A stretch of DNA of 64,000 nucleotides from Solidesulfovibrio sp. (GTDB lineage: Bacteria > Desulfobacterota > Desulfovibrionia > Desulfovibrionales > Desulfovibrionaceae), in NCBI RefSeq assembly GCF_038562415.1, contig NZ_JBCFBA010000020.1, forward strand, positions 1 to 64,000. Direction: 5' to 3'. This document shows, in pieces, positions 1-64,000 of this stretch. How positions within the stretch are numbered: position 1 is the first letter of the stretch; each line of letters begins with the position of its first letter. Position numbers and translations under genes: made by a program. Below the pieces are notes generated by a model. That model was not told where the DNA came from, searched no databases, and saw only the letters and a program-made list of their open reading frames with translations.

Positions 1-45
1 GGGCCCGCCGACACTGGCCGCAAAGCCGGCCAGCACGGCGGGCCC
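1..45. repeat. Large GC-rich stem-loop at the window edge
   Basis: Bases 1-10 pair with 36-45 and an inner arm at 14-20 pairs with 27-33, giving a two-step hairpin followed by a short T run at 47-49. It could be the terminator of a plus-strand gene lying before the window, but that gene is not visible. Confidence 0.4.
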
Positions 46-130
46 CTTTCCGCGACCACGGGCGCCAGCGGCGAAGCGCCGCATTTGAAGAAAAAATTCT
101 TGAACTTCGGCCCGAAGGGCCGACGGCTGG

Positions 131-200
131 GCGAGGCCGGGATTTCGCCTTCGAGCCTGCCGCGACAGCGGCGGCAGCGAAGGCGAAATCCCGGCCTCGC
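131..200. repeat. 23-bp perfect inverted repeat (cruciform-sized hairpin)
   Basis: The arms at 131-153 and 178-200 are perfect complements over 23 bp, and the 24-nt spacer itself contains a short CTGCCG/CGGCAG stem. There is no T run on either side, so it is not a classical terminator. It lies in the non-coding stretch after the stop of the fucose synthase gene. The 1-377 region holds no gene I can support. Confidence 0.7.
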
Positions 201-273
201 ATCTTCGCGCCGCGCGCCATGCCCTCTCCCGGTGACCGCAGGCCCTCCCGCCCGCCAACGCCGCCGGGGGGGC

Positions 274-320
274 CTGGGGGGCGTCACGCCCCCCAGCGGG
301 TGCAGGGCAGCGCCCTGCCC
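274..320 (-). repeat. Two-hairpin GC-rich repeat, copy A
   Basis: A 10-bp stem (274-283 with 287-296) is followed by a GCAGGGC/GCCCTGC stem at 302-318. The linker (294-308) resembles the core GGCGGGGTTCRGGGC found in copies B (51971-52031) and C (22933-22973), with one deletion and about two substitutions. It lies 58-104 nt after the stop codon of the minus-strand gene ending at 378, so it may help end transcription or stabilise the 3' end. Confidence 0.5.
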
Positions 321-377
321 GCCGGAGGCATGTCCCAGGCACGGGCGCAGGCCTGGCCCGGCCTTGGGGCTGGCGGG

Positions 378-1337
378 CTAATCCAGGCGCGCCGAGGCGA
401 TGTTGTCGCGAAACCAGCGATAGGTCTGGGCGAGGCCTTCGGCCAGGCCGTGGCGCGGCTGCCAGCCGAGGGCGGTCAGGCGGCTGACGTCCAGGACTTT
501 TCGGGGCGTGCCGTCGGGCTTGGAGGTATCGAAGGTGATGGTGCCGGCAAAGCCGGTCACCTGGGCCATGCGCGCGGCCAATTCGCGGATGGAGACTTCC
601 TGGCCGGTGCCGATATTGATGATTTCCTCGTCGTCGTAGCGGTCGAAGCAGGTGAGGGCGGCGGCGGCCATGTCGTCGACGTGGAGGAATTCGCGCAGGG
701 CGTTTCCGGTGCCCCAGACGACGACGCTGTCCCGGCCGGCCAGGCGCGCCTCGTGGAAGCGGCGCATGAGCGCCGGGATGACGTGGGAGTTGACGGGGGT
801 GAAATTGTCGCCCGGGCCGTAGAGGTTGGTCGGCATGAGGCTTATGGCCGGAAAGCCGTACTGGCGGCGGTAGGCCTGGCACATCTTGATGCCGGCGATC
901 TTGGCGATGGCGTACCACTGGTTGGTGGGTTCCAGGGGGCCGGCCAGGAGCTGGTCCTCGCGCATGGGCTGGCTGGCCAGGCGGGGATAGATGCAGGAGG
1001 AACCCAGAAAGACCAGCTTTTCCACGCCGGTCTTGTAGGCGGCGTCGATGACGTTGGTCTGGATGAGCAGGTTGTCGCGGATGAAATCGGCCGGATAGGT
1101 GTCGTTGGCGTGGATGCCGCCGACCTTGGCCGCGGCCAGGAACACGGCGGCGGGACGCTCGGTTTCGAAAAAGGCGCGCACGGCGGCCTGGTCGGTCAGG
1201 TCGAGCTCGCGATGGGTGCGCGTGACGAGCCGGGCGCCGCGCCGGGCCAGGGCCCGGGCGATGGCCGCCCCGACGAGGCCACGATGGCCGGCGACATAGA
1301 TGGGTTTCTGGGCGCTGACGGCTTCGTCGATGTTCAT
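378..1337 (-). CDS. fcl: GDP-L-fucose synthase (GDP-4-keto-6-deoxymannose epimerase/reductase)
   Basis: Predicted to convert GDP-4-keto-6-deoxy-D-mannose to GDP-L-fucose with NADPH, a cytosolic step in making fucose for surface polysaccharide. The 319-aa protein is the usual length. It has the extended-SDR nucleotide-binding turn GHRGLVG at residues 17-23, the catalytic Ser in LGSSCIYP near residue 112, and the YxxxK pair YAIAK near 142-146. The family's NLYGPGDNF segment is also present. The start is the ATG at 1337; the open frame continues upstream, but that part is low-complexity arginine/proline sequence antisense to the Hpt gene. The partner GDP-mannose dehydratase is not in the window. 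Confidence 0.93.
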
Positions 1338-1371
1338 GGTCGGGTGGTGTAGCAGTCCTCGGCCTGGCTGC

Positions 1372-1699
1372 CTAGTCCCGGATCGTGCCGGCCATGTCCG
1401 CCAGGGAGGCGCCCAGGGCGGATATGGCGGTGGTGACCGCCTGGAAATCGCCGGTTTGGGCCTGGTCCTGGATGGCCTGGGCCGCCTGGGCCAGTTCGGG
1501 CAGGCCGAGGTTGAGCAGGTTGCCCTTGAGGCCGTGGGCCGCTTCGGCGCAGGTTTTCCCGTCCCGGGCGCCGGCGGCCGCCGCCAGCCGCGCCAGGGAC
1601 TCGCCCAGCACGGCGGCGGCCACGCCAAGGGCCTGTTCGGCTTCGACGGCGGAAAGCAGTTGCTTGCGACGCAGGAAGTCCTGCGCCCGACGCCGGGCC

Positions 1700-1713
<14 letters not shown>
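1372..1713 (-). CDS. Stand-alone Hpt phosphotransfer protein
   Basis: A 113-aa helical protein with the histidine-phosphotransfer signature AHGLKGN (HxxKG); the phospho-accepting His is near residue 59. It would relay phosphate from a receiver domain to another receiver in a multistep phosphorelay. Its start overlaps the last 14 bases of the hybrid kinase gene upstream (1700-3724), so the two are translationally coupled and the kinase's C-terminal receiver is the obvious donor. The output regulator is not adjacent. Confidence 0.85.
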
Positions 1714-3724
<2,011 letters not shown>

Positions 3725-4476
3725 CCAGGCGCTCCTTATAGGGAGGATACCCGAAAAACGCCGAGCCCGAGACCAGCACGTCGGCTCCGGCGGCGACCAG
3801 GGCGGCGGTGTTGTCCGGGGTGACGCCGCCGTCCACCTGGATGCGGAAGGAAAGATCGCGTTCCCGGCGCAGGGCGGCCAGGTCCTTGACCTTGTCCAGG
3901 CAAAACGGGATAAAAGTCTGTCCGCCGAAGCCCGGGTTGACGGTCATGACGAGCACCATGTCGAGCTGGGGCAGGAGGTAGTCGACCATGGACAGGGGCG
4001 TGGCCGGATTGAGCGCCACGGCGGCGTCGGCGCCCAGGCGGCGGATCTCCGACACGGCCCGCTCCAGATGGACCGTGGCCTCGGCATGGACGCAGACGAG
4101 GTCCGCCCCGGCGTCGCGGAAGGCCGACAGATAGCGCTCGGGGCGCTCGATCATGAGGTGGGTGTCGAAGTAGAGGCGGCTGCGGCGGCGCAAGGCGGCG
4201 ATGACCGGCGGGCCGAAGGTGATGTTGGGCACGAACAGGCCGTCCATGACGTCAAGGTGCGCCCAGGCGAGCCCGGCCTCCTCCAAGGCGGCCAACTCGT
4301 CGGCCAGCCGGCTGAAATCCGCGGACAAAAGGGAGGGGGACAGGATGAACGGCGCGGTCATGGGGGCTCCGGCGGCGCGCGGGGATGCAGGCCCTTCAAA
4401 CGCCGTGCCGCAGAGCATAGACGTCCCCGCCGGCCGGGTCAAGGCACCCGCCCCGGTTGCGGCCGCAACCGAACGG

Positions 4477-4514
4477 CTGTAACATAACCACAACATAACG
4501 GACCGGAATAAAAC
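4477..4514 (+). promoter_or_regulatory. Pho-box-like promoter of pstS
   Basis: Two adjacent 11-bp direct repeats, CTGTAACATAA (4477-4487) and CCACAACATAA (4488-4498), match the spacing and half-site pattern of PhoB boxes. A -10-like TAAAAC (4509-4514) lies 10 bp downstream, as in PhoB-activated promoters where the box replaces the -35. A further isolated half-site-like CCGTAACATGG occurs near 4568-4578. The site lies in the 293-bp gap between rpe (minus) and pstS (plus) and points toward pstS. Confidence 0.65.
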
Positions 4515-4654
4515 GCCAATAGCGGTTTTCCCAGGCGTCACGCGTTTTCCGCCCCCCCGTCACCAACCCGTAACATGGCGCCCCTAGCTTTCCCTCGCGA
4601 ACTGGGGCACTTCGCGCCAATCGTGGCGCGACAACCAATTTTGAGGAGGGTTCC

Positions 4655-5458
4655 ATGAAAAAACTGCTCGGTATCGTGGCCGCGTGCCTGTTGCTGGCTG
4701 CCAACGCCTTTGCCGACACCACCATCAAGGTGGACGGCTCCACCACCGTGCTGCCCATCATGCAAAAGGTCGTCGAGGCCTACATGAAGGCCCATCCGGA
4801 CGTGAAGATCTCCGTGTCCGGCGGCGGTTCGGGCAACGGCATCAAGGCGCTCATCGACGGCGCCACCGACGTGGCCATGGCCTCGCGGGCCATGGAGGCC
4901 AAGGAAATCGACCTGGCCAAGAGCAAGAACGTCAACCCCAACCAGATCGTGTGCGCCATCGACGCCATCGTGCCCGTCGTCCACCCGACCAACAAGCTCA
5001 CCGAGATCAGCCTGGCCCAGCTCAAGGACCTCTACATGGGCAAGATCACCAGCTGGAAGGACCTCGGCGGCGAGGGCCCGGTGGTCGTGATTTCCCGCGA
5101 CACCTCCTCGGGCACCTACGAGACCTGGGAAGGCCTGGTCATGAAAAAGGAGCGCGTGTTCCCCGGCGCCCTGATGCAGGCCTCCAGCGGCGCGGTGGTC
5201 CAGGCCGTCGGCAAGAACAAGAACGCCATCGGCTACGTGGGCATCGGCTACCTCGACGCCTCCACCAAGGGCCTCAAGGTCGACGGCGTGGAGCCCACGG
5301 CCGAAAACGCCAAGTCCAAGAAGTTCCCCATCTCCCGCGACCTCTACCTCTACACCAACGGCGCCCCCGCCGGCGCGGCCAAGGGCCTGGTCGACTTCCT
5401 GCTGAGCGCGGATGGCCAGAAGCTGGTCAAGGAAGCCGGTTTCGTGCCCCTCAACTAA
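4655..5458 (+). CDS. pstS: Phosphate ABC transporter, periplasmic phosphate-binding protein
   Basis: Binds inorganic phosphate in the periplasm and delivers it to the PstCA permease. The 267-aa protein starts with a cleavable signal peptide (residues 1-20, cut after AFA). The mature part has the family's N-terminal GSTTVLPIM loop, SGGGSGNGIKAL, and the second-lobe phosphate-binding segment SRDTSSGTYETW. A strong GAGGAGGG ribosome site sits just before the ATG. It is first in the pstS-pstC-pstA unit, behind a Pho-box-like promoter, so it should be induced by phosphate starvation. Confidence 0.95.
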   Translation: MKKLLGIVAACLLLAANAFADTTIKVDGSTTVLPIMQKVVEAYMKAHPDVKISVSGGGSGNGIKALIDGATDVAMASRAMEAKEIDLAKSKNVNPNQIVCAIDAIVPVVHPTNKLTEISLAQLKDLYMGKITSWKDLGGEGPVVVISRDTSSGTYETWEGLVMKKERVFPGALMQASSGAVVQAVGKNKNAIGYVGIGYLDASTKGLKVDGVEPTAENAKSKKFPISRDLYLYTNGAPAGAAKGLVDFLLSADGQKLVKEAGFVPLN

Positions 5459-5531
5459 CCCGACGGCAACCGCTCACCACGTGCCCCGGCCCGCCAGAGG
5501 CGGCGCCGGGGCGCCTGTCCGGGAGACCCCC

Positions 5532-6425
5532 ATGGCCCTTTCGCGAAAGTCCAAGGACACCCTGATCCAAAACGCCTTCTTCCTGACCGCCCTGTCCTCC
5601 ATCGTGGCCTTGGCGCTCATCATGATCTACCTGTTCGTGGAGGGCCTGCCGATCTTCAAGGTGGTCTCGGTCACGGACTTCCTGTTCGGCAACCTGTGGT
5701 ATCCCACGTCCGACCCGCCGGAATTCGGCATCTTTCCGCTGATCGTCGCGTCGCTGGCCGTCACGGCCCTGTCCTCGGCCATGGCCATCCCGCTGGGCGT
5801 GATGACCGCCATCTACCTGGCCGAAATCGCCAGCCGGCGCACCCGCGACATCTTCAAGCCCATCGTCGAGCTCCTGGCCGCCCTGCCCTCGGTGGTCATC
5901 GGCTTTTTCGGCATGGTCGTGGTCGCCCCCTACCTCCAGGACACCTTCGACCTGGCCACGGGGCTCAACCTCTTCAACGCCGCCATCATGCTGGCCTTCA
6001 TGTCCGTGCCGACCATCTGCTCGGTGTCCGAGGACGCCCTGTACGCCGTGCCCCGCGAGCTCAAGGAAGCCTCCCTGGCCCTGGGCGCCACCCATTTCGA
6101 GACCATCGCCAAGGTGGTCCTGCCGGCCTCGCTGTCCGGCATCTCCACGGCCATCATGCTCGGCATGTCCCGGTCCATCGGCGAGACCATGGTCGTGCTG
6201 ATGGTCGCCGGCGGCGCGGCCATCATCCCCGCCTCCGTCTTTTCGCCCGTGCGGCCCATGCCGTCGAGCATCGCCGCCGAAATGGCCGAGGCGGCCTTCC
6301 GCGGCAACCACTACCACGCGCTGTTCGCCATCGGCATCGTGCTGTTCCTTTTCACCCTGGCCTTCAACCTCGTGGCCAGCCACGTGGCCGAAAAGCACAA
6401 ACAGGTCGGCGCGGCCACCCTGTAG
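5532..6425 (+). CDS. pstC: Phosphate ABC transporter permease PstC
   Basis: One of the two inner-membrane channel subunits of the Pst importer. The 297-aa protein has about six hydrophobic segments and the cytoplasmic EAA loop (ELKEASLALGATHFETI, about residues 177-193) that docks onto the PstB ATPase. ATG 5532 is preferred: the open frame continues upstream, overlapping the end of pstS with non-membrane sequence. It lies 73 bp after pstS and 18 bp before pstA. Confidence 0.93.
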   Translation: MALSRKSKDTLIQNAFFLTALSSIVALALIMIYLFVEGLPIFKVVSVTDFLFGNLWYPTSDPPEFGIFPLIVASLAVTALSSAMAIPLGVMTAIYLAEIASRRTRDIFKPIVELLAALPSVVIGFFGMVVVAPYLQDTFDLATGLNLFNAAIMLAFMSVPTICSVSEDALYAVPRELKEASLALGATHFETIAKVVLPASLSGISTAIMLGMSRSIGETMVVLMVAGGAAIIPASVFSPVRPMPSSIAAEMAEAAFRGNHYHALFAIGIVLFLFTLAFNLVASHVAEKHKQVGAATL

Positions 6426-6443
6426 CCGCCAAGGAGCGACGCC

Positions 6444-7322
6444 ATGAATCCCGCAGCCATCGCCCACGCCGGCCTGGCCCGACGCCACCGCACCCAGAAG
6501 ATCATGTGGGGCGTCTTCGGCCTGTCCTCGCTCATCAACATGGCCGCCCTGGTGCTCATCTGCGGCTTTTTGCTCATCAAGGGCCTGCCGGCCATCTCCT
6601 GGGGTTTTCTCACCGAAATGCCCCGCGACTCCATGACCGCCGGCGGCATTTTGCCCTGCATCCTGGGCACGCTGTACCTCAGCCTGGGCACCATGTGCGT
6701 GGCCTTTCCCCTGGGCGTGGCCTCGGCCGTGTACTTAAACGAATACGCCCGGCCGGGCCGGACGCTGCGGCTGATACGCCTGGGCATCAACAACCTGGCC
6801 GGCGTGCCCTCGGTGGTCTTCGGGCTGTTCGGCCTGGCCTTTTTCGTCACCTTCTTCGGCCTGGGCGTGAGCCTGCTTTCGGGCATCCTGACGCTTTCCA
6901 TCCTGGTGTTGCCGGTCATCATCGGCACGGCCGAGGAAGCGCTCAAGTCCGTGCCCCAGACCTACCGCGAGGCGTCGCTGGGGCTCGGGGCCACCAAGTG
7001 GCAGACCATCCGGCTGGTGGTGCTGCCGGCGGCCCTGCCGGGCATGCTCACCGGGGCCATCCTGGGGCTGTCCCGCGTGGCCGGCGAGACGGCCGCCATC
7101 ATGTTCACCGCCGCCGTCTTCTTCACGCCCTACCTGCCCAGCACCCTCACCGATTCGGTCATGGCCCTGCCCTACCACATCTACGTCCTGGCCACGGCCG
7201 GCACGGACATCGACAAGACCCGGCCGCTGCAATACGGCACGGCCCTGGTCCTCATCGTCCTGGTCCTCGGCATGAACCTCGGGGCCATCCTCTACCGGGC
7301 CAAGCTGCAGAAAAAACGGTAG
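6444..7322 (+). CDS. pstA: Phosphate ABC transporter permease PstA
   Basis: Second channel subunit of the Pst importer, 292 aa, about six membrane segments. The EAA loop is TYREASLGLGATKWQTI, and SRVAGETAAIMF is typical of PstA. The gene is followed by a strong terminator instead of pstB and phoU, which usually follow, so the ATPase must be encoded elsewhere. Confidence 0.93.
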   Translation: MNPAAIAHAGLARRHRTQKIMWGVFGLSSLINMAALVLICGFLLIKGLPAISWGFLTEMPRDSMTAGGILPCILGTLYLSLGTMCVAFPLGVASAVYLNEYARPGRTLRLIRLGINNLAGVPSVVFGLFGLAFFVTFFGLGVSLLSGILTLSILVLPVIIGTAEEALKSVPQTYREASLGLGATKWQTIRLVVLPAALPGMLTGAILGLSRVAGETAAIMFTAAVFFTPYLPSTLTDSVMALPYHIYVLATAGTDIDKTRPLQYGTALVLIVLVLGMNLGAILYRAKLQKKR

Positions 7323-7453
7323 CCGCGGGTCCTGCCCCCGGGATTGCGACGCATGACCAAGCGGTGCGGCCAGGCGTGACCGGAAACGGGACCAGCCGGT
7401 TCATGGTGCGGGAGCGGACGTGCCGCGACGGCGGCCTTTCGAAAAGCCGGACG

Positions 7454-7488
7454 GGCGGCGTGACGCAAGGGCGTCGCGCCGCCTTTTT
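7454..7488 (+). terminator. Rho-independent terminator of the pst operon
   Basis: A 13-bp GC-rich stem (7454-7466 with 7471-7483, loop AAGG) is followed directly by TTTTT. It closes the pstSCA transcript 130 bases after pstA. The rest of the 7323-7656 gap shows no other gene. Confidence 0.85.
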
Positions 7489-7656
7489 CATGCCATGCCA
7501 ACTTCTTGATTTTCCAGGCGCGCGCGCCTATCCCCGAACATGGAGGCCTGTTTCGGGAGTGGCGCCGCCCCATCGGGAAGGCGGCCAACGGATGCCGAAG
7601 GCGGCCGGGTTGCCCCGGTGCCCTGCGGCGCGCAACAGGGCTTCAGGGAGGCTCTC

Positions 7657-8862
7657 ATGACGCAGGAGCAGGAAACGGGACGCAAGAACTACGTGCTCGA
7701 CACCAACGTCCTGATCGAAAACCCGCAAAGCGTGCTGAAGCTGCGAAACGGCGTGGAAAACGCCATCCACATCCCCTACCACGTGCTCATGGAGCTGGAG
7801 GCGCTCAAGAAAACCCCGAAACTGCGCCACATCGTGGCCAACGTCATCCAGATCCTGGGCGACAACCGCGAGCACATCCACTTCATCCAGAACGACAAGA
7901 GCCACTCGGCCTTCACCGACATCGTCGACAACCACATCCTCGACGAGATCCAGGCCTCGACCATCGAGGACCCGGTGCTGGTGACCAACGACCGCATCCT
8001 CAAGCTCCAGGCCGAGCTGCGCGGCATCAAAAGCGAGGAGCTGCGCGACTCCAAGCCCTTCGAGTCCGAATCCCAGCGCTACACCGGCTTCGCCGAGGAC
8101 GACGGCGAGATCGTGCCCAACTGCTTCACCTGGCGCGACGGCAAGCCGGTGCTGCACGCCCCGGACGGCGAGAAGGTCATCAACTACACCTGCGACGTCT
8201 GGAACGTGCGGCCGCGCACCGTCTACCAGAACCTGGCCCTGGAACTCATCATGGCGCCGCACATCGACCTGGTGTCCATCCAGAGCGAGGCCGGCTACGG
8301 CAAGACCTTCCTGGCCCTGGCCGCCGCCCTCTACGCCGTGCAGGAGAAAAAGCACTACGAAAAGATCTTCGTGCTCAAGCCCACCATCGAGATCGGGGCC
8401 AAGCTCGGCTACCTGCCGGGCGATGTCTCGGAAAAGATGGAACCGTACATGAAGTACGTCTTCGACCTGCTGGTCAAGCTGCACCGCTGCCGGGCGGCCA
8501 ACAAGGTCTTCCTCAACCCCAATGACGAGATGCTGCGCATCAATCCGAAAAAATTCGAGGTATTGCCCCTTGCCTACGTGCGCGGCATGAACATCGAAAA
8601 CGCCTTCGTGGTCATCGACGAGGCGCAAAACCTCTCGCGCACCGAAGTGCGGGCCGTGCTCACCCGCATGGGCGAGGGCGTCAAATGCGTCGTGCTCGGC
8701 GACACTTCCCAGGTGGACAACCCCTACCTCAACGAAGCCAACAACGGGCTCAACTGGATCGTGCGCAAGTTCAAGGGGTTCGCCAACTACGCCCACATCG
8801 TGCTCAAGGGCGAGCGTTCGCGCGGCCCCATCACCGACATGGTCCTGCGCTCCAAATTGTAG
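7657..8862 (+). CDS. PIN domain plus PhoH-type ATPase (PhoH2-like)
   Basis: A 401-aa fusion. Residues about 10-150 are a PIN ribonuclease domain beginning YVLDTNVLI with the catalytic Asp. Residues about 190-400 are a PhoH P-loop ATPase with Walker A EAGYGKTFLAL, Walker B VVIDEAQNLS and the GDTSQVDNPYL motif. Known PIN-PhoH proteins unwind and cleave RNA. ATG 7657 has a good ribosome site (CAGGGAGG); the open frame extends upstream without domain sequence. Despite the name, the link to phosphate starvation is only suggested by the pst operon upstream, from which it is separated by a terminator. Confidence 0.9.
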   Translation: MTQEQETGRKNYVLDTNVLIENPQSVLKLRNGVENAIHIPYHVLMELEALKKTPKLRHIVANVIQILGDNREHIHFIQNDKSHSAFTDIVDNHILDEIQASTIEDPVLVTNDRILKLQAELRGIKSEELRDSKPFESESQRYTGFAEDDGEIVPNCFTWRDGKPVLHAPDGEKVINYTCDVWNVRPRTVYQNLALELIMAPHIDLVSIQSEAGYGKTFLALAAALYAVQEKKHYEKIFVLKPTIEIGAKLGYLPGDVSEKMEPYMKYVFDLLVKLHRCRAANKVFLNPNDEMLRINPKKFEVLPLAYVRGMNIENAFVVIDEAQNLSRTEVRAVLTRMGEGVKCVVLGDTSQVDNPYLNEANNGLNWIVRKFKGFANYAHIVLKGERSRGPITDMVLRSKL

Positions 8863-8877
8863 GACACGGGCACGCCG

Positions 8878-8913
8878 GACGGGAAGCCCGCCCCTGGCGG
8901 GGCGCTTCCCGTC
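8878..8913 (+). terminator. Strong hairpin after the PhoH gene, no T run
   Basis: GACGGGAAG (8878-8886) pairs with CTTCCCGTC (8905-8913), with an inner CCGCCCC/GGGGCG stem. It begins 16 bases after the stop codon. The lack of a T run makes it a weak intrinsic terminator or a 3'-end stabiliser. The rest of the 8863-9159 gap shows no gene; it becomes A-rich just before the next start. Confidence 0.45.
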
Positions 8914-9159
8914 GCGGCCCCCGCCCGCCAAGCCCTTGCCCGGCGCATGCTCCCCGCCCGGGCTGCCAAGCCGGCGCGAACATGCGCCGGCCTCCCCCAC
9001 GCGCCGCCAAATGGCGCGCCCCCCTTGCCCCCCATCCGGCATCAGGTGTATGCGTGCAGACGATACCCCCTTTAGAGGCAGTCAAAAGCAGCACGGCGTC
9101 CTGACTGCGCGGCCCAAGGGAAAAGGTGAAAAACCGACGGAAAATAGGCTGAAAATAAC

Positions 9160-12381
<3,222 letters not shown>

Positions 12382-12481
12382 GGACGGCGCGCCGCCATCA
12401 AATCGTCATGGACCGAGCCGTATTTGTGTCGCAACCGCAACGCCCGGACAGACGTCGCCGGGAAAACCAAGGAGATGCGTC

Positions 12482-13081
12482 ATGTCCGCCTCGCGCAAAC
12501 GCAAGTTCGAGATGGTCCTGCCCCGGGTCGAGGCCCTGCGCGCCCTGACCGAACTGACGGCCCGGGCCGCCGAGGGCGCCCTGGTCGTCGGCGGCGAGGC
12601 CGTCGCCCTGAAGGACTTCACCAGCCTCAAGATCGGCATCAAGGACCTGGGTGCCTCGTGCCTGCTCAAGGTGAGCCTCAAGTACCCCGCCCTGGGCGTG
12701 GCCGCCCTGCCCTCGCCCGCCAGCGTGGACGCCGAGGAGGGCCGCCGCGAACACGTCGCGGACCACGCCCCGGAACCCATGGACGAAGGGGACAAGCCCA
12801 GGTACAAGGGGCTTAAAAAACGGATGAAGCATTTTTTCAAGGCCATCGTCACGTCGCTTCGGGCCGGGACTGCCCCCGATGCCGACGTCCTGGCCGCCTT
12901 TGTCGCCGACAGCCGGCTGATGACCGGCTATCCCGGCCGGGGCGACGCCTTCTATCCGGCCTACGACGCCGAGGTGGACCGGCTGGAAGCCGCCGCCGCC
13001 GCCGGCGACCTGGACGCCATGACCGCTTCGGTGGCGGCGCTCGATCGCATGAAAAAGGAGTGTCACAGCCGCCATGCCTGA
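12482..13081 (+). CDS. XXXCH protein of a GAK-like system (amphi-Trp-like domain plus XXXCH domain)
   Basis: A 199-aa protein, function unknown. Residues 5-70 align by eye with the amphi-Trp protein encoded at 14344 (FEMVLP...LKVSLKYP against FKYESV...LHLKFSWRE). The C-terminal helical part ends DRMKKECHSRHA, matching what I remember as the XXXCH domain: a helical bundle ending like a cytochrome c' heme site but lacking the first Cys of CxxCH. The AAGGAG ribosome site is well placed before ATG 12482. It is first of four tightly packed genes and overlaps the next by 8 bases. Family assignment is from memory of the GAK-system models, not a search. Confidence 0.72.
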   Translation: MSASRKRKFEMVLPRVEALRALTELTARAAEGALVVGGEAVALKDFTSLKIGIKDLGASCLLKVSLKYPALGVAALPSPASVDAEEGRREHVADHAPEPMDEGDKPRYKGLKKRMKHFFKAIVTSLRAGTAPDADVLAAFVADSRLMTGYPGRGDAFYPAYDAEVDRLEAAAAAGDLDAMTASVAALDRMKKECHSRHA

Positions 13082-14270
13082 TGCCGACACCTTGCCCCCG
13101 GGCGCCCCGCCGCGCCCCGCCGGCCCCGACGAGGCCCGCTGCGCCGGCATCGACCTCTCCCGCCTGGACCCGGCCGTCACGCAGGAAGACGAACAGGCCT
13201 TTGCGCGCATCAACGACGTGTCGCTTTCGCCCGAGCAGGCCGAGCGCATCGCCTCGCCGGCACGCACCTACCCCCGCCAGGAATACGTCCTGGCCACCCA
13301 CTGGCACCCCGAACACGTGCCCATGGAACTGCTCAAGACGCGCATCGACCGGCTCTACCCCAACCGCGTGGACGAACTGATCATCCCCACCCAGCACAAC
13401 GTGCTGCTCGGCTACGACGGCTACCAGGGGGTGGAGGTGGACTGCTACTCCAGCGGCTTCAACCGCAAGGTCCAGCTCCTGCTCCATTTCAAGGGCCTCG
13501 ACCCCGAGCGGGCCGAGGTGCTCGCCTCCATGCTGCGCCACACCCACCGCTACCGGGCCTCCCAGCTGTTCGAATACCTCGACGCCCTGTGCGAGCCGGC
13601 CGGCGAGCCCAGGCGCCAACTGGCCGCCGCCCGCTCCAACGCCGAGGAGGAGCTCGTGGGCTTCGTGGCCCTCCAGGCGGCCAAGATCAAGGCGCTGATC
13701 CTGGCCCACGAGGCGACGCTTCCCGAGGACACCTACAAAAACAAGCTCGTGCGCAACTTTCTCGACACGTTGCGCCCGCGCTTCGGCGAACGCATCGTCA
13801 ACAAGGCCCAAGTCTACGCCAAGGCCGTCAAGGACCTGGTCAAGGAGGCCTTTTCGCTCTCCTATTTCTACCGGGCCACGGAGGTGATCGAGGAGGCCCG
13901 GTCGCTGGGGGCCGGCATCGTCATCCCCCACCCCGAGCAGTTCTGGCCGATTCTTCTCGCCGACTACGACGTGGACGGCATCGAGGTCTGGAACCCCCAG
14001 TCCCAGCAGTACACGGAATTTCTCATCAACGTGGTCAACCGCCGCAACCGCATGGGCTGGCACGGCAAGCGCCCCTTGCTCATCTTCATGGGCGACGACT
14101 GCCACATGAGCGAAAAGACCCGGGATCCGGCCGAGCAGGACGCCTCCAAGGCGGCCCGGGAAATCGGACTCCAGCCCGCCTGGCACGACTTCGCCATCCG
14201 CAAGAGCCTGATCATCAACGGAGTCAGCCGCCGCAAGGTCATCGGCGAATACCGGTCCCGGCTGGGTTGA
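13074..14270 (+). CDS. PHP-superfamily metal-dependent phosphoesterase-like protein
   Basis: A 398-aa protein with all four PHP-type metal motifs in order: HxH in ATHWHPEH (about residue 75), IPTQHN (about 105), IPHPEQFWP (about 285) and GDDCHM (about 345), plus GIEVWNP before the last. Between motifs II and III lies a helical insertion of about 150 residues absent from small PHP enzymes. PHP proteins hydrolyse phosphoesters with two or three metals; the substrate here is unknown. It overlaps the XXXCH gene by 8 bases, so the two are translated together. It could be a family-specific hydrolase of the GAK-like system. Confidence 0.7.
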   Translation: MPDADTLPPGAPPRPAGPDEARCAGIDLSRLDPAVTQEDEQAFARINDVSLSPEQAERIASPARTYPRQEYVLATHWHPEHVPMELLKTRIDRLYPNRVDELIIPTQHNVLLGYDGYQGVEVDCYSSGFNRKVQLLLHFKGLDPERAEVLASMLRHTHRYRASQLFEYLDALCEPAGEPRRQLAAARSNAEEELVGFVALQAAKIKALILAHEATLPEDTYKNKLVRNFLDTLRPRFGERIVNKAQVYAKAVKDLVKEAFSLSYFYRATEVIEEARSLGAGIVIPHPEQFWPILLADYDVDGIEVWNPQSQQYTEFLINVVNRRNRMGWHGKRPLLIFMGDDCHMSEKTRDPAEQDASKAAREIGLQPAWHDFAIRKSLIINGVSRRKVIGEYRSRLG

Positions 14271-14291
14271 GCCCGGGCAACGCCGCGCCGA

Positions 14292-14310
14292 GCCGGCCCG
14301 CAAGGCCGGC
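14292..14310 (+). other. Intra-operon hairpin before the amphi-Trp gene
   Basis: GCCGGCC (14292-14298) pairs with GGCCGGC (14304-14310) across a CGCAA loop, and five T residues follow only at 14322-14326. It sits in the 73-bp gap inside the operon and might act as a partial terminator or processing site; weak evidence. Confidence 0.3.
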
Positions 14311-14343
14311 CGGGGCACCCGTTTTTGCCGCAAGGAGTGGGAC

Positions 14344-14640
14344 GTGGAAAAGGAAACGCGGTTCAAATACGAGTCCGTCCAGGACGCGCAAACGCTCGCC
14401 CGCTACCTCGAGGCCGTCACGGCCGGCTTTGCCGCCGGCGAGTTGCGGTTTTCCAGCCGCGAAGGCGAGGTGGCCCTGCATCCCGGGGGCGTGATCGGCT
14501 TCCTGGTCGAAGCCAAGTCCATGGGCGGGCGCATGAAGCTCCACCTGAAGTTTTCCTGGCGCGAGGACGGCGGCGAGGACGGCGACACGGGCCTGACCAT
14601 CGCCCCGGGACAGCCCGCCGCCCACGACGCCGACGAGTAG
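14344..14640 (+). CDS. Amphi-Trp domain protein
   Basis: A 98-aa single-domain protein with an alternating amphipathic beta pattern ending in the LHLKFSWRE segment whose Trp gives the family its name, followed by an acidic tail. GTG 14344 is the start, supported by AAGGAG at 14333-14338. It sits between the PHP gene and the PhoU-kinase fusion, 4 bases before the latter. Function unknown; the family occurs (from memory) beside ATP-grasp and HprK-like kinase genes of the GAK system. It resembles the N-terminal half of the XXXCH protein. Confidence 0.75.
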   Translation: MEKETRFKYESVQDAQTLARYLEAVTAGFAAGELRFSSREGEVALHPGGVIGFLVEAKSMGGRMKLHLKFSWREDGGEDGDTGLTIAPGQPAAHDADE

Positions 14641-14644
14641 GGCC

Positions 14645-16279
14645 ATGCGCATTCTCGAAGGCATCGAAGAGAATTTCCGTTTCATGGTGCTCGAGGTGTC
14701 CAAGCAGGTGGGAAGCGCCCTGCTGGTGGTCGAGCGGCCCGACCCCGATCGCATCAAGCGCATCGAGAGCCGCGACGATTACATCGACAACCTCAAAAGC
14801 GTGATCGAGAACGCCTGCTGGGGCCGCATCCACGGCTCGCGCGACGGCAACAAGCGCACGCTGGACCTCGTGCGCGCGGCCAACATCATCAACATCAACC
14901 TGGAGCGCATCGCCGACTACGCCGTCAACATCGTCTCCCAGGTCCAGTACCTGACCGACCCCCTGTTCATCCGGCGCTACGACTACCGCGACGCCTTCCT
15001 GGACGTGGACAAGGCCCTGGGCCTGGTCTTTCCGGCGCTGACCCGCCAGGACGTGCGCCTGGCCCTGCGCATCTGCCGGGCGGAATTCTCCCTGGACGAC
15101 CGGTTCAAGGCCGCCTTCGACGCCATCCTGGCCGACCTGCGCCGGGGCGAGTCCCCGGAAAACGCCATCTCCAGCTTCAACATCTTCCGCTATCTCGAAC
15201 GCATGGGCGATGCGCTGTTAAACATCGGCGAGGCCGTCATCTTCGCCGCCCTGGGCGAGAAGCTCAAGATCCACCAGTACCAGGCCCTCCAGGATTCCCT
15301 GGCCCACGGCGGCGAGGACATCCCCCTGTCCCCCGGGGACTTCAGCTCCATCTGGGGCACGCGCTCGGGCTGCCGCATCGGCCGGGTGGAAGACCACGGC
15401 CCGCGTTCCAAGGGCGTGCTGTTCAAGGAGGGCAACGCCGAAAAGCTGGCCAAGGAAAAGGAGAACATCGAGCGCTGGCAGCGCCTTGCCCCGGGATTGC
15501 CGCCGGGGATCCAGGCCTTCCAGACCGACGGCGACTCGGCCTCCATGCTGCTCGAATACCTGGGCGGCTGCAATTTCCAGGAAGTGGTCCTCACGGCCGA
15601 CCGGGAGATCGTGGAGAACGCCTGCTTCCTCATCACCCAGACCGTGGGCGCCGTGTGGGAGCAGACCCTGGTCAGGGAACCGGTGGCCACGGATTTCATG
15701 GCCCAGATGCGCGCCCGCCTGGGCGACGTGTTCCGGCTCTACCCCGGCTTCGCCAGGGGGCCCAAGACCCTGTGCGGGCTGGCCGTGCGCTCCGTCCCCG
15801 ACCTGATCGAGGCGGCCACCGAGGCCGAAAAGGGGCTTTGCGCGCCCTTTTCCGTGTTCCTGCACGGCGACTTCAACCTCAACAACATCGTCTACGACCA
15901 CACCGCCCAGCGCATCCACTACATCGACCTGCACCGCTCCCACCAGGGCGACTACGCCCTGGACGCGGCGGTCTTTCTGGCCTCGAACTTCCGGCTGCCC
16001 GTTTTCGAGACGCGCCTGCGCCAGCGCATCCAGCTGGTCATGGACCGGTTCCTGGAATTCGTCCGGGCCTTCGCCGCCGAGCAGGGCGACGCCACCTTCG
16101 AGGCCCGGCTGACCTTCGGCCTGGCCCGGGCCCTGGCCACCTCGGCCCGGTTCGAGGTCAACCGCGCCTTTGCCCAGGAACTGTTCCTGCGCGGGCTCTA
16201 CCTGCTGGAGCGCCTGGCCGCCCGGGCGGGCAGGCCGTTCGCGGGCATGGCCTTTCCCGACGCCGTGCTCGTCTACTAG
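14645..16279 (+). CDS. PhoU domain fused to an aminoglycoside-phosphotransferase-like kinase
   Basis: A 544-aa fusion. Residues 1-210 are a PhoU-like helical bundle (RILEGIEENFRFM, NLERIADYAVNIV, FRYLERMGDALLNIGEAV). Residues about 230-540 are an APH/choline-kinase-type domain: the Brenner motif LHGDFNLNNIVYD near 405, the metal-binding Asp in YIDLHRSHQGDYALD, and a hinge-like MLLEYLGG. It probably phosphorylates a small molecule or protein, with PhoU-type regulation linked to phosphate or metals; this is inference. It is last in the four-gene operon and converges on the kinase gene ending at 16289. It carries the only PhoU domain in the window. Confidence 0.82.
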   Translation: MRILEGIEENFRFMVLEVSKQVGSALLVVERPDPDRIKRIESRDDYIDNLKSVIENACWGRIHGSRDGNKRTLDLVRAANIININLERIADYAVNIVSQVQYLTDPLFIRRYDYRDAFLDVDKALGLVFPALTRQDVRLALRICRAEFSLDDRFKAAFDAILADLRRGESPENAISSFNIFRYLERMGDALLNIGEAVIFAALGEKLKIHQYQALQDSLAHGGEDIPLSPGDFSSIWGTRSGCRIGRVEDHGPRSKGVLFKEGNAEKLAKEKENIERWQRLAPGLPPGIQAFQTDGDSASMLLEYLGGCNFQEVVLTADREIVENACFLITQTVGAVWEQTLVREPVATDFMAQMRARLGDVFRLYPGFARGPKTLCGLAVRSVPDLIEAATEAEKGLCAPFSVFLHGDFNLNNIVYDHTAQRIHYIDLHRSHQGDYALDAAVFLASNFRLPVFETRLRQRIQLVMDRFLEFVRAFAAEQGDATFEARLTFGLARALATSARFEVNRAFAQELFLRGLYLLERLAARAGRPFAGMAFPDAVLVY

Positions 16280-16288
16280 GCCGGGGCA

Positions 16289-19042
16289 TCAGCCCATGGG
16301 CAGGGACACCTCGACCAGGGTGCCCGTTTCGGGGCTCGTCTCCATGCGGATGGCGCCGTGCTGGCAAAGCGTCATGAGTCTGGCCGAATAGGCCCCCAGG
16401 CCGCTGCCGCCCTTCTTGCCGCCGGTGGTGTATTTCTCGAAAAACACCGGGGCGATGTCCTCGGGCACCATGGCCGGGTTGGCCACGGTGAAAACCACCC
16501 GCTCCCCCTGGCCGGCCACGCGGACGGTCACGGCGCTGCCGGGCGGTTCGGCCTCGATGGCGTTTTTCAGCAGGTTGGCGGCGATGGTCTGGCACAACAG
16601 CGCGTCGCCCAGGGCGAACACCGGGCCTTCGGCTTCGACGGAAACGGCGACGCCCCTGGCCCGGGCCGTCTTGGCCAGCATCTCCGCCACGCCCGACACG
16701 ATACGGGCCATATCCACCCGCTGGGCGGTGAGCACGTACGTTGCGGTCTCCATCCTGTAGAGGTCGAGCGACAACTCGATCTGCTCCAGCATGACATGGC
16801 CGGCCCGCTCGATCTCGGCCAGCATCTCCTGCTGCTCTTCGTTGACTTCGCCCACGGCCATGACGAGCCCGGGCAGGTTGACGATGCTGTTGAGCGGCGC
16901 CTTGAGGTCGTGGCGCATGATGCGCTCCACGTCCTCGCGCACCGCCTCCAGCTCCTTCCGGGCCGACACGTCGTCGAAGATCCAGATGGAACCCGAGGCC
17001 GGGCTGTCCGGATCGATACGCCGGCCGTGGAGGGAACACCAAAACGTCCGGCCCGCCGAGGTGCGCAGCCGTTCCTCGGCCTGCACCGCCCCCCCCGCCG
17101 CCACCTTGGCCAACAGTTCGCGGCGCAACACCTCCAGCCGCGTCGATCCGTCGTGGATGTCCGCAAGCGCCCGGCCGGCCAAATCCTCGGGGTCGAGGCC
17201 GAAGAGTTCCCCAAACCGACGATTGGCCCGCACCACGCGTTCGTCGGCGCCCAGATGCACGATGCCCACCGAGGAAGCGTTGAAGATGGCCTCGAACTCG
17301 CTCATCAAAAGCCGCAGCCGGTCCTCGCGTTGCCTCCGGTCGGTGATATCCTCCTTGACGGCCACGAAATGGGTGATGACCCCGGCATCGTCGCGCACGG
17401 GCGAGATGGAGGAGTCCTCCCAGTACAGGTCCCCGTTTTTCTTGCGGTTGCAAAGCTCTCCACGCCAGATGCGCCCGGCGACGAGCGTCTCCCACATCTC
17501 CCGGTAGAAGGCCTCGGGGTGGACGCCGCTTTTGAGCACCCGGGGGGTCAGGCCCCTGGCCTCCTCGGGCGTGTAGCCGGTCAGGATGGAAAAATGCGGG
17601 TTGACGTATTCGATGACGCCCTGGGGGTCGGTGATGACGATGGAGGCCGGCGACTGGTCCACGGCCGCCCACAACAGGCGCAGGGCCTCCTCGCTTTGGC
17701 GCAGGGCCCGCTCGGCGGCCAGCCTGTCCGAGATGTCCCGGATGTAGCCGCCCACGCCCATCACCCCCCCGTCCAGGGGCACCGGGAACTTGCGCACCTC
17801 AAGGGTTCGCTCGTCCACGGTTTCGCGTAGCGTGACCACCTCGCCGCCATCCCGAGCGGCCAGGTCGGACTCGTGGCAACGGGCGGCCAGGACGGCCGGC
17901 ACGAGCTCGTAGTCCGTGCGCCCGGTCACCTCGCCGGGCGTCCTGCCGAAAAACTCCGCCAGCAGCCTGTTGACGACGACATAGCGCAGCCCGGCGTCCT
18001 TGATGAAGGCCATGTCCCGCGTGGCGTCGATGAAGGCCCGATAGCGGGCTTCCCCCAGGCGCAAGGCCGTGTTGGCCTCGGTCAGCGCCGCCGTGCGCGC
18101 CGCCACCGTGCGTTCCAGGTCGGCGTTGGCCGTGTCCAGGGCGGCCGTGGCCCGGGACACGGCCCGGGACAGACGCGCCGGCCAGGACAGGAACACGAAA
18201 AAAACCGCCCCCAGGGCCAGCCAGGTGCAGCCCGCCGCCGCCACGAGGCTCGGCCGGGGCGGCGACCCCGACCAGCCGCCGGACGGCGCCGCGGCCAGCA
18301 GCCAGTCCCCGCCCGGTACGGGCATGGTGGCCGTTTCCGGATCGGTGTCGAAAACCGCCGGGTCGCCGAAGACCAGCGCGTTCCGGGAATCGTCGCCGGA
18401 CTGTTCCCGGATGGCCAGGCGCAAGGAGCCGTCCGAAGCCAGGCGCAGGTCGCCGAAAAACGTGCCGGCATCGATGATGACCGTGGCCAGCCCCCACAGC
18501 CGGGCCGGTTTCGGCCCCGGCCCGGCCGGGAAGACCGGCTCCCGGGCGATCAGCCCTTGGCCGCCCTGGAGCAGGTCCACGGGAGGGGTGACCACGGCGC
18601 GACCGTATCGGAGGGCGTCGAGCAGGTCCTTGCGCTGGGCGGACGGCAGGCCCCGGACCAGGTCCAGGCCGAGAATGCCGTCGTTGCCCGTTTCCGGAAA
18701 GACGTGGCTGACCACGCCGTCCCGGGCCAGTTGCAGGGAGCGGATGCCCGGCACGCCCTCGACGAGACTCGCGGCAAAGGCGGCGAAGGCTTGCGGGCTC
18801 GCCCCGGGGTCGCTGGCGGCGAAGGCGGCGATGGCCCGCAGGAACGCCAGGCGGGCGTCCAGGGCCGCCCGCAGGGACAGCCGGATGTCGCCGAGATGAG
18901 AACTGATTTCGGCGCGGCGGTTTTCGTCGAAACGCCGGGCCTCGACGTGCCACAACAACCACGAAGCGGGCACGACGAGCACCGAGGCCGCCAACAAGGC
19001 CAACACCACCAGCTTGGCCCTTTGTCCGAGGCCATGGATCAT
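16289..19042 (-). CDS. Membrane sensor histidine kinase with CHASE-like and three PAS domains
   Basis: A 917-aa kinase. A membrane helix at about 5-25, a periplasmic CHASE-like domain at about 40-260 (GVPGIRSLQLARDGVV), a second helix near 280-300, a coiled coil, PAS domains near 340-460, 470-590 and 600-720, and a kinase core with H-box IMRHDLKAPLNS (His near 711) and an ATPase domain with NLLKNAIEA and GGSGLGAYS. ATG 19042 is chosen because the membrane helix follows; the frame runs 62 codons further upstream over the terminator. No receiver is attached and no response regulator is adjacent. The gene stands alone between a terminator and a convergent operon. Confidence 0.88.
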   Translation of the reverse strand: MIHGLGQRAKLVVLALLAASVLVVPASWLLWHVEARRFDENRRAEISSHLGDIRLSLRAALDARLAFLRAIAAFAASDPGASPQAFAAFAASLVEGVPGIRSLQLARDGVVSHVFPETGNDGILGLDLVRGLPSAQRKDLLDALRYGRAVVTPPVDLLQGGQGLIAREPVFPAGPGPKPARLWGLATVIIDAGTFFGDLRLASDGSLRLAIREQSGDDSRNALVFGDPAVFDTDPETATMPVPGGDWLLAAAPSGGWSGSPPRPSLVAAAGCTWLALGAVFFVFLSWPARLSRAVSRATAALDTANADLERTVAARTAALTEANTALRLGEARYRAFIDATRDMAFIKDAGLRYVVVNRLLAEFFGRTPGEVTGRTDYELVPAVLAARCHESDLAARDGGEVVTLRETVDERTLEVRKFPVPLDGGVMGVGGYIRDISDRLAAERALRQSEEALRLLWAAVDQSPASIVITDPQGVIEYVNPHFSILTGYTPEEARGLTPRVLKSGVHPEAFYREMWETLVAGRIWRGELCNRKKNGDLYWEDSSISPVRDDAGVITHFVAVKEDITDRRQREDRLRLLMSEFEAIFNASSVGIVHLGADERVVRANRRFGELFGLDPEDLAGRALADIHDGSTRLEVLRRELLAKVAAGGAVQAEERLRTSAGRTFWCSLHGRRIDPDSPASGSIWIFDDVSARKELEAVREDVERIMRHDLKAPLNSIVNLPGLVMAVGEVNEEQQEMLAEIERAGHVMLEQIELSLDLYRMETATYVLTAQRVDMARIVSGVAEMLAKTARARGVAVSVEAEGPVFALGDALLCQTIAANLLKNAIEAEPPGSAVTVRVAGQGERVVFTVANPAMVPEDIAPVFFEKYTTGGKKGGSGLGAYSARLMTLCQHGAIRMETSPETGTLVEVSLPMG

Positions 19043-19213
19043 AACGCCGCATCCTTCGAGGCTGACCGGCGGGGGCGCGGTCCGGGCGCGCTCGCCGCAG
19101 GGACGTCTGTCCTTCCCCAATCGTTTCTGTGTATCCGTATGCCCAGGCGACCGCAAGAAGGCCTGGGCGAAATCGTGTCGCCTCCTGGGCAGCGTCCTTC
19201 GCCTGCGGCAACG

Positions 19214-19246
19214 AAAAAGCCCCCGCACCGGGCGAGGGCTTTTTCG
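19214..19246 (-). terminator. Terminator of the small secreted protein gene
   Basis: GAAAAAGCCC (19214-19223) pairs with GGGCTTTTTC (19237-19246); read on the minus strand the stem ends in a T run 18 bases after the stop at 19264. The symmetry would let it work in both directions. Confidence 0.8.
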
Positions 19247-19263
19247 ATGGCCTGACTCGGCGG

Positions 19264-19521
19264 CTAGAAGCCGAACAGCAGGGCGGCATTGAAATAGGCC
19301 GCCAGGGTTCCCAGATCGATGGAGGTCTGCACCTGGCCCGGCAGTTTCGCATCACTGGTGCTGGCGGGATTGCCGAAATCGAAGTTCTCTTGGAGCGTGG
19401 TTGTCAGCTGCCAGGACACGGCAACGTTCTGGGCCGTTCCGGCCACGGCCGGGGCCGAGGCCACGGCGAGGGTCCAAGCGCAGGCGACGGCAACAAAAAA
19501 CGCGAGCATTTTTCTTTTCAT
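19264..19521 (-). CDS. Small secreted protein of unknown function
   Basis: An 85-aa protein with a Sec signal peptide (MKRK then a hydrophobic stretch, cut near AVAGT). The mature part of about 57 residues is rich in Ser, Thr, Gln and Asn and has no Cys. I do not recognise the family. The start at 19521 has an AGGAGG ribosome site. It is a single-gene unit with its own promoter (19579-19606) and terminator (19214-19246), both unusually clear for this window, so it is probably well expressed. Confidence 0.75.
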   Translation of the reverse strand: MKRKMLAFFVAVACAWTLAVASAPAVAGTAQNVAVSWQLTTTLQENFDFGNPASTSDAKLPGQVQTSIDLGTLAAYFNAALLFGF

Positions 19522-19578
19522 GGAAGGCCTCCTCAGCGTTTTTTCGAGCAGACGAACGTCCAAACCACCAGTACGGCC

Positions 19579-19606
19579 AATATAGCAGAGCCGAATATTT
19601 TTTCAA
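19579..19606 (-). promoter_or_regulatory. Sigma-70-type promoter for the small secreted protein
   Basis: On the minus strand TTGAAA (19606-19601) and TATATT (19584-19579) are separated by 16 bp in a locally AT-rich island. The start codon lies 58 bases downstream. The rest of the 19522-19894 gap contains no gene I can support. Confidence 0.65.
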
Positions 19607-19894
19607 GAAGTCCGGCCCGAAAAATCCAAAAGCCGTGCATCATGCCCCGACCCGCCCGAATCGATCCAACAACACCCCGTTTCGCGGGAAGACCGCGCCG
19701 ACGGCAACGGAGGCTCCACGCCGGGGCATCCCGGTCCATCGGTTGTCGCCGGCCATCTTGCCTGGCCCGGGGCTTGGGGCTACTGTCGGGCCGGCGTTCC
19801 CGGCACCGGTTTTTCCACGGACAATCTCTGGCATTGCGGCCGGTTCCCGGAAAAGACCGTCGTCTTGGCCCGGGCGGCGACACGAGGGGGAAGC

Positions 19895-20875
19895 ATGGGC
19901 GCAAAACCCTTTTTCCGGCCGGCCCTGGCGGCGTTGGCCATGATTTGCCTGCTTTGGCTGGCCGGCCCCCGGCCCGCCCCGGCGGCGCCGGCCGCGGATC
20001 CGGGCTGGCGTCCCCTGGTGGACCGACTGGCCGCCGAGGGGCTGGACCGTCCCATGCTGGACCGCCTGTTCGCCCCGGGCGCCATGGACTATTCCCCGGA
20101 AATCATGGCCCGCAAGGTCGACGCCATGGTGAAAAAGGAATTCGAACCGCGCCCGAAACCCAGCCGCAAGACCCTGGAGCAAAGCAATTACCGCCACCTG
20201 CTCGCCCCGGCGGTCATTGCCGAGGCCGCGCGCTTCGTACGGCAACACCGGGCCGCCTTCGACATGGCGAAACGCGACTTCGGCCCGCCCCCGGAACTGG
20301 TGGCCGCCTTTCTGGTGGTCGAGACCCGGCTTGGCGCCTACCTCGGCGACCGCGATGCCCTAAGCGTCCTGGCGAGCCTGGCCCGGGCCTCGCGCCTGGA
20401 GGACATCGCGCCCTCCATGCGCAGCCTGACCGGCGGGCAGGAGCGGCGCGACTTCGCCGCCGCCGCCGCCGCCGACCGGGCCGAGTGGGCCTTTCGCGAA
20501 CTGACGGCGCTCTTGCGCTACGCCGGCGCCAAAAACCGCCAGCCCGGCACCATCCCGGGCTCCATCTACGGCGCCATCGGCATCTGCCAGTTCATGCCGT
20601 CCAACGCCCTGCGCTACGGCATCGACGCCGACGGCGACGGCGTGGTGGACCTGTTCTGCCCGACCGACGCCATCGTCAGCGTGGCCAGCTACCTGCGCGG
20701 CCACGGCTGGAAGCCCGGCATGACCGGGGAAGAGACCCGGGCCGTGGTCTATGCCTACAACCACAGCGACCTCTACGTGCTGGCCGTGCTGGCCGTGGCC
20801 GATCGGATCAAGGCCCAACTGGAAGGGGACGGGCCGGCCAAACGCCCGGGCGGCGCCGGGAAGGCGGCCCGGTGA
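19895..20875 (+). CDS. Lytic murein transglycosylase, MltB type
   Basis: Cleaves peptidoglycan between MurNAc and GlcNAc, forming 1,6-anhydroMurNAc. A 326-aa periplasmic protein with a signal peptide (cut near PAPAAPA). The catalytic Glu lies in VVETRLG (about residue 143), followed by YGAIGICQFMPSNA, the MltB calcium-loop-like DADGDGVVD and a late YNHSDLYV motif. I see no lipobox, so it is probably soluble. ATG 19895 has a GAGGGGGAAG ribosome site. Confidence 0.9.
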   Translation: MGAKPFFRPALAALAMICLLWLAGPRPAPAAPAADPGWRPLVDRLAAEGLDRPMLDRLFAPGAMDYSPEIMARKVDAMVKKEFEPRPKPSRKTLEQSNYRHLLAPAVIAEAARFVRQHRAAFDMAKRDFGPPPELVAAFLVVETRLGAYLGDRDALSVLASLARASRLEDIAPSMRSLTGGQERRDFAAAAAADRAEWAFRELTALLRYAGAKNRQPGTIPGSIYGAIGICQFMPSNALRYGIDADGDGVVDLFCPTDAIVSVASYLRGHGWKPGMTGEETRAVVYAYNHSDLYVLAVLAVADRIKAQLEGDGPAKRPGGAGKAAR

Positions 20876-20903
20876 CGCCGGGCTCGTGCCGCGTCCGCGA
20901 AGC

Positions 20904-20974
20904 GGATGTCCGCTTATCTACGTGCGACATCCGAAAATAATTATTTTTTCTTAAAAAAATACGATCGTATTTTT
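20904..20974 (+). terminator. Probable terminator region after the transglycosylase gene
   Basis: GGATGTC (20904-20910) pairs with GACATCC (20926-20932) and is followed by an AT-rich tract with six T residues. A second perfect 20-bp palindrome (20955-20974), AT-rich outside with GATC at its centre, follows and could serve as a bidirectional terminator between the transglycosylase and the minus-strand gene ending at 20989. Confidence 0.5.
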
Positions 20975-20988
20975 CAAGGGACGCCCCA

Positions 20989-21318
20989 CTAGGGGTTGGG
21001 GACGGTGAAAAAAAGCGGATTGGGCCGGCGCCCCTCGGCCAGGAAACTGCCCTCGAAATAGCCCTGGTCGAACCCGGCGAAGTAGCCGGAGGAATAGGCT
21101 CCCCGGTGGGGCGGCCAGCCCGGCCGGGAGGGGCTGCCGATCCTGCCCTTGGCCCGGATGAGCATGTCCTGGCGCTGGGCCTCCAGGGCGGCGATGCGAT
21201 CCCAGACCCGTTCGCGGCGGTCGTAATCGGGCACGTCGCCCTGGGCGAGCTTGGGGCCGCCCAGGAAGATGTAGACCACCAGGCCGATGATGGCCGCGAG
21301 GATGACGAGGTACTTCAC
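20989..21318 (-). CDS. Small N-terminally anchored membrane protein, unknown
   Basis: A 109-aa protein with one membrane helix at residues 3-20 (LVILAAIIGLVVYIFLGG), a short charged helical segment (about 30-60), and an aromatic, Gly/Tyr-rich tail. I do not recognise the family. It lies 120 bp after the sigma-54 regulator gene on the same strand. Confidence 0.65.
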   Translation of the reverse strand: MKYLVILAAIIGLVVYIFLGGPKLAQGDVPDYDRRERVWDRIAALEAQRQDMLIRAKGRIGSPSRPGWPPHRGAYSSGYFAGFDQGYFEGSFLAEGRRPNPLFFTVPNP

Positions 21319-21438
21319 GGGACCGCCAGGGAGGCCGGCGACGCGGCCGGCCCCGTGCCGGTGACGCGCCGATCCCCTTGTCGTTCCTTTCGGCCCCGGG
21401 GCCGGCCATCTTTAGCCCGGCCGGGGGATTCCCCGCTT

Positions 21439-22851
21439 TTACGACGCGCGCACGGCGGCGATGCCGTGTTTTTTGAGCAGGGCGTACAGGCGCGAGCGCG
21501 ACAGCCCCGACACTTCGAGCATGCGCCCGACATCGCCGGAGAACCGGTCGGACAGGGCCCGCAGGTAGCGCGCCTCGCCCAGGTCGCGGAAGTCCCGGAA
21601 GCGCGGCAGGTTGTCCAGGGCAAGCCAGGTCCCCTCCCCGGCGGCGTCGTCGCGGGCGCCGCCCCGGCCGGCCACCCGGTTGCGGGCCGCGCACACCCGG
21701 ATGTGCAGGGGCAGGTGCACGGGCAGCAGCACGTCGTCGCCGCCGGCCAGGGCCACGGCCCCTTCCAGGGTGTTCTTGAGCTCCCGCACGTTGCCGGGCC
21801 AGGGGTAGGCCAAAAGGGCCCGGGAAAAATCCTCGGAAAAGGGGCGGACGGACAGGCCGACCCGGCGTGCCGCCTCGCCGGCGAAATGGGCGGCAAACTC
21901 CAGGATGTCCTCGGCGTGGCCGGACAGGGGGGGCAACTCGATGCCCACGCCCTGGAGGCGAAACAGCAGATCCTCCCGGAAAAGCCCCTCGGCGGCCATG
22001 GCGGCCAGGTCCTGGTTGGTGGCCGCCACCAGCCGGAAATGGCAGAGCGCCTCCTCCAGGCCGCCCACGGGACGCACCCGCCGCTCCTGGAGCACGCGCA
22101 AAAAGGCCTTTTGCACCGACAGGGGCATCTCGGCCACCTCGTCGAGAAAAAGCGTCCCTTCGTGGGCCTTGAGCAGCACGCCTTCGCGCCGGCGGTCCGC
22201 GCCGGTGTAGACGCCCTTTTCCGAGCCGAAAAGCACGCTCTCCACGATACCCGACGGCAGGGCCGCGCAGTCCACCACCACGAAGGCCTTGTTGCGCCTG
22301 GGGCTGTTGTCGTGGATGGCCCGGGCGACGAGCTCCTTGCCCACGCCCGTGGGGCCGGTGAGCAGCACGTTGACGTCGCTGGGAGCCGCCTTGGCCGCCT
22401 GTTCCAGGCAGTGGGTCCGCTTGGGGTTGCCGCCGGAGATGCCGGCGAAACAAAACGGCCCGCCGGCCTCCCGGGCCGCCCGGCCCTGCCGCCGGTGCTC
22501 CATGGCGCTGACCAGCGGGGTGGTCATGGTTTTGACCGTGGGCGGCTTCTCGATATAGTCCCAGGCCCCCTGCCGCATGGCCCGTTCGGCCCCGTCCGGG
22601 TCGCCCCAGCCGGTGATCACGATGACCTCGGGGCTCGAGGGCGCCCGCCGGATGTCGCCGATGGCGTCGAGGCCGTTGCCGTCGGGCATGCGCACGTCGA
22701 GGAAGACCACGTCCACGTCCCGGTCCCCGGCCCGGCGCAGGCCCTCGGCCAGGGTGGCGGCGGTGTCCGGCACATGGCCCAGGCGGGTCACCACCCGGGC
22801 CAGGGCATCGCGTATGCTTTGGTCGTCGTCGATGATGAGCACGTTGCCCAC
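21439..22851 (-). CDS. Sigma-54-dependent response regulator (NtrC family)
   Basis: A 470-aa regulator: receiver (residues 1-120, Asp in FLDVRMPDGNG), AAA+ domain (about 145-375) with Walker A GPTGVGKE, Walker B GTLFLDE and arginine-finger region FREDLLFRL, and a Fis-type helix-turn-helix at the C-terminus (LSRSRLYALLKKHGI). It would activate sigma-54 promoters after phosphorylation. The sigma-54-contacting loop reads GVYTGA instead of GAFTGA. The start is GTG 22851 with a GGAGG ribosome site; the longer frame upstream lacks domain sequence. No cognate kinase is adjacent. Confidence 0.9.
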   Translation of the reverse strand: MGNVLIIDDDQSIRDALARVVTRLGHVPDTAATLAEGLRRAGDRDVDVVFLDVRMPDGNGLDAIGDIRRAPSSPEVIVITGWGDPDGAERAMRQGAWDYIEKPPTVKTMTTPLVSAMEHRRQGRAAREAGGPFCFAGISGGNPKRTHCLEQAAKAAPSDVNVLLTGPTGVGKELVARAIHDNSPRRNKAFVVVDCAALPSGIVESVLFGSEKGVYTGADRRREGVLLKAHEGTLFLDEVAEMPLSVQKAFLRVLQERRVRPVGGLEEALCHFRLVAATNQDLAAMAAEGLFREDLLFRLQGVGIELPPLSGHAEDILEFAAHFAGEAARRVGLSVRPFSEDFSRALLAYPWPGNVRELKNTLEGAVALAGGDDVLLPVHLPLHIRVCAARNRVAGRGGARDDAAGEGTWLALDNLPRFRDFRDLGEARYLRALSDRFSGDVGRMLEVSGLSRSRLYALLKKHGIAAVRAS

Positions 22852-22932
22852 GTCTGGCCTCCGCGGTCGCCGGCGCCTGGCGGCGCCGCCTTGCACGAGT
22901 GCATGCGCATCGCGAGCCGACCTGTCAAGGGC

Positions 22933-22973
22933 GGCGGGGGCGGCGGCGCCCCCGCCTGGGCGGGGTTCAGGGC
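22933..22973 (-). repeat. GC-rich hairpin repeat, copy C
   Basis: A 9-bp stem (22933-22941 with 22948-22956) lies beside the core GGCGGGGTTCAGGGC (22959-22973), which differs by one base from the core in copy B (52008-52022). It overlaps the stop codon of the EF-hand gene, as a 3'-end element would. Confidence 0.5.
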
Positions 22974-23530
22974 TTGCCGGGTTTTCGCGGCGTGCCGGAA
23001 AGGCCGAAGTCGTTTTCCGGGACCACGTTGTTGACATTGAGCGCCCTGGCCTTTTCCAGGTTGGCCTTGGCGCAGGCCTGGTCGCCAAGGCGCATGCAGG
23101 CCACGCCCAGATTGTAGTAGGCGTAGCTCAGATAGTCCACGCAAAGCGGCATGGTCACGGCCTGACGCAACGCCGCCGCCGCCTCGACGTTTTTCCCGGC
23201 CACAAGCAGGTCCGTGCCGCGCATGTACAATTCCATGCCGGCTCGGCCCGAGCATTTCCACCAGGCCCTTTTCACGCGCTTGCCCGATTTCATCGCACTC
23301 TTGCCCATGGCCGCGTATTCGGCCCTGTCGATCCTGCCGTCCTTGTTCAGATCCAGGATGGCGAACTGCGCCAGGGTCAGCCCGTTATTGAAGACCACGA
23401 TCTCCTCGAACACGATGACCCCGTCGTGGTTTTTGTCCACGCGGTCGAACGACGGTTTTTTCCAGGCGAAGGCGTTTCCGGCCAAGCCCAGGACCAGCAT
23501 CGCCACCATGGCCACAAGCGCGCGTTTCAT
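22967..23530 (-). CDS. Secreted EF-hand protein with TPR-like repeat
   Basis: A 187-aa exported protein: signal peptide (cut near GNAFAW), two EF-hand loops (DKNHDGVIVFEE at about 33-44 and DLNKDGRIDRAE at about 58-69) that should bind calcium, then a helical TPR-like segment (LSYAYYNLGVACMRLGDQAC). Two Cys residues flank the TPR helices. Function unknown. ATG 23530 has a ribosome site (AAGGAGGG). Confidence 0.8.
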   Translation of the reverse strand: MKRALVAMVAMLVLGLAGNAFAWKKPSFDRVDKNHDGVIVFEEIVVFNNGLTLAQFAILDLNKDGRIDRAEYAAMGKSAMKSGKRVKRAWWKCSGRAGMELYMRGTDLLVAGKNVEAAAALRQAVTMPLCVDYLSYAYYNLGVACMRLGDQACAKANLEKARALNVNNVVPENDFGLSGTPRKPGKP

Positions 23531-23616
23531 CGGGGAGCCCTCCTTCGGATGGTTTTTGCTGATGGCCAGCCTACCACATCCGCGCGAACTTGGGCAGCCA
23601 TTTTGCCCCGGGCCAT

Positions 23617-23642
23617 AAAAAAAGGCGGGGCAAGCCCGCCTT
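23617..23642 (-). terminator. Terminator after the SGNH hydrolase gene
   Basis: AAGGCGGG (23622-23629) pairs with CCCGCCTT (23635-23642); on the minus strand seven T residues (complement of 23617-23623) follow the stem. It ends the gene whose stop is at 23666. Confidence 0.85.
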
Positions 23643-23665
23643 GGCAACACCGCTTTCCCGCCGGC

Positions 23666-24316
23666 TCAGTTGGCCGTGGGCGCCGTCCCCGGCTGCCCGG
23701 CCAGCCCGGCCAGGATCTCGGGCCGCTGGAGTTCCTCGTTGGGCAGGGAAACGTACTTCTCGATGAGCGCGTGCCACAGCTTGTAGCCGTCCGGACGCAG
23801 GTGCACGCCGTCGGTGGTCAAGGTTTCGTTGAGGGCACCGGCCACGGCGAAGTGGCTGTACAGGTCGATATAGACGCAGCCGGGCAGCTCGGCGCAAAGC
23901 GCCCGCAGGCCGTCGTTGAGTTCGCGGATCTTGTCGTTGGACAGATCGGGCCTGTTGACCACGGGCAGCACGCTCTGCACGAAAACGACGGTCTTGGGCG
24001 AGCCCTGGTGGATGCGGCGCAGGATCTCGCGGTAGCGCGAGAGGATGCTGGCGTTGGGGCTCCAGATTTCGTTGATCCCTTCCAGGATGAACACCTTCTC
24101 CGGCTTCATGACGATCACGGAATTGAGGCTTTTCAATATCTTTGCTGTGGTATTGCTAACGGCCGCCTTGTTGACCACATCGGAAAAGCCACCTACATAT
24201 TTCCAGCCAGCCGTCTGGCTGCCCCCCAGGAAAACCGTCTTGGCCCAGGCTTCGCCGACGGCCAAAAAAAGAAGCGCCGCCGAAACGACGCCGACCCGAA
24301 ACCATGCCGAAACCAT
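23666..24316 (-). CDS. Exported SGNH/GDSL-type hydrolase
   Basis: A 216-aa protein with a signal peptide (cut after GEAWA). SGNH blocks: nucleophile Ser in FLGGSQT (block I), EGINEIW (block III) and DGVHLRPDGY (block V, catalytic Asp and His). Such enzymes are esterases or acetyl-transfer enzymes on lipids or cell-surface glycans; the substrate is unknown. ATG 24316 follows an AAGGAGAGG ribosome site. A second SGNH protein is encoded at 62129-62911. The 24317-24489 gap must hold divergent promoters for this gene and the PilZ gene, but I see no clear boxes. Confidence 0.85.
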   Translation of the reverse strand: MVSAWFRVGVVSAALLFLAVGEAWAKTVFLGGSQTAGWKYVGGFSDVVNKAAVSNTTAKILKSLNSVIVMKPEKVFILEGINEIWSPNASILSRYREILRRIHQGSPKTVVFVQSVLPVVNRPDLSNDKIRELNDGLRALCAELPGCVYIDLYSHFAVAGALNETLTTDGVHLRPDGYKLWHALIEKYVSLPNEELQRPEILAGLAGQPGTAPTAN

Positions 24317-24489
24317 TTCTCCCCTCTCCTTGCACGAAAATCCGGTCCCCGCGCCTCCCGCGAGCACAGGGGTGCGGGATAGCACGGTCGGCCGCGATTG
24401 AAAAGCGCCCGAGGCCGCCCGGCGCGCCCCCGGCTCCGCCAGCCCCGTAGCCCGCGACCAGGAAACACCAACCGCCGCACCGAGGCCCC

Positions 24490-25323
24490 ATGACCGCGCA
24501 AGCCAAGACGTCCCGCCGCCTCATGGAAGAAGCCATCGTCCAGCGTTCCCGCTGCTACCTGGCCCTGCCCGAAACCCTCACCGGCCTGGGCGAACTCGCC
24601 TGCGCCATCCTGGAAGCCTCCACGCGGGGGCTGGTGCTCGAAAGCGTCGGCAAAACCGCCTGCGGCCCCCATTGGGCGGGCCTGCCGGTGACGGGATTTT
24701 TCCGGGTGACGCTGCGGCGGGGTCGCCCCGAGGAGACCTTCTACACCTTCGACAGCCGCATCCGGGAGGCGGCCGCCGGCCGCGCCGGAACGGCCCGGCT
24801 CCTCCTGGACGAGCCCCGGGCCCTGGTCTTCGGCCAGCGACGCAAGAGCCTGCGCCTGGAACCGGAACCGGGGCAGGTCAGGTCGGCCTTTTTGTGGCGC
24901 TACGAAAAGGGCGCGGGCTTCGTCCGCAACGCCCCGTCCCTGCGCGACGGCGATTTCCAGTCCGGGCAGGCCAGGCTGGCCGACATCTCCGCCGGGGGAC
25001 TGCGCCTGTGCCTGCGCGGGGCGCTGCTGCGCGAACGCTGCCTGGAACTGCCCAAGGGACAGCGGGTGGTGGTCCATCTGGAACTGAACGAACCGCGCGT
25101 ATCCGGCGAGAACGCCTTCTGGATCGTGGCCCGTGTGCGCCACGCCGCCAAGGACGGCCTGTCCGGGGACACGTCGCTCGGCCTGGAATTCCTGGCCAGC
25201 GGCAACCTCGACCACACGGCCGGCAAGATCCGCTGGCAGCCCGTGCAGGACCACGTGATCCCGGGGCTCACGGACATCTTCTTCCACTGGGACCTGGACA
25301 AGCGGCGCGGCCGGCTCCTGTGA
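24490..25323 (+). CDS. PilZ domain protein, YcgR-like
   Basis: A 277-aa protein with a C-terminal PilZ domain that should bind cyclic di-GMP: RRKSLRLE (RxxxR, about residues 117-124) and ADISAGGLRL (DxSxxG, about 164-173). The N-terminal 100 residues resemble the YcgR N-terminal domain. YcgR-type proteins brake flagella or alter surface behaviour when c-di-GMP is high. It converges with the membrane protein gene ending at 25333. Confidence 0.85.
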   Translation: MTAQAKTSRRLMEEAIVQRSRCYLALPETLTGLGELACAILEASTRGLVLESVGKTACGPHWAGLPVTGFFRVTLRRGRPEETFYTFDSRIREAAAGRAGTARLLLDEPRALVFGQRRKSLRLEPEPGQVRSAFLWRYEKGAGFVRNAPSLRDGDFQSGQARLADISAGGLRLCLRGALLRERCLELPKGQRVVVHLELNEPRVSGENAFWIVARVRHAAKDGLSGDTSLGLEFLASGNLDHTAGKIRWQPVQDHVIPGLTDIFFHWDLDKRRGRLL

Positions 25324-25332
25324 CGGCCGGGT

Positions 25333-26283
25333 TCAGGCCGCTTCCCCGGCCTTGCCCCGCAGCTCCCGCAGGCTCATGCCGCTGGCCCCCACCCGCCACA
25401 GGCCGACGGCGGTCACGGGGATGTACTGGAGCAGATGCATGGCCAGGGCCACGGCAAAGGCCCGGTCCCGGTCCACGCCGAACCAGCCCAGGGCCAGCAC
25501 CATGGAAGCCTCGAACACGCCCATGCCCCCCGGCGCGCCCGGCAGGGCGAAGCCCAGCGTGGCCACGACGAAGACCGTGAGGATCAGGCGGACATCGAAC
25601 GGCAGCCCGGCCATCCAGCACAGACCCAGGCCGTACAGGGCCAGGTAGCCGCACCAGGCCGCGACCGTCCACAGCCCCAGCCGGGCCAGAAAGCCCAGAC
25701 GCAGGCTGGACTGCAACAGCCCGAGCATCTCGGCGGCGAAAAGCCGCAGCCGCTCCATGGGCACAAAGCGCAGCAGCCCGTGGGCCGCGCCCGGCGCCAG
25801 CCGCAGCAGGATCAGGAAGCACCAGACCCCGCCGACAAAGGCCAGGAGCGGATACAGCACGAGCCCCCGGCCCAGCAGCGCCGCCACGGCCGCGCCGAGA
25901 ACGAGCAGGGCGTTGACGTCGAAAAACCGCTCCCAGAACACGGCCTCCAGGGCATGCCCCAACGAGGCCCCGCTTTCCCGGCGCAGGTACAGGGCCTTGG
26001 CCATCTCGCCCAGCCTGGCCGGCAACACGTTGTTGAGCCCCAGGCCGATCAGGCAGGCCCACACGCCGACAAGCGGCCCGACGGCCCCGGCCATAAGGTA
26101 GCGCAGCCGCAAGCCCGGCAGCACCACGACAAGCAGGGACACGGCGACATAGACGGCCACGGGCACGGCGCGAAAGGCGCCCAGGGCGCGGCCAAGCCCG
26201 GCCAGGTCCACCCCCCACAGGGCATAGGCGAGGCAGCCCCCGGTGAGGGCCAGACGCAGGATCAAGGAAAAGCGTGCGTTCAT
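25333..26283 (-). CDS. Flippase-like membrane protein, LPG-synthase TM / UPF0104 family
   Basis: A 316-aa protein with about seven to eight membrane helices and family signatures NNVLPARLGEMAKALYL (about 85-101) and LPGAPGGMGVFEA (about 253-265). Relatives include the membrane half of MprF and putative glycolipid flippases or dolichol-linked enzymes. Function here unknown; a role in lipid or glycan transport is inference. The start at 26283 is chosen at the first membrane helix. A strong symmetric hairpin at 26293-26339 separates it from the cytochrome gene. Confidence 0.8.
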   Translation of the reverse strand: MNARFSLILRLALTGGCLAYALWGVDLAGLGRALGAFRAVPVAVYVAVSLLVVVLPGLRLRYLMAGAVGPLVGVWACLIGLGLNNVLPARLGEMAKALYLRRESGASLGHALEAVFWERFFDVNALLVLGAAVAALLGRGLVLYPLLAFVGGVWCFLILLRLAPGAAHGLLRFVPMERLRLFAAEMLGLLQSSLRLGFLARLGLWTVAAWCGYLALYGLGLCWMAGLPFDVRLILTVFVVATLGFALPGAPGGMGVFEASMVLALGWFGVDRDRAFAVALAMHLLQYIPVTAVGLWRVGASGMSLRELRGKAGEAA

Positions 26284-26292
26284 GCAGCATCC

Positions 26293-26339
26293 GCCGGGAA
26301 AAAGGTCTTGGGCCTGGTGGCCATGGCCTTTTTCCCGGC
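26293..26339. terminator. Bidirectional terminator-like hairpin
   Basis: GCCGGGAAAAAGG (26293-26305) pairs perfectly with CCTTTTTCCCGGC (26327-26339), with an inner GGCC/GGCC stem. On the minus strand it follows the cytochrome gene by 18 bases and lies 10 bases before the next start codon, so it may terminate or attenuate transcription into the membrane protein gene. Confidence 0.75.
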
Positions 26340-26356
26340 AGGAATCAAGGCCGGGC

Positions 26357-26644
26357 TCACGGCTTGGGTTGCGCGGCGTAATAAGCGGCGAGATCGTCAA
26401 TATTTTCAGGCGATTGTTTCTGCATGATCGCGATCATGGCCTTGTTGTCGCCCTTGCCGTCCTTGTAGGCCAGCATTTTTGCCGTCAGCGTCGCGGCGTC
26501 CACGCCGTTGAGGTCGCCCTTGCTCTTGTGGCAGGCGCAGCCCTTGACCAGGGCCTCGCCCTTGGCCGCGTCCCCGGCGGCCAAGGCGGCCGCGGCCACG
26601 GCGCACAGAACCAGCGCGCCCAAAACCGTTGCGATGCGTTTCAT
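26357..26644 (-). CDS. Small exported cytochrome-c-like protein with CxCH motif
   Basis: A 95-aa protein with a signal peptide (cut near ALAAGD) and the fold pattern of a class I cytochrome c553: GEALVKG, a His-bearing Cys motif, a late Met (AIMQKQSPENIDDLAAYYA) that would be the distal ligand. The heme site reads GCACHK, so only one residue separates the two Cys residues instead of two. Either heme attaches by a single thioether or attachment is lost. It faces the DsbA-like gene divergently across 193 bp. Confidence 0.75.
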   Translation of the reverse strand: MKRIATVLGALVLCAVAAAALAAGDAAKGEALVKGCACHKSKGDLNGVDAATLTAKMLAYKDGKGDNKAMIAIMQKQSPENIDDLAAYYAAQPKP

Positions 26645-26837
26645 GTCCTCTCCTCGGCCTCACGGTGCATCCCGCCGCCCCATGCGGCAAATCCAGCCTC
26701 CCTCAATACCCCTCCTCGAAAAAAATGCAATCCTCTCAAACAGCTTCCCTTGCTTTTGCGAGATTTTTGTTGCAATTCACCCTGCCCAAGGTAGGTTCTC
26801 CAGTCGAGGACATCCGCTTTCGCCAAAGGAACGCCCC

Positions 26838-27635
26838 ATGCCGCCCCGCATCATTTCCGCCCTGGCCGTCACCCTGCTCCTTTTCGCCTGCGCCCCCGCC
26901 TCCCCGGACAAGACCCTGCGCCAGACCATGCGGGAACACCCCGACATGGTCCTCGACGCCCTGTCCGAGCGCAAGGCCGAACTCTTCGCCCTGGTGGTCG
27001 CCGGCCAGCAGGAAAACCAGGACGCCCTGCGTCAGGCCAAGCAGGCCGAAGAGCTCAAAAAACCCCTGGCCCCGGCCGTGGATCCGGCCCGGGCCATGCG
27101 CGGGCCGGCCGACGCCCAGACCCTGGTCGTGGTCTACTCCGATTTCCTGTGCCCCTACTGTGCCCAGGGCGCCAAGACCCTCAAGGAATTCGAGGCCCGC
27201 CACCCCGATTCGGTGCGCGTGCTGTTCAAGCATTACGCCACCGACGACCTGTCCCGGCAGGCGGCGCTGGTCTACGAGGCCCTGGCCGCCCAGGACCCCA
27301 AGCTCGCCTTCGCCTTCCACGACGCGGTCTTCGCGGCCCAGCGCGAGATCGAGCAGGCCGGCGAGCCGTCGCTCTACGCCCTGGCCGTCAAACTCGGGGC
27401 CGACATCCCGCACCTCAAAAAGGACCTCAAAAACCCGGCCCTGGCCAAGCGCATCGACGGCGACGTGGCCGAGGCCCGGGCCTTCGGTATCGAGGGGACG
27501 CCGACGTTCGTCATAAACGGCGTGTCCGTGCGCGGCGCGGCGCCCCTCGGCGAATTCGAGGACGTGCTGCGCCAGGTGTCCCGGGGCGGCGGCGAGGAAG
27601 CCCCCTGCGACACCTGCAACAAAAAGGCGAAGTAA
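26838..27635 (+). CDS. DsbA-family thiol oxidoreductase, probable lipoprotein
   Basis: A 265-aa exported protein. The N-terminus ends in a lipobox-like LLFAC (Cys 18), suggesting anchoring in a membrane. A helical linker (about 25-85) precedes a thioredoxin fold with active site CPYC (about residue 108) and the cis-Pro segment GTPTFVING (about 220). The tail carries an extra CDTC pair. Members oxidise or isomerise disulfides in periplasmic proteins. ATG 26838 follows AAAGGA. The downstream gene starts 36 bases later and may be co-transcribed. Confidence 0.85.
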   Translation: MPPRIISALAVTLLLFACAPASPDKTLRQTMREHPDMVLDALSERKAELFALVVAGQQENQDALRQAKQAEELKKPLAPAVDPARAMRGPADAQTLVVVYSDFLCPYCAQGAKTLKEFEARHPDSVRVLFKHYATDDLSRQAALVYEALAAQDPKLAFAFHDAVFAAQREIEQAGEPSLYALAVKLGADIPHLKKDLKNPALAKRIDGDVAEARAFGIEGTPTFVINGVSVRGAAPLGEFEDVLRQVSRGGGEEAPCDTCNKKAK

Positions 27636-27671
27636 CGGGACGCCGACGTCCCGACAGACAACGGTACCGTC

Positions 27672-28226
27672 ATGCTGGCATTGCTGCGCATCGTCGCGAT
27701 TGTCGCCCTGCTCGCCGTGGCCGGGCCCATGTCGCCCTCCCCGGCACCGGCCCTGGCCGAGGACCGGGCCGCACCCGCCGACCAGGCCATCGACGAGGCC
27801 ACGCTCGTGGCCATGATGGACGACGTCATCCGGTATTACGATGAAAGCCGGGCGGCGGAAGGGCGGATCCTGGAGCTGTTGCAGGGCTACGAAAAGAGCA
27901 AGGACAGCCTGGAATACAAGAAGCTGCGCTTTCTGTTCGACACCCACCAGAAGGTGACGACCAGCCTCAACAACCTCATCGACGTCCTCTACATCTCGCT
28001 CAAGCACGGCAATTACGAGGACAAGGAACTCAACAACTACCTCTACAGCCGCTGCAAGAACATCATCACCTTCGTCAACAACATGGTCTACTTCCTGACC
28101 GCCCGCAACCAGGAAATGCCGCTCGGCGCCTCCGTGGACGTGCAGCGGCTCTACGAAGGCTACCTGGTTCGCCTGACCACCCTGCTCTACGACCTCAACA
28201 AGCTCCTGACCCACTTCCACAAGTAG
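27672..28226 (+). CDS. Secreted helical protein, unknown
   Basis: A 184-aa protein with a signal peptide (cut near PALAE). The mature part is almost all helix with conserved-looking aromatic and Asn residues (NNLIDVLYISLKHGNY, NNMVYFLTARNQE). I do not recognise the family. It follows the DsbA-like gene closely and might be its client, but has a single Cys. It converges on the SPOR gene ending at 28303. Confidence 0.7.
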   Translation: MLALLRIVAIVALLAVAGPMSPSPAPALAEDRAAPADQAIDEATLVAMMDDVIRYYDESRAAEGRILELLQGYEKSKDSLEYKKLRFLFDTHQKVTTSLNNLIDVLYISLKHGNYEDKELNNYLYSRCKNIITFVNNMVYFLTARNQEMPLGASVDVQRLYEGYLVRLTTLLYDLNKLLTHFHK

Positions 28227-28302
28227 TCCCGGCCAACGCGGCCCCGATTCGCGGCGGCCTCCCGGCGCAGGCACCAGGGGGGCGGTTCCCGTCCGGCCCG
28301 CC

Positions 28303-29322
28303 TCAGTGGCAGCGAAGCCCTCCGGCCTTGGCGGCATCCACCTCCACGACCAGCGGCCAAACGCCGACCGCCGCGCGCACCGCTTCCCGGGAGGCCAGGG
28401 CGGTGCGCCGGTCGCCGAAACGGCCGGCCAGGACCCGGTGACGGGCGTTGGCGCCCTGCCCCTCCTTGGCCACGCAGGCCGGCATTCCCCTGGCCCGCAG
28501 CCTGGCGGCCAGGGCGGCGGCGTTTTCGGCATCGGCGAAAAGGCCGGTTTGCAGGGCGACAAAGCCTTTGGCCGCCTCCCGGGGCCTGGCGGCGGCGCTT
28601 CCGGTCGCGGCCGAAGGCAATCCCCGGGACGGGGCGGCGGTGGGCGCGGCCTTGGCCGGCGGCGGCTTGGGGGAGGCTGGGTCGGCCTCGGGGCCGGGTT
28701 TGGCCGGGGCGGCGGGCGAGGCGGCGGACGGCGAAGAAGCGGGCGGGGACGCGATCGGGATGGAAGCGGCGACCCCGGGCGCGCCGGGCGCCTCCGCCGG
28801 CGTCTGTGCCGCGGCCGAGGGCGGCGACACGATAAAATTCCAGGCGCCAAGCGGCTTGTCGCCCGCCGCCAGTTCCAGCCGCCACGGGCCGGGCGCGGGG
28901 GGGCCGAGGGGAAAAAAGGCATAGGCGGCCACGGCCGGTTCGCCGGGCCGGGCCGGCACGAACCAGCGGTCCACGGCCTGCCCGTCGCCGTCCGCCGATG
29001 GCCGGGTCAGCCGGGCCTCGACGGCCACGGCCTTGCCGCCGGGCTTGCCCGGCAACACAAAGCGGCAGCCCAGGCCCTTGTCGGAAGGTTCCACCGCCTC
29101 GCCCAGCCGCACGGCCATGGCCCCGGGCCAGGCCTCGACCAGCCCCGGTTCCGCGGCCAGGGCGCCGCAGGCCTCGAAAACGCCGCCCACCGGGCCGGCC
29201 TCGCCGGCGGGCGCGGGCGCCACGGCGGCCCGGACCCCGGCGCGGGCCGGGTGCGGCCAGGCCAGGGCGGCCAGGATCAGGCAGGCCGCAACGAGGCGGT
29301 ACGGAGGGGCGAAACCGGGCAT
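28303..29322 (-). CDS. Exported SPOR-domain protein
   Basis: A 339-aa protein: signal peptide (cut near HPARA), an N-terminal beta-rich domain (about 30-165), a long Pro/Ala-rich linker (about 165-255) and a C-terminal SPOR domain (about 258-330; VALQTGLFADAENA, RHRVLAGRFGDRRTA). SPOR domains bind denuded glycan strands at division sites. It is last in a seven-gene minus-strand operon starting at 36451, 12 bases after the TPR gene, so it may link that signalling pathway to cell-wall sites. Confidence 0.8.
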   Translation of the reverse strand: MPGFAPPYRLVAACLILAALAWPHPARAGVRAAVAPAPAGEAGPVGGVFEACGALAAEPGLVEAWPGAMAVRLGEAVEPSDKGLGCRFVLPGKPGGKAVAVEARLTRPSADGDGQAVDRWFVPARPGEPAVAAYAFFPLGPPAPGPWRLELAAGDKPLGAWNFIVSPPSAAAQTPAEAPGAPGVAASIPIASPPASSPSAASPAAPAKPGPEADPASPKPPPAKAAPTAAPSRGLPSAATGSAAARPREAAKGFVALQTGLFADAENAAALAARLRARGMPACVAKEGQGANARHRVLAGRFGDRRTALASREAVRAAVGVWPLVVEVDAAKAGGLRCH

Positions 29323-29334
29323 GGGCGGAAAGGC

Positions 29335-30705
29335 TCACTCGGCGAGATAGTCGAGCATGCGTCTGGCCGCTTCGTAGCCGGGGTCGAGTTCCAGGGCGAT
29401 GCCGAGGAAGGCGCGGGCCTCGCCGAGGTTGCGGCACCGATGGTGGGCCGTGGCGATGTTGTAGGCCACGGACGGGGCCTGGCGGGCCAGATTGGGGTCC
29501 ACGGCCAGGGCCCGCTCGAAATGCCGCAAGGCGATGTCGAACTGCTTGCCCTCGGCGTGGGCCACGCCGATGTTGTAGAGGATGCCGGCGTCGTCCGGGG
29601 CGATCTCCAGGGCCTTGCGGTAGTTGTCCACGGCCTGCGCCCACAGCCCCTGGCGGCGCAGCAGGATGCCCCGGTCGTTGAACATCCACAGGTCGGCCTG
29701 GCCCAGGGCCTCGCCCTTGGCCTCGATGGCCTCGGTGACGAAACGCAGGGCCATGGCCTGGTCCTTTTCGCCAATGGCCCGGGCGATCTCCATGAGCGAA
29801 TCGCTGACCATGTCCGAGGCCACCCGCGTGACCACGCGCCGGGCCTCCTCGAAATAGGTCTTGGCCGTGTCGGTGTCGCCCTTGGACAGGTGCAGGCCGC
29901 CGATTTCCACCTTGCGCTCGAAATTGAGCGGCGAAAGCGTGTCCAGCCGGGTCAGGTAGGCCAGGCGCCGGTCGAATTCGCCGGATTCCCGGCACAGGTC
30001 CACCAGGCGCTTGAGCGGCTCGATGAAGAGCTTTTCCGCCTTGGCCGCGGCCACGTAGTGCTTTTCCGCGGCGGCGAAGTCGCCGCGTTTTCGGGCCGCG
30101 TCGCCCATGAGCAGATGGCCCTTGAGGCTGTCGGGCTTGATCTCGAAGGCCTTGGCCGTCACCCGTTCGGCCTGTTCGAGGTCGCCGGCGGCGATGAGTT
30201 CCGCCGCCCGGTCCAGCAGGACCCCGAGCTGGTTGTTGGGCCGCACGGCGAAGGCGATCTTCTCGATGATGGCATTGGCCGAGATGGGCTTGACGATGGA
30301 GCTGTCCGCGCCGATCTCGTGGGTCAGCACCAGCTCGTCGCGCGACATCTCCGTGCCGACCACGATCAGCCGCACCCGGTCGCCGTAGAAGGTCTTGAGC
30401 ACCTTGACGGGCTTGATGCAGGTGGCCTTGCGGATGCGCCGCTCGATGAAAAGCACAAGCGGCGCGGTCAGGCGCTGGGCGACCTTGTTGGCGAAGGCCA
30501 CCAGCTCGTCGTAGTCGGCGGTTTCGCGGAAGGCCGCCTTCACGTCCACCCGCAGCCCGCCGAGGGTGAACTTCACCAGGCGCGAAAAGCTCTCGTCGTC
30601 CGTGGCCGCCACGGCCATGCCGCCCTCGGCGAAATAGTCGAGGACGATGCGCTCATAGCGCTTGGCCGCCTGTTCGGCCTTCACCCGCGCGAGGTTGTTG
30701 GACAT
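29335..30705 (-). CDS. Pseudo-receiver plus TPR protein
   Basis: A 456-aa soluble protein. Residues about 25-150 look like a receiver fold that keeps the late Lys (SIVKPIS) but has Glu-Arg in place of the phospho-accepting Asp (LVLFIERR), so it is probably not phosphorylated. Residues about 155-456 contain several TPR repeats (for example ILYNIGVAHAEGKQFDIALRH) for protein binding. It lies 16 bases after the response regulator gene, within the signalling operon, and probably acts as an assembly partner. Confidence 0.78.
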   Translation of the reverse strand: MSNNLARVKAEQAAKRYERIVLDYFAEGGMAVAATDDESFSRLVKFTLGGLRVDVKAAFRETADYDELVAFANKVAQRLTAPLVLFIERRIRKATCIKPVKVLKTFYGDRVRLIVVGTEMSRDELVLTHEIGADSSIVKPISANAIIEKIAFAVRPNNQLGVLLDRAAELIAAGDLEQAERVTAKAFEIKPDSLKGHLLMGDAARKRGDFAAAEKHYVAAAKAEKLFIEPLKRLVDLCRESGEFDRRLAYLTRLDTLSPLNFERKVEIGGLHLSKGDTDTAKTYFEEARRVVTRVASDMVSDSLMEIARAIGEKDQAMALRFVTEAIEAKGEALGQADLWMFNDRGILLRRQGLWAQAVDNYRKALEIAPDDAGILYNIGVAHAEGKQFDIALRHFERALAVDPNLARQAPSVAYNIATAHHRCRNLGEARAFLGIALELDPGYEAARRMLDYLAE

Positions 30706-30721
30706 GGCCCGCCCGTTGCCG

Positions 30722-31933
30722 TCACCCGTGCGGCGACGCGTTTCTCACCCGGCGCAACAGCGCCAGCAGTTCGGTGTCGACAATGCCGCAGGCCGGCTCC
30801 TCGACAGGCGGAGCCAACACCCGCAGCGTCTCCGGGCGGCCGCCGCCCAAGGCCCGCAGACGCTCCACAAGCCCGGCGTCCACCACCTGCCCGGCCACGG
30901 CCGCCTTCTCGCCCGTGGACAAGCGGATGTCCTCTTCCAGGACCATGCCCGCCGTCAAGCAGGAAAGCGGCGTCTCGCAACGCGAATACCCCTCGCGCGA
31001 GCCGGCCATGACACTGAGGAGCTCCAGGATTTCGGGATCATAGACGCCGGTTCGGCCGCGCATGGCCTCCAGGGCCGCCTCGCGCCCCGCGCCCGAGGTC
31101 AGCAGCCGGTCGTAGTCCAAGGCCGCCTTGAGCAGTCGCGCGCCCAGGGGGATGTCCGGGCCGCTCGGGCCGTCGCCCTCGCCGGCGAAAGGGCGCTCCT
31201 GGTGGCGGATGATGTCGGCCACCTCGTCGAGCTTGGGGATGCTGGCCAGCAGGTCCGCGCCGATGATCGGATGACGGTTGAAAAGCGCGGCCCGGTCCCC
31301 GGTCAGTTCGCCCTCGGCGCGCAGCGCCGCGAACATGGCTTCGGGCATGACCAGGGCGCCGAGCTGGGACAGGGTGACGGCCAGCTCGATGCGCCAGAGG
31401 TCCGGGGCCTCCAGGCTGCGGGCCATGTCCAGCACCAGCCGCCGCACCCGGGAGGCCCGGCCCATGGCCTCGGGGTTTTGCAGGGCAAGCAGGTCCGTCA
31501 GCACCTTGATGATGCCGCGAAGCGCCCCCTTGAGGAATTCCTTTTCCGCCGTGGCCTGCTGGTACTGGGCCACCCCGGCGGCCAGGGCCTCCTCCAGGGC
31601 GTCCTCGGCGCAGGGCTTGGACAGGAAACGGAAGACGCCGGCCGCGTTGACGGCTTCCATGGCCGTGGGCAGGTCGGCGTAGCCGGTCAGCATGATGCGG
31701 GCCGTGTCCGGACAGACCCGCCGCAACCGGCTGAAAAAATCCATGCCGTCCAGGCCCGGCATGCGCAGGTCGGCCACCACCGCCGCATAGGGTCCGCGTT
31801 CGGTGACGGCCTCCAGGGCCCGGATGGGGCCAACAGCCACATCGACGACGTATTTGCGCCGCATCGTGCGCCGAAGCGCCGCCACGAGCTCCGCGTCGTC
31901 ATCCACGAACAGAATTCGGTGTTTTGCGCCCAT
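30722..31933 (-). CDS. Response regulator with degenerate HD-GYP output domain (first paralogue)
   Basis: A 403-aa regulator: receiver (1-120, Asp in VADLRMPGLDG, Lys in LSKPC) followed by a helical domain that aligns with HD-GYP phosphodiesterases. The HPIIGADLL segment survives, but HDIGK is replaced by LSQLGAL and the GYP region reads RHQERPFAGEGD, so metal binding and c-di-GMP hydrolysis are unlikely. It probably acts by binding partners. A close paralogue is encoded at 35252-36451 in the same operon. Confidence 0.82.
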   Translation of the reverse strand: MGAKHRILFVDDDAELVAALRRTMRRKYVVDVAVGPIRALEAVTERGPYAAVVADLRMPGLDGMDFFSRLRRVCPDTARIMLTGYADLPTAMEAVNAAGVFRFLSKPCAEDALEEALAAGVAQYQQATAEKEFLKGALRGIIKVLTDLLALQNPEAMGRASRVRRLVLDMARSLEAPDLWRIELAVTLSQLGALVMPEAMFAALRAEGELTGDRAALFNRHPIIGADLLASIPKLDEVADIIRHQERPFAGEGDGPSGPDIPLGARLLKAALDYDRLLTSGAGREAALEAMRGRTGVYDPEILELLSVMAGSREGYSRCETPLSCLTAGMVLEEDIRLSTGEKAAVAGQVVDAGLVERLRALGGGRPETLRVLAPPVEEPACGIVDTELLALLRRVRNASPHG

Positions 31934-31963
31934 GCGTCCGCAACCCCTGACGCGACAAGCCTG

Positions 31964-33571
31964 TTACGGCCTGTGTTGATCGGTTTCCACGATCGGGAAC
32001 CGGATATGGAACACGGCCCCTTCCCCGGGGCGGCTGGTGAAATCGATGGAACCGCCATGGCGGGCCATGATGGCGTTGCCGATGGCCAATCCCTGGCCCG
32101 TGCCCTTGCCCGCGGCCTTGGTGGTGAAAAAGGGGTCGAAGATGCGCCCGGCGTCGGCCGGATCGATGCCCGGGCCGTTGTCGGCCACCGACACGACCAC
32201 GTTTCCCGAGGCCAGGGCGGTGCCGATGACGATGTGCCCGCGGGCCAGCCCTTCCCGGGCGAACCCTTCCTCCACCGCCTGGGCGGCGTTTAAGACCACG
32301 TTGAGCAGCACCTGCGACACTTCGTGGGGCCGACCGTACACCAAAGGCAGTTCAGGGGCGAGGTCTAAATCCACATCGGCCACATGTTTCCAGGCGTTGC
32401 GGGTGATGGTGACGATGTCGCGGGCGGCGGCGTTGAGATCGAAAAAGATCGGCTCGCCCGTGCCCGGATGGGACATCTGGCGCATGGCCGCCACGATCTC
32501 GGCCACCTGCCGGATGCCCTTGCGGGTGTTGGCCACGGCCGCCGGGATCTCCTGGCGCAGGTAGTCCAGGTCGATCGCCGCCTGGGTGTCGCGTACCCGG
32601 CGCAGGGCCGCCTCCAGGGCCGGACCGCCCCCCCCGTCGGCCGCCCGGATCAGGTCGTCGTGGGCGGCCAGCAAGGCCAGCAGGTCGGCGAAGGCCTCGT
32701 CGAGAAAGCCGGCGTTGTAGCCCACGTACTGGATGGGGGTGTTGATCTCGTGGGCGATGCCCGAGGCCAACTGGCCCATGGCCTGCATGCGGCGTTCGTG
32801 GAGGACCTTGAGTTCCCGGGCCTTGATCTCGGAGAGGTCCTGGCCGAGGATGAGCACGCCGGGAGGGGCGTCCGCCCCGGGCACGGGGTTGACGGTCAGC
32901 CCCAGCAGCCGCTCGTCGCCGGACGGCAGCCGGCAGCGCACCTCGTCCACCCGGGCGGGCAGGAGCGTTTCCCGGCTTTTGGCCAGGGCGTCCCGGACGC
33001 AGGACCCGTCCCAGCCAAGCCCCAGCTCGAAAAAATCACGGCCCAGGGCCTGGGCGGCCCCAAGGCCGAACGCCGCCTCGGCGCTGGCGTTGAAGCGCCG
33101 GACGCGATTTTCGCCGTCCAGGGTCACCAGGATGGAGCGGATCGAGCCGAGCAGCATCTCGATGTCCCGGGTGACCAGCTCCATCTCGCGCCGGGCGGCG
33201 ACGCGGGCGGTCACGTCGCGGATGATGACGGCCGAGCCGAGCCGGCCGCCGGCGCCATCCGGCAGGGGATGGCTGGTCACCAACACATGGCGGCCGACCC
33301 CGTCCGGCCCCTCGATGACCGTTTCCCGGGACACGGGCCGGTCCAGGTCCAGGGACTCCAGGGCCGGGCAGACACCGCACAGCGCCTGGCCCTGCCCCGC
33401 CGCGGCGCCGGGGCAGGCGCGCCCGCCGAACAGCCGGCCCATGGCCGGATTGGCGGCCACCAGGCCGCCTGCGGCGTCCAGCAGGCACAGCCCTTCGTCC
33501 ACGGCCGCAAAGAGGGCCCGGAGATACGGCCCCAGATCCGCGTCCGGACCGGGCGTCCCGGCCGGGCTCAT
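31964..33571 (-). CDS. Soluble PAS-PAS sensor histidine kinase
   Basis: A 535-aa kinase without membrane helices. PAS at about 15-140 contains a CxxC-like Cys pair (ACPG, CGVCPA), PAS-2 at about 150-265, HisKA H-box ASGIAHEINTPIQY (about 285), ATPase domain with NVVLNAAQAVEE, VADNGPGID and GTGQGLAIG. The start overlaps the stop of the preceding MshEN-like gene by 4 bases. It is the only kinase in the seven-gene operon, so both degenerate HD-GYP regulators are its likely targets. Confidence 0.88.
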   Translation of the reverse strand: MSPAGTPGPDADLGPYLRALFAAVDEGLCLLDAAGGLVAANPAMGRLFGGRACPGAAAGQGQALCGVCPALESLDLDRPVSRETVIEGPDGVGRHVLVTSHPLPDGAGGRLGSAVIIRDVTARVAARREMELVTRDIEMLLGSIRSILVTLDGENRVRRFNASAEAAFGLGAAQALGRDFFELGLGWDGSCVRDALAKSRETLLPARVDEVRCRLPSGDERLLGLTVNPVPGADAPPGVLILGQDLSEIKARELKVLHERRMQAMGQLASGIAHEINTPIQYVGYNAGFLDEAFADLLALLAAHDDLIRAADGGGGPALEAALRRVRDTQAAIDLDYLRQEIPAAVANTRKGIRQVAEIVAAMRQMSHPGTGEPIFFDLNAAARDIVTITRNAWKHVADVDLDLAPELPLVYGRPHEVSQVLLNVVLNAAQAVEEGFAREGLARGHIVIGTALASGNVVVSVADNGPGIDPADAGRIFDPFFTTKAAGKGTGQGLAIGNAIMARHGGSIDFTSRPGEGAVFHIRFPIVETDQHRP

Positions 33572-34371
33572 GCCCCGGCCTCCCCCATCCGGAAGACCAC
33601 GGCGGCATCCCCGTACGGGGTGATCCCCCGGACGAACAGGCATTGCCGGGAGGGGTATTCGAAGCGTCCGGGCCTGTCCAGGCGTGCCTCGGCCAGACGC
33701 AGGCCGGCGTCGCGCAGCATGTCGCCGAAATAGCGCAGGGTCGTGTCGAAGACGTCCACCGAGGCCTCGGCCAGCTTCGCGGCCAGGCCCGCGTCCAGGC
33801 CGATGGCCACGGCCAGATCGCGGCAGCCGAGCACCGTGCCCGAAACAACCGCCGTTTCCTGGCCGGCCGGCCAGGCGAAGGCCTCGCCGACCCCGGCCGG
33901 TTGGGGGGCCAGGCCGGCCAGGCGCGCCATCGCCCGGGACAGGGCCGTGAAAAAGATCTCCGCCACCCTGTTCTCGGCGAAATATTCCTGGAGATAGCGC
34001 AGTTCCACCCGCCCCGCCTCGCGAAGGACGGCATAGCGGCCCAGGAGCTCCCGGTAGCGCCCCCGGTCGAGATGGCCAAGCAGCAGCAGGGCCTCGCCGA
34101 GATAGACATGCTGGACCTTCTGGAAAAACAGCAGCTCGTCCAGGGTGCGGCGGCTCATCCGGCGCTCGCCCACGGCGATGTCGCCGAAAAGCCGGGAATC
34201 CTCCCGCTGCCTGTCGCGGATGGCCAGCACCTGCTCGGCGGAGAGCACGCCCCGCTCCACGGCCACCTCGCCGATGCGCCGGTTGTTCTCGCGCTGGAAG
34301 CGCAGGCCGTCCTCGAGCTGTGCCTCGCTGACGGCCCCCTGCTCCACCAGAAATCGTCCCAGAAAGCTCAT
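33568..34371 (-). CDS. MshEN-like repeat protein with CheX-like C-terminal part
   Basis: A 267-aa protein. Residues 1-110 hold two repeats of the GspE/MshE N-terminal type (GRFLVEQGAVSEAQL, RIGEVAVERGVLSAEQV, YLGEALLLLGHLDRG); in MshE this motif binds c-di-GMP. The C-terminal half (about 140-265) resembles the CheX/CheC phosphatase-like fold in pattern only. It lies between a TPR gene and the kinase gene. A role as c-di-GMP-dependent modulator of the kinase pathway is inference. Confidence 0.65.
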   Translation of the reverse strand: MSFLGRFLVEQGAVSEAQLEDGLRFQRENNRRIGEVAVERGVLSAEQVLAIRDRQREDSRLFGDIAVGERRMSRRTLDELLFFQKVQHVYLGEALLLLGHLDRGRYRELLGRYAVLREAGRVELRYLQEYFAENRVAEIFFTALSRAMARLAGLAPQPAGVGEAFAWPAGQETAVVSGTVLGCRDLAVAIGLDAGLAAKLAEASVDVFDTTLRYFGDMLRDAGLRLAEARLDRPGRFEYPSRQCLFVRGITPYGDAAVVFRMGEAGA

Positions 34372-34393
34372 GGCTCCCCTCTTTGCCCGGCCG

Positions 34394-35209
34394 TCACCAC
34401 TCGAACCGCTCCGGCGCGGGCGGCGTGGCCTCGGCCTCGGTTTCGGCCTGTTTCTTTTCGATGGCCCGGATCAGGTTCGCGGCTTCGGTCAGGCCGGCAT
34501 TGATCTCCAGGGCCATGTCCAGGAAGCGCCTGGCCAGCTTGAGCCTGCCCTTCTCGAAGTAGGTCCGGGCGATGTTGTAGTGCAGGTTCTCGTCGCCCTT
34601 GGTCAGGCGGTAGGCCTTGAAATAGTAGCGCAGGGCCTGGGCGTACATGGCGTGCTTGCGCATTTTGATGCCGAATTCGTTGAAAAGGTGCTTGTGCTCC
34701 TCGCCGAAGGCCGCCTCCAGGGTGATGATGCGCCGGCACACCAGGTTGGCGTTCTCGATCTCCCCCCGATCGAGATAGGTCAACCCCAGGCCGAACGTGG
34801 CCCGGATGTGCTCCTCGTCCACGCGTAGGGCGTTTTTGTATTCGAACTCGGCGGACATGTGCTCGCCCTGTTCCCGGTGCCCGTCGGCCACTTCCACGGT
34901 CTCGCGGACCTGGCGCATCATGGGCACGACCTTGTTGAGGTACAGGTCCGGCTCGGGCAGGTAGCCGGCCAGCAACTCGTCCCTGGTCACGGGCCTGACC
35001 TTGCCCGAGGGAATGAAATGCTTGTTGAGGCTTCGCACCGTGAACGTGCCGTCGGCCTGTTCCTCGGCGAACACGTAGATGTTCTGCTTGACCCTGCGCT
35101 TGGTCGCGCCGAAGCCGATGACGGTCTGGCTCTGGGTGGAAAAGACCCCCTTGAAGGGTTCCGTCGTCCTGACGGCCGGAGCCTGTCCCGGGGCAACAGC
35201 GTGTTCCAT
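34394..35209 (-). CDS. TPR-repeat protein of the signalling operon
   Basis: A 271-aa soluble protein. The N-terminal 95 residues are beta-rich (FSTQSQTVIGFGATKRRVKQ), and about 105-250 contain three to four TPR units (FEYKNALRVDEEHIRATFGL, ENLHYNIARTYFEKGRL). Likely a scaffold. It follows the first regulator gene by 42 bases. Confidence 0.75.
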   Translation of the reverse strand: MEHAVAPGQAPAVRTTEPFKGVFSTQSQTVIGFGATKRRVKQNIYVFAEEQADGTFTVRSLNKHFIPSGKVRPVTRDELLAGYLPEPDLYLNKVVPMMRQVRETVEVADGHREQGEHMSAEFEYKNALRVDEEHIRATFGLGLTYLDRGEIENANLVCRRIITLEAAFGEEHKHLFNEFGIKMRKHAMYAQALRYYFKAYRLTKGDENLHYNIARTYFEKGRLKLARRFLDMALEINAGLTEAANLIRAIEKKQAETEAEATPPAPERFEW

Positions 35210-35251
35210 GATTCGCGCCTGGTTGGGGGTTGCGGTCGCGACGGCGCCGGG

Positions 35252-36451
35252 CTAGCCGTCCAGCATCCTGGCGAAGGCCAGCCTTTCGGCCGGCGGCACG
35301 AGCACGCGCCAGCGCGCCTTCCCGCCGGACAGGGCCCCGAGGTCGAACAGCCGACGGATGGACAGGGCGTTGAGTTCGAGCCCCCGGCCAAGGACCAGCT
35401 CGCCCTTGAGGTCGGTCACGTCCTGGTCGAGCAGCATGCCCGGAGCCAGTTCCCGGGCCAGGGCCAGACGGGGTTTGTAGCCGTCGGGCACCTCGGCCAG
35501 GGATTCCAGGGCATCCAGGACGTGCGGATCGTACCAGCCCTCGCGGTCGCGCATGCGCGACAGGCTCTCGGACACGGGGTTGCCCGAGGAGCGCCGGTAT
35601 TGGTAGTGGGCCTCCAGGGTGTCGAAATCCAGGGCCACCTTGAGGATGCGCGCCCCCAGGGGAATGCGCTCGCCCTTGGCTCCGTCCGGGGGCAACCCGC
35701 CGCCGTCGAAGCGCTTCTCCTGATAGCCGATGATCTCGGCCACCTCGCGCAGGCGCGGGATGTTGGAGACGAGGTCCGCGGCGATCTTGGGGTGCATGGC
35801 GAATTCGTAGGCCTTGTCCCCGGGCAGCGGCTCGCCCCGGTAGGCCTTGCGCAAGGTTTCGGCCGGCAGGGCGGCGCAGCCGATCTGGGACAGCATGGCC
35901 GCCAGCTCCAGGCGCCACAAGTCCTCCATGCCCAGGTACGTCCCCAGTTCCATGACCAGCCGCTTGACCCGGGAGGACTTGCCGAAAGCCTCCGGGCTCA
36001 CCATTTCGAGGAGGTTGGTCAACAGCTTGATGGTGCCGCGCACGGTGCCGCGCAACAGTTCCTTTTCGGCGGCCTGGAGCTGGTATTGACGCAGCCCGGC
36101 GGCCAGCGCCTCCTCCAGCTCCTCCACGGGACAGGGCTTGGTCAGGAAGCTGAAAATCTTGCTTTTGTTGACCGCGGCCATGGCCACGGCGATGTCGGCA
36201 AAGCCCGTCAGCAACATGCGCACCACGTCCGGCCGAGCCTCGCGCACCCGGCCGAGGAATTCCACGCCGTCCATGCCCGGCATGCGCAGGTCCGAAACCA
36301 CCACCGCCACCTCGAGCCCGGCGCCCAGCATGTCGAGGCCCACCTGCGGCCCGGCGGCCACCGCCACGTCGTAGCGCTTGCGCAGGGCGCGCGTGTAGGA
36401 GGCCAATATCTCCTGGTCATCGTCCACGAACAGGATGCGCGGTTTTTCCAC
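35252..36451 (-). CDS. Response regulator with degenerate HD-GYP output domain (second paralogue)
   Basis: A 399-aa regulator: receiver (Asp in VSDLRMPGMDG, Lys in LTKPCP) and an HD-GYP-like domain in which HDIGK is replaced by LSQIGCA while MHPKIAADLV remains and the GYP motif reads QEKRFDGGGLPPDG. It is less decayed than its paralogue at 30722-31933, but still lacks the HD pair. First gene of the seven-gene operon running to 28303. Confidence 0.82.
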   Translation of the reverse strand: MEKPRILFVDDDQEILASYTRALRKRYDVAVAAGPQVGLDMLGAGLEVAVVVSDLRMPGMDGVEFLGRVREARPDVVRMLLTGFADIAVAMAAVNKSKIFSFLTKPCPVEELEEALAAGLRQYQLQAAEKELLRGTVRGTIKLLTNLLEMVSPEAFGKSSRVKRLVMELGTYLGMEDLWRLELAAMLSQIGCAALPAETLRKAYRGEPLPGDKAYEFAMHPKIAADLVSNIPRLREVAEIIGYQEKRFDGGGLPPDGAKGERIPLGARILKVALDFDTLEAHYQYRRSSGNPVSESLSRMRDREGWYDPHVLDALESLAEVPDGYKPRLALARELAPGMLLDQDVTDLKGELVLGRGLELNALSIRRLFDLGALSGGKARWRVLVPPAERLAFARMLDG

Positions 36452-36568
36452 GAAGGCTCCCGGGCCGGAAGGTCTGGCTGAAACCGGCCGAGTTATGTTC
36501 TCCTAGGCCATGGCCTGGCTTTTTTCAAGAAGCGGGCTTCCACCTGTCGGTTGCACGCGCCAGACCCC

Positions 36569-36603
36569 AAAAGGGGCCCGCGGCGTGTCGCACCGCGAGC
36601 CCC
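36569..36603 (-). terminator. Terminator closing the phage-like cluster
   Basis: An 11-bp stem with one mismatch (36573-36583 with 36593-36603) is followed on the minus strand by TTTT (complement of 36569-36572). It lies 29 bases after the last phage gene. The rest of the 36452-36631 gap shows only an AT-richer stretch upstream of the signalling operon. Confidence 0.75.
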
Positions 36604-36631
36604 GGCAATGGGCGGACCCGGGCCGGCGCCT

Positions 36632-37171
36632 TCAGGCCGGCAAGGCGAAATCCAGGGGAACGGCCAGCACGTCCGCCAGGGCGGCACAGGCCTTGAGGCG
36701 GGCCACGGCCGCCTGGCGCTGGCCGGCCACATGGGCCGTGACGCGCAGCCAGTCGTCGTTGTTTTTGACCACCGCCGCCGCGAACGCCCCCAGGTCCTCG
36801 CCCGTGACGGACGTGATGCCGCGCAGGGTCGGGATGGCGTCCACCTGGCCGGCTTGGGGCGGCGTCGCCAGGGCCGGATCGGCTAAAAGCGCCCGCGCCT
36901 CGGCCAACTGCGCCGGCCAGGTGTCGCGCTCGTAGACGCCGAACCGCGCCGCCAGCGGCGCCAGGATCGCGTCACAGGCCGCTGCCGCCTCGGCCACGCG
37001 CGCCGCCCGGGCCTCCGCGACGGTCACAAGCCAGACCTGCCCCACCTCCACCGCCGTGCCGTTCGGGACGGAGAACACGAGGCGACCGGCGTACCCGGGG
37101 ACACCGGAGACATCCTGGGAATCATCGTGGGTTGCCGAAACAACTCCGTCAGCAGCAATGACTATTTTCAT
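36632..37171 (-). CDS. Phage tail-fibre-associated protein
   Basis: A 179-aa protein: a short beta-rich N-terminus (KIVIAADGVVSATHDD) and a long Ala-rich helical part. Position directly after the tail fibre gene suggests a fibre chaperone or assembly protein, but I do not recognise the sequence. Last gene of the cluster, followed by a terminator. Confidence 0.6.
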   Translation of the reverse strand: MKIVIAADGVVSATHDDSQDVSGVPGYAGRLVFSVPNGTAVEVGQVWLVTVAEARAARVAEAAAACDAILAPLAARFGVYERDTWPAQLAEARALLADPALATPPQAGQVDAIPTLRGITSVTGEDLGAFAAAVVKNNDDWLRVTAHVAGQRQAAVARLKACAALADVLAVPLDFALPA

Positions 37172-37179
37172 GGATACAC

Positions 37180-38724
37180 CTAGGCGTTTGCAATATACGA
37201 GTTGGAATTTCCAACCGTATTATACGCGGGAGAAGGCGTGTTGCCGCTCCCATTATTGGAAAGGCCTCCACTCAAAAATCGTATATACGATCCTCCGTCG
37301 GCATACAGCGATGCCGTGACCGCATTCCCTATGCCAATATCACTCGCCGCCACGCCGCTCAGAACAGAGGATCGAATGCCGACGAAATTGTTCGATACGC
37401 AGGCGCACGAACCAAGGTCAACAAACGAGTTGAATCTTACCAATACTCCGTGCTTGAACCCCACAAACATGCAGTTCCTGATGTATGCATAGGGACATCC
37501 GGAAACGAGAACGGCCTGACCCGTCGTGTCCGAAGTGTTCACGATTCTGAATCCGGCGAGAAGCCCCGGCCCAAACCCGTTGGATATCGTGAAACCATAT
37601 CCCTGCAACACACACTTGTTGCAGGGCATGACCACCACCGACGCCCCTCCGACCATTGCGGAAGCCAGGGCTTCGTTGACGGCCAAGACGGTATTGCCGT
37701 CGGCGTACGTGACAGAGGCAACGGTATACGCCCCTTTGTTCGCCTCCGTCCCCGTGGTGATGCGAAACCGGTCGCCAGCCGCAAAGTACCCGGTGTAATC
37801 GGCGCCGGTGAAGGTCAACGCCCTGGCGGCGGTGTCGATGGAAGACACGGGCAGCAGCGTTTCCGCCGACATGTTCCCCTGGATTTTGATGTTCTTGATG
37901 TCGGGATGGTTCAAGGCGATCGCCGCCGCCAGCGTGTAGACCCCGTCCGCCACCTGAATCGTCACGGTCACGCCGGCGTCGATGGTTTTTCCTGCAATGC
38001 TGGACAACGCCTTGGCTATCGTGGCGAAGGGCGCCCCGGCCGATCCGTCTCCGGTCGTGTCGCTGCCGGTCGTGGCGACGGAGAGGGTCGTGTTGGCGGA
38101 AATGCGCAGCCGCGTGGCCAGGGCCAGCACGGACCACAGGGCCGCCGCCGTGACGGCCTTGGCCGCGTCCGTGCCGGCGAGGGCGATGGCATTGGTCGCC
38201 AACTGAACCACCCCGGAGGCGGCCGTCGTCGCGGCCTCGATCCAGGACGTGAGCCTGCCGAAAGCATCGGCGATGGGCATCTTGCCGGCCATGGGCGTGG
38301 TCGTGGAGCTGGCCGGGTTCTGGACGACCCGCATGGTATCGTCCAGCGAGGCCAGGCCCAGGGCCTGCGCCCGGGTGGCGATGAAGGCGTCGATGGCGGC
38401 GTGGCTGTTCGACCCGGCCCCGGACAGGGCGCCGTGGGCCACCGTTCCGCCGTCGGCCGGCCCGGCGTGGCCGTGATGGCACAGCGAGGCCGGCACGTCG
38501 TTGCCGTGAAGCACGCCGGCCAGATTGGCGGTCAACGGGGCCGCATCCGGCACGATGGTCACGGTGGTCAACCCCGTGCCCGAGGCGTGGGCGGCGGCCG
38601 CGACCGTGCCATACCGCAGGCCGTCCGTGCCGCAGTCGGCCTGCACGCGCACACCGGCGACGAACGCGGCGGTTTGATCACCGGCCACCGTGCAGGAGGC
38701 GGCGCTTACGTAACTGGCTTGCAT
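37180..38724 (-). CDS. Phage tail fibre / receptor-binding protein with beta-helix
   Basis: A 514-aa protein. The N-terminal part (about 1-210) resembles tail-fibre attachment and repeat sequence (DTMRVVQNPASSTTT, QLATNAIALAG). From about 215 it has GSDTTGDGSAGAPFATIAKAL, a typical entry to right-handed beta-helix (pectate-lyase-like) domains found in phage tailspikes. The last third is rich in Asn, Ser, Tyr and Val with short strands. The DNA for the C-terminal third (about 37180-37600) is clearly less GC-rich than the rest of the cluster, suggesting exchange of the receptor-binding tip. Confidence 0.78.
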   Translation of the reverse strand: MQASYVSAASCTVAGDQTAAFVAGVRVQADCGTDGLRYGTVAAAAHASGTGLTTVTIVPDAAPLTANLAGVLHGNDVPASLCHHGHAGPADGGTVAHGALSGAGSNSHAAIDAFIATRAQALGLASLDDTMRVVQNPASSTTTPMAGKMPIADAFGRLTSWIEAATTAASGVVQLATNAIALAGTDAAKAVTAAALWSVLALATRLRISANTTLSVATTGSDTTGDGSAGAPFATIAKALSSIAGKTIDAGVTVTIQVADGVYTLAAAIALNHPDIKNIKIQGNMSAETLLPVSSIDTAARALTFTGADYTGYFAAGDRFRITTGTEANKGAYTVASVTYADGNTVLAVNEALASAMVGGASVVVMPCNKCVLQGYGFTISNGFGPGLLAGFRIVNTSDTTGQAVLVSGCPYAYIRNCMFVGFKHGVLVRFNSFVDLGSCACVSNNFVGIRSSVLSGVAASDIGIGNAVTASLYADGGSYIRFLSGGLSNNGSGNTPSPAYNTVGNSNSYIANA

Positions 38725-38732
38725 GATGCCCC

Positions 38733-39026
38733 CTAATTGAATCGCGGCCGGACAGTCAGCCGCGCGGTTTTGCCCAGGCCCGACCAGTCGCCCAGGGTCA
38801 GGGACGCCTGGACGCGGTAGACGCCGGCCTCGGCCAGGTCGCCGGCCTTGGTGACGTAGCGGATGCAGCGCGTCAGGCCGTCCTTGGCGGCCAGCGTCCC
38901 GGCGAGGCTGCGCACCGTGCCCGAGGGCGCGCGCACGAGCAGGGCCGGGTTTGCCGCGCCGGTGATGTCGCAGCCGCAGTCGACGAGGATTTCCAGGCCC
39001 GTATCGCCTTGGTATATTTCCGTCAT
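38733..39026 (-). CDS. Small phage tail protein
   Basis: A 97-aa beta-rich protein (TEIYQGDTGLEILVDCGCDI, GVYRVQASLTLGDW). The pattern resembles the small N-terminal domains of baseplate or fibre upper proteins in other phages, which is only a suggestion. The chosen ATG 39026 fits the gap after the 39037 stop; an earlier in-frame ATG exists at 39059. Confidence 0.6.
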   Translation of the reverse strand: MTEIYQGDTGLEILVDCGCDITGAANPALLVRAPSGTVRSLAGTLAAKDGLTRCIRYVTKAGDLAEAGVYRVQASLTLGDWSGLGKTARLTVRPRFN

Positions 39027-39036
39027 GATGGTTGCC

Positions 39037-39540
39037 TCAGGTCTGTTCGGTTTCCACAAGGGACGTCAGGAAAAGGGCGCGCCTGACGGGGCTTGCCAGC
39101 GAAAGGCCCGTGACGACGGGTGAGGCGAGCCGGGCCACCTCGCGAAGGCCCGTCCCGGCCAGGCCGTTCCCGGCCAGGGCGGCGACGGCGCAGGCGGACG
39201 GCCCGGCCAGGGTCCGGGCCTGGCCGGAGGCCGCCCCGCACGTGCCGGCCAGACGCGACACCCCGGGGTTGCCCCCGGCCCAGGCCCGGCCGACGCCGTC
39301 CCGGGCGACGACCCGGGCCGTGGCCCGGGAGGCCAGGCCCACGACGGCCGCCCGCCAGCCCGCCTCCGCCACCGTGCCGGCCAGGCGGGCCGCCTGGCTG
39401 GCAACCGCCAGGCCGACGGCCGGGCCGCCCGCCACCAGGCCCGCCCGGCAGCACGACACGCCGGCCGCCACGTCGTGCGAACCGAATCCCGGCAGGCCCT
39501 CGACCCAGGCCACGGCCGCGTCCACCCAGGGCGTGGCCAC
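39037..39540 (-). CDS. Phage cluster protein, Ala/Gly/Val-rich, unknown
   Basis: A 167-aa protein that exactly fills the gap between neighbours (2 bases from the upstream stop, 10 bases before the next start). Repeated short segments such as RLAGTVAEAGWRAAVVGLA resemble stretches in the C-terminal part of the transglutaminase-like protein (43823-45463). No known domain recognised. Confidence 0.55.
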   Translation of the reverse strand: MATPWVDAAVAWVEGLPGFGSHDVAAGVSCCRAGLVAGGPAVGLAVASQAARLAGTVAEAGWRAAVVGLASRATARVVARDGVGRAWAGGNPGVSRLAGTCGAASGQARTLAGPSACAVAALAGNGLAGTGLREVARLASPVVTGLSLASPVRRALFLTSLVETEQT

Positions 39541-39542
39541 GG

Positions 39543-39962
39543 CTACTCCAGGACCAGGATGCCGGCCGCGTCGAAGACGACCGAGAAGGTGCCACCGGAA
39601 ACCCCTTTGTCCGCGCTGAAATCAAGCAGGCAGATCAAGGGGTTGACCCGGCCACCGATAGTCTTGGCGGCGTAGACGACGGCGTAGCGGGCCGTGACCG
39701 TGGCCATGGGCCAGGACGGATCGGCGGCGTCGAGCGCGGCCGAGGCGCCCGAAACGCCCCAGCTCACGCCGGCCAGGGTCGCCCCGCCGGAAACGTAGCC
39801 CGTGCCCGAGGCCTCGTGGCCGGCCACGTCGGCGAAGACGGCGTGGGCCGCATTCGGGGTGTGGCTGCCGGTCAGCAAGGCGCATTTGAGGGTGTCGCTG
39901 CCCAGCGCGAACGCGCCGTTGCCCAGGCCTTCCTTGAAGGCGGCATAAATGCAATTGGCCAT
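39543..39962 (-). CDS. Small phage structural protein
   Basis: A 139-aa beta-rich protein (YAAFKEGLGNGAFALGSDTL, YVSGGATLAGVSW). Similar small proteins occur in tail modules of phages of Proteobacteria, as far as I recall; no specific role can be given. Good spacing to both neighbours. Confidence 0.6.
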   Translation of the reverse strand: MANCIYAAFKEGLGNGAFALGSDTLKCALLTGSHTPNAAHAVFADVAGHEASGTGYVSGGATLAGVSWGVSGASAALDAADPSWPMATVTARYAVVYAAKTIGGRVNPLICLLDFSADKGVSGGTFSVVFDAAGILVLE

Positions 39963-40018
39963 GGCTCCTCCCGTATGGTGCAGGTTGGACGTGGCGAACA
40001 GTGGGCGCGCGGGCCCAG

Positions 40019-41938
40019 CTAAACCTTGTAGTTGTAGTTGTGGTTGTAGCTTTCGCGGAAGCCGCTGGACTTGGCGGTGGATTCGCTGACCGAGCGCTGG
40101 GTGGATTCGGTGGTGGAGGTGTTGGTACGCTGGCCGATGGATTCGCTGTAGCCGATCTGCGCCGAGGCATTGACGGAGCTTAGCGCGCTGGCCGCCATCT
40201 GCGCCGAGACCTGGGCGCCGGAGCGGATCTTTTCCGCCTCCAGGCGCAGCTCGCCCAGGGAGTTCTGCAGCAGCATGTCGGCCTCCTTGATGGAAACCTC
40301 GGCGGACTTGAGGTAGGCGTCCACCCGCGCCGCGTGGTCCTTGGAACGCAGGTCCGCCTGGTCGCGCCGGGCGGCGAGCCCGGCCTCGTAGGCGCGCAGG
40401 GTGAGCTCCCTGCCCTTGAGCAAGGTCTCGGCCGCCGCCCTGGCCTGGGCCAGCTCGGCCTCGAACCGCGACACGTCGGCCTTGTGGGCGTCGAGTCTGA
40501 CCCGGTTTTCCTCGGCGGAAACGGCGAGCCGCGTCTCGGCCGCCGCCTTGGCCGCGGCCACCCGCTCGCCGTAGGCCCGGACCTGCTCGGCGTAGACGCG
40601 GGCCTTGGCCTCCTGGCCGGCCATGGCCGCGGCCTGGGCGTTGTAGCGGGCGGTGTTGGCGTTGACCGAGGCCACATAGGCCTGCACTTGCGCCTCGTAG
40701 GCGCTCACGCGGTCACGGCCCAGGGCCGCCTTGGCCGCCGCCCCCTCCATGCGGGCCTTGTACAGGGCGACCAGGGTGGAGGCGCCGGAAAGCTGGGCCA
40801 GGTACAGGTCGGCCGCCCGCTTTTGGGCCTCGCCGGAAAGCCGCGCCCCCTCCAGCCGGACCTTGTAGGCTTCGAGATCGGACAGGGCCGCCCGGATGCG
40901 GGCCTCGAACACGGCCGCGTCGGCCTGGTAGCGGGCGAGCTGGGCGTTGTGCACGGCCACTTCGGCGGCCAGGGCCTCGTAGCCGTACTGGGCCAGGGCC
41001 TTGGCCCCGTCGAAGGCCCGGCCGGCGGTCTGGTTGAAGAGTTCGATCCCCTGGGCCTCCAGGGCCAGGGCGCTGGCCACGGCGGCCTGGCCCGAGGCGG
41101 CGGCCAGGTCGGCCTCCTTGACCAGGATGTCCAGATTGCCGGCGGCCACCTTGTCGGCGTGATCGGCATAGGCCTGGCGCAGGGCGTCGGCCAGGGGGCC
41201 GGACAGGGCCGCCGTGCCCCGGGCGGCGAAGCCGTCGGCGAGTTCCCGCAGCCGCGCCCCCAGTTCATCCTCCAGGCGCTTCCTGGCCCGGCTCCACAGC
41301 GCGTCCTCCAATTGCGCCCCGTGGCCGGCCCCGCCGCCGCGCACCTCGCCCTCGAGGCGCTCGGCCAAGGCCTGGCGCAGGCTCGACCCATACTCCCCGA
41401 CCCGGGGCAGGACGAACAGGTTGCCCGGGGCGACAAGCTCGGGCAGGGGCGGCCGCTCGCCCTCGAAGGTCGGGGTGATGGGCCCGGGCAGCGGCGGGAT
41501 GGCCACGGGATCGAAGACCGGCGGCGCGGGCAACACGATGGCCGGATCGGGCGGAGTCTCGACCTCGGCCAGGTTGGGCGCCGCCCCGGGGCCGTCGGGC
41601 CAGACGAGGTCCGGCTCCTCGGGCAGGACGATCTCCGGCGGCGTCACGGTGAACGCCGGCACCTCGAAGCCGTCCAGGGCCGCGACGGCCAGTTCCGGCA
41701 GGGCCGGGGCCGCCACCCGGTCCAGTTCCACGGCGGCCAGGGCCGGCGCGTCGGGCACGCCCCCGTACTCCGGTGCGTCAGGCACCTCCGGCAGGTCCAC
41801 GGACGGATAAGTGAGCCTGGCCACGCCGCCCAGACGGTCCAGGAAGGCGATGGCCGAGTACCAGGCCTCGTTGGCGTAGTTTTGGGCCGTGTCGAACTTG
41901 TTGCGGACGATGCCGGCCGCGCCGGTGGAATCGCTCAT
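40019..41938 (-). CDS. Large helical phage virion protein, unknown
   Basis: A 639-aa protein. Residues about 1-170 are rich in Pro, Val, Glu and Leu (short strands); about 170-600 are almost continuous Ala-rich heptad-like helix (DLEAYKVRLEGARLSGEAQ); the tail is Ser/Thr/Asn/Tyr-rich and ends SYNHNYNYKV. The helical part suggests a tail-tube, ejection or needle-like component. It overlaps the upstream LamG gene by 4 bases. No family recognised. Confidence 0.65.
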   Translation of the reverse strand: MSDSTGAAGIVRNKFDTAQNYANEAWYSAIAFLDRLGGVARLTYPSVDLPEVPDAPEYGGVPDAPALAAVELDRVAAPALPELAVAALDGFEVPAFTVTPPEIVLPEEPDLVWPDGPGAAPNLAEVETPPDPAIVLPAPPVFDPVAIPPLPGPITPTFEGERPPLPELVAPGNLFVLPRVGEYGSSLRQALAERLEGEVRGGGAGHGAQLEDALWSRARKRLEDELGARLRELADGFAARGTAALSGPLADALRQAYADHADKVAAGNLDILVKEADLAAASGQAAVASALALEAQGIELFNQTAGRAFDGAKALAQYGYEALAAEVAVHNAQLARYQADAAVFEARIRAALSDLEAYKVRLEGARLSGEAQKRAADLYLAQLSGASTLVALYKARMEGAAAKAALGRDRVSAYEAQVQAYVASVNANTARYNAQAAAMAGQEAKARVYAEQVRAYGERVAAAKAAAETRLAVSAEENRVRLDAHKADVSRFEAELAQARAAAETLLKGRELTLRAYEAGLAARRDQADLRSKDHAARVDAYLKSAEVSIKEADMLLQNSLGELRLEAEKIRSGAQVSAQMAASALSSVNASAQIGYSESIGQRTNTSTTESTQRSVSESTAKSSGFRESYNHNYNYKV

Positions 41939-43362
41939 GAGGCCTCCTTGGCGATGGTGACGGGGGTGAGCCCCAGGGCGGCGGCCTGGGCCGCCTCGGG
42001 GTCATCGGCCACGAAAAGCCCGGTCAGGGCTTCGAGTTGCAGCAGATAGGCCTGGGCCGGGGACAGGGCGTAGTGGAAAAAGCGCGGCAGGGCCACGTCC
42101 ATGACCGGATTCTGGCGAAAGGCGCCGACGGCCTCGCCGGAACGGCCAAGGCGCAACGTCCAGGCGTTGTGCCCGCTTTTCTGGTAGTCGCAGTCCCCGT
42201 CCATGGCGCACAGGGGCTGCCGGCCGGCGTAGACCGTGGCCACGGCGGCATCGGCGGCGGCCAGGTAGACCCGCACCGCGCCGTCGGCCTCGTGGGTCAT
42301 GACCACGTGGTGCCACAGGCCGTAGCGCAGGGGGTCGCTCACCGCCGGTGCGTAGCCGAACTGGCTCTCGAAGTTGGACAGCCGCGCCCCAAGCAGCCGG
42401 TTGCCGTTGTAGACGAACAGCCCGGCCGCCTGGAGGCCGACGATGCAGCCGTCGGGATTGGGGTAGGCCACCCCGCGCGCGTCGCGGTAGGCCTCGCCGG
42501 CAAGCTTGGGCGCGCCGTCGCAGGCTGTTTCCACGCGCCGCACGCCGGTCACGGTCTCGGTATTGGCGGCGTAGTCCGCGTTCCAGGGCGCCCAGGGATA
42601 GGTCAACGCGGCCGACCAGCCCGGATGGAGGTGCGGCGAGCAAAAGCCCAGAAGCGGCGCGATGCTCCCCGGGCAGTCCCAGGTAAACGCCTCGCCGTCC
42701 ACGCTTTGCAGGAAATAGGCGCGGATGGGATTGAGGACGTCACGGTCGTCGTAGGTGTAGTCGTACTCCAGGGCGGCGTGCAGCCGCACCAGGCAGCTGA
42801 CGGAAAAAGACGCGCCGTCCGGGATGTGGTCCCGCCCGAACAGCAGCCCCGAGCCCGCGCCGCCGGGCAACACGAACACCCCCCGGTCGCGGGCGATGCC
42901 GGCCTCGGGCAGGCTTTGCGGCTGGGGCAGCCCGGCCTGGCCGGCGGGGATGATCGACACGTCGTTGCCAAGGCCCATGGACCAGCCGGCCAGGTCGCCG
43001 TCGGTGACGGCGTTCTCCAGGCCGAAAAGCCCCTCGTAGCGGGCCAGGCAGTCCGGGATGACGTAAAAGGAGCCCTCCCCCGCCAGGCGCGGCGACGGCC
43101 AGGGCCGCACGGGCACCGCCCGGCTGCGGCGCGGCCCGGCCACGATGTCCAGGCTATCGAGGCTGCCGACGCGGCGACAGACGATGCGCTCGCCGCCGGA
43201 AAGGCACAGGCTCCGGGAATAGACCGGCAGTTCGTGGCGGTTTTCCTGGCGCATGGCCTCGAGTTCCCGCAAGGCCAGGCCGCGAAGGCGCGCGAGGCCC
43301 TCGAAATCCTCCGGATCTCCGGTCAGGCGCAGCCGCACCGTAGGGCGAAAGTCCTCGCTCAC
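41935..43362 (-). CDS. Phage tail protein with LamG-like (concanavalin A-like) domain
   Basis: A 475-aa protein. The middle and C-terminal part look like a laminin-G/ConA jelly roll (DGASFSVSCLVRLHAAL and YGLWHHVVMTHEADGAVRVYL), common in phage adhesins that bind glycans. GTG 43362 is the likely start: GGAGG precedes it and it overlaps the previous stop in a GTGA arrangement. The open frame extends upstream into arginine-rich antisense-like sequence. Confidence 0.7.
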   Translation of the reverse strand: MSEDFRPTVRLRLTGDPEDFEGLARLRGLALRELEAMRQENRHELPVYSRSLCLSGGERIVCRRVGSLDSLDIVAGPRRSRAVPVRPWPSPRLAGEGSFYVIPDCLARYEGLFGLENAVTDGDLAGWSMGLGNDVSIIPAGQAGLPQPQSLPEAGIARDRGVFVLPGGAGSGLLFGRDHIPDGASFSVSCLVRLHAALEYDYTYDDRDVLNPIRAYFLQSVDGEAFTWDCPGSIAPLLGFCSPHLHPGWSAALTYPWAPWNADYAANTETVTGVRRVETACDGAPKLAGEAYRDARGVAYPNPDGCIVGLQAAGLFVYNGNRLLGARLSNFESQFGYAPAVSDPLRYGLWHHVVMTHEADGAVRVYLAAADAAVATVYAGRQPLCAMDGDCDYQKSGHNAWTLRLGRSGEAVGAFRQNPVMDVALPRFFHYALSPAQAYLLQLEALTGLFVADDPEAAQAAALGLTPVTIAKEAS

Positions 43363-43826
43363 GGCCGCCTCCGATCCAGGGGCACGAACAGCAGGCTCAC
43401 GGCGCCGATGTCCAGAGCCGCGCCGTCCGTGGCCGCAAGCGTCACCCGCCAGGCGTTGCCGCGTCCCCGGCCGAGTCGGGCCAGGCCGCGCCCGGCCGCC
43501 CCAGCCGCGCCGCATGGCCCCACCGTGCCGGCCAGTTCACTGCCTTCGTCACTGACCGCCGCGATCGCGACCTCCCCGGCCAAAAACCCCTCCACGGCCA
43601 CGCCCACCAGGCGCTTGGGGCCGGGCAGGCCGCCATCGGTGGGCGGCAGGGCCAGGCGCGCGGCGATGGCACCGCCGACATCGTCGTCCCCGCCCACCCG
43701 GTAGAGCCCGGCCGCATCGGCAACAAGCACCGCGCCGTCGTGCAGGCAGGCGGCCTGGCCCGGCAGGCCGGACAGGCTCGACAGCGCACCTGTTTGCAGT
43801 TCCAGGGAAAAACCCACCGTACTCAT
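43359..43826 (-). CDS. Phage tail-region protein, unknown
   Basis: A 155-aa beta-rich protein (STVGFSLELQTGALSSL, RVTLAATDGAALDIGAVSL). ATG 43826 is preferred over the ATG two codons earlier, because it forms an ATGA overlap with the preceding stop and has a better spaced GGAGG. Family not recognised. Confidence 0.6.
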   Translation of the reverse strand: MSTVGFSLELQTGALSSLSGLPGQAACLHDGAVLVADAAGLYRVGGDDDVGGAIAARLALPPTDGGLPGPKRLVGVAVEGFLAGEVAIAAVSDEGSELAGTVGPCGAAGAAGRGLARLGRGRGNAWRVTLAATDGAALDIGAVSLLFVPLDRRRP

Positions 43827-45463
43827 CGCCATTCCTCCCCGGCGGCCTGGTCATAGACAAAGGACCGGCCAGCCCCGGCCACGTCGGCCTCGGCCCGCGC
43901 CGTCAGGGCGGCGGTCAGGGCCAGGGCGGCGGCAAAAGCCTCCGACGTGGTCCGGCCCAGGCAAACGGGCGGCGCCGTCAGAACCCGCCCATCGGCCAAG
44001 GCGCCGCCGAGGCCGGACAGCCGGGCCAGCGGCCGGGATAAAATACAGTCGCCCGCCCCCAGCCCTCCGACCGCGGCCCGGGCCGTGGCCCGCCAGGCGT
44101 CCAGCGAAAGGACGCCGGCCATCCGGACGGCCAAGCGGGCTCGGCCACCAAGCCCCAGACGCGGCAAACGCGGGTCACCCCGGCTCCCGCCCGCCGCCGC
44201 TCCGCCCACGTCCGGCACTCCCGCCGTCGGCGCTCCCGTGGCGCCGGTTCGGGCCGCGACCAGCATCGCCGGCCAGCCCGCCTCGGCCCACACCGAGCCG
44301 GCCGTGGCCGCCATCCGAACGCCCGGCAACCGGCATGGGCCCGAAGATGCGCCGGCGGCCCAGGCCAGCCAGCCCGTGGCGAGGCTGACCCCGCCCCGGG
44401 CGCCCAGGCTCGCGGCGCCGTCCAGGGACGGCGCCGGCAGGGCGAGCCCGGCCGCGCTTCGGGCGAAAAAGTCGGCCGCGCCTTGCCGCACCGTGAAAAA
44501 CGCTCCGGCGGTCAGCGCATAGTCGACCAGGGCGTAGTAGGCCGACTCGCCCAGGACCGGCAGACCGCAAACCGGTCCCTGGAGCGCGCCCAGGGTCCAA
44601 TCCAGGGCGACCCAGGCGCCGTCGCTTTCTCGCCGGTAGGCCACCCAGGCATGGCCGACCCTGTCCAGGCCCACCCGGCCAAAGGCCGTGACCAGGCGGT
44701 CGGCGGCGATGCCGGCGGCCAGCAGCAGGCCATGGAGCAGCACGGCCCCGTCCTCGCAATCGCCGCTTCCCCTGGCGGCGGTGGCCAGGGCGCAGGCCCA
44801 GACATCCTCCCCGTCGGGCTCGTCCTCGTAGGTCACGGACGCGGCCACGGCGGCAAGAAGGCGCGCGGCCACGGCGTCGCCACCCGTGGCCGAACCGGCC
44901 CAGGCGGCGGCCAGGGCGGCCAACTCGGCGTCGCCCCGGCACAAAAGCCCCACCACCGCGTCCGAGGCCGTGTCGTTGGTCACGGGGCTGGCCAGGCCGC
45001 AGGCATAGGCCTTGGCCGTGGCGGCCGGGAGCGGGCAGGCCGCCCGCCCGGTGCGGTCGAAGGTGCTGACCGCCGCCGCGGCCAGCGCCCCGAGGACGAC
45101 CGCTCCCGCCGCCCCGGCCCGGGCCAGGGTGAAAAACGGGGTCAGCGCCGCCTGGACGCGGATAGCCGGGGAAGCCTGGCCGGCCACCTGTGGCGAAAGG
45201 AGCAGCGGCGTGCCCCAGGCCGGATGCCACAGGACCGTGGCGGCCATGGCCTCGGGCAGGGGCAGCGGGCAAACGCCGACCGGCCCCCAGTCTCCGCTGG
45301 CCGTGACGTCCAGCAGGGGCAGGGCCAACCCGTCCTCCGCCGTCGTCACGCCGCAGGTCCCGGTGCCGGCGGCCTCCCAGGCCGGGATGGCCAGGCCCGA
45401 GGCGACAAGCGCCGCCTCGGGCAGGGCTTCCATGGCGCAGATGTAGTCTTCAAGGGCGGGCAT
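43823..45463 (-). CDS. Phage cluster protein with transglutaminase-like domain
   Basis: A 546-aa protein. Around residues 210-300 it has the transglutaminase/cysteine-peptidase triad: Cys in GSGDCEDGAVLLHG (about 235), His in GHAWVAYR (about 269) and Asp in VALDWTLG (about 287), with YYALVDYALTAG after. The N-terminal 200 residues are beta-rich, the C-terminal 200 are Ala/Gly-rich repeats. It could cross-link virion proteins, act as a peptidase during assembly or entry, or only retain the fold. ATG 45463 follows AAGGAG. Confidence 0.7.
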   Translation of the reverse strand: MPALEDYICAMEALPEAALVASGLAIPAWEAAGTGTCGVTTAEDGLALPLLDVTASGDWGPVGVCPLPLPEAMAATVLWHPAWGTPLLLSPQVAGQASPAIRVQAALTPFFTLARAGAAGAVVLGALAAAAVSTFDRTGRAACPLPAATAKAYACGLASPVTNDTASDAVVGLLCRGDAELAALAAAWAGSATGGDAVAARLLAAVAASVTYEDEPDGEDVWACALATAARGSGDCEDGAVLLHGLLLAAGIAADRLVTAFGRVGLDRVGHAWVAYRRESDGAWVALDWTLGALQGPVCGLPVLGESAYYALVDYALTAGAFFTVRQGAADFFARSAAGLALPAPSLDGAASLGARGGVSLATGWLAWAAGASSGPCRLPGVRMAATAGSVWAEAGWPAMLVAARTGATGAPTAGVPDVGGAAAGGSRGDPRLPRLGLGGRARLAVRMAGVLSLDAWRATARAAVGGLGAGDCILSRPLARLSGLGGALADGRVLTAPPVCLGRTTSEAFAAALALTAALTARAEADVAGAGRSFVYDQAAGEEWR

Positions 45464-45638
45464 GGGCGCTCCTTCCCGGGGCGACACACACCCAGCGGGC
45501 CTGGGCGAACGGGCAGGCCCGGGCCGGACGCGGCCCGGCCGCCCCGTCGGAGGCCGCTTCGGACGGCGGGGCGTCGAAGGTTTGCGGCGTCACCAGGGGC
45601 GGGACGTCGCGGGACGTCGCGGCGCTTGCATGTGGCAT
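45450..45638 (-). CDS. Possible small phage-cluster protein
   Basis: A 62-aa frame filling the gap between the 45682 stop and the 45463 start, which it overlaps by 14 bases, with AGGTG before its ATG. Composition (Pro, Ala, Arg, three Cys) is uninformative. It is plausible from position only and could be non-coding. Confidence 0.35.
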   Translation of the reverse strand: MPHASAATSRDVPPLVTPQTFDAPPSEAASDGAAGPRPARACPFAQARWVCVAPGRSAHARP

Positions 45639-45681
45639 GGCGTCACCTGTGCCTTGCGGGATCGATGCGTTGGGAAAGGAA

Positions 45682-46347
45682 CTAGAACGTGCCGTAAAGC
45701 ACCAGTTCCGAAATGTTGTAGTTGCCGTTGATGTCCGGTTTGAACGCGGAAACCACCAGGCGATACGCCAAAAAATAATGGGGATCGGCGATGTCCATGT
45801 GGTCGGAGAGAAACACGCCGTCGTCCCACCACGAACAGTTCTCGGCCGGATAGGGGCTGGTGAAGGTCACGCGCATGCCGGTGAACTCCGTCATGGAAAG
45901 AAGCGGGGTCCAGGTTTCCTCGTCGTTGGAGCCTTCCAGGGTAAAGCCCGTGGGATGGCCGCAGGGCGCGGCCTTGTAGGGGCAGGAATCGGAGATGGAG
46001 GCGTTGGAGGCGAACTGGAAGCCCGTGGCCAGAAGCGGCGCGCCAAAGCGCACGCCCACGTATTCGGGCACGGCGTTTCGGGGGTCCGGCGCCCAGCAGG
46101 CGTTGTCCAGGTCGCCGTTGCCGATCATGAGGTTGCGCACGCCCCAGGCCTCGTCCACGCCCAGGGTGGAATAAAAGACCTCGCCGCGCGTCATGACCAG
46201 GCCGTCGGCCTCGGCGGTCACGTGGCCGAAGACGTCGTCGAAACGCCGGGTGAAAAGCAGGTCGCGGTACAGTTGCGGATCGGTCGCGTCCGGGATGACG
46301 GCCGCAAGCCCCGCGGCGGTCCGGTGGTAGATGGCATAGCGTTGCAT
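45682..46347 (-). CDS. Phage tail protein with discoidin-like features
   Basis: A 221-aa protein. The C-terminal half has the pattern of an F5/8-type C (discoidin) sugar-binding domain: PTGFTLEGSNDEETWTPL followed by YFLAYRLVVSAF and a final LVLYG strand. Probably an adhesin component. ATG 46347 follows AGGAGG; the longer frame upstream is Ser/Pro-rich and unlikely. Confidence 0.65.
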   Translation of the reverse strand: MQRYAIYHRTAAGLAAVIPDATDPQLYRDLLFTRRFDDVFGHVTAEADGLVMTRGEVFYSTLGVDEAWGVRNLMIGNGDLDNACWAPDPRNAVPEYVGVRFGAPLLATGFQFASNASISDSCPYKAAPCGHPTGFTLEGSNDEETWTPLLSMTEFTGMRVTFTSPYPAENCSWWDDGVFLSDHMDIADPHYFLAYRLVVSAFKPDINGNYNISELVLYGTF

Positions 46348-46357
46348 GGCGGGCCTC

Positions 46358-46921
46358 CTAGAGCTGGAGGGCGGCGGGGCCGCCGAGCTGGAGCCGACCG
46401 GTGACGACCAGGCCCCCGGCCGGCATGTCACCGACGAACCAGGCGACACTCGTGCGGGCCGTGCCCTCGGCGTCCTGAACGATCACCGCATCCGGGATGT
46501 TGGCCACGTCCGTGAGGTCGACTGCGGCCGGGATCAGGGTGTTCCAGACGTCCACGGTTTCGAAGGAGCGGCGGATGCCCGTCGCCTCGACCCGCAGGCC
46601 CTTGATGACGGCCAGGGTGTAGGCGGCGTCGCCGGCCTGGGCCAGGTAGAAGCGGCCGTAGCCGTAGTGGGCGATCTTGAGGTCGAAGGCGTCGTCCGCG
46701 CCGGTGTCGCTGTAGATGACTTCCAGGGCGGGCAGAGCCTGGCCCGGGCTGAGCGTGCCGGCCAGGACGCCGCTTCGGGGCGTGCGGACGAGGTCGACGC
46801 GGCTGCCGCAGGAATAGGGCGTGGCCCGGGCCTCGTCGAAGGCCTGGCCGCAGGTGACCCGGATGCGGGCCGGGAAACCCTCGAAGCGGCAGTGCATGGC
46901 AAGGGGGTAGATGTCGGACAT
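46358..46921 (-). CDS. Phage tail-region protein, unknown
   Basis: A 187-aa beta-rich protein (IYPLAMHCRFEGFPARI, AHYGYGRFYLAQAGDAAYTL). No family recognised. It is 10 bases upstream of the discoidin-like gene and belongs to the same transcript. Confidence 0.6.
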   Translation of the reverse strand: MSDIYPLAMHCRFEGFPARIRVTCGQAFDEARATPYSCGSRVDLVRTPRSGVLAGTLSPGQALPALEVIYSDTGADDAFDLKIAHYGYGRFYLAQAGDAAYTLAVIKGLRVEATGIRRSFETVDVWNTLIPAAVDLTDVANIPDAVIVQDAEGTARTSVAWFVGDMPAGGLVVTGRLQLGGPAALQL

Positions 46922-47012
46922 GGCCTCTCCCGCCGGCTTAGACGTTTGCGCGATGCGCGCGGCGGAACCGGGAAGGCGCCCGGCCCCGCCGCGACCGACC
47001 GTGTGGCCGGAC

Positions 47013-47471
47013 CTAGGAAGCCGGCATGGTCACGGTGAAGCTGTCGATGGTGGTGGTGGCCCCGGCGGTGATGGCTGTGCTGCTCATATTGAGCTGGGCG
47101 CCGGAGGTGGAGACCGAGCCGTCGAAGCGGGCATGAGTCGTATCCGCGCCGGTTACGCGGTCGTTGGCGTAGAAGCGGAACCAGCCGGCGGTGCCGGTGG
47201 AGGAAGCCGCCCCGGACCAGACCTCCGAGGAGGATTTGGCGCAGGCGCCGCTGGCCGGGTCGGCGAAGTTGAGGCCGTTTGTGGCCGCGCCCGGGGTGAA
47301 GGCCCCGGAGGAGACGGTGATTTCGAGCAGTTGGGTCGCGCCTTCGGCGTCGTCGGCGCTCGACGGCTGCACGCCGGGGAAAATGCGGATCACGCCGTTT
47401 TGCATGATGGTTTTGAACCCCTGGGCACCCAACAGCTTGTTGCGAAGACCGGTGGAAAGACGAAGGGCCAT
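47013..47471 (-). CDS. Small phage structural protein
   Basis: A 152-aa protein: a helical start (ALRLSTGLRNKLLGAQGF) and then a Ser/Thr/Ala-rich beta domain ending TIDSFTVTMPAS. The pattern suggests a virion component with a beta-sandwich. No family recognised. Confidence 0.6.
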   Translation of the reverse strand: MALRLSTGLRNKLLGAQGFKTIMQNGVIRIFPGVQPSSADDAEGATQLLEITVSSGAFTPGAATNGLNFADPASGACAKSSSEVWSGAASSTGTAGWFRFYANDRVTGADTTHARFDGSVSTSGAQLNMSSTAITAGATTTIDSFTVTMPAS

Positions 47472-47512
47472 GCGGCACTCCTTGCGGCAAGAGGTTGGAG
47501 GGATGGCGCGCC

Positions 47513-48421
47513 TTAGGCGCGCACGAAGAGCTGGTAGCGGCTGCCTGTGGCCACGGCCCGGCAGGCGCCGGCCGGAATGTTGGCGACGGCCAGGCGCGCG
47601 ACCTGCCCCGAGGGCAGACCCAGGTAGAGGCCGTCGCTCCCCGCCCAGACAGCGGCCTGCCCGGCCAGTTCCCGGCCGGCCACGGCCGCGTGGCGCCCGG
47701 CCGGCAGGGCGGCGTCGCTGCCCGGCAGGGGCGGCACCGGGCAGACCCGCTCGAAGGTCATGGTCTTGGGGTCGTTTCCCCGGGCCAGCGTCACGCCGGC
47801 CTCGTCGCCGACGAGCAATCCGGCGGCCACCGGCCGCAGCAGGCGCACCGTGCCCGTGGCCGGCGGCAGGTAGCCGGCCAGGGAATCGACCCAGTCATGA
47901 AGGCCCGCGCCCTCGGTGAAGCGCACGACCGCCCCGTCGGCGATCCAGACGCGGCCGGCGTGCCAGGCGAGCAGATGCCCGGCCGGCGGGGGAACGTAGC
48001 GGCCGGTCCTGTCCGGGCCGGGCCAGGCCCCGCCGCCCCAGGGCGAGGCCGCCCCGTCGCGAAGGCGCCCCGTTTCGAAGCCGTTGGCGAAGTAGACCGT
48101 GTCCCCGACGCCCAGAAAGGCCACCGGCGCGCCGGGGGTCAGGCCGTCGCGCAGCACCCGGGGCTCACCCTGGGCCGGGATGGCCAGGATGGCGCCGCCC
48201 CGGGCGCCGTAGAGCCTGCCGCCGTGGGAGAAAAGGCCCGCGTACCCCCCCTCCCCCAGCCGGCGAAAGCCCGGCCGGCGCAGGATGCGGCCGTCGCGGA
48301 TGTCCACGTTGACGGCCTCGGCCAGGGCGTAGGCGCCCTTGGCCGGATCGCAGGCCAGGCCCAGGGACGAGGCCGCGGCGCCCAGCCCCAGGCAGCGGTG
48401 CAACCGGCAGGCGGCGCTCAC
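47513..48421 (-). CDS. Phage tail protein, beta-propeller-like
   Basis: A 302-aa protein with repeated short strands (YAGLFSHGGRLYGARGGAIL, HLLAWHAGRVWIADGAVV, AAVWAGSDGLYLGLPSG). The N-terminus with ILRRPGFRRL recalls tail-hub or stabilisation proteins of podoviruses such as P22 gp10; that is analogy only. GTG 48421 forms a GTGA overlap with the preceding stop, so it is preferred over the much longer open frame. Confidence 0.65.
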   Translation of the reverse strand: MSAACRLHRCLGLGAAASSLGLACDPAKGAYALAEAVNVDIRDGRILRRPGFRRLGEGGYAGLFSHGGRLYGARGGAILAIPAQGEPRVLRDGLTPGAPVAFLGVGDTVYFANGFETGRLRDGAASPWGGGAWPGPDRTGRYVPPPAGHLLAWHAGRVWIADGAVVRFTEGAGLHDWVDSLAGYLPPATGTVRLLRPVAAGLLVGDEAGVTLARGNDPKTMTFERVCPVPPLPGSDAALPAGRHAAVAGRELAGQAAVWAGSDGLYLGLPSGQVARLAVANIPAGACRAVATGSRYQLFVRA

Positions 48422-49149
48422 GGCCAGTCCTCCCCGAAAGGCCGTGGATCGACCGGGCCACGGGGGATGTCCACCGGTTCGTCCTGGGTCGTGGCCGGGC
48501 CGAAAAGCCCGACCAGTTCGGCCAGGGCGGCCTCGAAGCGCGCGCCGTAGGCCCGGGTTTGGGGTTTCTTGCCGTCCGCGCCCTCTTCCAGCCGCTCGAA
48601 GATGTCGCGGCAGGCGAAGCTGACCAGCAGCCTCCCGGCCAAATGGGGCGGCAGGCACGAGGGCTTGTCGGACGGCGCGACCAGGGCGTCGGGCAGGCGG
48701 TGGTAACCCACGGCGATCTCCACGGCGACCTCGGGCACGGGGCGCACATGCAGGCGCCCTCCGCCGGCAGCGGCGAAACGCGCCCGACCCCGCCCGGTCC
48801 CGTCGGCCATCCGCCGCAGCGCGGCCAGGTCCGGCAAAAGCCGCACCCGGCCGTGCCCGGGGAGGAGGAAGGCATCCGTGGGACCGTGCTGCACATCCGC
48901 CGGCAGCGCGGCGGACTCCTGCCCCGGTCCGAAGGAGAGCCTGGCGCAGTCGGCCAGCGCCGGCAGGCGGGTGGCGGCGCCGGCGGCGAGTAACCCCCGC
49001 CACAGCGCCCGGACGATTTCCGGTTCGCCAACCGCCGGATCGTCCACGATGCCCGACACCTCGGCCACAAGCCCGGCCAGGGTGTCGTCGCAGGCGTTGC
49101 GGGCTCCTTCGGCCGCCGTCCGGGGCAGAAAGCATTGCGCCTGGGCCAT
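48418..49149 (-). CDS. Putative head-tail connector protein
   Basis: A 243-aa protein; helical N-terminus and a mixed C-terminal half (RLLVSFACRDIFERLEEGAD). Placed directly after the capsid-decoration gene and before tail genes, where podovirus head-completion proteins lie. The role is inferred from position; I cannot match the sequence. Confidence 0.55.
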   Translation of the reverse strand: MAQAQCFLPRTAAEGARNACDDTLAGLVAEVSGIVDDPAVGEPEIVRALWRGLLAAGAATRLPALADCARLSFGPGQESAALPADVQHGPTDAFLLPGHGRVRLLPDLAALRRMADGTGRGRARFAAAGGGRLHVRPVPEVAVEIAVGYHRLPDALVAPSDKPSCLPPHLAGRLLVSFACRDIFERLEEGADGKKPQTRAYGARFEAALAELVGLFGPATTQDEPVDIPRGPVDPRPFGEDWP

Positions 49150-49198
49150 GAGTTCCTCCGTCGTCCTTGTCGTTGGCAGCGGTTTCCCGATGCGGGGG

Positions 49199-49918
49199 CT
49201 AGTCCAGGGTCAGGAAGCAGGGCTGGCAATGACCGTCGGTGAAGGCGGCGGCAAAGGCCACGCCGGCCACGGGCTGGTCGGTGTCCAGGCTGGCGTTCAT
49301 GGCCGTGACACTGCCGGCCGTGGCCCCGGGCACGAGCATGCTGCCCACGGGCGCCGTGCCGGCGGCCAGGCAGCAGGCCACGCCGCCGGTCTGGGCGAAG
49401 AAGTAGTGCCCGGCCGGCACGTCGCAGGGGGCGACCCCGACCGGCAGGTTCTCCTCCGTGGCCGAGGCCGCCACCCCGCCCCAGGGCGAAGGCACAAGGG
49501 ACACCTTGGAAGCGGTGGTCAGGGCGACGCGCAGGGGTTCGGCCAGCGTGAGCACCACCGTGCCGCCGGCGGCGCAGGCGGTGTTGGACAGAATGCGGCA
49601 CTGCCGGCCCTTGCCGGCCGCGTCGGCCACCTGCAGGTAGCCGTCTTCGTAGGCGTTTTCGGCCACGGCCGCGGCGCCCACGGTCAGGGACAGCACCCGG
49701 TCGCCCACGGCGGCCGGGGTGGCGGCGAGGTTCTGGTGAACGGCGACCGCCGCCGGGGCCATACCCAGGCTGCCGGCACTGATGGCTGCGGCGCCGGCCT
49801 TGGCGTAGCGGAACTTGCGGCCGTCGGCGGTGATGCGCAGGGCGCCTACGGCCTCGCGCTTGGCCGGCGAGGTTTCGGTCACGTCCTGGGTGAAGGAAAG
49901 TTTCATGGGCTGGGCCAT
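49199..49918 (-). CDS. Putative capsid decoration / head fibre protein
   Basis: A 239-aa Ala/Gly/Val-rich beta protein (KLSFTQDVTETSPAKREAVG, LSLTVGAAAVAENAYEDGYL, PAGHYFFAQTGGVACCLAAG). It follows the major capsid gene by 43 bases, a usual place for decoration proteins. Identity by position and composition only. Confidence 0.6.
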   Translation of the reverse strand: MAQPMKLSFTQDVTETSPAKREAVGALRITADGRKFRYAKAGAAAISAGSLGMAPAAVAVHQNLAATPAAVGDRVLSLTVGAAAVAENAYEDGYLQVADAAGKGRQCRILSNTACAAGGTVVLTLAEPLRVALTTASKVSLVPSPWGGVAASATEENLPVGVAPCDVPAGHYFFAQTGGVACCLAAGTAPVGSMLVPGATAGSVTAMNASLDTDQPVAGVAFAAAFTDGHCQPCFLTLD

Positions 49919-49961
49919 TTCGTCCTCCAGGTTGGGTGGATTGCGGCGGTTGCGGCGCGGC

Positions 49962-50933
49962 CTAGGACAGGTTGGAATGGCAGGCGTGGGCCTTGCGGTT
50001 GGAGCAGATGAGGTTGCCGTGCCAGAGGATCTTCATGGAGCGGCCGGCCGGCCCGGCCAGGTCGACCCAGGGCTGGCGGGCGAAGAAGCCGTTTTGGTGC
50101 ACGGCAAATCCCAGGTAGTTGGTGTTGACGGCAAACAGGCAGCCGGCCGGGCAGTAGTCGTCGGCGGCCACGATCATGCCTTCGTAGACCAGGTGGGTGA
50201 AGCCGGCGCTGAGCACCCCGTCATCGGTGACGAAGCGCTGCTGCACCTGGAGGATGCGGGAGACCTTGTTGTAGAGGGATTCGGTGGTGACGGCGATGTT
50301 GGGCTTGCCGTCGCGGCCGTCGGAGACCTTGGCGGCGCTGCGCAGTTCCTGGAGCACTTCGAGGCTCACTGCCTCGGACGTGGCGTCGGTCACGCCCTTC
50401 CAGGGCTTGGTGCCGTCGGCGGCCACCAGGTCGTTTTCGGCGATGCCGCCGTAGGGCTTGTCGGCGTCGGGGCTGGTGAGCGCCCGCAGGCCGGTAAGGG
50501 TGGGCGCCTCGTCGCCGGCGGCGGAATACAGGGTGGCGGCCAGCCAGCCGGCACAGGTGCGCTGGGCGGTCTCGATCTTCTGGGTCACGAACTGCACGGC
50601 GGCATAATCCCCGGCGGCGGCCACCTCGTCGGTGAGGTAGACGGTGGCGTTGCCGTAGGCGTGCTTCCAGTTGTAGGCGGCGGCGTTGACGCTGACCCGG
50701 TCGTCGCTGGAGAGCGTGTCGGAGCGGGTGAAAAAGCCGCCCTCGGCGTCGGAGTAGTTCAGCGGCACCCGGATCTTCTCGCCGCCGCCCGGACGCTCGA
50801 ACAGGCCGGCCTGGCGGTTCATGAGCAGGTCCAGGAGAAAGGAGTTGCGGAAGTAGATGTCCACGGCCTTGCCGCCGGCGGCGGCGAAATAGTCGCTGGT
50901 GATGGCTTCGATTTCGGTAAGCGTCAGGGACAT
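49962..50933 (-). CDS. Major capsid protein
   Basis: A 323-aa protein that fits an HK97-fold coat protein in size and pattern: N-terminal helix LTLTEIEAITSDYF, then KIRVPLNYSDAEGGFF, the long helical AVQFVTQKIETAQRTCAGWL, and late LVYEGMIVAADDYCPAGCLF and MKILWHGNLI. It lies between scaffold and decoration genes. ATG 50933 has a well-placed AAGGAGG ribosome site. Confidence 0.8.
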   Translation of the reverse strand: MSLTLTEIEAITSDYFAAAGGKAVDIYFRNSFLLDLLMNRQAGLFERPGGGEKIRVPLNYSDAEGGFFTRSDTLSSDDRVSVNAAAYNWKHAYGNATVYLTDEVAAAGDYAAVQFVTQKIETAQRTCAGWLAATLYSAAGDEAPTLTGLRALTSPDADKPYGGIAENDLVAADGTKPWKGVTDATSEAVSLEVLQELRSAAKVSDGRDGKPNIAVTTESLYNKVSRILQVQQRFVTDDGVLSAGFTHLVYEGMIVAADDYCPAGCLFAVNTNYLGFAVHQNGFFARQPWVDLAGPAGRSMKILWHGNLICSNRKAHACHSNLS

Positions 50934-50951
50934 GCGGGTTCCTCCTTCGGA

Positions 50952-51509
50952 TTAGGCGCCGGCGGACTGGCGACGGGCGGCGAGGCGGGCGGCCAGGACG
51001 GCATGGATGCCGCCGAACTTCTCCGGCGCGGCCAGGTCGGGATCCGGGCCACGGCCCCGGTCGGGTGTCGCCGTGGCGGCGCCGAGCGTGCGGGCCAGGC
51101 CCTTGGTGCGCAGCTTTTCCATGAGCCCGGCCTCGGCCGCGGCGGCGCCTTCCCGGCGGGCGTCGGCCACGGCGGCGTCCCGGGCCTGGCGTTCGGCCGC
51201 CAGGTGGTGGGCGAAGTAGGCCCCGACGTCGTCGAGCAGCGCGTTGGCCCGCTTCTGGGCCTCCAGGGCGCCGTTTTCGGCCAGTCCCCGGAAATCCGGA
51301 TGCTCGGCCGCGAAACGGTTGAGGAGCGCCTCGCGCTCGGCCTGGCGGCGGCGGGCCTCCACGGCGTCGAGGCGGGCTTCGAGCAGGGCGTCCAGGCGCT
51401 TTTCCAGATCGGCGAAAAACGGCTCCAGCACGGCAAGCCCGGGGTCACCGGAAGCGGCGGGAGCGGCGGCGGGGGCCTTTTCGGGCGACGCGACGGTTTG
51501 GGTTTCCAT
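50952..51509 (-). CDS. Putative scaffold protein
   Basis: A 185-aa, almost wholly helical and charged protein (PFFADLEKRLDALLEARLDA, HLAAERQARDAAVADARREG) with the length and composition of phage scaffolds, directly before the capsid gene. ATG 51509 follows GGGAGG; the open frame continues upstream with arginine-rich sequence that is out of character. Confidence 0.7.
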   Translation of the reverse strand: METQTVASPEKAPAAAPAASGDPGLAVLEPFFADLEKRLDALLEARLDAVEARRRQAEREALLNRFAAEHPDFRGLAENGALEAQKRANALLDDVGAYFAHHLAAERQARDAAVADARREGAAAAEAGLMEKLRTKGLARTLGAATATPDRGRGPDPDLAAPEKFGGIHAVLAARLAARRQSAGA

Positions 51510-51580
51510 GACCTCCCCTTTTCGGTTGACGGTTGCGAGGGAACGGCCGGCCGGTTGGCGGCGGACCGGAAACAACGGTG

Positions 51581-51946
51581 TCAGGCCACGCCGTGGCGAG
51601 CGGCGAAACGGGCCCGGACTTCGCGGGCGATGTCCGGGCCGGGCGCGGGCGGCCGGCGGGACTCGCCGCCCTCCAGGGGGCGCAGTTTCTCGCCGGCCAG
51701 CCAGCGGCGGTAGTTGGCCCGGCTGGGCTCGGCCAGGAAGGCGCGCACGTGGGGCTTTGGCGAATCCTTGTCCACCACGGCCATGACCGAGGGGAGCCAA
51801 TCGGCGTCGGCCCGGTAGCCGCCCCCCACGGAGAGGAGCCGCTCGGCCGTGCCGCCGCAGGCGCACACGCTTTGCCCCTCCCCCATCTTCGCCATGGCCT
51901 CGAACGTCCGTCCGCACACCCGACAGGCAAAGTCATACAGCGGCAT
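51581..51946 (-). CDS. FmdB-type zinc-ribbon protein in the phage cluster
   Basis: A 121-aa protein whose first 45 residues are an FmdB-like ribbon: MPLYDFACRVCGRTFEAM then VCACGG, with three to four Cys residues for zinc. The rest is basic and Pro/Arg-rich (REVRARFAARHG). FmdB-like genes do turn up beside phage portal genes, but the job is unknown. GAGGG precedes ATG 51946, which overlaps the end of the portal gene by 14 bases. Confidence 0.7.
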   Translation of the reverse strand: MPLYDFACRVCGRTFEAMAKMGEGQSVCACGGTAERLLSVGGGYRADADWLPSVMAVVDKDSPKPHVRAFLAEPSRANYRRWLAGEKLRPLEGGESRRPPAPGPDIAREVRARFAARHGVA

Positions 51947-53726
51947 GACTACCCTCCTCTCCCTGCCCATCCCCCTTTCGGGGGGCTCGGGGGGGATGAT
52001 CCCCCCCGGCGGGGTTCGGGGCGGCGCCCCGATTCTCTTCTCCCCTCTCCCGGCCCATGCGCTCCAGCACGGCGGCGCGGCCGGACCAGTCGAGCTTGTC
52101 CAGGAGGTCGCGGCGGTCGATGGCCCCCATCTGGTAGAGGGCCAGGGCCTCCTCGCGCTGCTGCACCCGGGAGACGGGCATGGTGGAGCCGGAGACCACG
52201 GTGAGGCGGGCGGGGATGCGGCAGTCGGCGCCGTGCAGGGGCGCCACGGTCAGGCGGCCGTTTTCGGCGAAGCTGATCCAGCGCTCCTCGGTGTACCAGT
52301 TTTGCATGTGGCTCAAAAACATGCGGCCGCGTTCGCGGATGAGCCGGGAGTAGTTGCGGATCTTGCCGCGCAGCATGGTGGCCGCCTGCTCGATGAGGGC
52401 GGAAATGGCCCGGTAGGCGATGACGGGATGGTCGGGCGAGGCGGCCCGCTCCAGGTCGCCCAGGCCCGATATCTGGGCGAAAAGCTCCCGGTGGATGGCC
52501 AGCACGCTTTCGATGTCCTTGGTGTTGTTGACAAATTCCAGGTAGCGGATGCCCTGGGCGGCGGCCATGGACGTGGGGTTGACGATGCCCTGGCGGTTGG
52601 TGAAGGCGGCGTTGGCCACGCCGGAATCCCGGGGATTGATGATTTTGGGCCGGGCGCAGCGGTCCTTGTGGGCGGTGAGCTGGGCCAGGCACTTGTTGAC
52701 CTCGTGCTGCAGGCCGGCCAGCTGCTCGAAGTCCGAGGCGCCCCAGAGGCTGGCCGGGTCGGTCAGGGAGTTGGCCAGGGCGAAGGGATAGCGGTCGTAG
52801 AGGTAGGTGGCCATGGCCTCGGCCGGCCTCAGTTGCGGGTTGACCGAGGGATTGGGCCGGTCGGACAGCACCAGGTCGCCGGCCCCGGCCACGGTGACGC
52901 AGCGGATGAACCCTGGGTACAGGGGGCCATCCTCGGTCATGGTGTAATCGCGCGCCCAGCATTCGCACACGAGCACCGCGTCGTCGCTCGGGCCGTCGCC
53001 GCCGCGCGCGCCGACCAGGGTCTTGAGCACCTCGCCGAAGCGGGAAAAAAGCCCCAGCCGCGAGCCGTCGCCCGTGGCCATCTCCCGGCGGTTGTCGCCG
53101 AGCGAGGCCAGCAGGGCGGCGTCGCTGGCGAGCTTGCCCGCGGCCTCGGGCCAGCGCCGGGCGGCCTCGGCCAGGGGCATGGGCGTGAAATGGAGCACGG
53201 CCGCGGCGTCCTGGAGCTCCAGGGTATCGGTGGGGAACACGCCAAAGGCGAAGGGGTCGACCACCACGGTGCGCACCTCGCCCAGGCCGTATTCGAGGTC
53301 CGGGTCGAAGACGACCTTCTCCACGGCGATGCCGTAGGTCTCGCCGTTGATGACCGAGCGTTCGAAGGCGGACTGCTGTTCCTGCTCGATCCACCAGCAG
53401 GCGGCGGCCCGCTCCAGGGTGCGGAAGAGTTCCTCGTCGCCGCCGGGCCCCACCCGGTTGACGTTGAAGGTGGGGTTGTTGTCCGTGAGCATGTTGACGG
53501 TGCGCTGGCGGTGCAGGTGGAGCAGGTTGGCCGCGCCGGCCAGGGGCTCGGCGGCCGGCCAGGCCCGGCCCAGGCCCAGGCGGTAGTGGCTGGTCCATTT
53601 TTCGGCCAGTCCCAGCCGGGCCTTGTCGCGCACCGCGGCTTCGAGGAGTTCGAAGACGCGCGGCCCGACCAGGTCCGGTCGGTTGGCCGGCGGGAGCAGT
53701 TCGCGGTTGCGGTCGGCGTGGGCCAT
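51933..53726 (-). CDS. Portal protein, podovirus (P22/N4-like) type
   Basis: A 597-aa protein matching large podovirus portals in length and layout: stem/wing region (KWTSHYRLGLGRAWPAAEPL, TVNMLTDNNPTFNVNRVG), SVINGETYGIAVEKVVFDPD, and the long helical segment DFEQLAGLQHEVNKCLAQLT with ARPKIINPRDSGV. It forms the ring at one capsid vertex through which DNA moves. Its last about 35 residues (GAAPNPAGGDHPP) are encoded by repeat copy B and look like a recent addition. ATG 53726 shares a base with the preceding TAA. Confidence 0.8.
   Translation of the reverse strand: MAHADRNRELLPPANRPDLVGPRVFELLEAAVRDKARLGLAEKWTSHYRLGLGRAWPAAEPLAGAANLLHLHRQRTVNMLTDNNPTFNVNRVGPGGDEELFRTLERAAACWWIEQEQQSAFERSVINGETYGIAVEKVVFDPDLEYGLGEVRTVVVDPFAFGVFPTDTLELQDAAAVLHFTPMPLAEAARRWPEAAGKLASDAALLASLGDNRREMATGDGSRLGLFSRFGEVLKTLVGARGGDGPSDDAVLVCECWARDYTMTEDGPLYPGFIRCVTVAGAGDLVLSDRPNPSVNPQLRPAEAMATYLYDRYPFALANSLTDPASLWGASDFEQLAGLQHEVNKCLAQLTAHKDRCARPKIINPRDSGVANAAFTNRQGIVNPTSMAAAQGIRYLEFVNNTKDIESVLAIHRELFAQISGLGDLERAASPDHPVIAYRAISALIEQAATMLRGKIRNYSRLIRERGRMFLSHMQNWYTEERWISFAENGRLTVAPLHGADCRIPARLTVVSGSTMPVSRVQQREEALALYQMGAIDRRDLLDKLDWSGRAAVLERMGRERGEENRGAAPNPAGGDHPPRAPRKGDGQGEEGSHAAV
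51971..52031 (-). repeat. Multi-hairpin GC-rich repeat, copy B, inside the portal gene
   Basis: Three stems in a row: CCCCC/GGGGG (51971-51985), seven G against seven C (51989-52007) and CGGGGC/GCCCCG (52017-52031). The linker core GGCGGGGTTCGGGGC (52008-52022) matches copy C at 14 of 15 bases. Here it lies inside the coding frame and encodes the portal's C-terminal tail. Confidence 0.6.
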
Positions 53727-53998
53727 TAGTTGCCCTCCTTGCGGCGGCGGCATCCGGCGGCGGGGATGGCGAGGTCGCCCCGGTCGGTTTCGAGGCTTGC
53801 CCGGCTGGCCGGGTCGTAGCCCTGGGGGTGGTGGCGGCAGTAGGGACAGCGGGCGTGCTCGAAGGAAGCTTCCGGATCAAAGGGCGGCGGGAAGCCGGGC
53901 TCCAGGGGGCCGAACACGGCGCCGAGAAGCGGCGGGCGGAGGTCGGCGGGGTCGAAGGCGGCAATGGCGGCGTGGCACAAGCGGCAGCGCAGGATCAT
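53726..53998 (-). CDS. Small Cys-rich zinc-ribbon-like protein at the head of the phage cluster
   Basis: A 90-aa protein with two Cys pairs, CRLC (about 5-8) and CPYC (about 57-60), each followed by His, as in a zinc ribbon. It sits where a terminase gene would usually be in a phage head module. ATG 53998 starts at the first Cys motif; the frame continues upstream without homology. Function unknown. Confidence 0.6.
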   Translation of the reverse strand: MILRCRLCHAAIAAFDPADLRPPLLGAVFGPLEPGFPPPFDPEASFEHARCPYCRHHPQGYDPASRASLETDRGDLAIPAAGCRRRKEGN

Positions 53999-54281
53999 GT
54001 TGGCTCTCCCCTTTTGGCGGCGGCGTTTCCCGCCGCCCGCAAAAGCCATCAGTCCATGGGAAGCGGACAGAAACCAGCCGGTTTCCGTCATTATTTCGCC
54101 GGGCCGGTCGCGGTTTCCGGTCTGTCGCCGGGTCAAAAACCGAGCACGAGCTCAGTCGAAAATAGCGAAACGAGAAAAAAAGCACGAATAATCGCGGCGT
54201 TGCCCGAATTTTCATTGTGGCGGGCACGGCTTTCGGGTATGCATGATGGCATTTCAAATTTTCCCTGGGAGGACACGCCTT

Positions 54282-54698
54282 ATGCTCGGCATGGAGAAAA
54301 AGGTCCGCGCGCTGTACGGCGACGACGTGGAAAGCAAGGTCGGCAACCCCGTGGTGGAAGCCAAGGAGACAGCCAATTCGGCGCGGGCCGGCCTGGCCCT
54401 GGCCATCCTGGCCATCGTGCTGGCTTTTGGCGTCTACGTGGCCCTGGACGCCAAGATTTCAGGCGTGGCGCAAACCGTGGCCGACGTGCCGGCCAAGGTG
54501 GCGGCCATCGACGCCAAGGTGGCGGAATTCGAAGGCCTGCCGGCGAAGCTCCGCAAGCAGCTGGCGGCGGAGAAGGTGGCGGAATTCGCGGCCGCGGCCG
54601 ATCGCCTGGCGGCTGGCCTGGACAGCGCCGACCAGAAGGCGGTTCTGGCCAAGATTTCGGAAATGGCCAAGCAGTTGCAGGCCGACGTGGCCAAGTAG
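54282..54698 (+). CDS. Single-pass membrane protein with coiled coil, unknown
   Basis: A 138-aa protein: a short soluble N-terminus (EKKVRALYGDDVESK), one membrane helix at about 38-55 (LALAILAIVLAFGVYVAL) and a long Ala/Lys-rich coiled coil to the end. Divergent from the phage cluster and 283 bp from its first gene, with the next small gene 19 bases on. ATG 54282 follows GGGAGG. I do not recognise the family; a holin role is not supported by the long coiled coil. Confidence 0.7.
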   Translation: MLGMEKKVRALYGDDVESKVGNPVVEAKETANSARAGLALAILAIVLAFGVYVALDAKISGVAQTVADVPAKVAAIDAKVAEFEGLPAKLRKQLAAEKVAEFAAAADRLAAGLDSADQKAVLAKISEMAKQLQADVAK

Positions 54699-54717
54699 CG
54701 GCGGGAAGGAGGAGGCC

Positions 54718-54912
54718 ATGGCGGACTACGTTGTCGGGGTGACGGACGGCTACCACTCCATCGCCTTTGCCGACGGCCTGGAGCCGGCCGAACGCCGCCC
54801 CTTTTCCATCGCGTCCCCTTCGGCCCTGACCCGGGCCGAGGCGAGCCTGCCCACGGCCGCGCCGGCCCTGGCGGAAATGCCCCGGGGCAGCATCACGAAC
54901 ACCACCGCCTGA
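54718..54912 (+). CDS. Small protein of unknown function
   Basis: A 64-aa protein (ADYVVGVTDGYHSIAFADGL, then Ala/Pro-rich to ITNTTA). It has an excellent AAGGAGG ribosome site 8 bases before ATG 54718 and is followed by a strong terminator, so it is very probably real. Same transcript as the coiled-coil protein. No family recognised. Confidence 0.65.
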   Translation: MADYVVGVTDGYHSIAFADGLEPAERRPFSIASPSALTRAEASLPTAAPALAEMPRGSITNTTA

Positions 54913-54937
54913 AACAAGGCGCCCCGATCACGGAAAA

Positions 54938-54969
54938 GGCCGTCGCCCGCAAGGGCGGCGGCCTTTTTT
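54938..54969 (+). terminator. Rho-independent terminator
   Basis: An 11-bp GC-rich stem (54938-54948 with 54953-54963, loop GCAA) followed by six T residues, 25 bases after the small gene. The four A residues before the stem would give it partial function for the converging trmO-like gene. Confidence 0.9.
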
Positions 54970-54992
54970 GCCTGGGGAGAAGGGCCGGCCGG

Positions 54993-55490
54993 TCAGGCGG
55001 GCGGCACGAAGCGGTCGTCGCTGCGGGTGGCGGCGACCGTGCCGCCCCGGCCTTCGAGCCAGCCCGAGCGCACCGGGCCGGCCGGGGCGTCGAAGGCCGG
55101 GGCGTAGGGCTTGATGTCGAGTAGCGGCGTGCCGTCCAGGACATCGACTCCGCGCACCTGCACCACCGACCCCTCCACGGCGACCAACTCGACCACGGAC
55201 AGGCCGATGGGGTTGGGCCGCTTGGGGGCGCGGGTGGCGAAAAGCCCGCGCGGCGTGTCGTCGAGATACGGGGTGACGGTCAGATTGTAGCCCTTGGAGG
55301 CGTGGAAGAGATAGAGGAGATAGATGTGGGAAAAGCCGTCCAGGTCGGCCAGGGCCGGGGCCAGGGCCGGGTCGAGCTCCAGGCGCCCCAGGGTTTCCCG
55401 GGCGCCGCCGGGCTGGATGGGCATGCCGGCCAGGGCCGTAAACGGCGAACGGATGACGCCGATGGGGGTCAGGGTGCAGGATCGTTCCAT
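54993..55490 (-). CDS. trmO: TsaA/TrmO-like tRNA m6t6A methyltransferase
   Basis: A 165-aa protein of the TrmO (TsaA/YaeB) family, which methylates N6-threonylcarbamoyladenosine at position 37 of some tRNAs using SAM. Family features: PIGVIRSPF at the start, LDGFSHIYLLYLFH, GLFATRAPKRPNPIGLS (SAM-binding) and GVDVLDGTPLLDIKPY. Length is at the short end, consistent with forms lacking a C-terminal domain. Confidence 0.88.
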   Translation of the reverse strand: MERSCTLTPIGVIRSPFTALAGMPIQPGGARETLGRLELDPALAPALADLDGFSHIYLLYLFHASKGYNLTVTPYLDDTPRGLFATRAPKRPNPIGLSVVELVAVEGSVVQVRGVDVLDGTPLLDIKPYAPAFDAPAGPVRSGWLEGRGGTVAATRSDDRFVPPA

Positions 55491-55532
55491 GGAAAACCTC
55501 CCATGCGGGGCGCGCGGCTGGGGCGCGCCGTT

Positions 55533-56378
55533 TCAGGACTGTTTTTCGAAGCTGTCGCTGGCCCAGGCCACGCCATAGGCGAAGGCCATGCCGGCCACGC
55601 CCAGAAGCGGCGCGTAGTAGGCGGGCGCGGCCAGGGCGAAACGGATGAACAGCGTGGCCAGGGCGAAACCGGAATTGCGGAACACCGAGCGGAAGGCCGG
55701 CTGGTAGGTGTGGGAAAGCAGTACGATGAAGATGTCGCTGAAAATGAGCACGGTGTAAAAGACCGTGAAAAAGTCGTGAGCCACGCCCGTCCTGGCGCTT
55801 TCCCAGGCGACCCACAGGCCGAAGGTCAGGAAGAACACCAGCAGGCAGAAGGCCAGGAACTTCTTGTTGGCCACGAACGGGTAGAGCCAGGGGCCCTTGG
55901 GCGCTTGCGGCTTGTTGCGGTAGCGACGGTAGTACATGCCCAGGCCGATGAAGCACAACAGCGCCCCCGCGCCGTCGGCCAGCATGGGCAGCAGCACGTG
56001 GACGGATTCGATGAGGATGATGGGCTCGTGGAGGTGGACGAGCTCCTTGAAGGCGTCGCGCAACAGGATCAGGCACAGGATCTCGAACTGCTTGCCCAGG
56101 GACTTGGTGACCGAACAGGGCAGCACGAAGATGAGGTCCACCACCTCCTGGATGAGCACCAGGGTGAAGGCGAGGTTGATGGCGTAGAAATGGGAGGTGG
56201 GCGTCAGCCTGGCCAGCACCGGGGGCAGCAGGCCGCGCAGGTTGAGCTCGATACCGACCAGCCCGATGCAAAAGGCCACGACCTGGCTGACGGCCACGAA
56301 GCGCCGGGTTTGCGGCCGTTCCCAGAAGGAATGCAGGGGATCGAACAGATTGGTGGCGAATTCGTAGAAGGTGATCAT
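55533..56378 (-). CDS. Polytopic membrane protein, unknown
   Basis: A 281-aa protein with about seven membrane helices (for example [54 protein letters not shown]). I do not recognise the family; the pattern has no transporter signature. It lies 42 bases upstream of the trmO-like gene on the same strand, and divergent from the chemoreceptor gene across 188 bp. Confidence 0.75.
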
Positions 56379-56566
56379 CGGCGTTACCCACAGGCCTTAT
56401 GCCAAAGGGCCGCCGGAAAAGGAAGACCGGCGAAGCCCTTGCCATCGTGTCGGCGTTGGGTCATAGCATGGCCTATCAGGGTCGTCCTTCGCTCCGCCTG
56501 GACGCATCGCGGCGGAACGGACCAGCAAAACGGACCGCCACGAGTCCGCAATCCGGGGAATGCCGC

Positions 56567-59215
56567 ATGAAAAGCGTCCGTGACTGGCCCATCAGCCTCA
56601 AGATCGTCCTGGTCTGCATCGCCATGCTCACGGCGCTGTCCGGGTTTTCCGTGGGTTTTTTCCTGTATGAGCTCGACGCCTACCGCGAGGTGAACGCGCA
56701 AAAACTGCGGGAAGACCTGTATGCCCAGGCGAAATCCCGTCAGCGCCAGGCCGTGCGCCAGGTCTACGAGGTCGTCAGCTATTTCCACGGCGTTTCCAAG
56801 GACGAGGAGGCCCTCAAAAAACGCGCCCATGATCGCCTCAAGGCGGTGACGGACGCCGTGGCCAACCAGGCCCGGGCCTTTTATGCGGCCAACAAGGACA
56901 CGCTGCCCCGGGAGGAGATCGAGGCGCGCATCAAGGAGATGACCAGGGACGCCCGCTTCGACGACGGCAACTACGTCTGGATCAACGACACGACCCCGCG
57001 CATGGTCATGCACCCCATCCAGCCGTTCCTGGATGGCAAGGACCTCTCCGGCTACCGCGACCCCAAGGGCACGGCGCTTTTCCTGGACATGGTCCAGGCC
57101 GTGAAAAAGGACGGCCAGGGCATGGTCTCCTACCTGTGGGACAAGCCCGGCTCTCCGGGCGATCCCCGGCCGAAAGTGTCCTACGTGCGGCTCGTGCCCG
57201 AACTGGGTTGGATCTTCGGCTCCGGGGCCTGGATCGAGGACGCCACGGCCCGGCTGCAGGAAGAGGCCAAGGCGCAGGTGGCCAGGATGCGCCTGCCCGA
57301 CGGCAACTATTTTTTCATCTACGACACCACCGCGCCGATTCCGCGCATGGTCATGCACCCCATTCGCCCGGACCTCGACGGCAAGATCCAGGACGATCCC
57401 GCCTCCAACCGGGCCACGGCCGTGCAGGCCGGCCAGGACGCGCCGGTGACCCCTTTCGCCGGCGGCAAGGCGAACCTGGCCCGGGCCATGCTCGAAGCCG
57501 TGGGGCCGACGGGCGAAGGCTACGTCAACTACGACTGGACCAAGCCCCTGCCCGGCGGCGGCGAATCCCGGGAACTCTACCCCAAGCTCTCCTACGTCAC
57601 GCTGTTTCGCCCCTGGAACTGGATCATCGGCATGGGGGACGCCATCGACGGCATCGACGCGGCCGTGGCCGCCGAATCGGCCGCCCTGGACACGGCCGTC
57701 CACGGCATCATGGTCAAGCTCGTGGCGGCCTCGGCCGTCTTTCTGGCGGCCATGGCCGGGCTGACCTTCCTGCTGCTGCGCCGCCTGCTCAACCGGCCCA
57801 TCCGGGCCATCGTGGACTATGCCGACCGGGTGGCCGGCGGCGACCTCGAGGCCACGGTGTCCATGGCGCTTACGGCCGAGATGGCCAGCCTGGCCGCCTC
57901 GATCCGGTCCATGGTGGCGGCGCTTCAGGAGGAGCTGGAATTCGCCCGGGGCATCCTCGATTCGGTGACCATGCCCTGCGTGGTGGCCGACCCCGGCGGC
58001 AAGGTCCTGTTGGTCAACCGCTGGCTGGCCCATTTCCTGGGCGAGAAAAAGGGCTCCGAGGCCTACGTCGGCCGGCCGTTGCGCCAGGTTTTCGCCGGCC
58101 ACGGCCCGGTGGTCGAGACCCTGGAGGCGGTGCTGGCCCGCCGGGAGATCATCACCAACGTGGAGTACGACGGGGCCTACGCCTGGGGCGAGCGGTTCTT
58201 CGTCAAGATCGACGCCGCGCCGATAAGCGGCGGCGGCGGCAAGATGCTCGGCGTGTTCGCCATGCTGGCCACCCTGACCAAGGTCAGGCTCCAGCAGGAG
58301 GCCCTGGCCGAACAGAACCGGCTCATCGCCCAGTCCGCGGCCACGGCCGAGGGCATCGCCGCCCGCCTGGCCGGCAACGCCCGCGACCTGTCGGGACTCG
58401 TCGAGAGCACCAGCGAAGGCGTGGCCAACCAGCGCCGACGCAGCGAGGAAACGGCCACGGCCATGGAACAGATGAACGCCACCGTGCTGGAAGTGGCCCA
58501 GAACGCCGGGCTGGCCGCGGGCAGCGCCGACGAGGCCAAGGCCCGGGCCCGGGAGGGTTCGGCCATGGTGGGCCAGGTCGTTTCGGCCATCGAGGAGGTC
58601 AGCGCCCTGGCCGAGACCCTGCGCGGCGACATGGCCGCCCTGGGCGAGCGGGCCGAGGGCATCGGCCGGGTGCTGGAGGTCATCTCGGACATCGCCGACC
58701 AGACCAACCTGCTGGCCTTAAACGCGGCCATCGAGGCGGCCCGGGCCGGCGAGGCCGGGCGCGGCTTCGCCGTGGTGGCCGACGAGGTCCGAAAGCTCGC
58801 CGAAAAGACCATGAGCGCGACCCGGGAGGTGGACCAGGCCATCGAGGCCGTGCAGCAGGGGGCGCGGCGCGGCAACACCGAGACCATCCGGGCCGCCGAC
58901 GCGGCCGGGCGCAGCGCCGCCCTGGCCGAAAAGGCGGGGGCCGCCCTGGACGCCATCGTGGGCATGGTCGAGGGCACGGCCGACCAGGTCCGGGCCATCG
59001 CCACGGCGGCGGAGGAGCAGTCGGCCACGGCCGTGGAGATCAGCCGGGCCACCGAGGAGGTCAGCCAGGTGGCCAAGGACATCGGCGAGGGCATGGCCGC
59101 CTCGGTGGCGGCCGTGCGCGGGCTCAACGAGGAGGCCGAGGAACTCAACGCGCTCATCGTGCGGATGCAGTCCACCACCGCCGGCGAGGACGACACGGCA
59201 CAACTGCCGACCTAA
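56567..59215 (+). CDS. Methyl-accepting chemotaxis protein with tandem Cache domains and PAS
   Basis: An 882-aa chemoreceptor: membrane helix (about 10-30), a large periplasmic part with two Cache-type domains (each with the [16 protein letters not shown] or [19 protein letters not shown] segment), second helix at about 380-400, HAMP, PAS (about 465-580) and the cytoplasmic signalling hairpin with the tip [19 protein letters not shown]. It senses small molecules such as carboxylates or amino acids (family knowledge) and controls CheA. ATG 56567 is chosen; the frame runs further upstream. A receiver gene follows after 29 bases; no cheA or cheW is in the window. Confidence 0.92.
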
Positions 59216-59244
59216 ACCCGTTGCGGAGAAAAGGAGGACGACAC

Positions 59245-59613
59245 GTGGCACGGATTCTCGTTGTCGACGACGCGGCCATCACGCGGACCATGCTGCGGGC
59301 GGTGCTGGAGCGGGCCGGGCATACGGTCACCGAGGCCGCCGACGGCGACGCGGCCCTGGCCGCCTTCCGGGATACCCCGGCCCAGGCCGCCTTCGTGGAC
59401 ATCTTCATGCCCGGCAAGGAAGGCCTGGCCACCATCCAGGAACTGCTCGAACTCGCCCCGGGGCTGCCCATCGTGGCCATCAGCGCCGGCAGCACCTTCA
59501 CCGACACCGAGACCCTGGGCTGGGCCAAGAGCTACGGGGCGGCCGAGGTCCTGGCCAAGCCGCTGGCGGCCGAGGCCGTGCTGTCGGCCCTCGACCGGCT
59601 GCTCGGGCGGTAG
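59245..59613 (+). CDS. Single-domain response regulator (CheY-like)
   Basis: A 122-aa receiver: acidic pair in LVVDDAAITR, acceptor Asp in AAFVDIFMPGKEG, Ser in place of Thr in VAISAGS, and the conserved Lys in VLAKPLA. The start is GTG 59245 with an excellent AAGGAGG site. It directly follows the chemoreceptor gene, so it probably takes part in the same sensory pathway. Confidence 0.88.
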   Translation: MARILVVDDAAITRTMLRAVLERAGHTVTEAADGDAALAAFRDTPAQAAFVDIFMPGKEGLATIQELLELAPGLPIVAISAGSTFTDTETLGWAKSYGAAEVLAKPLAAEAVLSALDRLLGR

Positions 59614-59625
59614 CGGCTCCCGCCC

Positions 59626-62082
<2,457 letters not shown>

Positions 62083-62128
62083 GGTGCGCGGCACCTCCGG
62101 GCTTGTCAAGGCGGACCGGCCCGGCTGG

Positions 62129-62911
62129 TCAGGGCTTTTGCCCGGCCTCCAGGGCGTTTTTCACCGCCGCGTAGACGGTGTCGCGCCAGACGGTGGCGGC
62201 CTGCGCGTTCAAGTGCACGCCGTCCACGGTGGCGCCTTGGGGCCGCCCCTTGCGCCAGCCTTCGAGGACGGCGCTGACGTCGGCCACCTGGGCGCCCAGA
62301 CGCCGGCCGATCTCGCGGATGCGCTCGTTGTAGGCCGGGATACTGGCGTGATGGAAGTTTTCGGCTTCGAACTTGCCGGGCTCCATGGGCGGCAGCGTGG
62401 CCACGACCAGCGCGCGGCCGCTGTCCAGCACGGCCTTGGCCAAGGCGGCATAGCCCTCGGCGAAGCGCTCCGGGCTGGCCACGGAAGCGCCGAAGGCATC
62501 GTTGGCCCCGATGGACAGCACCACCAGCGGCCCCCGCGAGGCGGCCAGGACCTTTTCCAGAAACGGCAGGGACTCCAAGGCCTTGGCCCCGGAGATGCCG
62601 GTATTGACGACATTGTGGCCCAGGGTCGCGGGATAATACATCTGCTCGACGATGCTGTCGCCGAAAACGACAAAGACGTCATCGACCTGGGAGTTGATCT
62701 GCGTCAATATGATGGCGGACCTGGTGCGATAATACAGGCCGCCGAGATCCCGCATCACCGTATTGAGGGTATCGACATTCGATGAAATTTCCCGCAATTG
62801 CCCATCCACGACATCCCAACCTCTCTTATAATAGAACGCCGCACAGGAAAGGATGACGATACTGCTGCAAAGCAGCCAGAAAATGACTTTGTTTTCTCTC
62901 AAGGGATTCAC
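62129..62911 (-). CDS. Membrane-anchored SGNH hydrolase
   Basis: A protein of about 260 aa with one N-terminal membrane helix (VIFWLLCSSIVILSCAAFYY) and a periplasmic SGNH domain: FGDSIVEQM (nucleophile Ser), NTGISGAKA (block II), SIGANDAFG (block III) and DGVHLNAQA (block V). Possible substrates are cell-surface sugar or lipid esters. The start is uncertain: GTG 62911 lies just before the helix, and another GTG at 62986 is also possible; neither has a clear ribosome site. The 62912-63168 stretch up to the divergent gene holds the promoters, which I cannot define. Confidence 0.8.
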   Translation of the reverse strand: MNPLRENKVIFWLLCSSIVILSCAAFYYKRGWDVVDGQLREISSNVDTLNTVMRDLGGLYYRTRSAIILTQINSQVDDVFVVFGDSIVEQMYYPATLGHNVVNTGISGAKALESLPFLEKVLAASRGPLVVLSIGANDAFGASVASPERFAEGYAALAKAVLDSGRALVVATLPPMEPGKFEAENFHHASIPAYNERIREIGRRLGAQVADVSAVLEGWRKGRPQGATVDGVHLNAQAATVWRDTVYAAVKNALEAGQKP

Positions 62912-63168
62912 GCCAGGCGGATGAGGTTGGGCCGTCTCGGGCCAGGAATTGCCGGCAATAACAGGTTCCCCCGGCCAGGTAAACACCGGTGTCCCCGTCC
63001 CGCCCGCCCGTTGCGCTTCCGTGGACCGCGCCCTTGCCGGCTTGTGGCTGGACGCGCCACCAGGCGCCGGGCACCTTGACGCCGTACGCGCCGCACGCGC
63101 ATAAGAATAAATCGGTTCAGTTCCGGGTCGCGCCGGCGCCCCGGCAACCCCGTTCCCAGGAGCTCGCC

Positions 63169-63585
63169 ATGCGCCCCATCCTGTGTTGCATGCTCGCCTT
63201 GCTGCTTCTTGCCGCCACGGCCCAGGCCGCCGACGTGCCCGACATGCGGGGCGTGTGGCGCACCAGCGCCCACGAGGGCATCACCACCGGCAGCCGGCAC
63301 TTCCCCCAGGCCAACCAGGAACCGCGCTTCGTCAGCGGCGAATTCACCATGGAGATCACGGCCCAGGAAGGCCGTCGCTTCCTGGGCGTCAAGAAAAGCG
63401 CCAACCATGCGGAAAAGATCATGGGCCTCGTGGCCTATGACAACGTGACCGTGCACATCCTGGAACAGGAAGGCAACTTCCACGGCCGCCTGCTGCCGGA
63501 CGGCTCCATGGAACTCGTCTATTCCCACGACAGCGGCGGCCGGCAAGCCATCGGCATCGCGCTCTACATCCGGCAAAAGCCATGA
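63169..63585 (+). CDS. Secreted protein of unknown function
   Basis: A 138-aa exported protein (signal peptide cut after AQA). The mature part is a compact beta-rich domain starting VPDMRGVWRTSAHEG and ending GIALYIRQKP, which suggests a small barrel, perhaps lipocalin-like. AGGAG precedes ATG 63169. Its stop overlaps the next start (ATGA), so it is co-translated with the LprI-like protein. Confidence 0.75.
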   Translation: MRPILCCMLALLLLAATAQAADVPDMRGVWRTSAHEGITTGSRHFPQANQEPRFVSGEFTMEITAQEGRRFLGVKKSANHAEKIMGLVAYDNVTVHILEQEGNFHGRLLPDGSMELVYSHDSGGRQAIGIALYIRQKP

Positions 63586-64000
63586 GGCGGCCGCCTTGTC
63601 CGACCCGGCCCGGCGGTTTCGCCGGCCTGGCCCTGGCCGCCCTGCTCCTCCTGCCCGGCCTGGCGCCTAGCCTGGCCGGGGCTTCGGGCCTGGACTGCGC
63701 CAAGGCCGCCACCACGGTGGAGAAGACCATCTGCGCCGACCCGGCCTTGCGGGCGGGCGACTCGGCCATGGCCGACGCCTTCGCCGACCTGCTGCGCGCC
63801 GTGCCGGAGGCGGACAAGCCGGCCGTGCGGGCCGCGCAGCGCCAGTGGCTGACCGCGCGCAACGCCTGCCCCGACGCCGCCTGCCTGGCCGACCGCCAGG
63901 CCGAGCGGCTGGCCGCCCTCAACGCGGCCCTGGCCGACACGCGGCAGCGGTATCTCGACGAACGGGCCCGGATGCGGACCCTGCTCGGCTGGCCCGACTC
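63582..64000 (+). CDS. LprI-like (DUF1311) secreted protein, cut by the window end
   Basis: The first 139 codons are visible. A signal peptide (cut near SLAGA) is followed by the DUF1311/LprI pattern: Cys-bearing LDCAKAATTVEKTIC, AQRQWLTARNAC and CLADRQAERLAALN, with four Cys residues that should pair. Members bind and inhibit lysozyme in some bacteria. The frame is open at the window end, so the C-terminus is missing. Confidence 0.75.
   Translation, partial: MRRPPCPTRPGGFAGLALAALLLLPGLAPSLAGASGLDCAKAATTVEKTICADPALRAGDSAMADAFADLLRAVPEADKPAVRAAQRQWLTARNACPDAACLADRQAERLAALNAALADTRQRYLDERARMRTLLGWPD

What the first reader, a model, noticed from the sequence alone, without database searches (positions are those of the whole stretch)
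12482..16279. Four-gene operon with PHP hydrolase, XXXCH, amphi-Trp and PhoU-kinase proteins: a GAK-like system of unknown function
The sequence shows four tightly packed genes (8-bp overlap, 73 bp, 4 bp). Two match, from memory, the amphi-Trp and XXXCH families that define the uncharacterised GAK system of Desulfovibrio-like bacteria, where they sit with ATP-grasp, CofD-like and HprK-like kinase genes. Here those partners are absent and are replaced by a PHP-type metallohydrolase and a kinase fused to PhoU. A hydrolase plus a kinase plus two binding-type proteins looks like a phospho-modification cycle on an unknown substrate.
Basis: partly seen in the sequence, partly recalled or inferred. 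Interest (0 to 1): 0.78.

Follow-up and report, generated by a model that had tools for sequence, protein, structure and literature searches.

The report
Split GAK operon in phosphate regulon
Four neighbouring genes in a sulfate-reducing bacterium are one piece of a larger, uncharacterised enzyme system (GAK) that sits with the cell's phosphate-starvation genes and occurs in relatives that lack the usual polyphosphate-making enzymes, so it may build or break down a phosphate reserve.

Summary
In detail: the four genes are where stated, and two pass the NCBIfam cut-offs for XXXCH and amphi-Trp. The reading needs correcting. The GAK partners are not absent or replaced: the PHP hydrolase and PhoU-kinase are themselves core GAK genes. 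Of 149 family genomes, 73 have PHP, 72 have grasp_GAK, 72 have both, and in 59 these two lie within 6 kb. In the window's genus the system is split over three loci.

New link: GAK belongs with the Pho regulon. Upstream in the window lie pstS-pstC-pstA and a PhoH-type gene. In some lineages GAK follows phoU. Strict PhoB-type boxes precede 12 of 79 GAK heads against 14 of 478 other genes, at one spacing of five tried. None of the 73 GAK genomes has polyphosphate kinase PPK1 or PPK2; 27 and 18 of the other 76 do. A genome whose chromosome length equals Desulfovibrio gigas' carries GAK behind a PhoB-like gene, a histidine kinase, pstB and phoU.

Best reading: a PhoB-controlled kinase/phosphatase pathway for a PPK-independent phosphate reserve. 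Pho membership is well supported; the product is inferred.

The parts
12482..13081 (+). XXXCH protein (199 aa): N-terminal amphi-Trp-like domain (about 5-68) plus C-terminal four-helix domain (108-198) ending in conserved Cys194-His195
   Evidence: TIGR04358 107.6 bits, cut-off 40; hhalign of XXXCH against amphi-Trp alignment prob 87.6, E 3.5e-6; 5 of 37 aligned members hit PF20068 at E<=1, best 0.0014; AlphaFold2 pLDDT 86.4, pTM 0.60; Foldseek: no hit with E<=0.001; rank 1 is a phage Mu baseplate (prob 0.51), ranks 2-16 are cytochrome c' (prob 0.99-1.00, E 0.025-0.081)
13074..14270 (+). PHP-type metallophosphoesterase (398 aa) with a helical insertion (about 148-277)
   Evidence: invariant H76, H78, E80, H108, E121, D123, H138, H286, D341, D342, H344 over 40 sequences; AF2 pLDDT 89.9; Foldseek 9etk, 3e0f, 3o0f prob 1.00, E 1.0e-5 to 1.8e-5, TM-score 0.37-0.51; no HMM hit above cut-off
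14344..14640 (+). amphi-Trp protein (98 aa, GTG start)
   Evidence: TIGR04354 67.7 bits, cut-off 31; PF20068 30.8, cut-off 27
14645..16279 (+). PhoU domain fused to an APH-type kinase (544 aa)
   Evidence: PF01895 74.9, PF01636 26.5, PF02958 27, all above cut-off; TIGR02135 73.1, below its 130.25 cut-off; invariant K261, E271, H407-G408-D409, N414, D428 and PhoU E185/R186/D189, with E87 and D91 in 90% or more, in 20 sequences
4655..5458 (+). pstS, phosphate-binding protein (267 aa)
   Evidence: TIGR02136 263.6 bits, cut-off 206.6; read
5532..6425 (+). pstC (start chosen by eye; ORF listed from 5412)
   Evidence: TIGR02138 280.2 bits, cut-off 196.45
6444..7322 (+). pstA
   Evidence: TIGR00974 293.8 bits, cut-off 193.45
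7540..8862 (+). PhoH-type ATPase (real start may be near 7657; PIN-like N-terminus is recalled)
   Evidence: NF053827 PhoH2 166.4 bits (cut-off 680) and NF007827 PhoH 126 (cut-off 380), both below cut-off
9160..12381 (+). large hybrid histidine kinase, ends just before the XXXCH gene
   Evidence: ORF and translation; domain naming is recalled, not tested
4558..4574 (+). PhoB-box-like direct repeat CGTCAC-N5-CGTAAC upstream of pstS
   Evidence: only strict YGTNAC-N5-YGTNAC match in 64 kb, expected 0.07; N4 form: none, expected 0.12
12392..12409 (+). weak E. coli-type Pho-box-like site (13 of 18) upstream of the XXXCH gene; uncertain
   Evidence: 1% of 300 shuffles as good, best of three regions tried; no strict YGTNAC box here

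Best explanation
The four genes are one of three dispersed pieces of a complete GAK system in this Solidesulfovibrio-like genome. GAK is a PhoB-regulated pathway that makes and remobilises a phosphorylated reserve without polyphosphate kinase. SHOWN by computation: PHP and grasp_GAK co-occur almost perfectly and the GAK families share an operon in most genomes seen; the operon lies near or inside Pst/PhoU/PhoB clusters in several lineages and a subset of operons carry PhoB-type boxes; the GAK-positive family genomes searched lack PPK1 and PPK2; kinase and hydrolase active-site residues are conserved. INFERRED: the PhoU half reads phosphate or metal status and gates the APH-type kinase, which phosphorylates a small acceptor, perhaps a sugar. 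The RimK-type ATP-grasp, HprK-type kinase and CofD-type transferase add further (di)phosphates or carrier groups. The PHP enzyme removes phosphate when Pi is short. Amphi-Trp and XXXCH proteins act as carrier or scaffold, and a ParA-type ATPase found beside them in some genomes may position the deposit.
For: Co-occurrence: 72 of 149 genomes have both PHP and grasp_GAK, 1 PHP only (contig end, 87% complete), 0 grasp only; 59 of 72 within 6 kb. Pho context: pstS-pstC-pstA above NCBIfam cut-offs in the window; XXXCH or PHP next after phoU in L054, L055, L056, L067 and L147, and after pstSCAB-phoU with one or two genes between in L159 and L167; the genome's own third locus is phoU-HprK-CofD (L075; PhoU above cut-off); pst or phoU genes in 13 of 80 named loci (L145 dropped); PstC within 15 kb of PHP in 11 of 73 genomes, 0.67 expected. 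PhoB-type boxes: 12 of 79 GAK heads against 14 of 478 others, spacer 5 only (p 5.5e-5); with one mismatch 24 of 79 against 46 of 478 (p 3.5e-6). PPK exclusion: PPK1 0 of 73 against 27 of 76, PPK2 0 of 73 against 18 of 76. A genome whose chromosome length (3,693,899 bp) equals the published D. gigas value has GAK behind a PhoB-like gene, a histidine kinase, pstB and phoU (PstB, PhoU above cut-off; PhoB-like gene best hit TIGR02154 254.7, below its 296.2 cut-off) with a box before the PhoB-like gene and no PPK1 or PPK2 hit. D. gigas is reported to form polyphosphate-like granules (Jones and Chambers 1975, seen only as cited in PMC9239181 and PMC5134017).
Against: No biochemical or genetic datum on any GAK protein was found. 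PPK exclusion is strong by genome but clustered by lineage: by genus 1 of 25 against 7 of 19 (p 0.014), and outside the family 0 of 15 against 27 of 268 is not significant (p 0.38). 49 of 76 GAK-negative family genomes also lack PPK1. The window's own GAK head has no strict box, and 67 of 79 GAK heads have none. The 11 PstC-near genomes fall in three genera. In most named loci (67 of 80) no pst or phoU gene was called beside GAK, though some loci are short. XXXCH-CofD pairs also occur without PHP, PhoU-kinase, grasp or HprK (L078-L081). RimK relatives are ligases, not known diphosphate kinases, and the conserved ATP-grasp motif reads EVSA, where the recalled family norm is E-x-N.
Confidence: 0.42

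Rival explanations
1. GAK is a phosphate-responsive signalling module: the PhoU-kinase and HprK-like kinase phosphorylate a protein (perhaps XXXCH or amphi-Trp), the PHP enzyme reverses it, and the modified protein tunes Pst uptake or the Pho response.
For: PhoU domain fused to a kinase, HPr-kinase-like protein (PF07475 30.5 bits, just under its 33.3 cut-off), two small non-catalytic proteins, Pho-cluster location and PhoB-type boxes.
Against: Needs neither an ATP-grasp ligase nor a CofD-type transferase; APH-type kinases mostly act on small molecules (recalled); PHP enzymes mostly act on small phosphates or nucleic acids (recalled). Does not explain PPK exclusion.
Confidence: 0.25
2. GAK is a carrier-protein pathway: the RimK/LysX-type ATP-grasp attaches a group to the C-terminus of XXXCH or amphi-Trp, kinases and CofD decorate it, PHP trims it, giving a phosphate-linked cofactor or peptide.
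For: ATP-grasp profile matches RimK/LysX/alpha-glutamate ligases (3vpd E 9.8e-23); the XXXCH tail Cys-His is conserved at the very C-terminus; CofD is full length.
Against: No acidic LysW-like tail seen (LysW comparison recalled); amphi-Trp C-termini are variable; no known peptide pathway uses a PhoU domain (recalled).
Confidence: 0.2
3. Phosphate-scavenging or envelope-remodelling enzymes induced by starvation (for example lipid or nucleic-acid phosphate recycling), with no storage role.
For: PhoB-type boxes; PHP fold close to RNase AM; a short XXXCH-ParA pair lies among conserved, unidentified neighbours in five loci.
Against: Several ATP-using enzymes make poor sense for a scavenging route; PPK exclusion unexplained.
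Confidence: 0.1

Closest known systems
GAK system as named by NCBIfam (TIGR04354 amphi-Trp, TIGR04355 HprK_rel_B, TIGR04356 grasp_GAK, TIGR04357 CofD_rel_GAK, TIGR04358 XXXCH)
   Same: XXXCH and amphi-Trp in the window; all five families in the genome above cut-off
   Different: Here split over three loci; two further core genes (PHP hydrolase, PhoU-kinase) that no NCBIfam GAK model matched in my scan. No paper on the GAK system was found in the held library, so I cannot say what is known elsewhere about a phosphate link
Polyphosphate kinase pathway (PPK1/PPK2)
   Same: In the 149 family genomes GAK and PPK genomes do not overlap, as expected of alternative phosphate reserves
   Different: Different enzyme types: APH, HprK, ATP-grasp, CofD and PHP
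PhoU
   Same: PF01895 domain with both ERxxD-type motifs conserved
   Different: Fused to an APH-type kinase; below the TIGR02135 PhoU equivalog cut-off
PHP phosphoesterases (RNase AM 9etk, BAD_1165 3e0f/3o0f)
   Same: fold and metal-site motif order
   Different: 15-16% identity, large helical insertion, no HMM match
Cytochrome c' and b562 four-helix bundle
   Same: predicted fold of the XXXCH C-terminal domain; CH near the C-terminus; 7 and 13 of 37 members hit those Pfam models at E<=1
   Different: no first Cys of CXXCH, no signal peptide seen by eye (not tested), E-values weak

Membership tests
GAK system | XXXCH and amphi-Trp proteins above NCBIfam cut-offs | tested here: met
GAK system | grasp_GAK, HprK_rel_B and CofD_rel_GAK in the same genome | tested here: met
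   G000 over cut-off
GAK system | those partners adjacent to the four genes | tested here: not met
   C20 against C1:569.6-573.5k and C1:660.5-662.7k; PHP and grasp within 6 kb in 59 of 72 genomes but separated in all 9 drawn genomes of the window's genus
PHP phosphoesterase | HxH ... E ... H ... HP ... DxH motif order | tested here: met
   invariant columns; motif order recalled
PHP phosphoesterase | PHP fold | tested here: met
PHP phosphoesterase | match to a PHP family HMM | tested here: not met
PHP phosphoesterase | phosphatase activity | not testable with these tools
   needs enzyme assay
PhoU-APH fusion kinase | intact PhoU motifs and kinase catalytic residues | tested here: met
Pho regulon | PhoB-type box at GAK operon heads, as a family | tested here: met
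   12 of 79 against 14 of 478, spacer 5 only; 67 of 79 without a strict box
Pho regulon | PhoB-type box directly before the window's XXXCH gene | tested here: inconclusive
   no strict box; 13/18 E. coli-type site; strict box before pstS upstream
PPK-independent phosphate storage | absence of PPK1 and PPK2 from GAK genomes | tested here: met
   0 of 73 family genomes for both
PPK-independent phosphate storage | product accumulates phosphate | not testable with these tools
   needs 31P NMR and electron microscopy
Anti-phage defence system | match to PADLOC models | tested here: not met
   0 of 7 proteins at E<=0.001

The most novel reading that the evidence does not exclude
GAK is the missing gene set for the diphosphorylated-sugar granules of Desulfovibrio. 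D. gigas electron-dense bodies are recalled to consist of glucose pentakis(diphosphate) (Hensgens et al. 1996; recalled, not found in the held library). A PhoU-gated APH kinase, an ATP-grasp kinase or ligase, an HprK-like kinase and a CofD-like transferase would load the sugar, PHP would unload it, amphi-Trp and XXXCH proteins would coat the granule and ParA would space it. It would be a phosphate reserve that replaces polyphosphate in these bacteria.
Probability: 0.18. Interest if true: 0.92.

Novelty: new variant of a known kind. Interest (0 to 1): 0.68.

Why it matters
GAK is a named gene system for which I found no paper in the held library. Its PHP gene has 209 relatives among species genomes; the best 80 are mostly Desulfobacterota, with some in contigs labelled Phycisphaerae or Phycisphaerales, planctomycete, Zixibacteria and Atribacteria. 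Tying it to the Pho regulon, adding two core enzymes, and showing that it avoids PPK genomes in the family turns 'unknown function' into a directly testable claim about phosphate storage. If the D. gigas link holds, it would give genes to a phosphate granule described in 1975 whose synthesis genes I recall from no paper.

Tried and rejected
GAK literature: no paper holds 'GAK system'; 5 papers hold the letters 'xxxch' and none 'amphi-Trp', and by title none is on the family (listing only). Glucose pentakis(diphosphate): 0 papers, 2 unrelated by title and abstract start. Defence function: no PADLOC hit. PDB search by PHP profile: one hit, a ribosomal protein at E 0.45. E. coli Pho-box scan of GAK heads: 7 of 110 heads against 1 of 110 control stretches inside the operons at p<=0.05, inconclusive. 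The D. vulgaris half-site was then used. PMC3333781 (passages) gives a 4-bp spacer; I tested spacers 3 to 7 and only 5 (11-bp period) was enriched, so that choice was made after looking, with the other spacers and other gene heads as controls. Dropped before the count: heads with less than 100 bp upstream gap, near-duplicates sharing a 25-mer, and heads of pst/phoU genes (3 of 21 had the box) and of other GAK families. Phylum-level PPK exclusion: not significant. Window-type and second-locus PhoU-kinases as recent duplicates: not supported; the three second-locus copies in the tree form their own clade (100/99) apart from the window copy. PMC5193443 (passages) was searched for a mutant phenotype: D. 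alaskensis G20 has phosphorus-rich electron-dense granules when phosphate is ample and lacks them when it is limiting; whether it carries GAK was not established.


Full report
What is there. The four genes, gaps and overlap are exactly as reported. NCBIfam puts protein 1 in XXXCH (107.6 bits, cut-off 40) and protein 3 in amphi-Trp (67.7, cut-off 31). Pfam gives PhoU and APH domains in protein 4, both above cut-off. Protein 2 matches no family HMM above cut-off. Its alignment of 40 sequences keeps the PHP motif order: H76xH78, E121, H138, H286-P, D342xH344 (the order itself is recalled). AlphaFold2 gives mean pLDDT 89.9, and the only three Foldseek PDB hits with E<=0.001 are RNase AM and two entries of BAD_1165. 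The kinase residues and both PhoU motifs of protein 4 are conserved in 20 sequences.

It is part of GAK. Over 149 genomes drawn from the family, P0002 homologues are in 73, grasp_GAK above cut-off in 72, XXXCH in 80, amphi-Trp in 91. PHP and grasp_GAK coincide in 72; the one PHP-only genome, G055, is 87% complete with the gene near a contig end. In 59 of 72 they lie within 6 kb. The full order is XXXCH-PHP-amphiTrp-PhoUkinase-grasp-HprK-CofD, often with a last amphi-Trp (for example L034, L112, L134). Among 114 PHP-bearing loci (many cut short by contig ends, some from the same genome, and my gene caller misses genes), the unbroken seven-gene run was called in 27; neighbouring pairs were PHP-amphi 96, amphi-PhoUkinase 91, PhoUkinase-grasp 90, XXXCH-PHP 74, grasp-HprK 64, HprK-CofD 48. 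So the PHP and PhoU-kinase genes are core members, not replacements. HprK_rel_B was over cut-off in 19 and CofD_rel_GAK in 29 of 33 genomes that I chose for that test. CofD with XXXCH also occurs without the rest (L078-L081), so GAK looks like two modules.

In this genome the system is split: window C20 (XXXCH-PHP-amphi-PhoUkinase); C1:569.6-573.5 kb (amphi, a second PhoU-kinase 47% identical, grasp, HprK); C1:660.5-662.7 kb (HprK, CofD) with phoU just upstream (PhoU 143.8 bits, cut-off 130.25). PHP and grasp are likewise separated in all 9 drawn genomes of the genus and in 4 of two other genera (G031; G041, G069, G088). A tree of 30 PhoU-kinases puts the three second-locus copies in one clade (100/99) apart from the window copy, so the genome carries two GAK lineages.

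Phosphate context. In the window, pstS (4655-5458), pstC and pstA, all above NCBIfam cut-offs, and a PhoH-type gene (below cut-off) precede the four genes on the same strand, with a histidine kinase ORF between. XXXCH or PHP is the next called gene after phoU in L054, L055, L056, L067 and L147; in L159 and L167 pstSCAB-phoU is followed by two and one other genes and then XXXCH; in L157 pstSCAB is followed by one other gene and then XXXCH. L054, L055, L056 and L067 also have a response-regulator gene of the same cluster upstream, and all but L055 a histidine kinase between. PstS, PstC, PstA, PstB (L157) and PhoU (L147, L111) representatives are above cut-off, as are PstB and PhoU of L056; others are labelled by BLAST. 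Of 80 named loci, 14 held a pst or phoU call; one (L145) is a broken PhoU-kinase, leaving 13; 57 of the 80 hold 12 kb or more. PstC lies within 15 kb of PHP in 11 of 73 genomes, 0.67 expected under uniform placement on 4 Mb, but the 11 fall in three genera.

PhoB-type boxes. PMC3333781 (passages read) gives the D. vulgaris half-site (c/t)GT(n)AC as a direct repeat with a 4-bp spacer. Among de-duplicated gene heads (at least 100 bp of upstream gap), the strict repeat with spacer 5 occurs before 12 of 79 GAK heads (XXXCH or PHP) and 14 of 478 others (one-sided p 5.5e-5); spacers 3, 4, 6 and 7 give 0 of 79. With one mismatch, spacer 5 gives 24 of 79 against 46 of 478 (p 3.5e-6), with no significant enrichment at other spacers. 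Several of the 14 'others' are response-regulator genes of the Pho-like clusters (L054, L055, L056, L169) or genes that share an upstream region with pstS or GAK, so the contrast is conservative. The only strict match in the 64-kb window is 4558-4574, before pstS; expected 0.07. The window's XXXCH head has no strict box.

Polyphosphate kinase. PPK1 is in 27 of 149 family genomes (E<=1e-30) and PPK2 in 18 (E<=1e-20). None of these is among the 73 GAK genomes; Fisher p 1e-9 and 2.6e-6. By genus it is 1 of 25 against 7 of 19 (p 0.014), the one being g20, where GAK and PPK1 sit in different species. In a phylum draw of 296 genomes, 20 had GAK and 33 PPK1 with no overlap; outside the family 0 of 15 against 27 of 268, not significant.

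D. gigas. Genome G015 has a contig of 3,693,899 bp, the published D. gigas chromosome length (PMC4287179, passages). Reading along one strand it carries a PhoB-like regulator (best hit TIGR02154, 254.7 bits, below its 296.2 cut-off), a histidine kinase, pstB, phoU, XXXCH, PHP, amphi-Trp, PhoU-kinase, grasp, HprK and CofD, with a strict box before the regulator, and no PPK1 or PPK2 hit. D. gigas granules were described as polyphosphate (Jones and Chambers 1975, seen as cited in PMC9239181 and PMC5134017). I recall a later report that they are glucose pentakis(diphosphate); no paper in the held library shows it.

Small proteins. The XXXCH N-terminus resembles amphi-Trp (hhalign prob 87.6; 5 of 37 members hit PF20068 at E<=1). 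Its C-terminal domain is predicted as a cytochrome c'-like four-helix bundle ending in Cys-His; Foldseek E-values are weak. A ParA-type ATPase (Pfam AAA_31 114.3 bits for L033's copy) lies beside amphi-Trp or short XXXCH genes in 10 of the 60 loci L031-L090, which were themselves chosen for such genes.

Mechanism. Shown: gene set, conserved active sites, Pho linkage, PPK avoidance in the family. Inferred: a PhoU-gated kinase pathway loads, and PHP unloads, a phosphate-rich product. The product is unknown; a sugar diphosphate reserve is the boldest reading that fits.

Confidence. GAK membership about 0.97; PHP fold about 0.95; Pho-regulon membership of GAK about 0.85; phosphate reserve about 0.4; glucose pentakis(diphosphate) about 0.18.

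Noticed in passing
L033:5274-7261, L085:5983-7994, L040:12901-14380, L051:4349-5757: ParA-type ATPase next to amphi-Trp genes, in some genomes directly after the GAK operon
   Followed up: partly
L032:6746-7895, L077, L082, L083, L084: A short (96-114 aa) XXXCH protein paired with ParA inside a conserved neighbourhood that includes an ABC-type ATPase; the neighbours were not identified because the HMM call failed
   Followed up: no
L078-L081: XXXCH-CofD pairs without PHP, PhoU-kinase, grasp or HprK: GAK may be two separable modules
   Followed up: partly
L031:11562-12446 and alignment A7: GAK ATP-grasp has invariant E-V-S-A-F-G-G-F where RimK relatives are recalled to have E-x-N; its Mg site or chemistry may differ
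   Followed up: no
L159:5364-5807 (also L167:7187, L165:1042): ArsC-like low-molecular-weight phosphatase-type gene recurring beside GAK (TIGR02691 108.5 bits, below its 174.3 cut-off)
   Followed up: no
G061, G083, G110, G122, G134: Five genomes of genus g29 carry two PHP and two grasp_GAK copies on different contigs
   Followed up: no
L060:8242-9483: A PHP homologue with no other GAK gene called nearby
   Followed up: no
window 16289-19228 (-) and 9160-12381 (+): Two large sensor histidine kinase ORFs flank the four genes (domain naming recalled); ligands unknown
   Followed up: no
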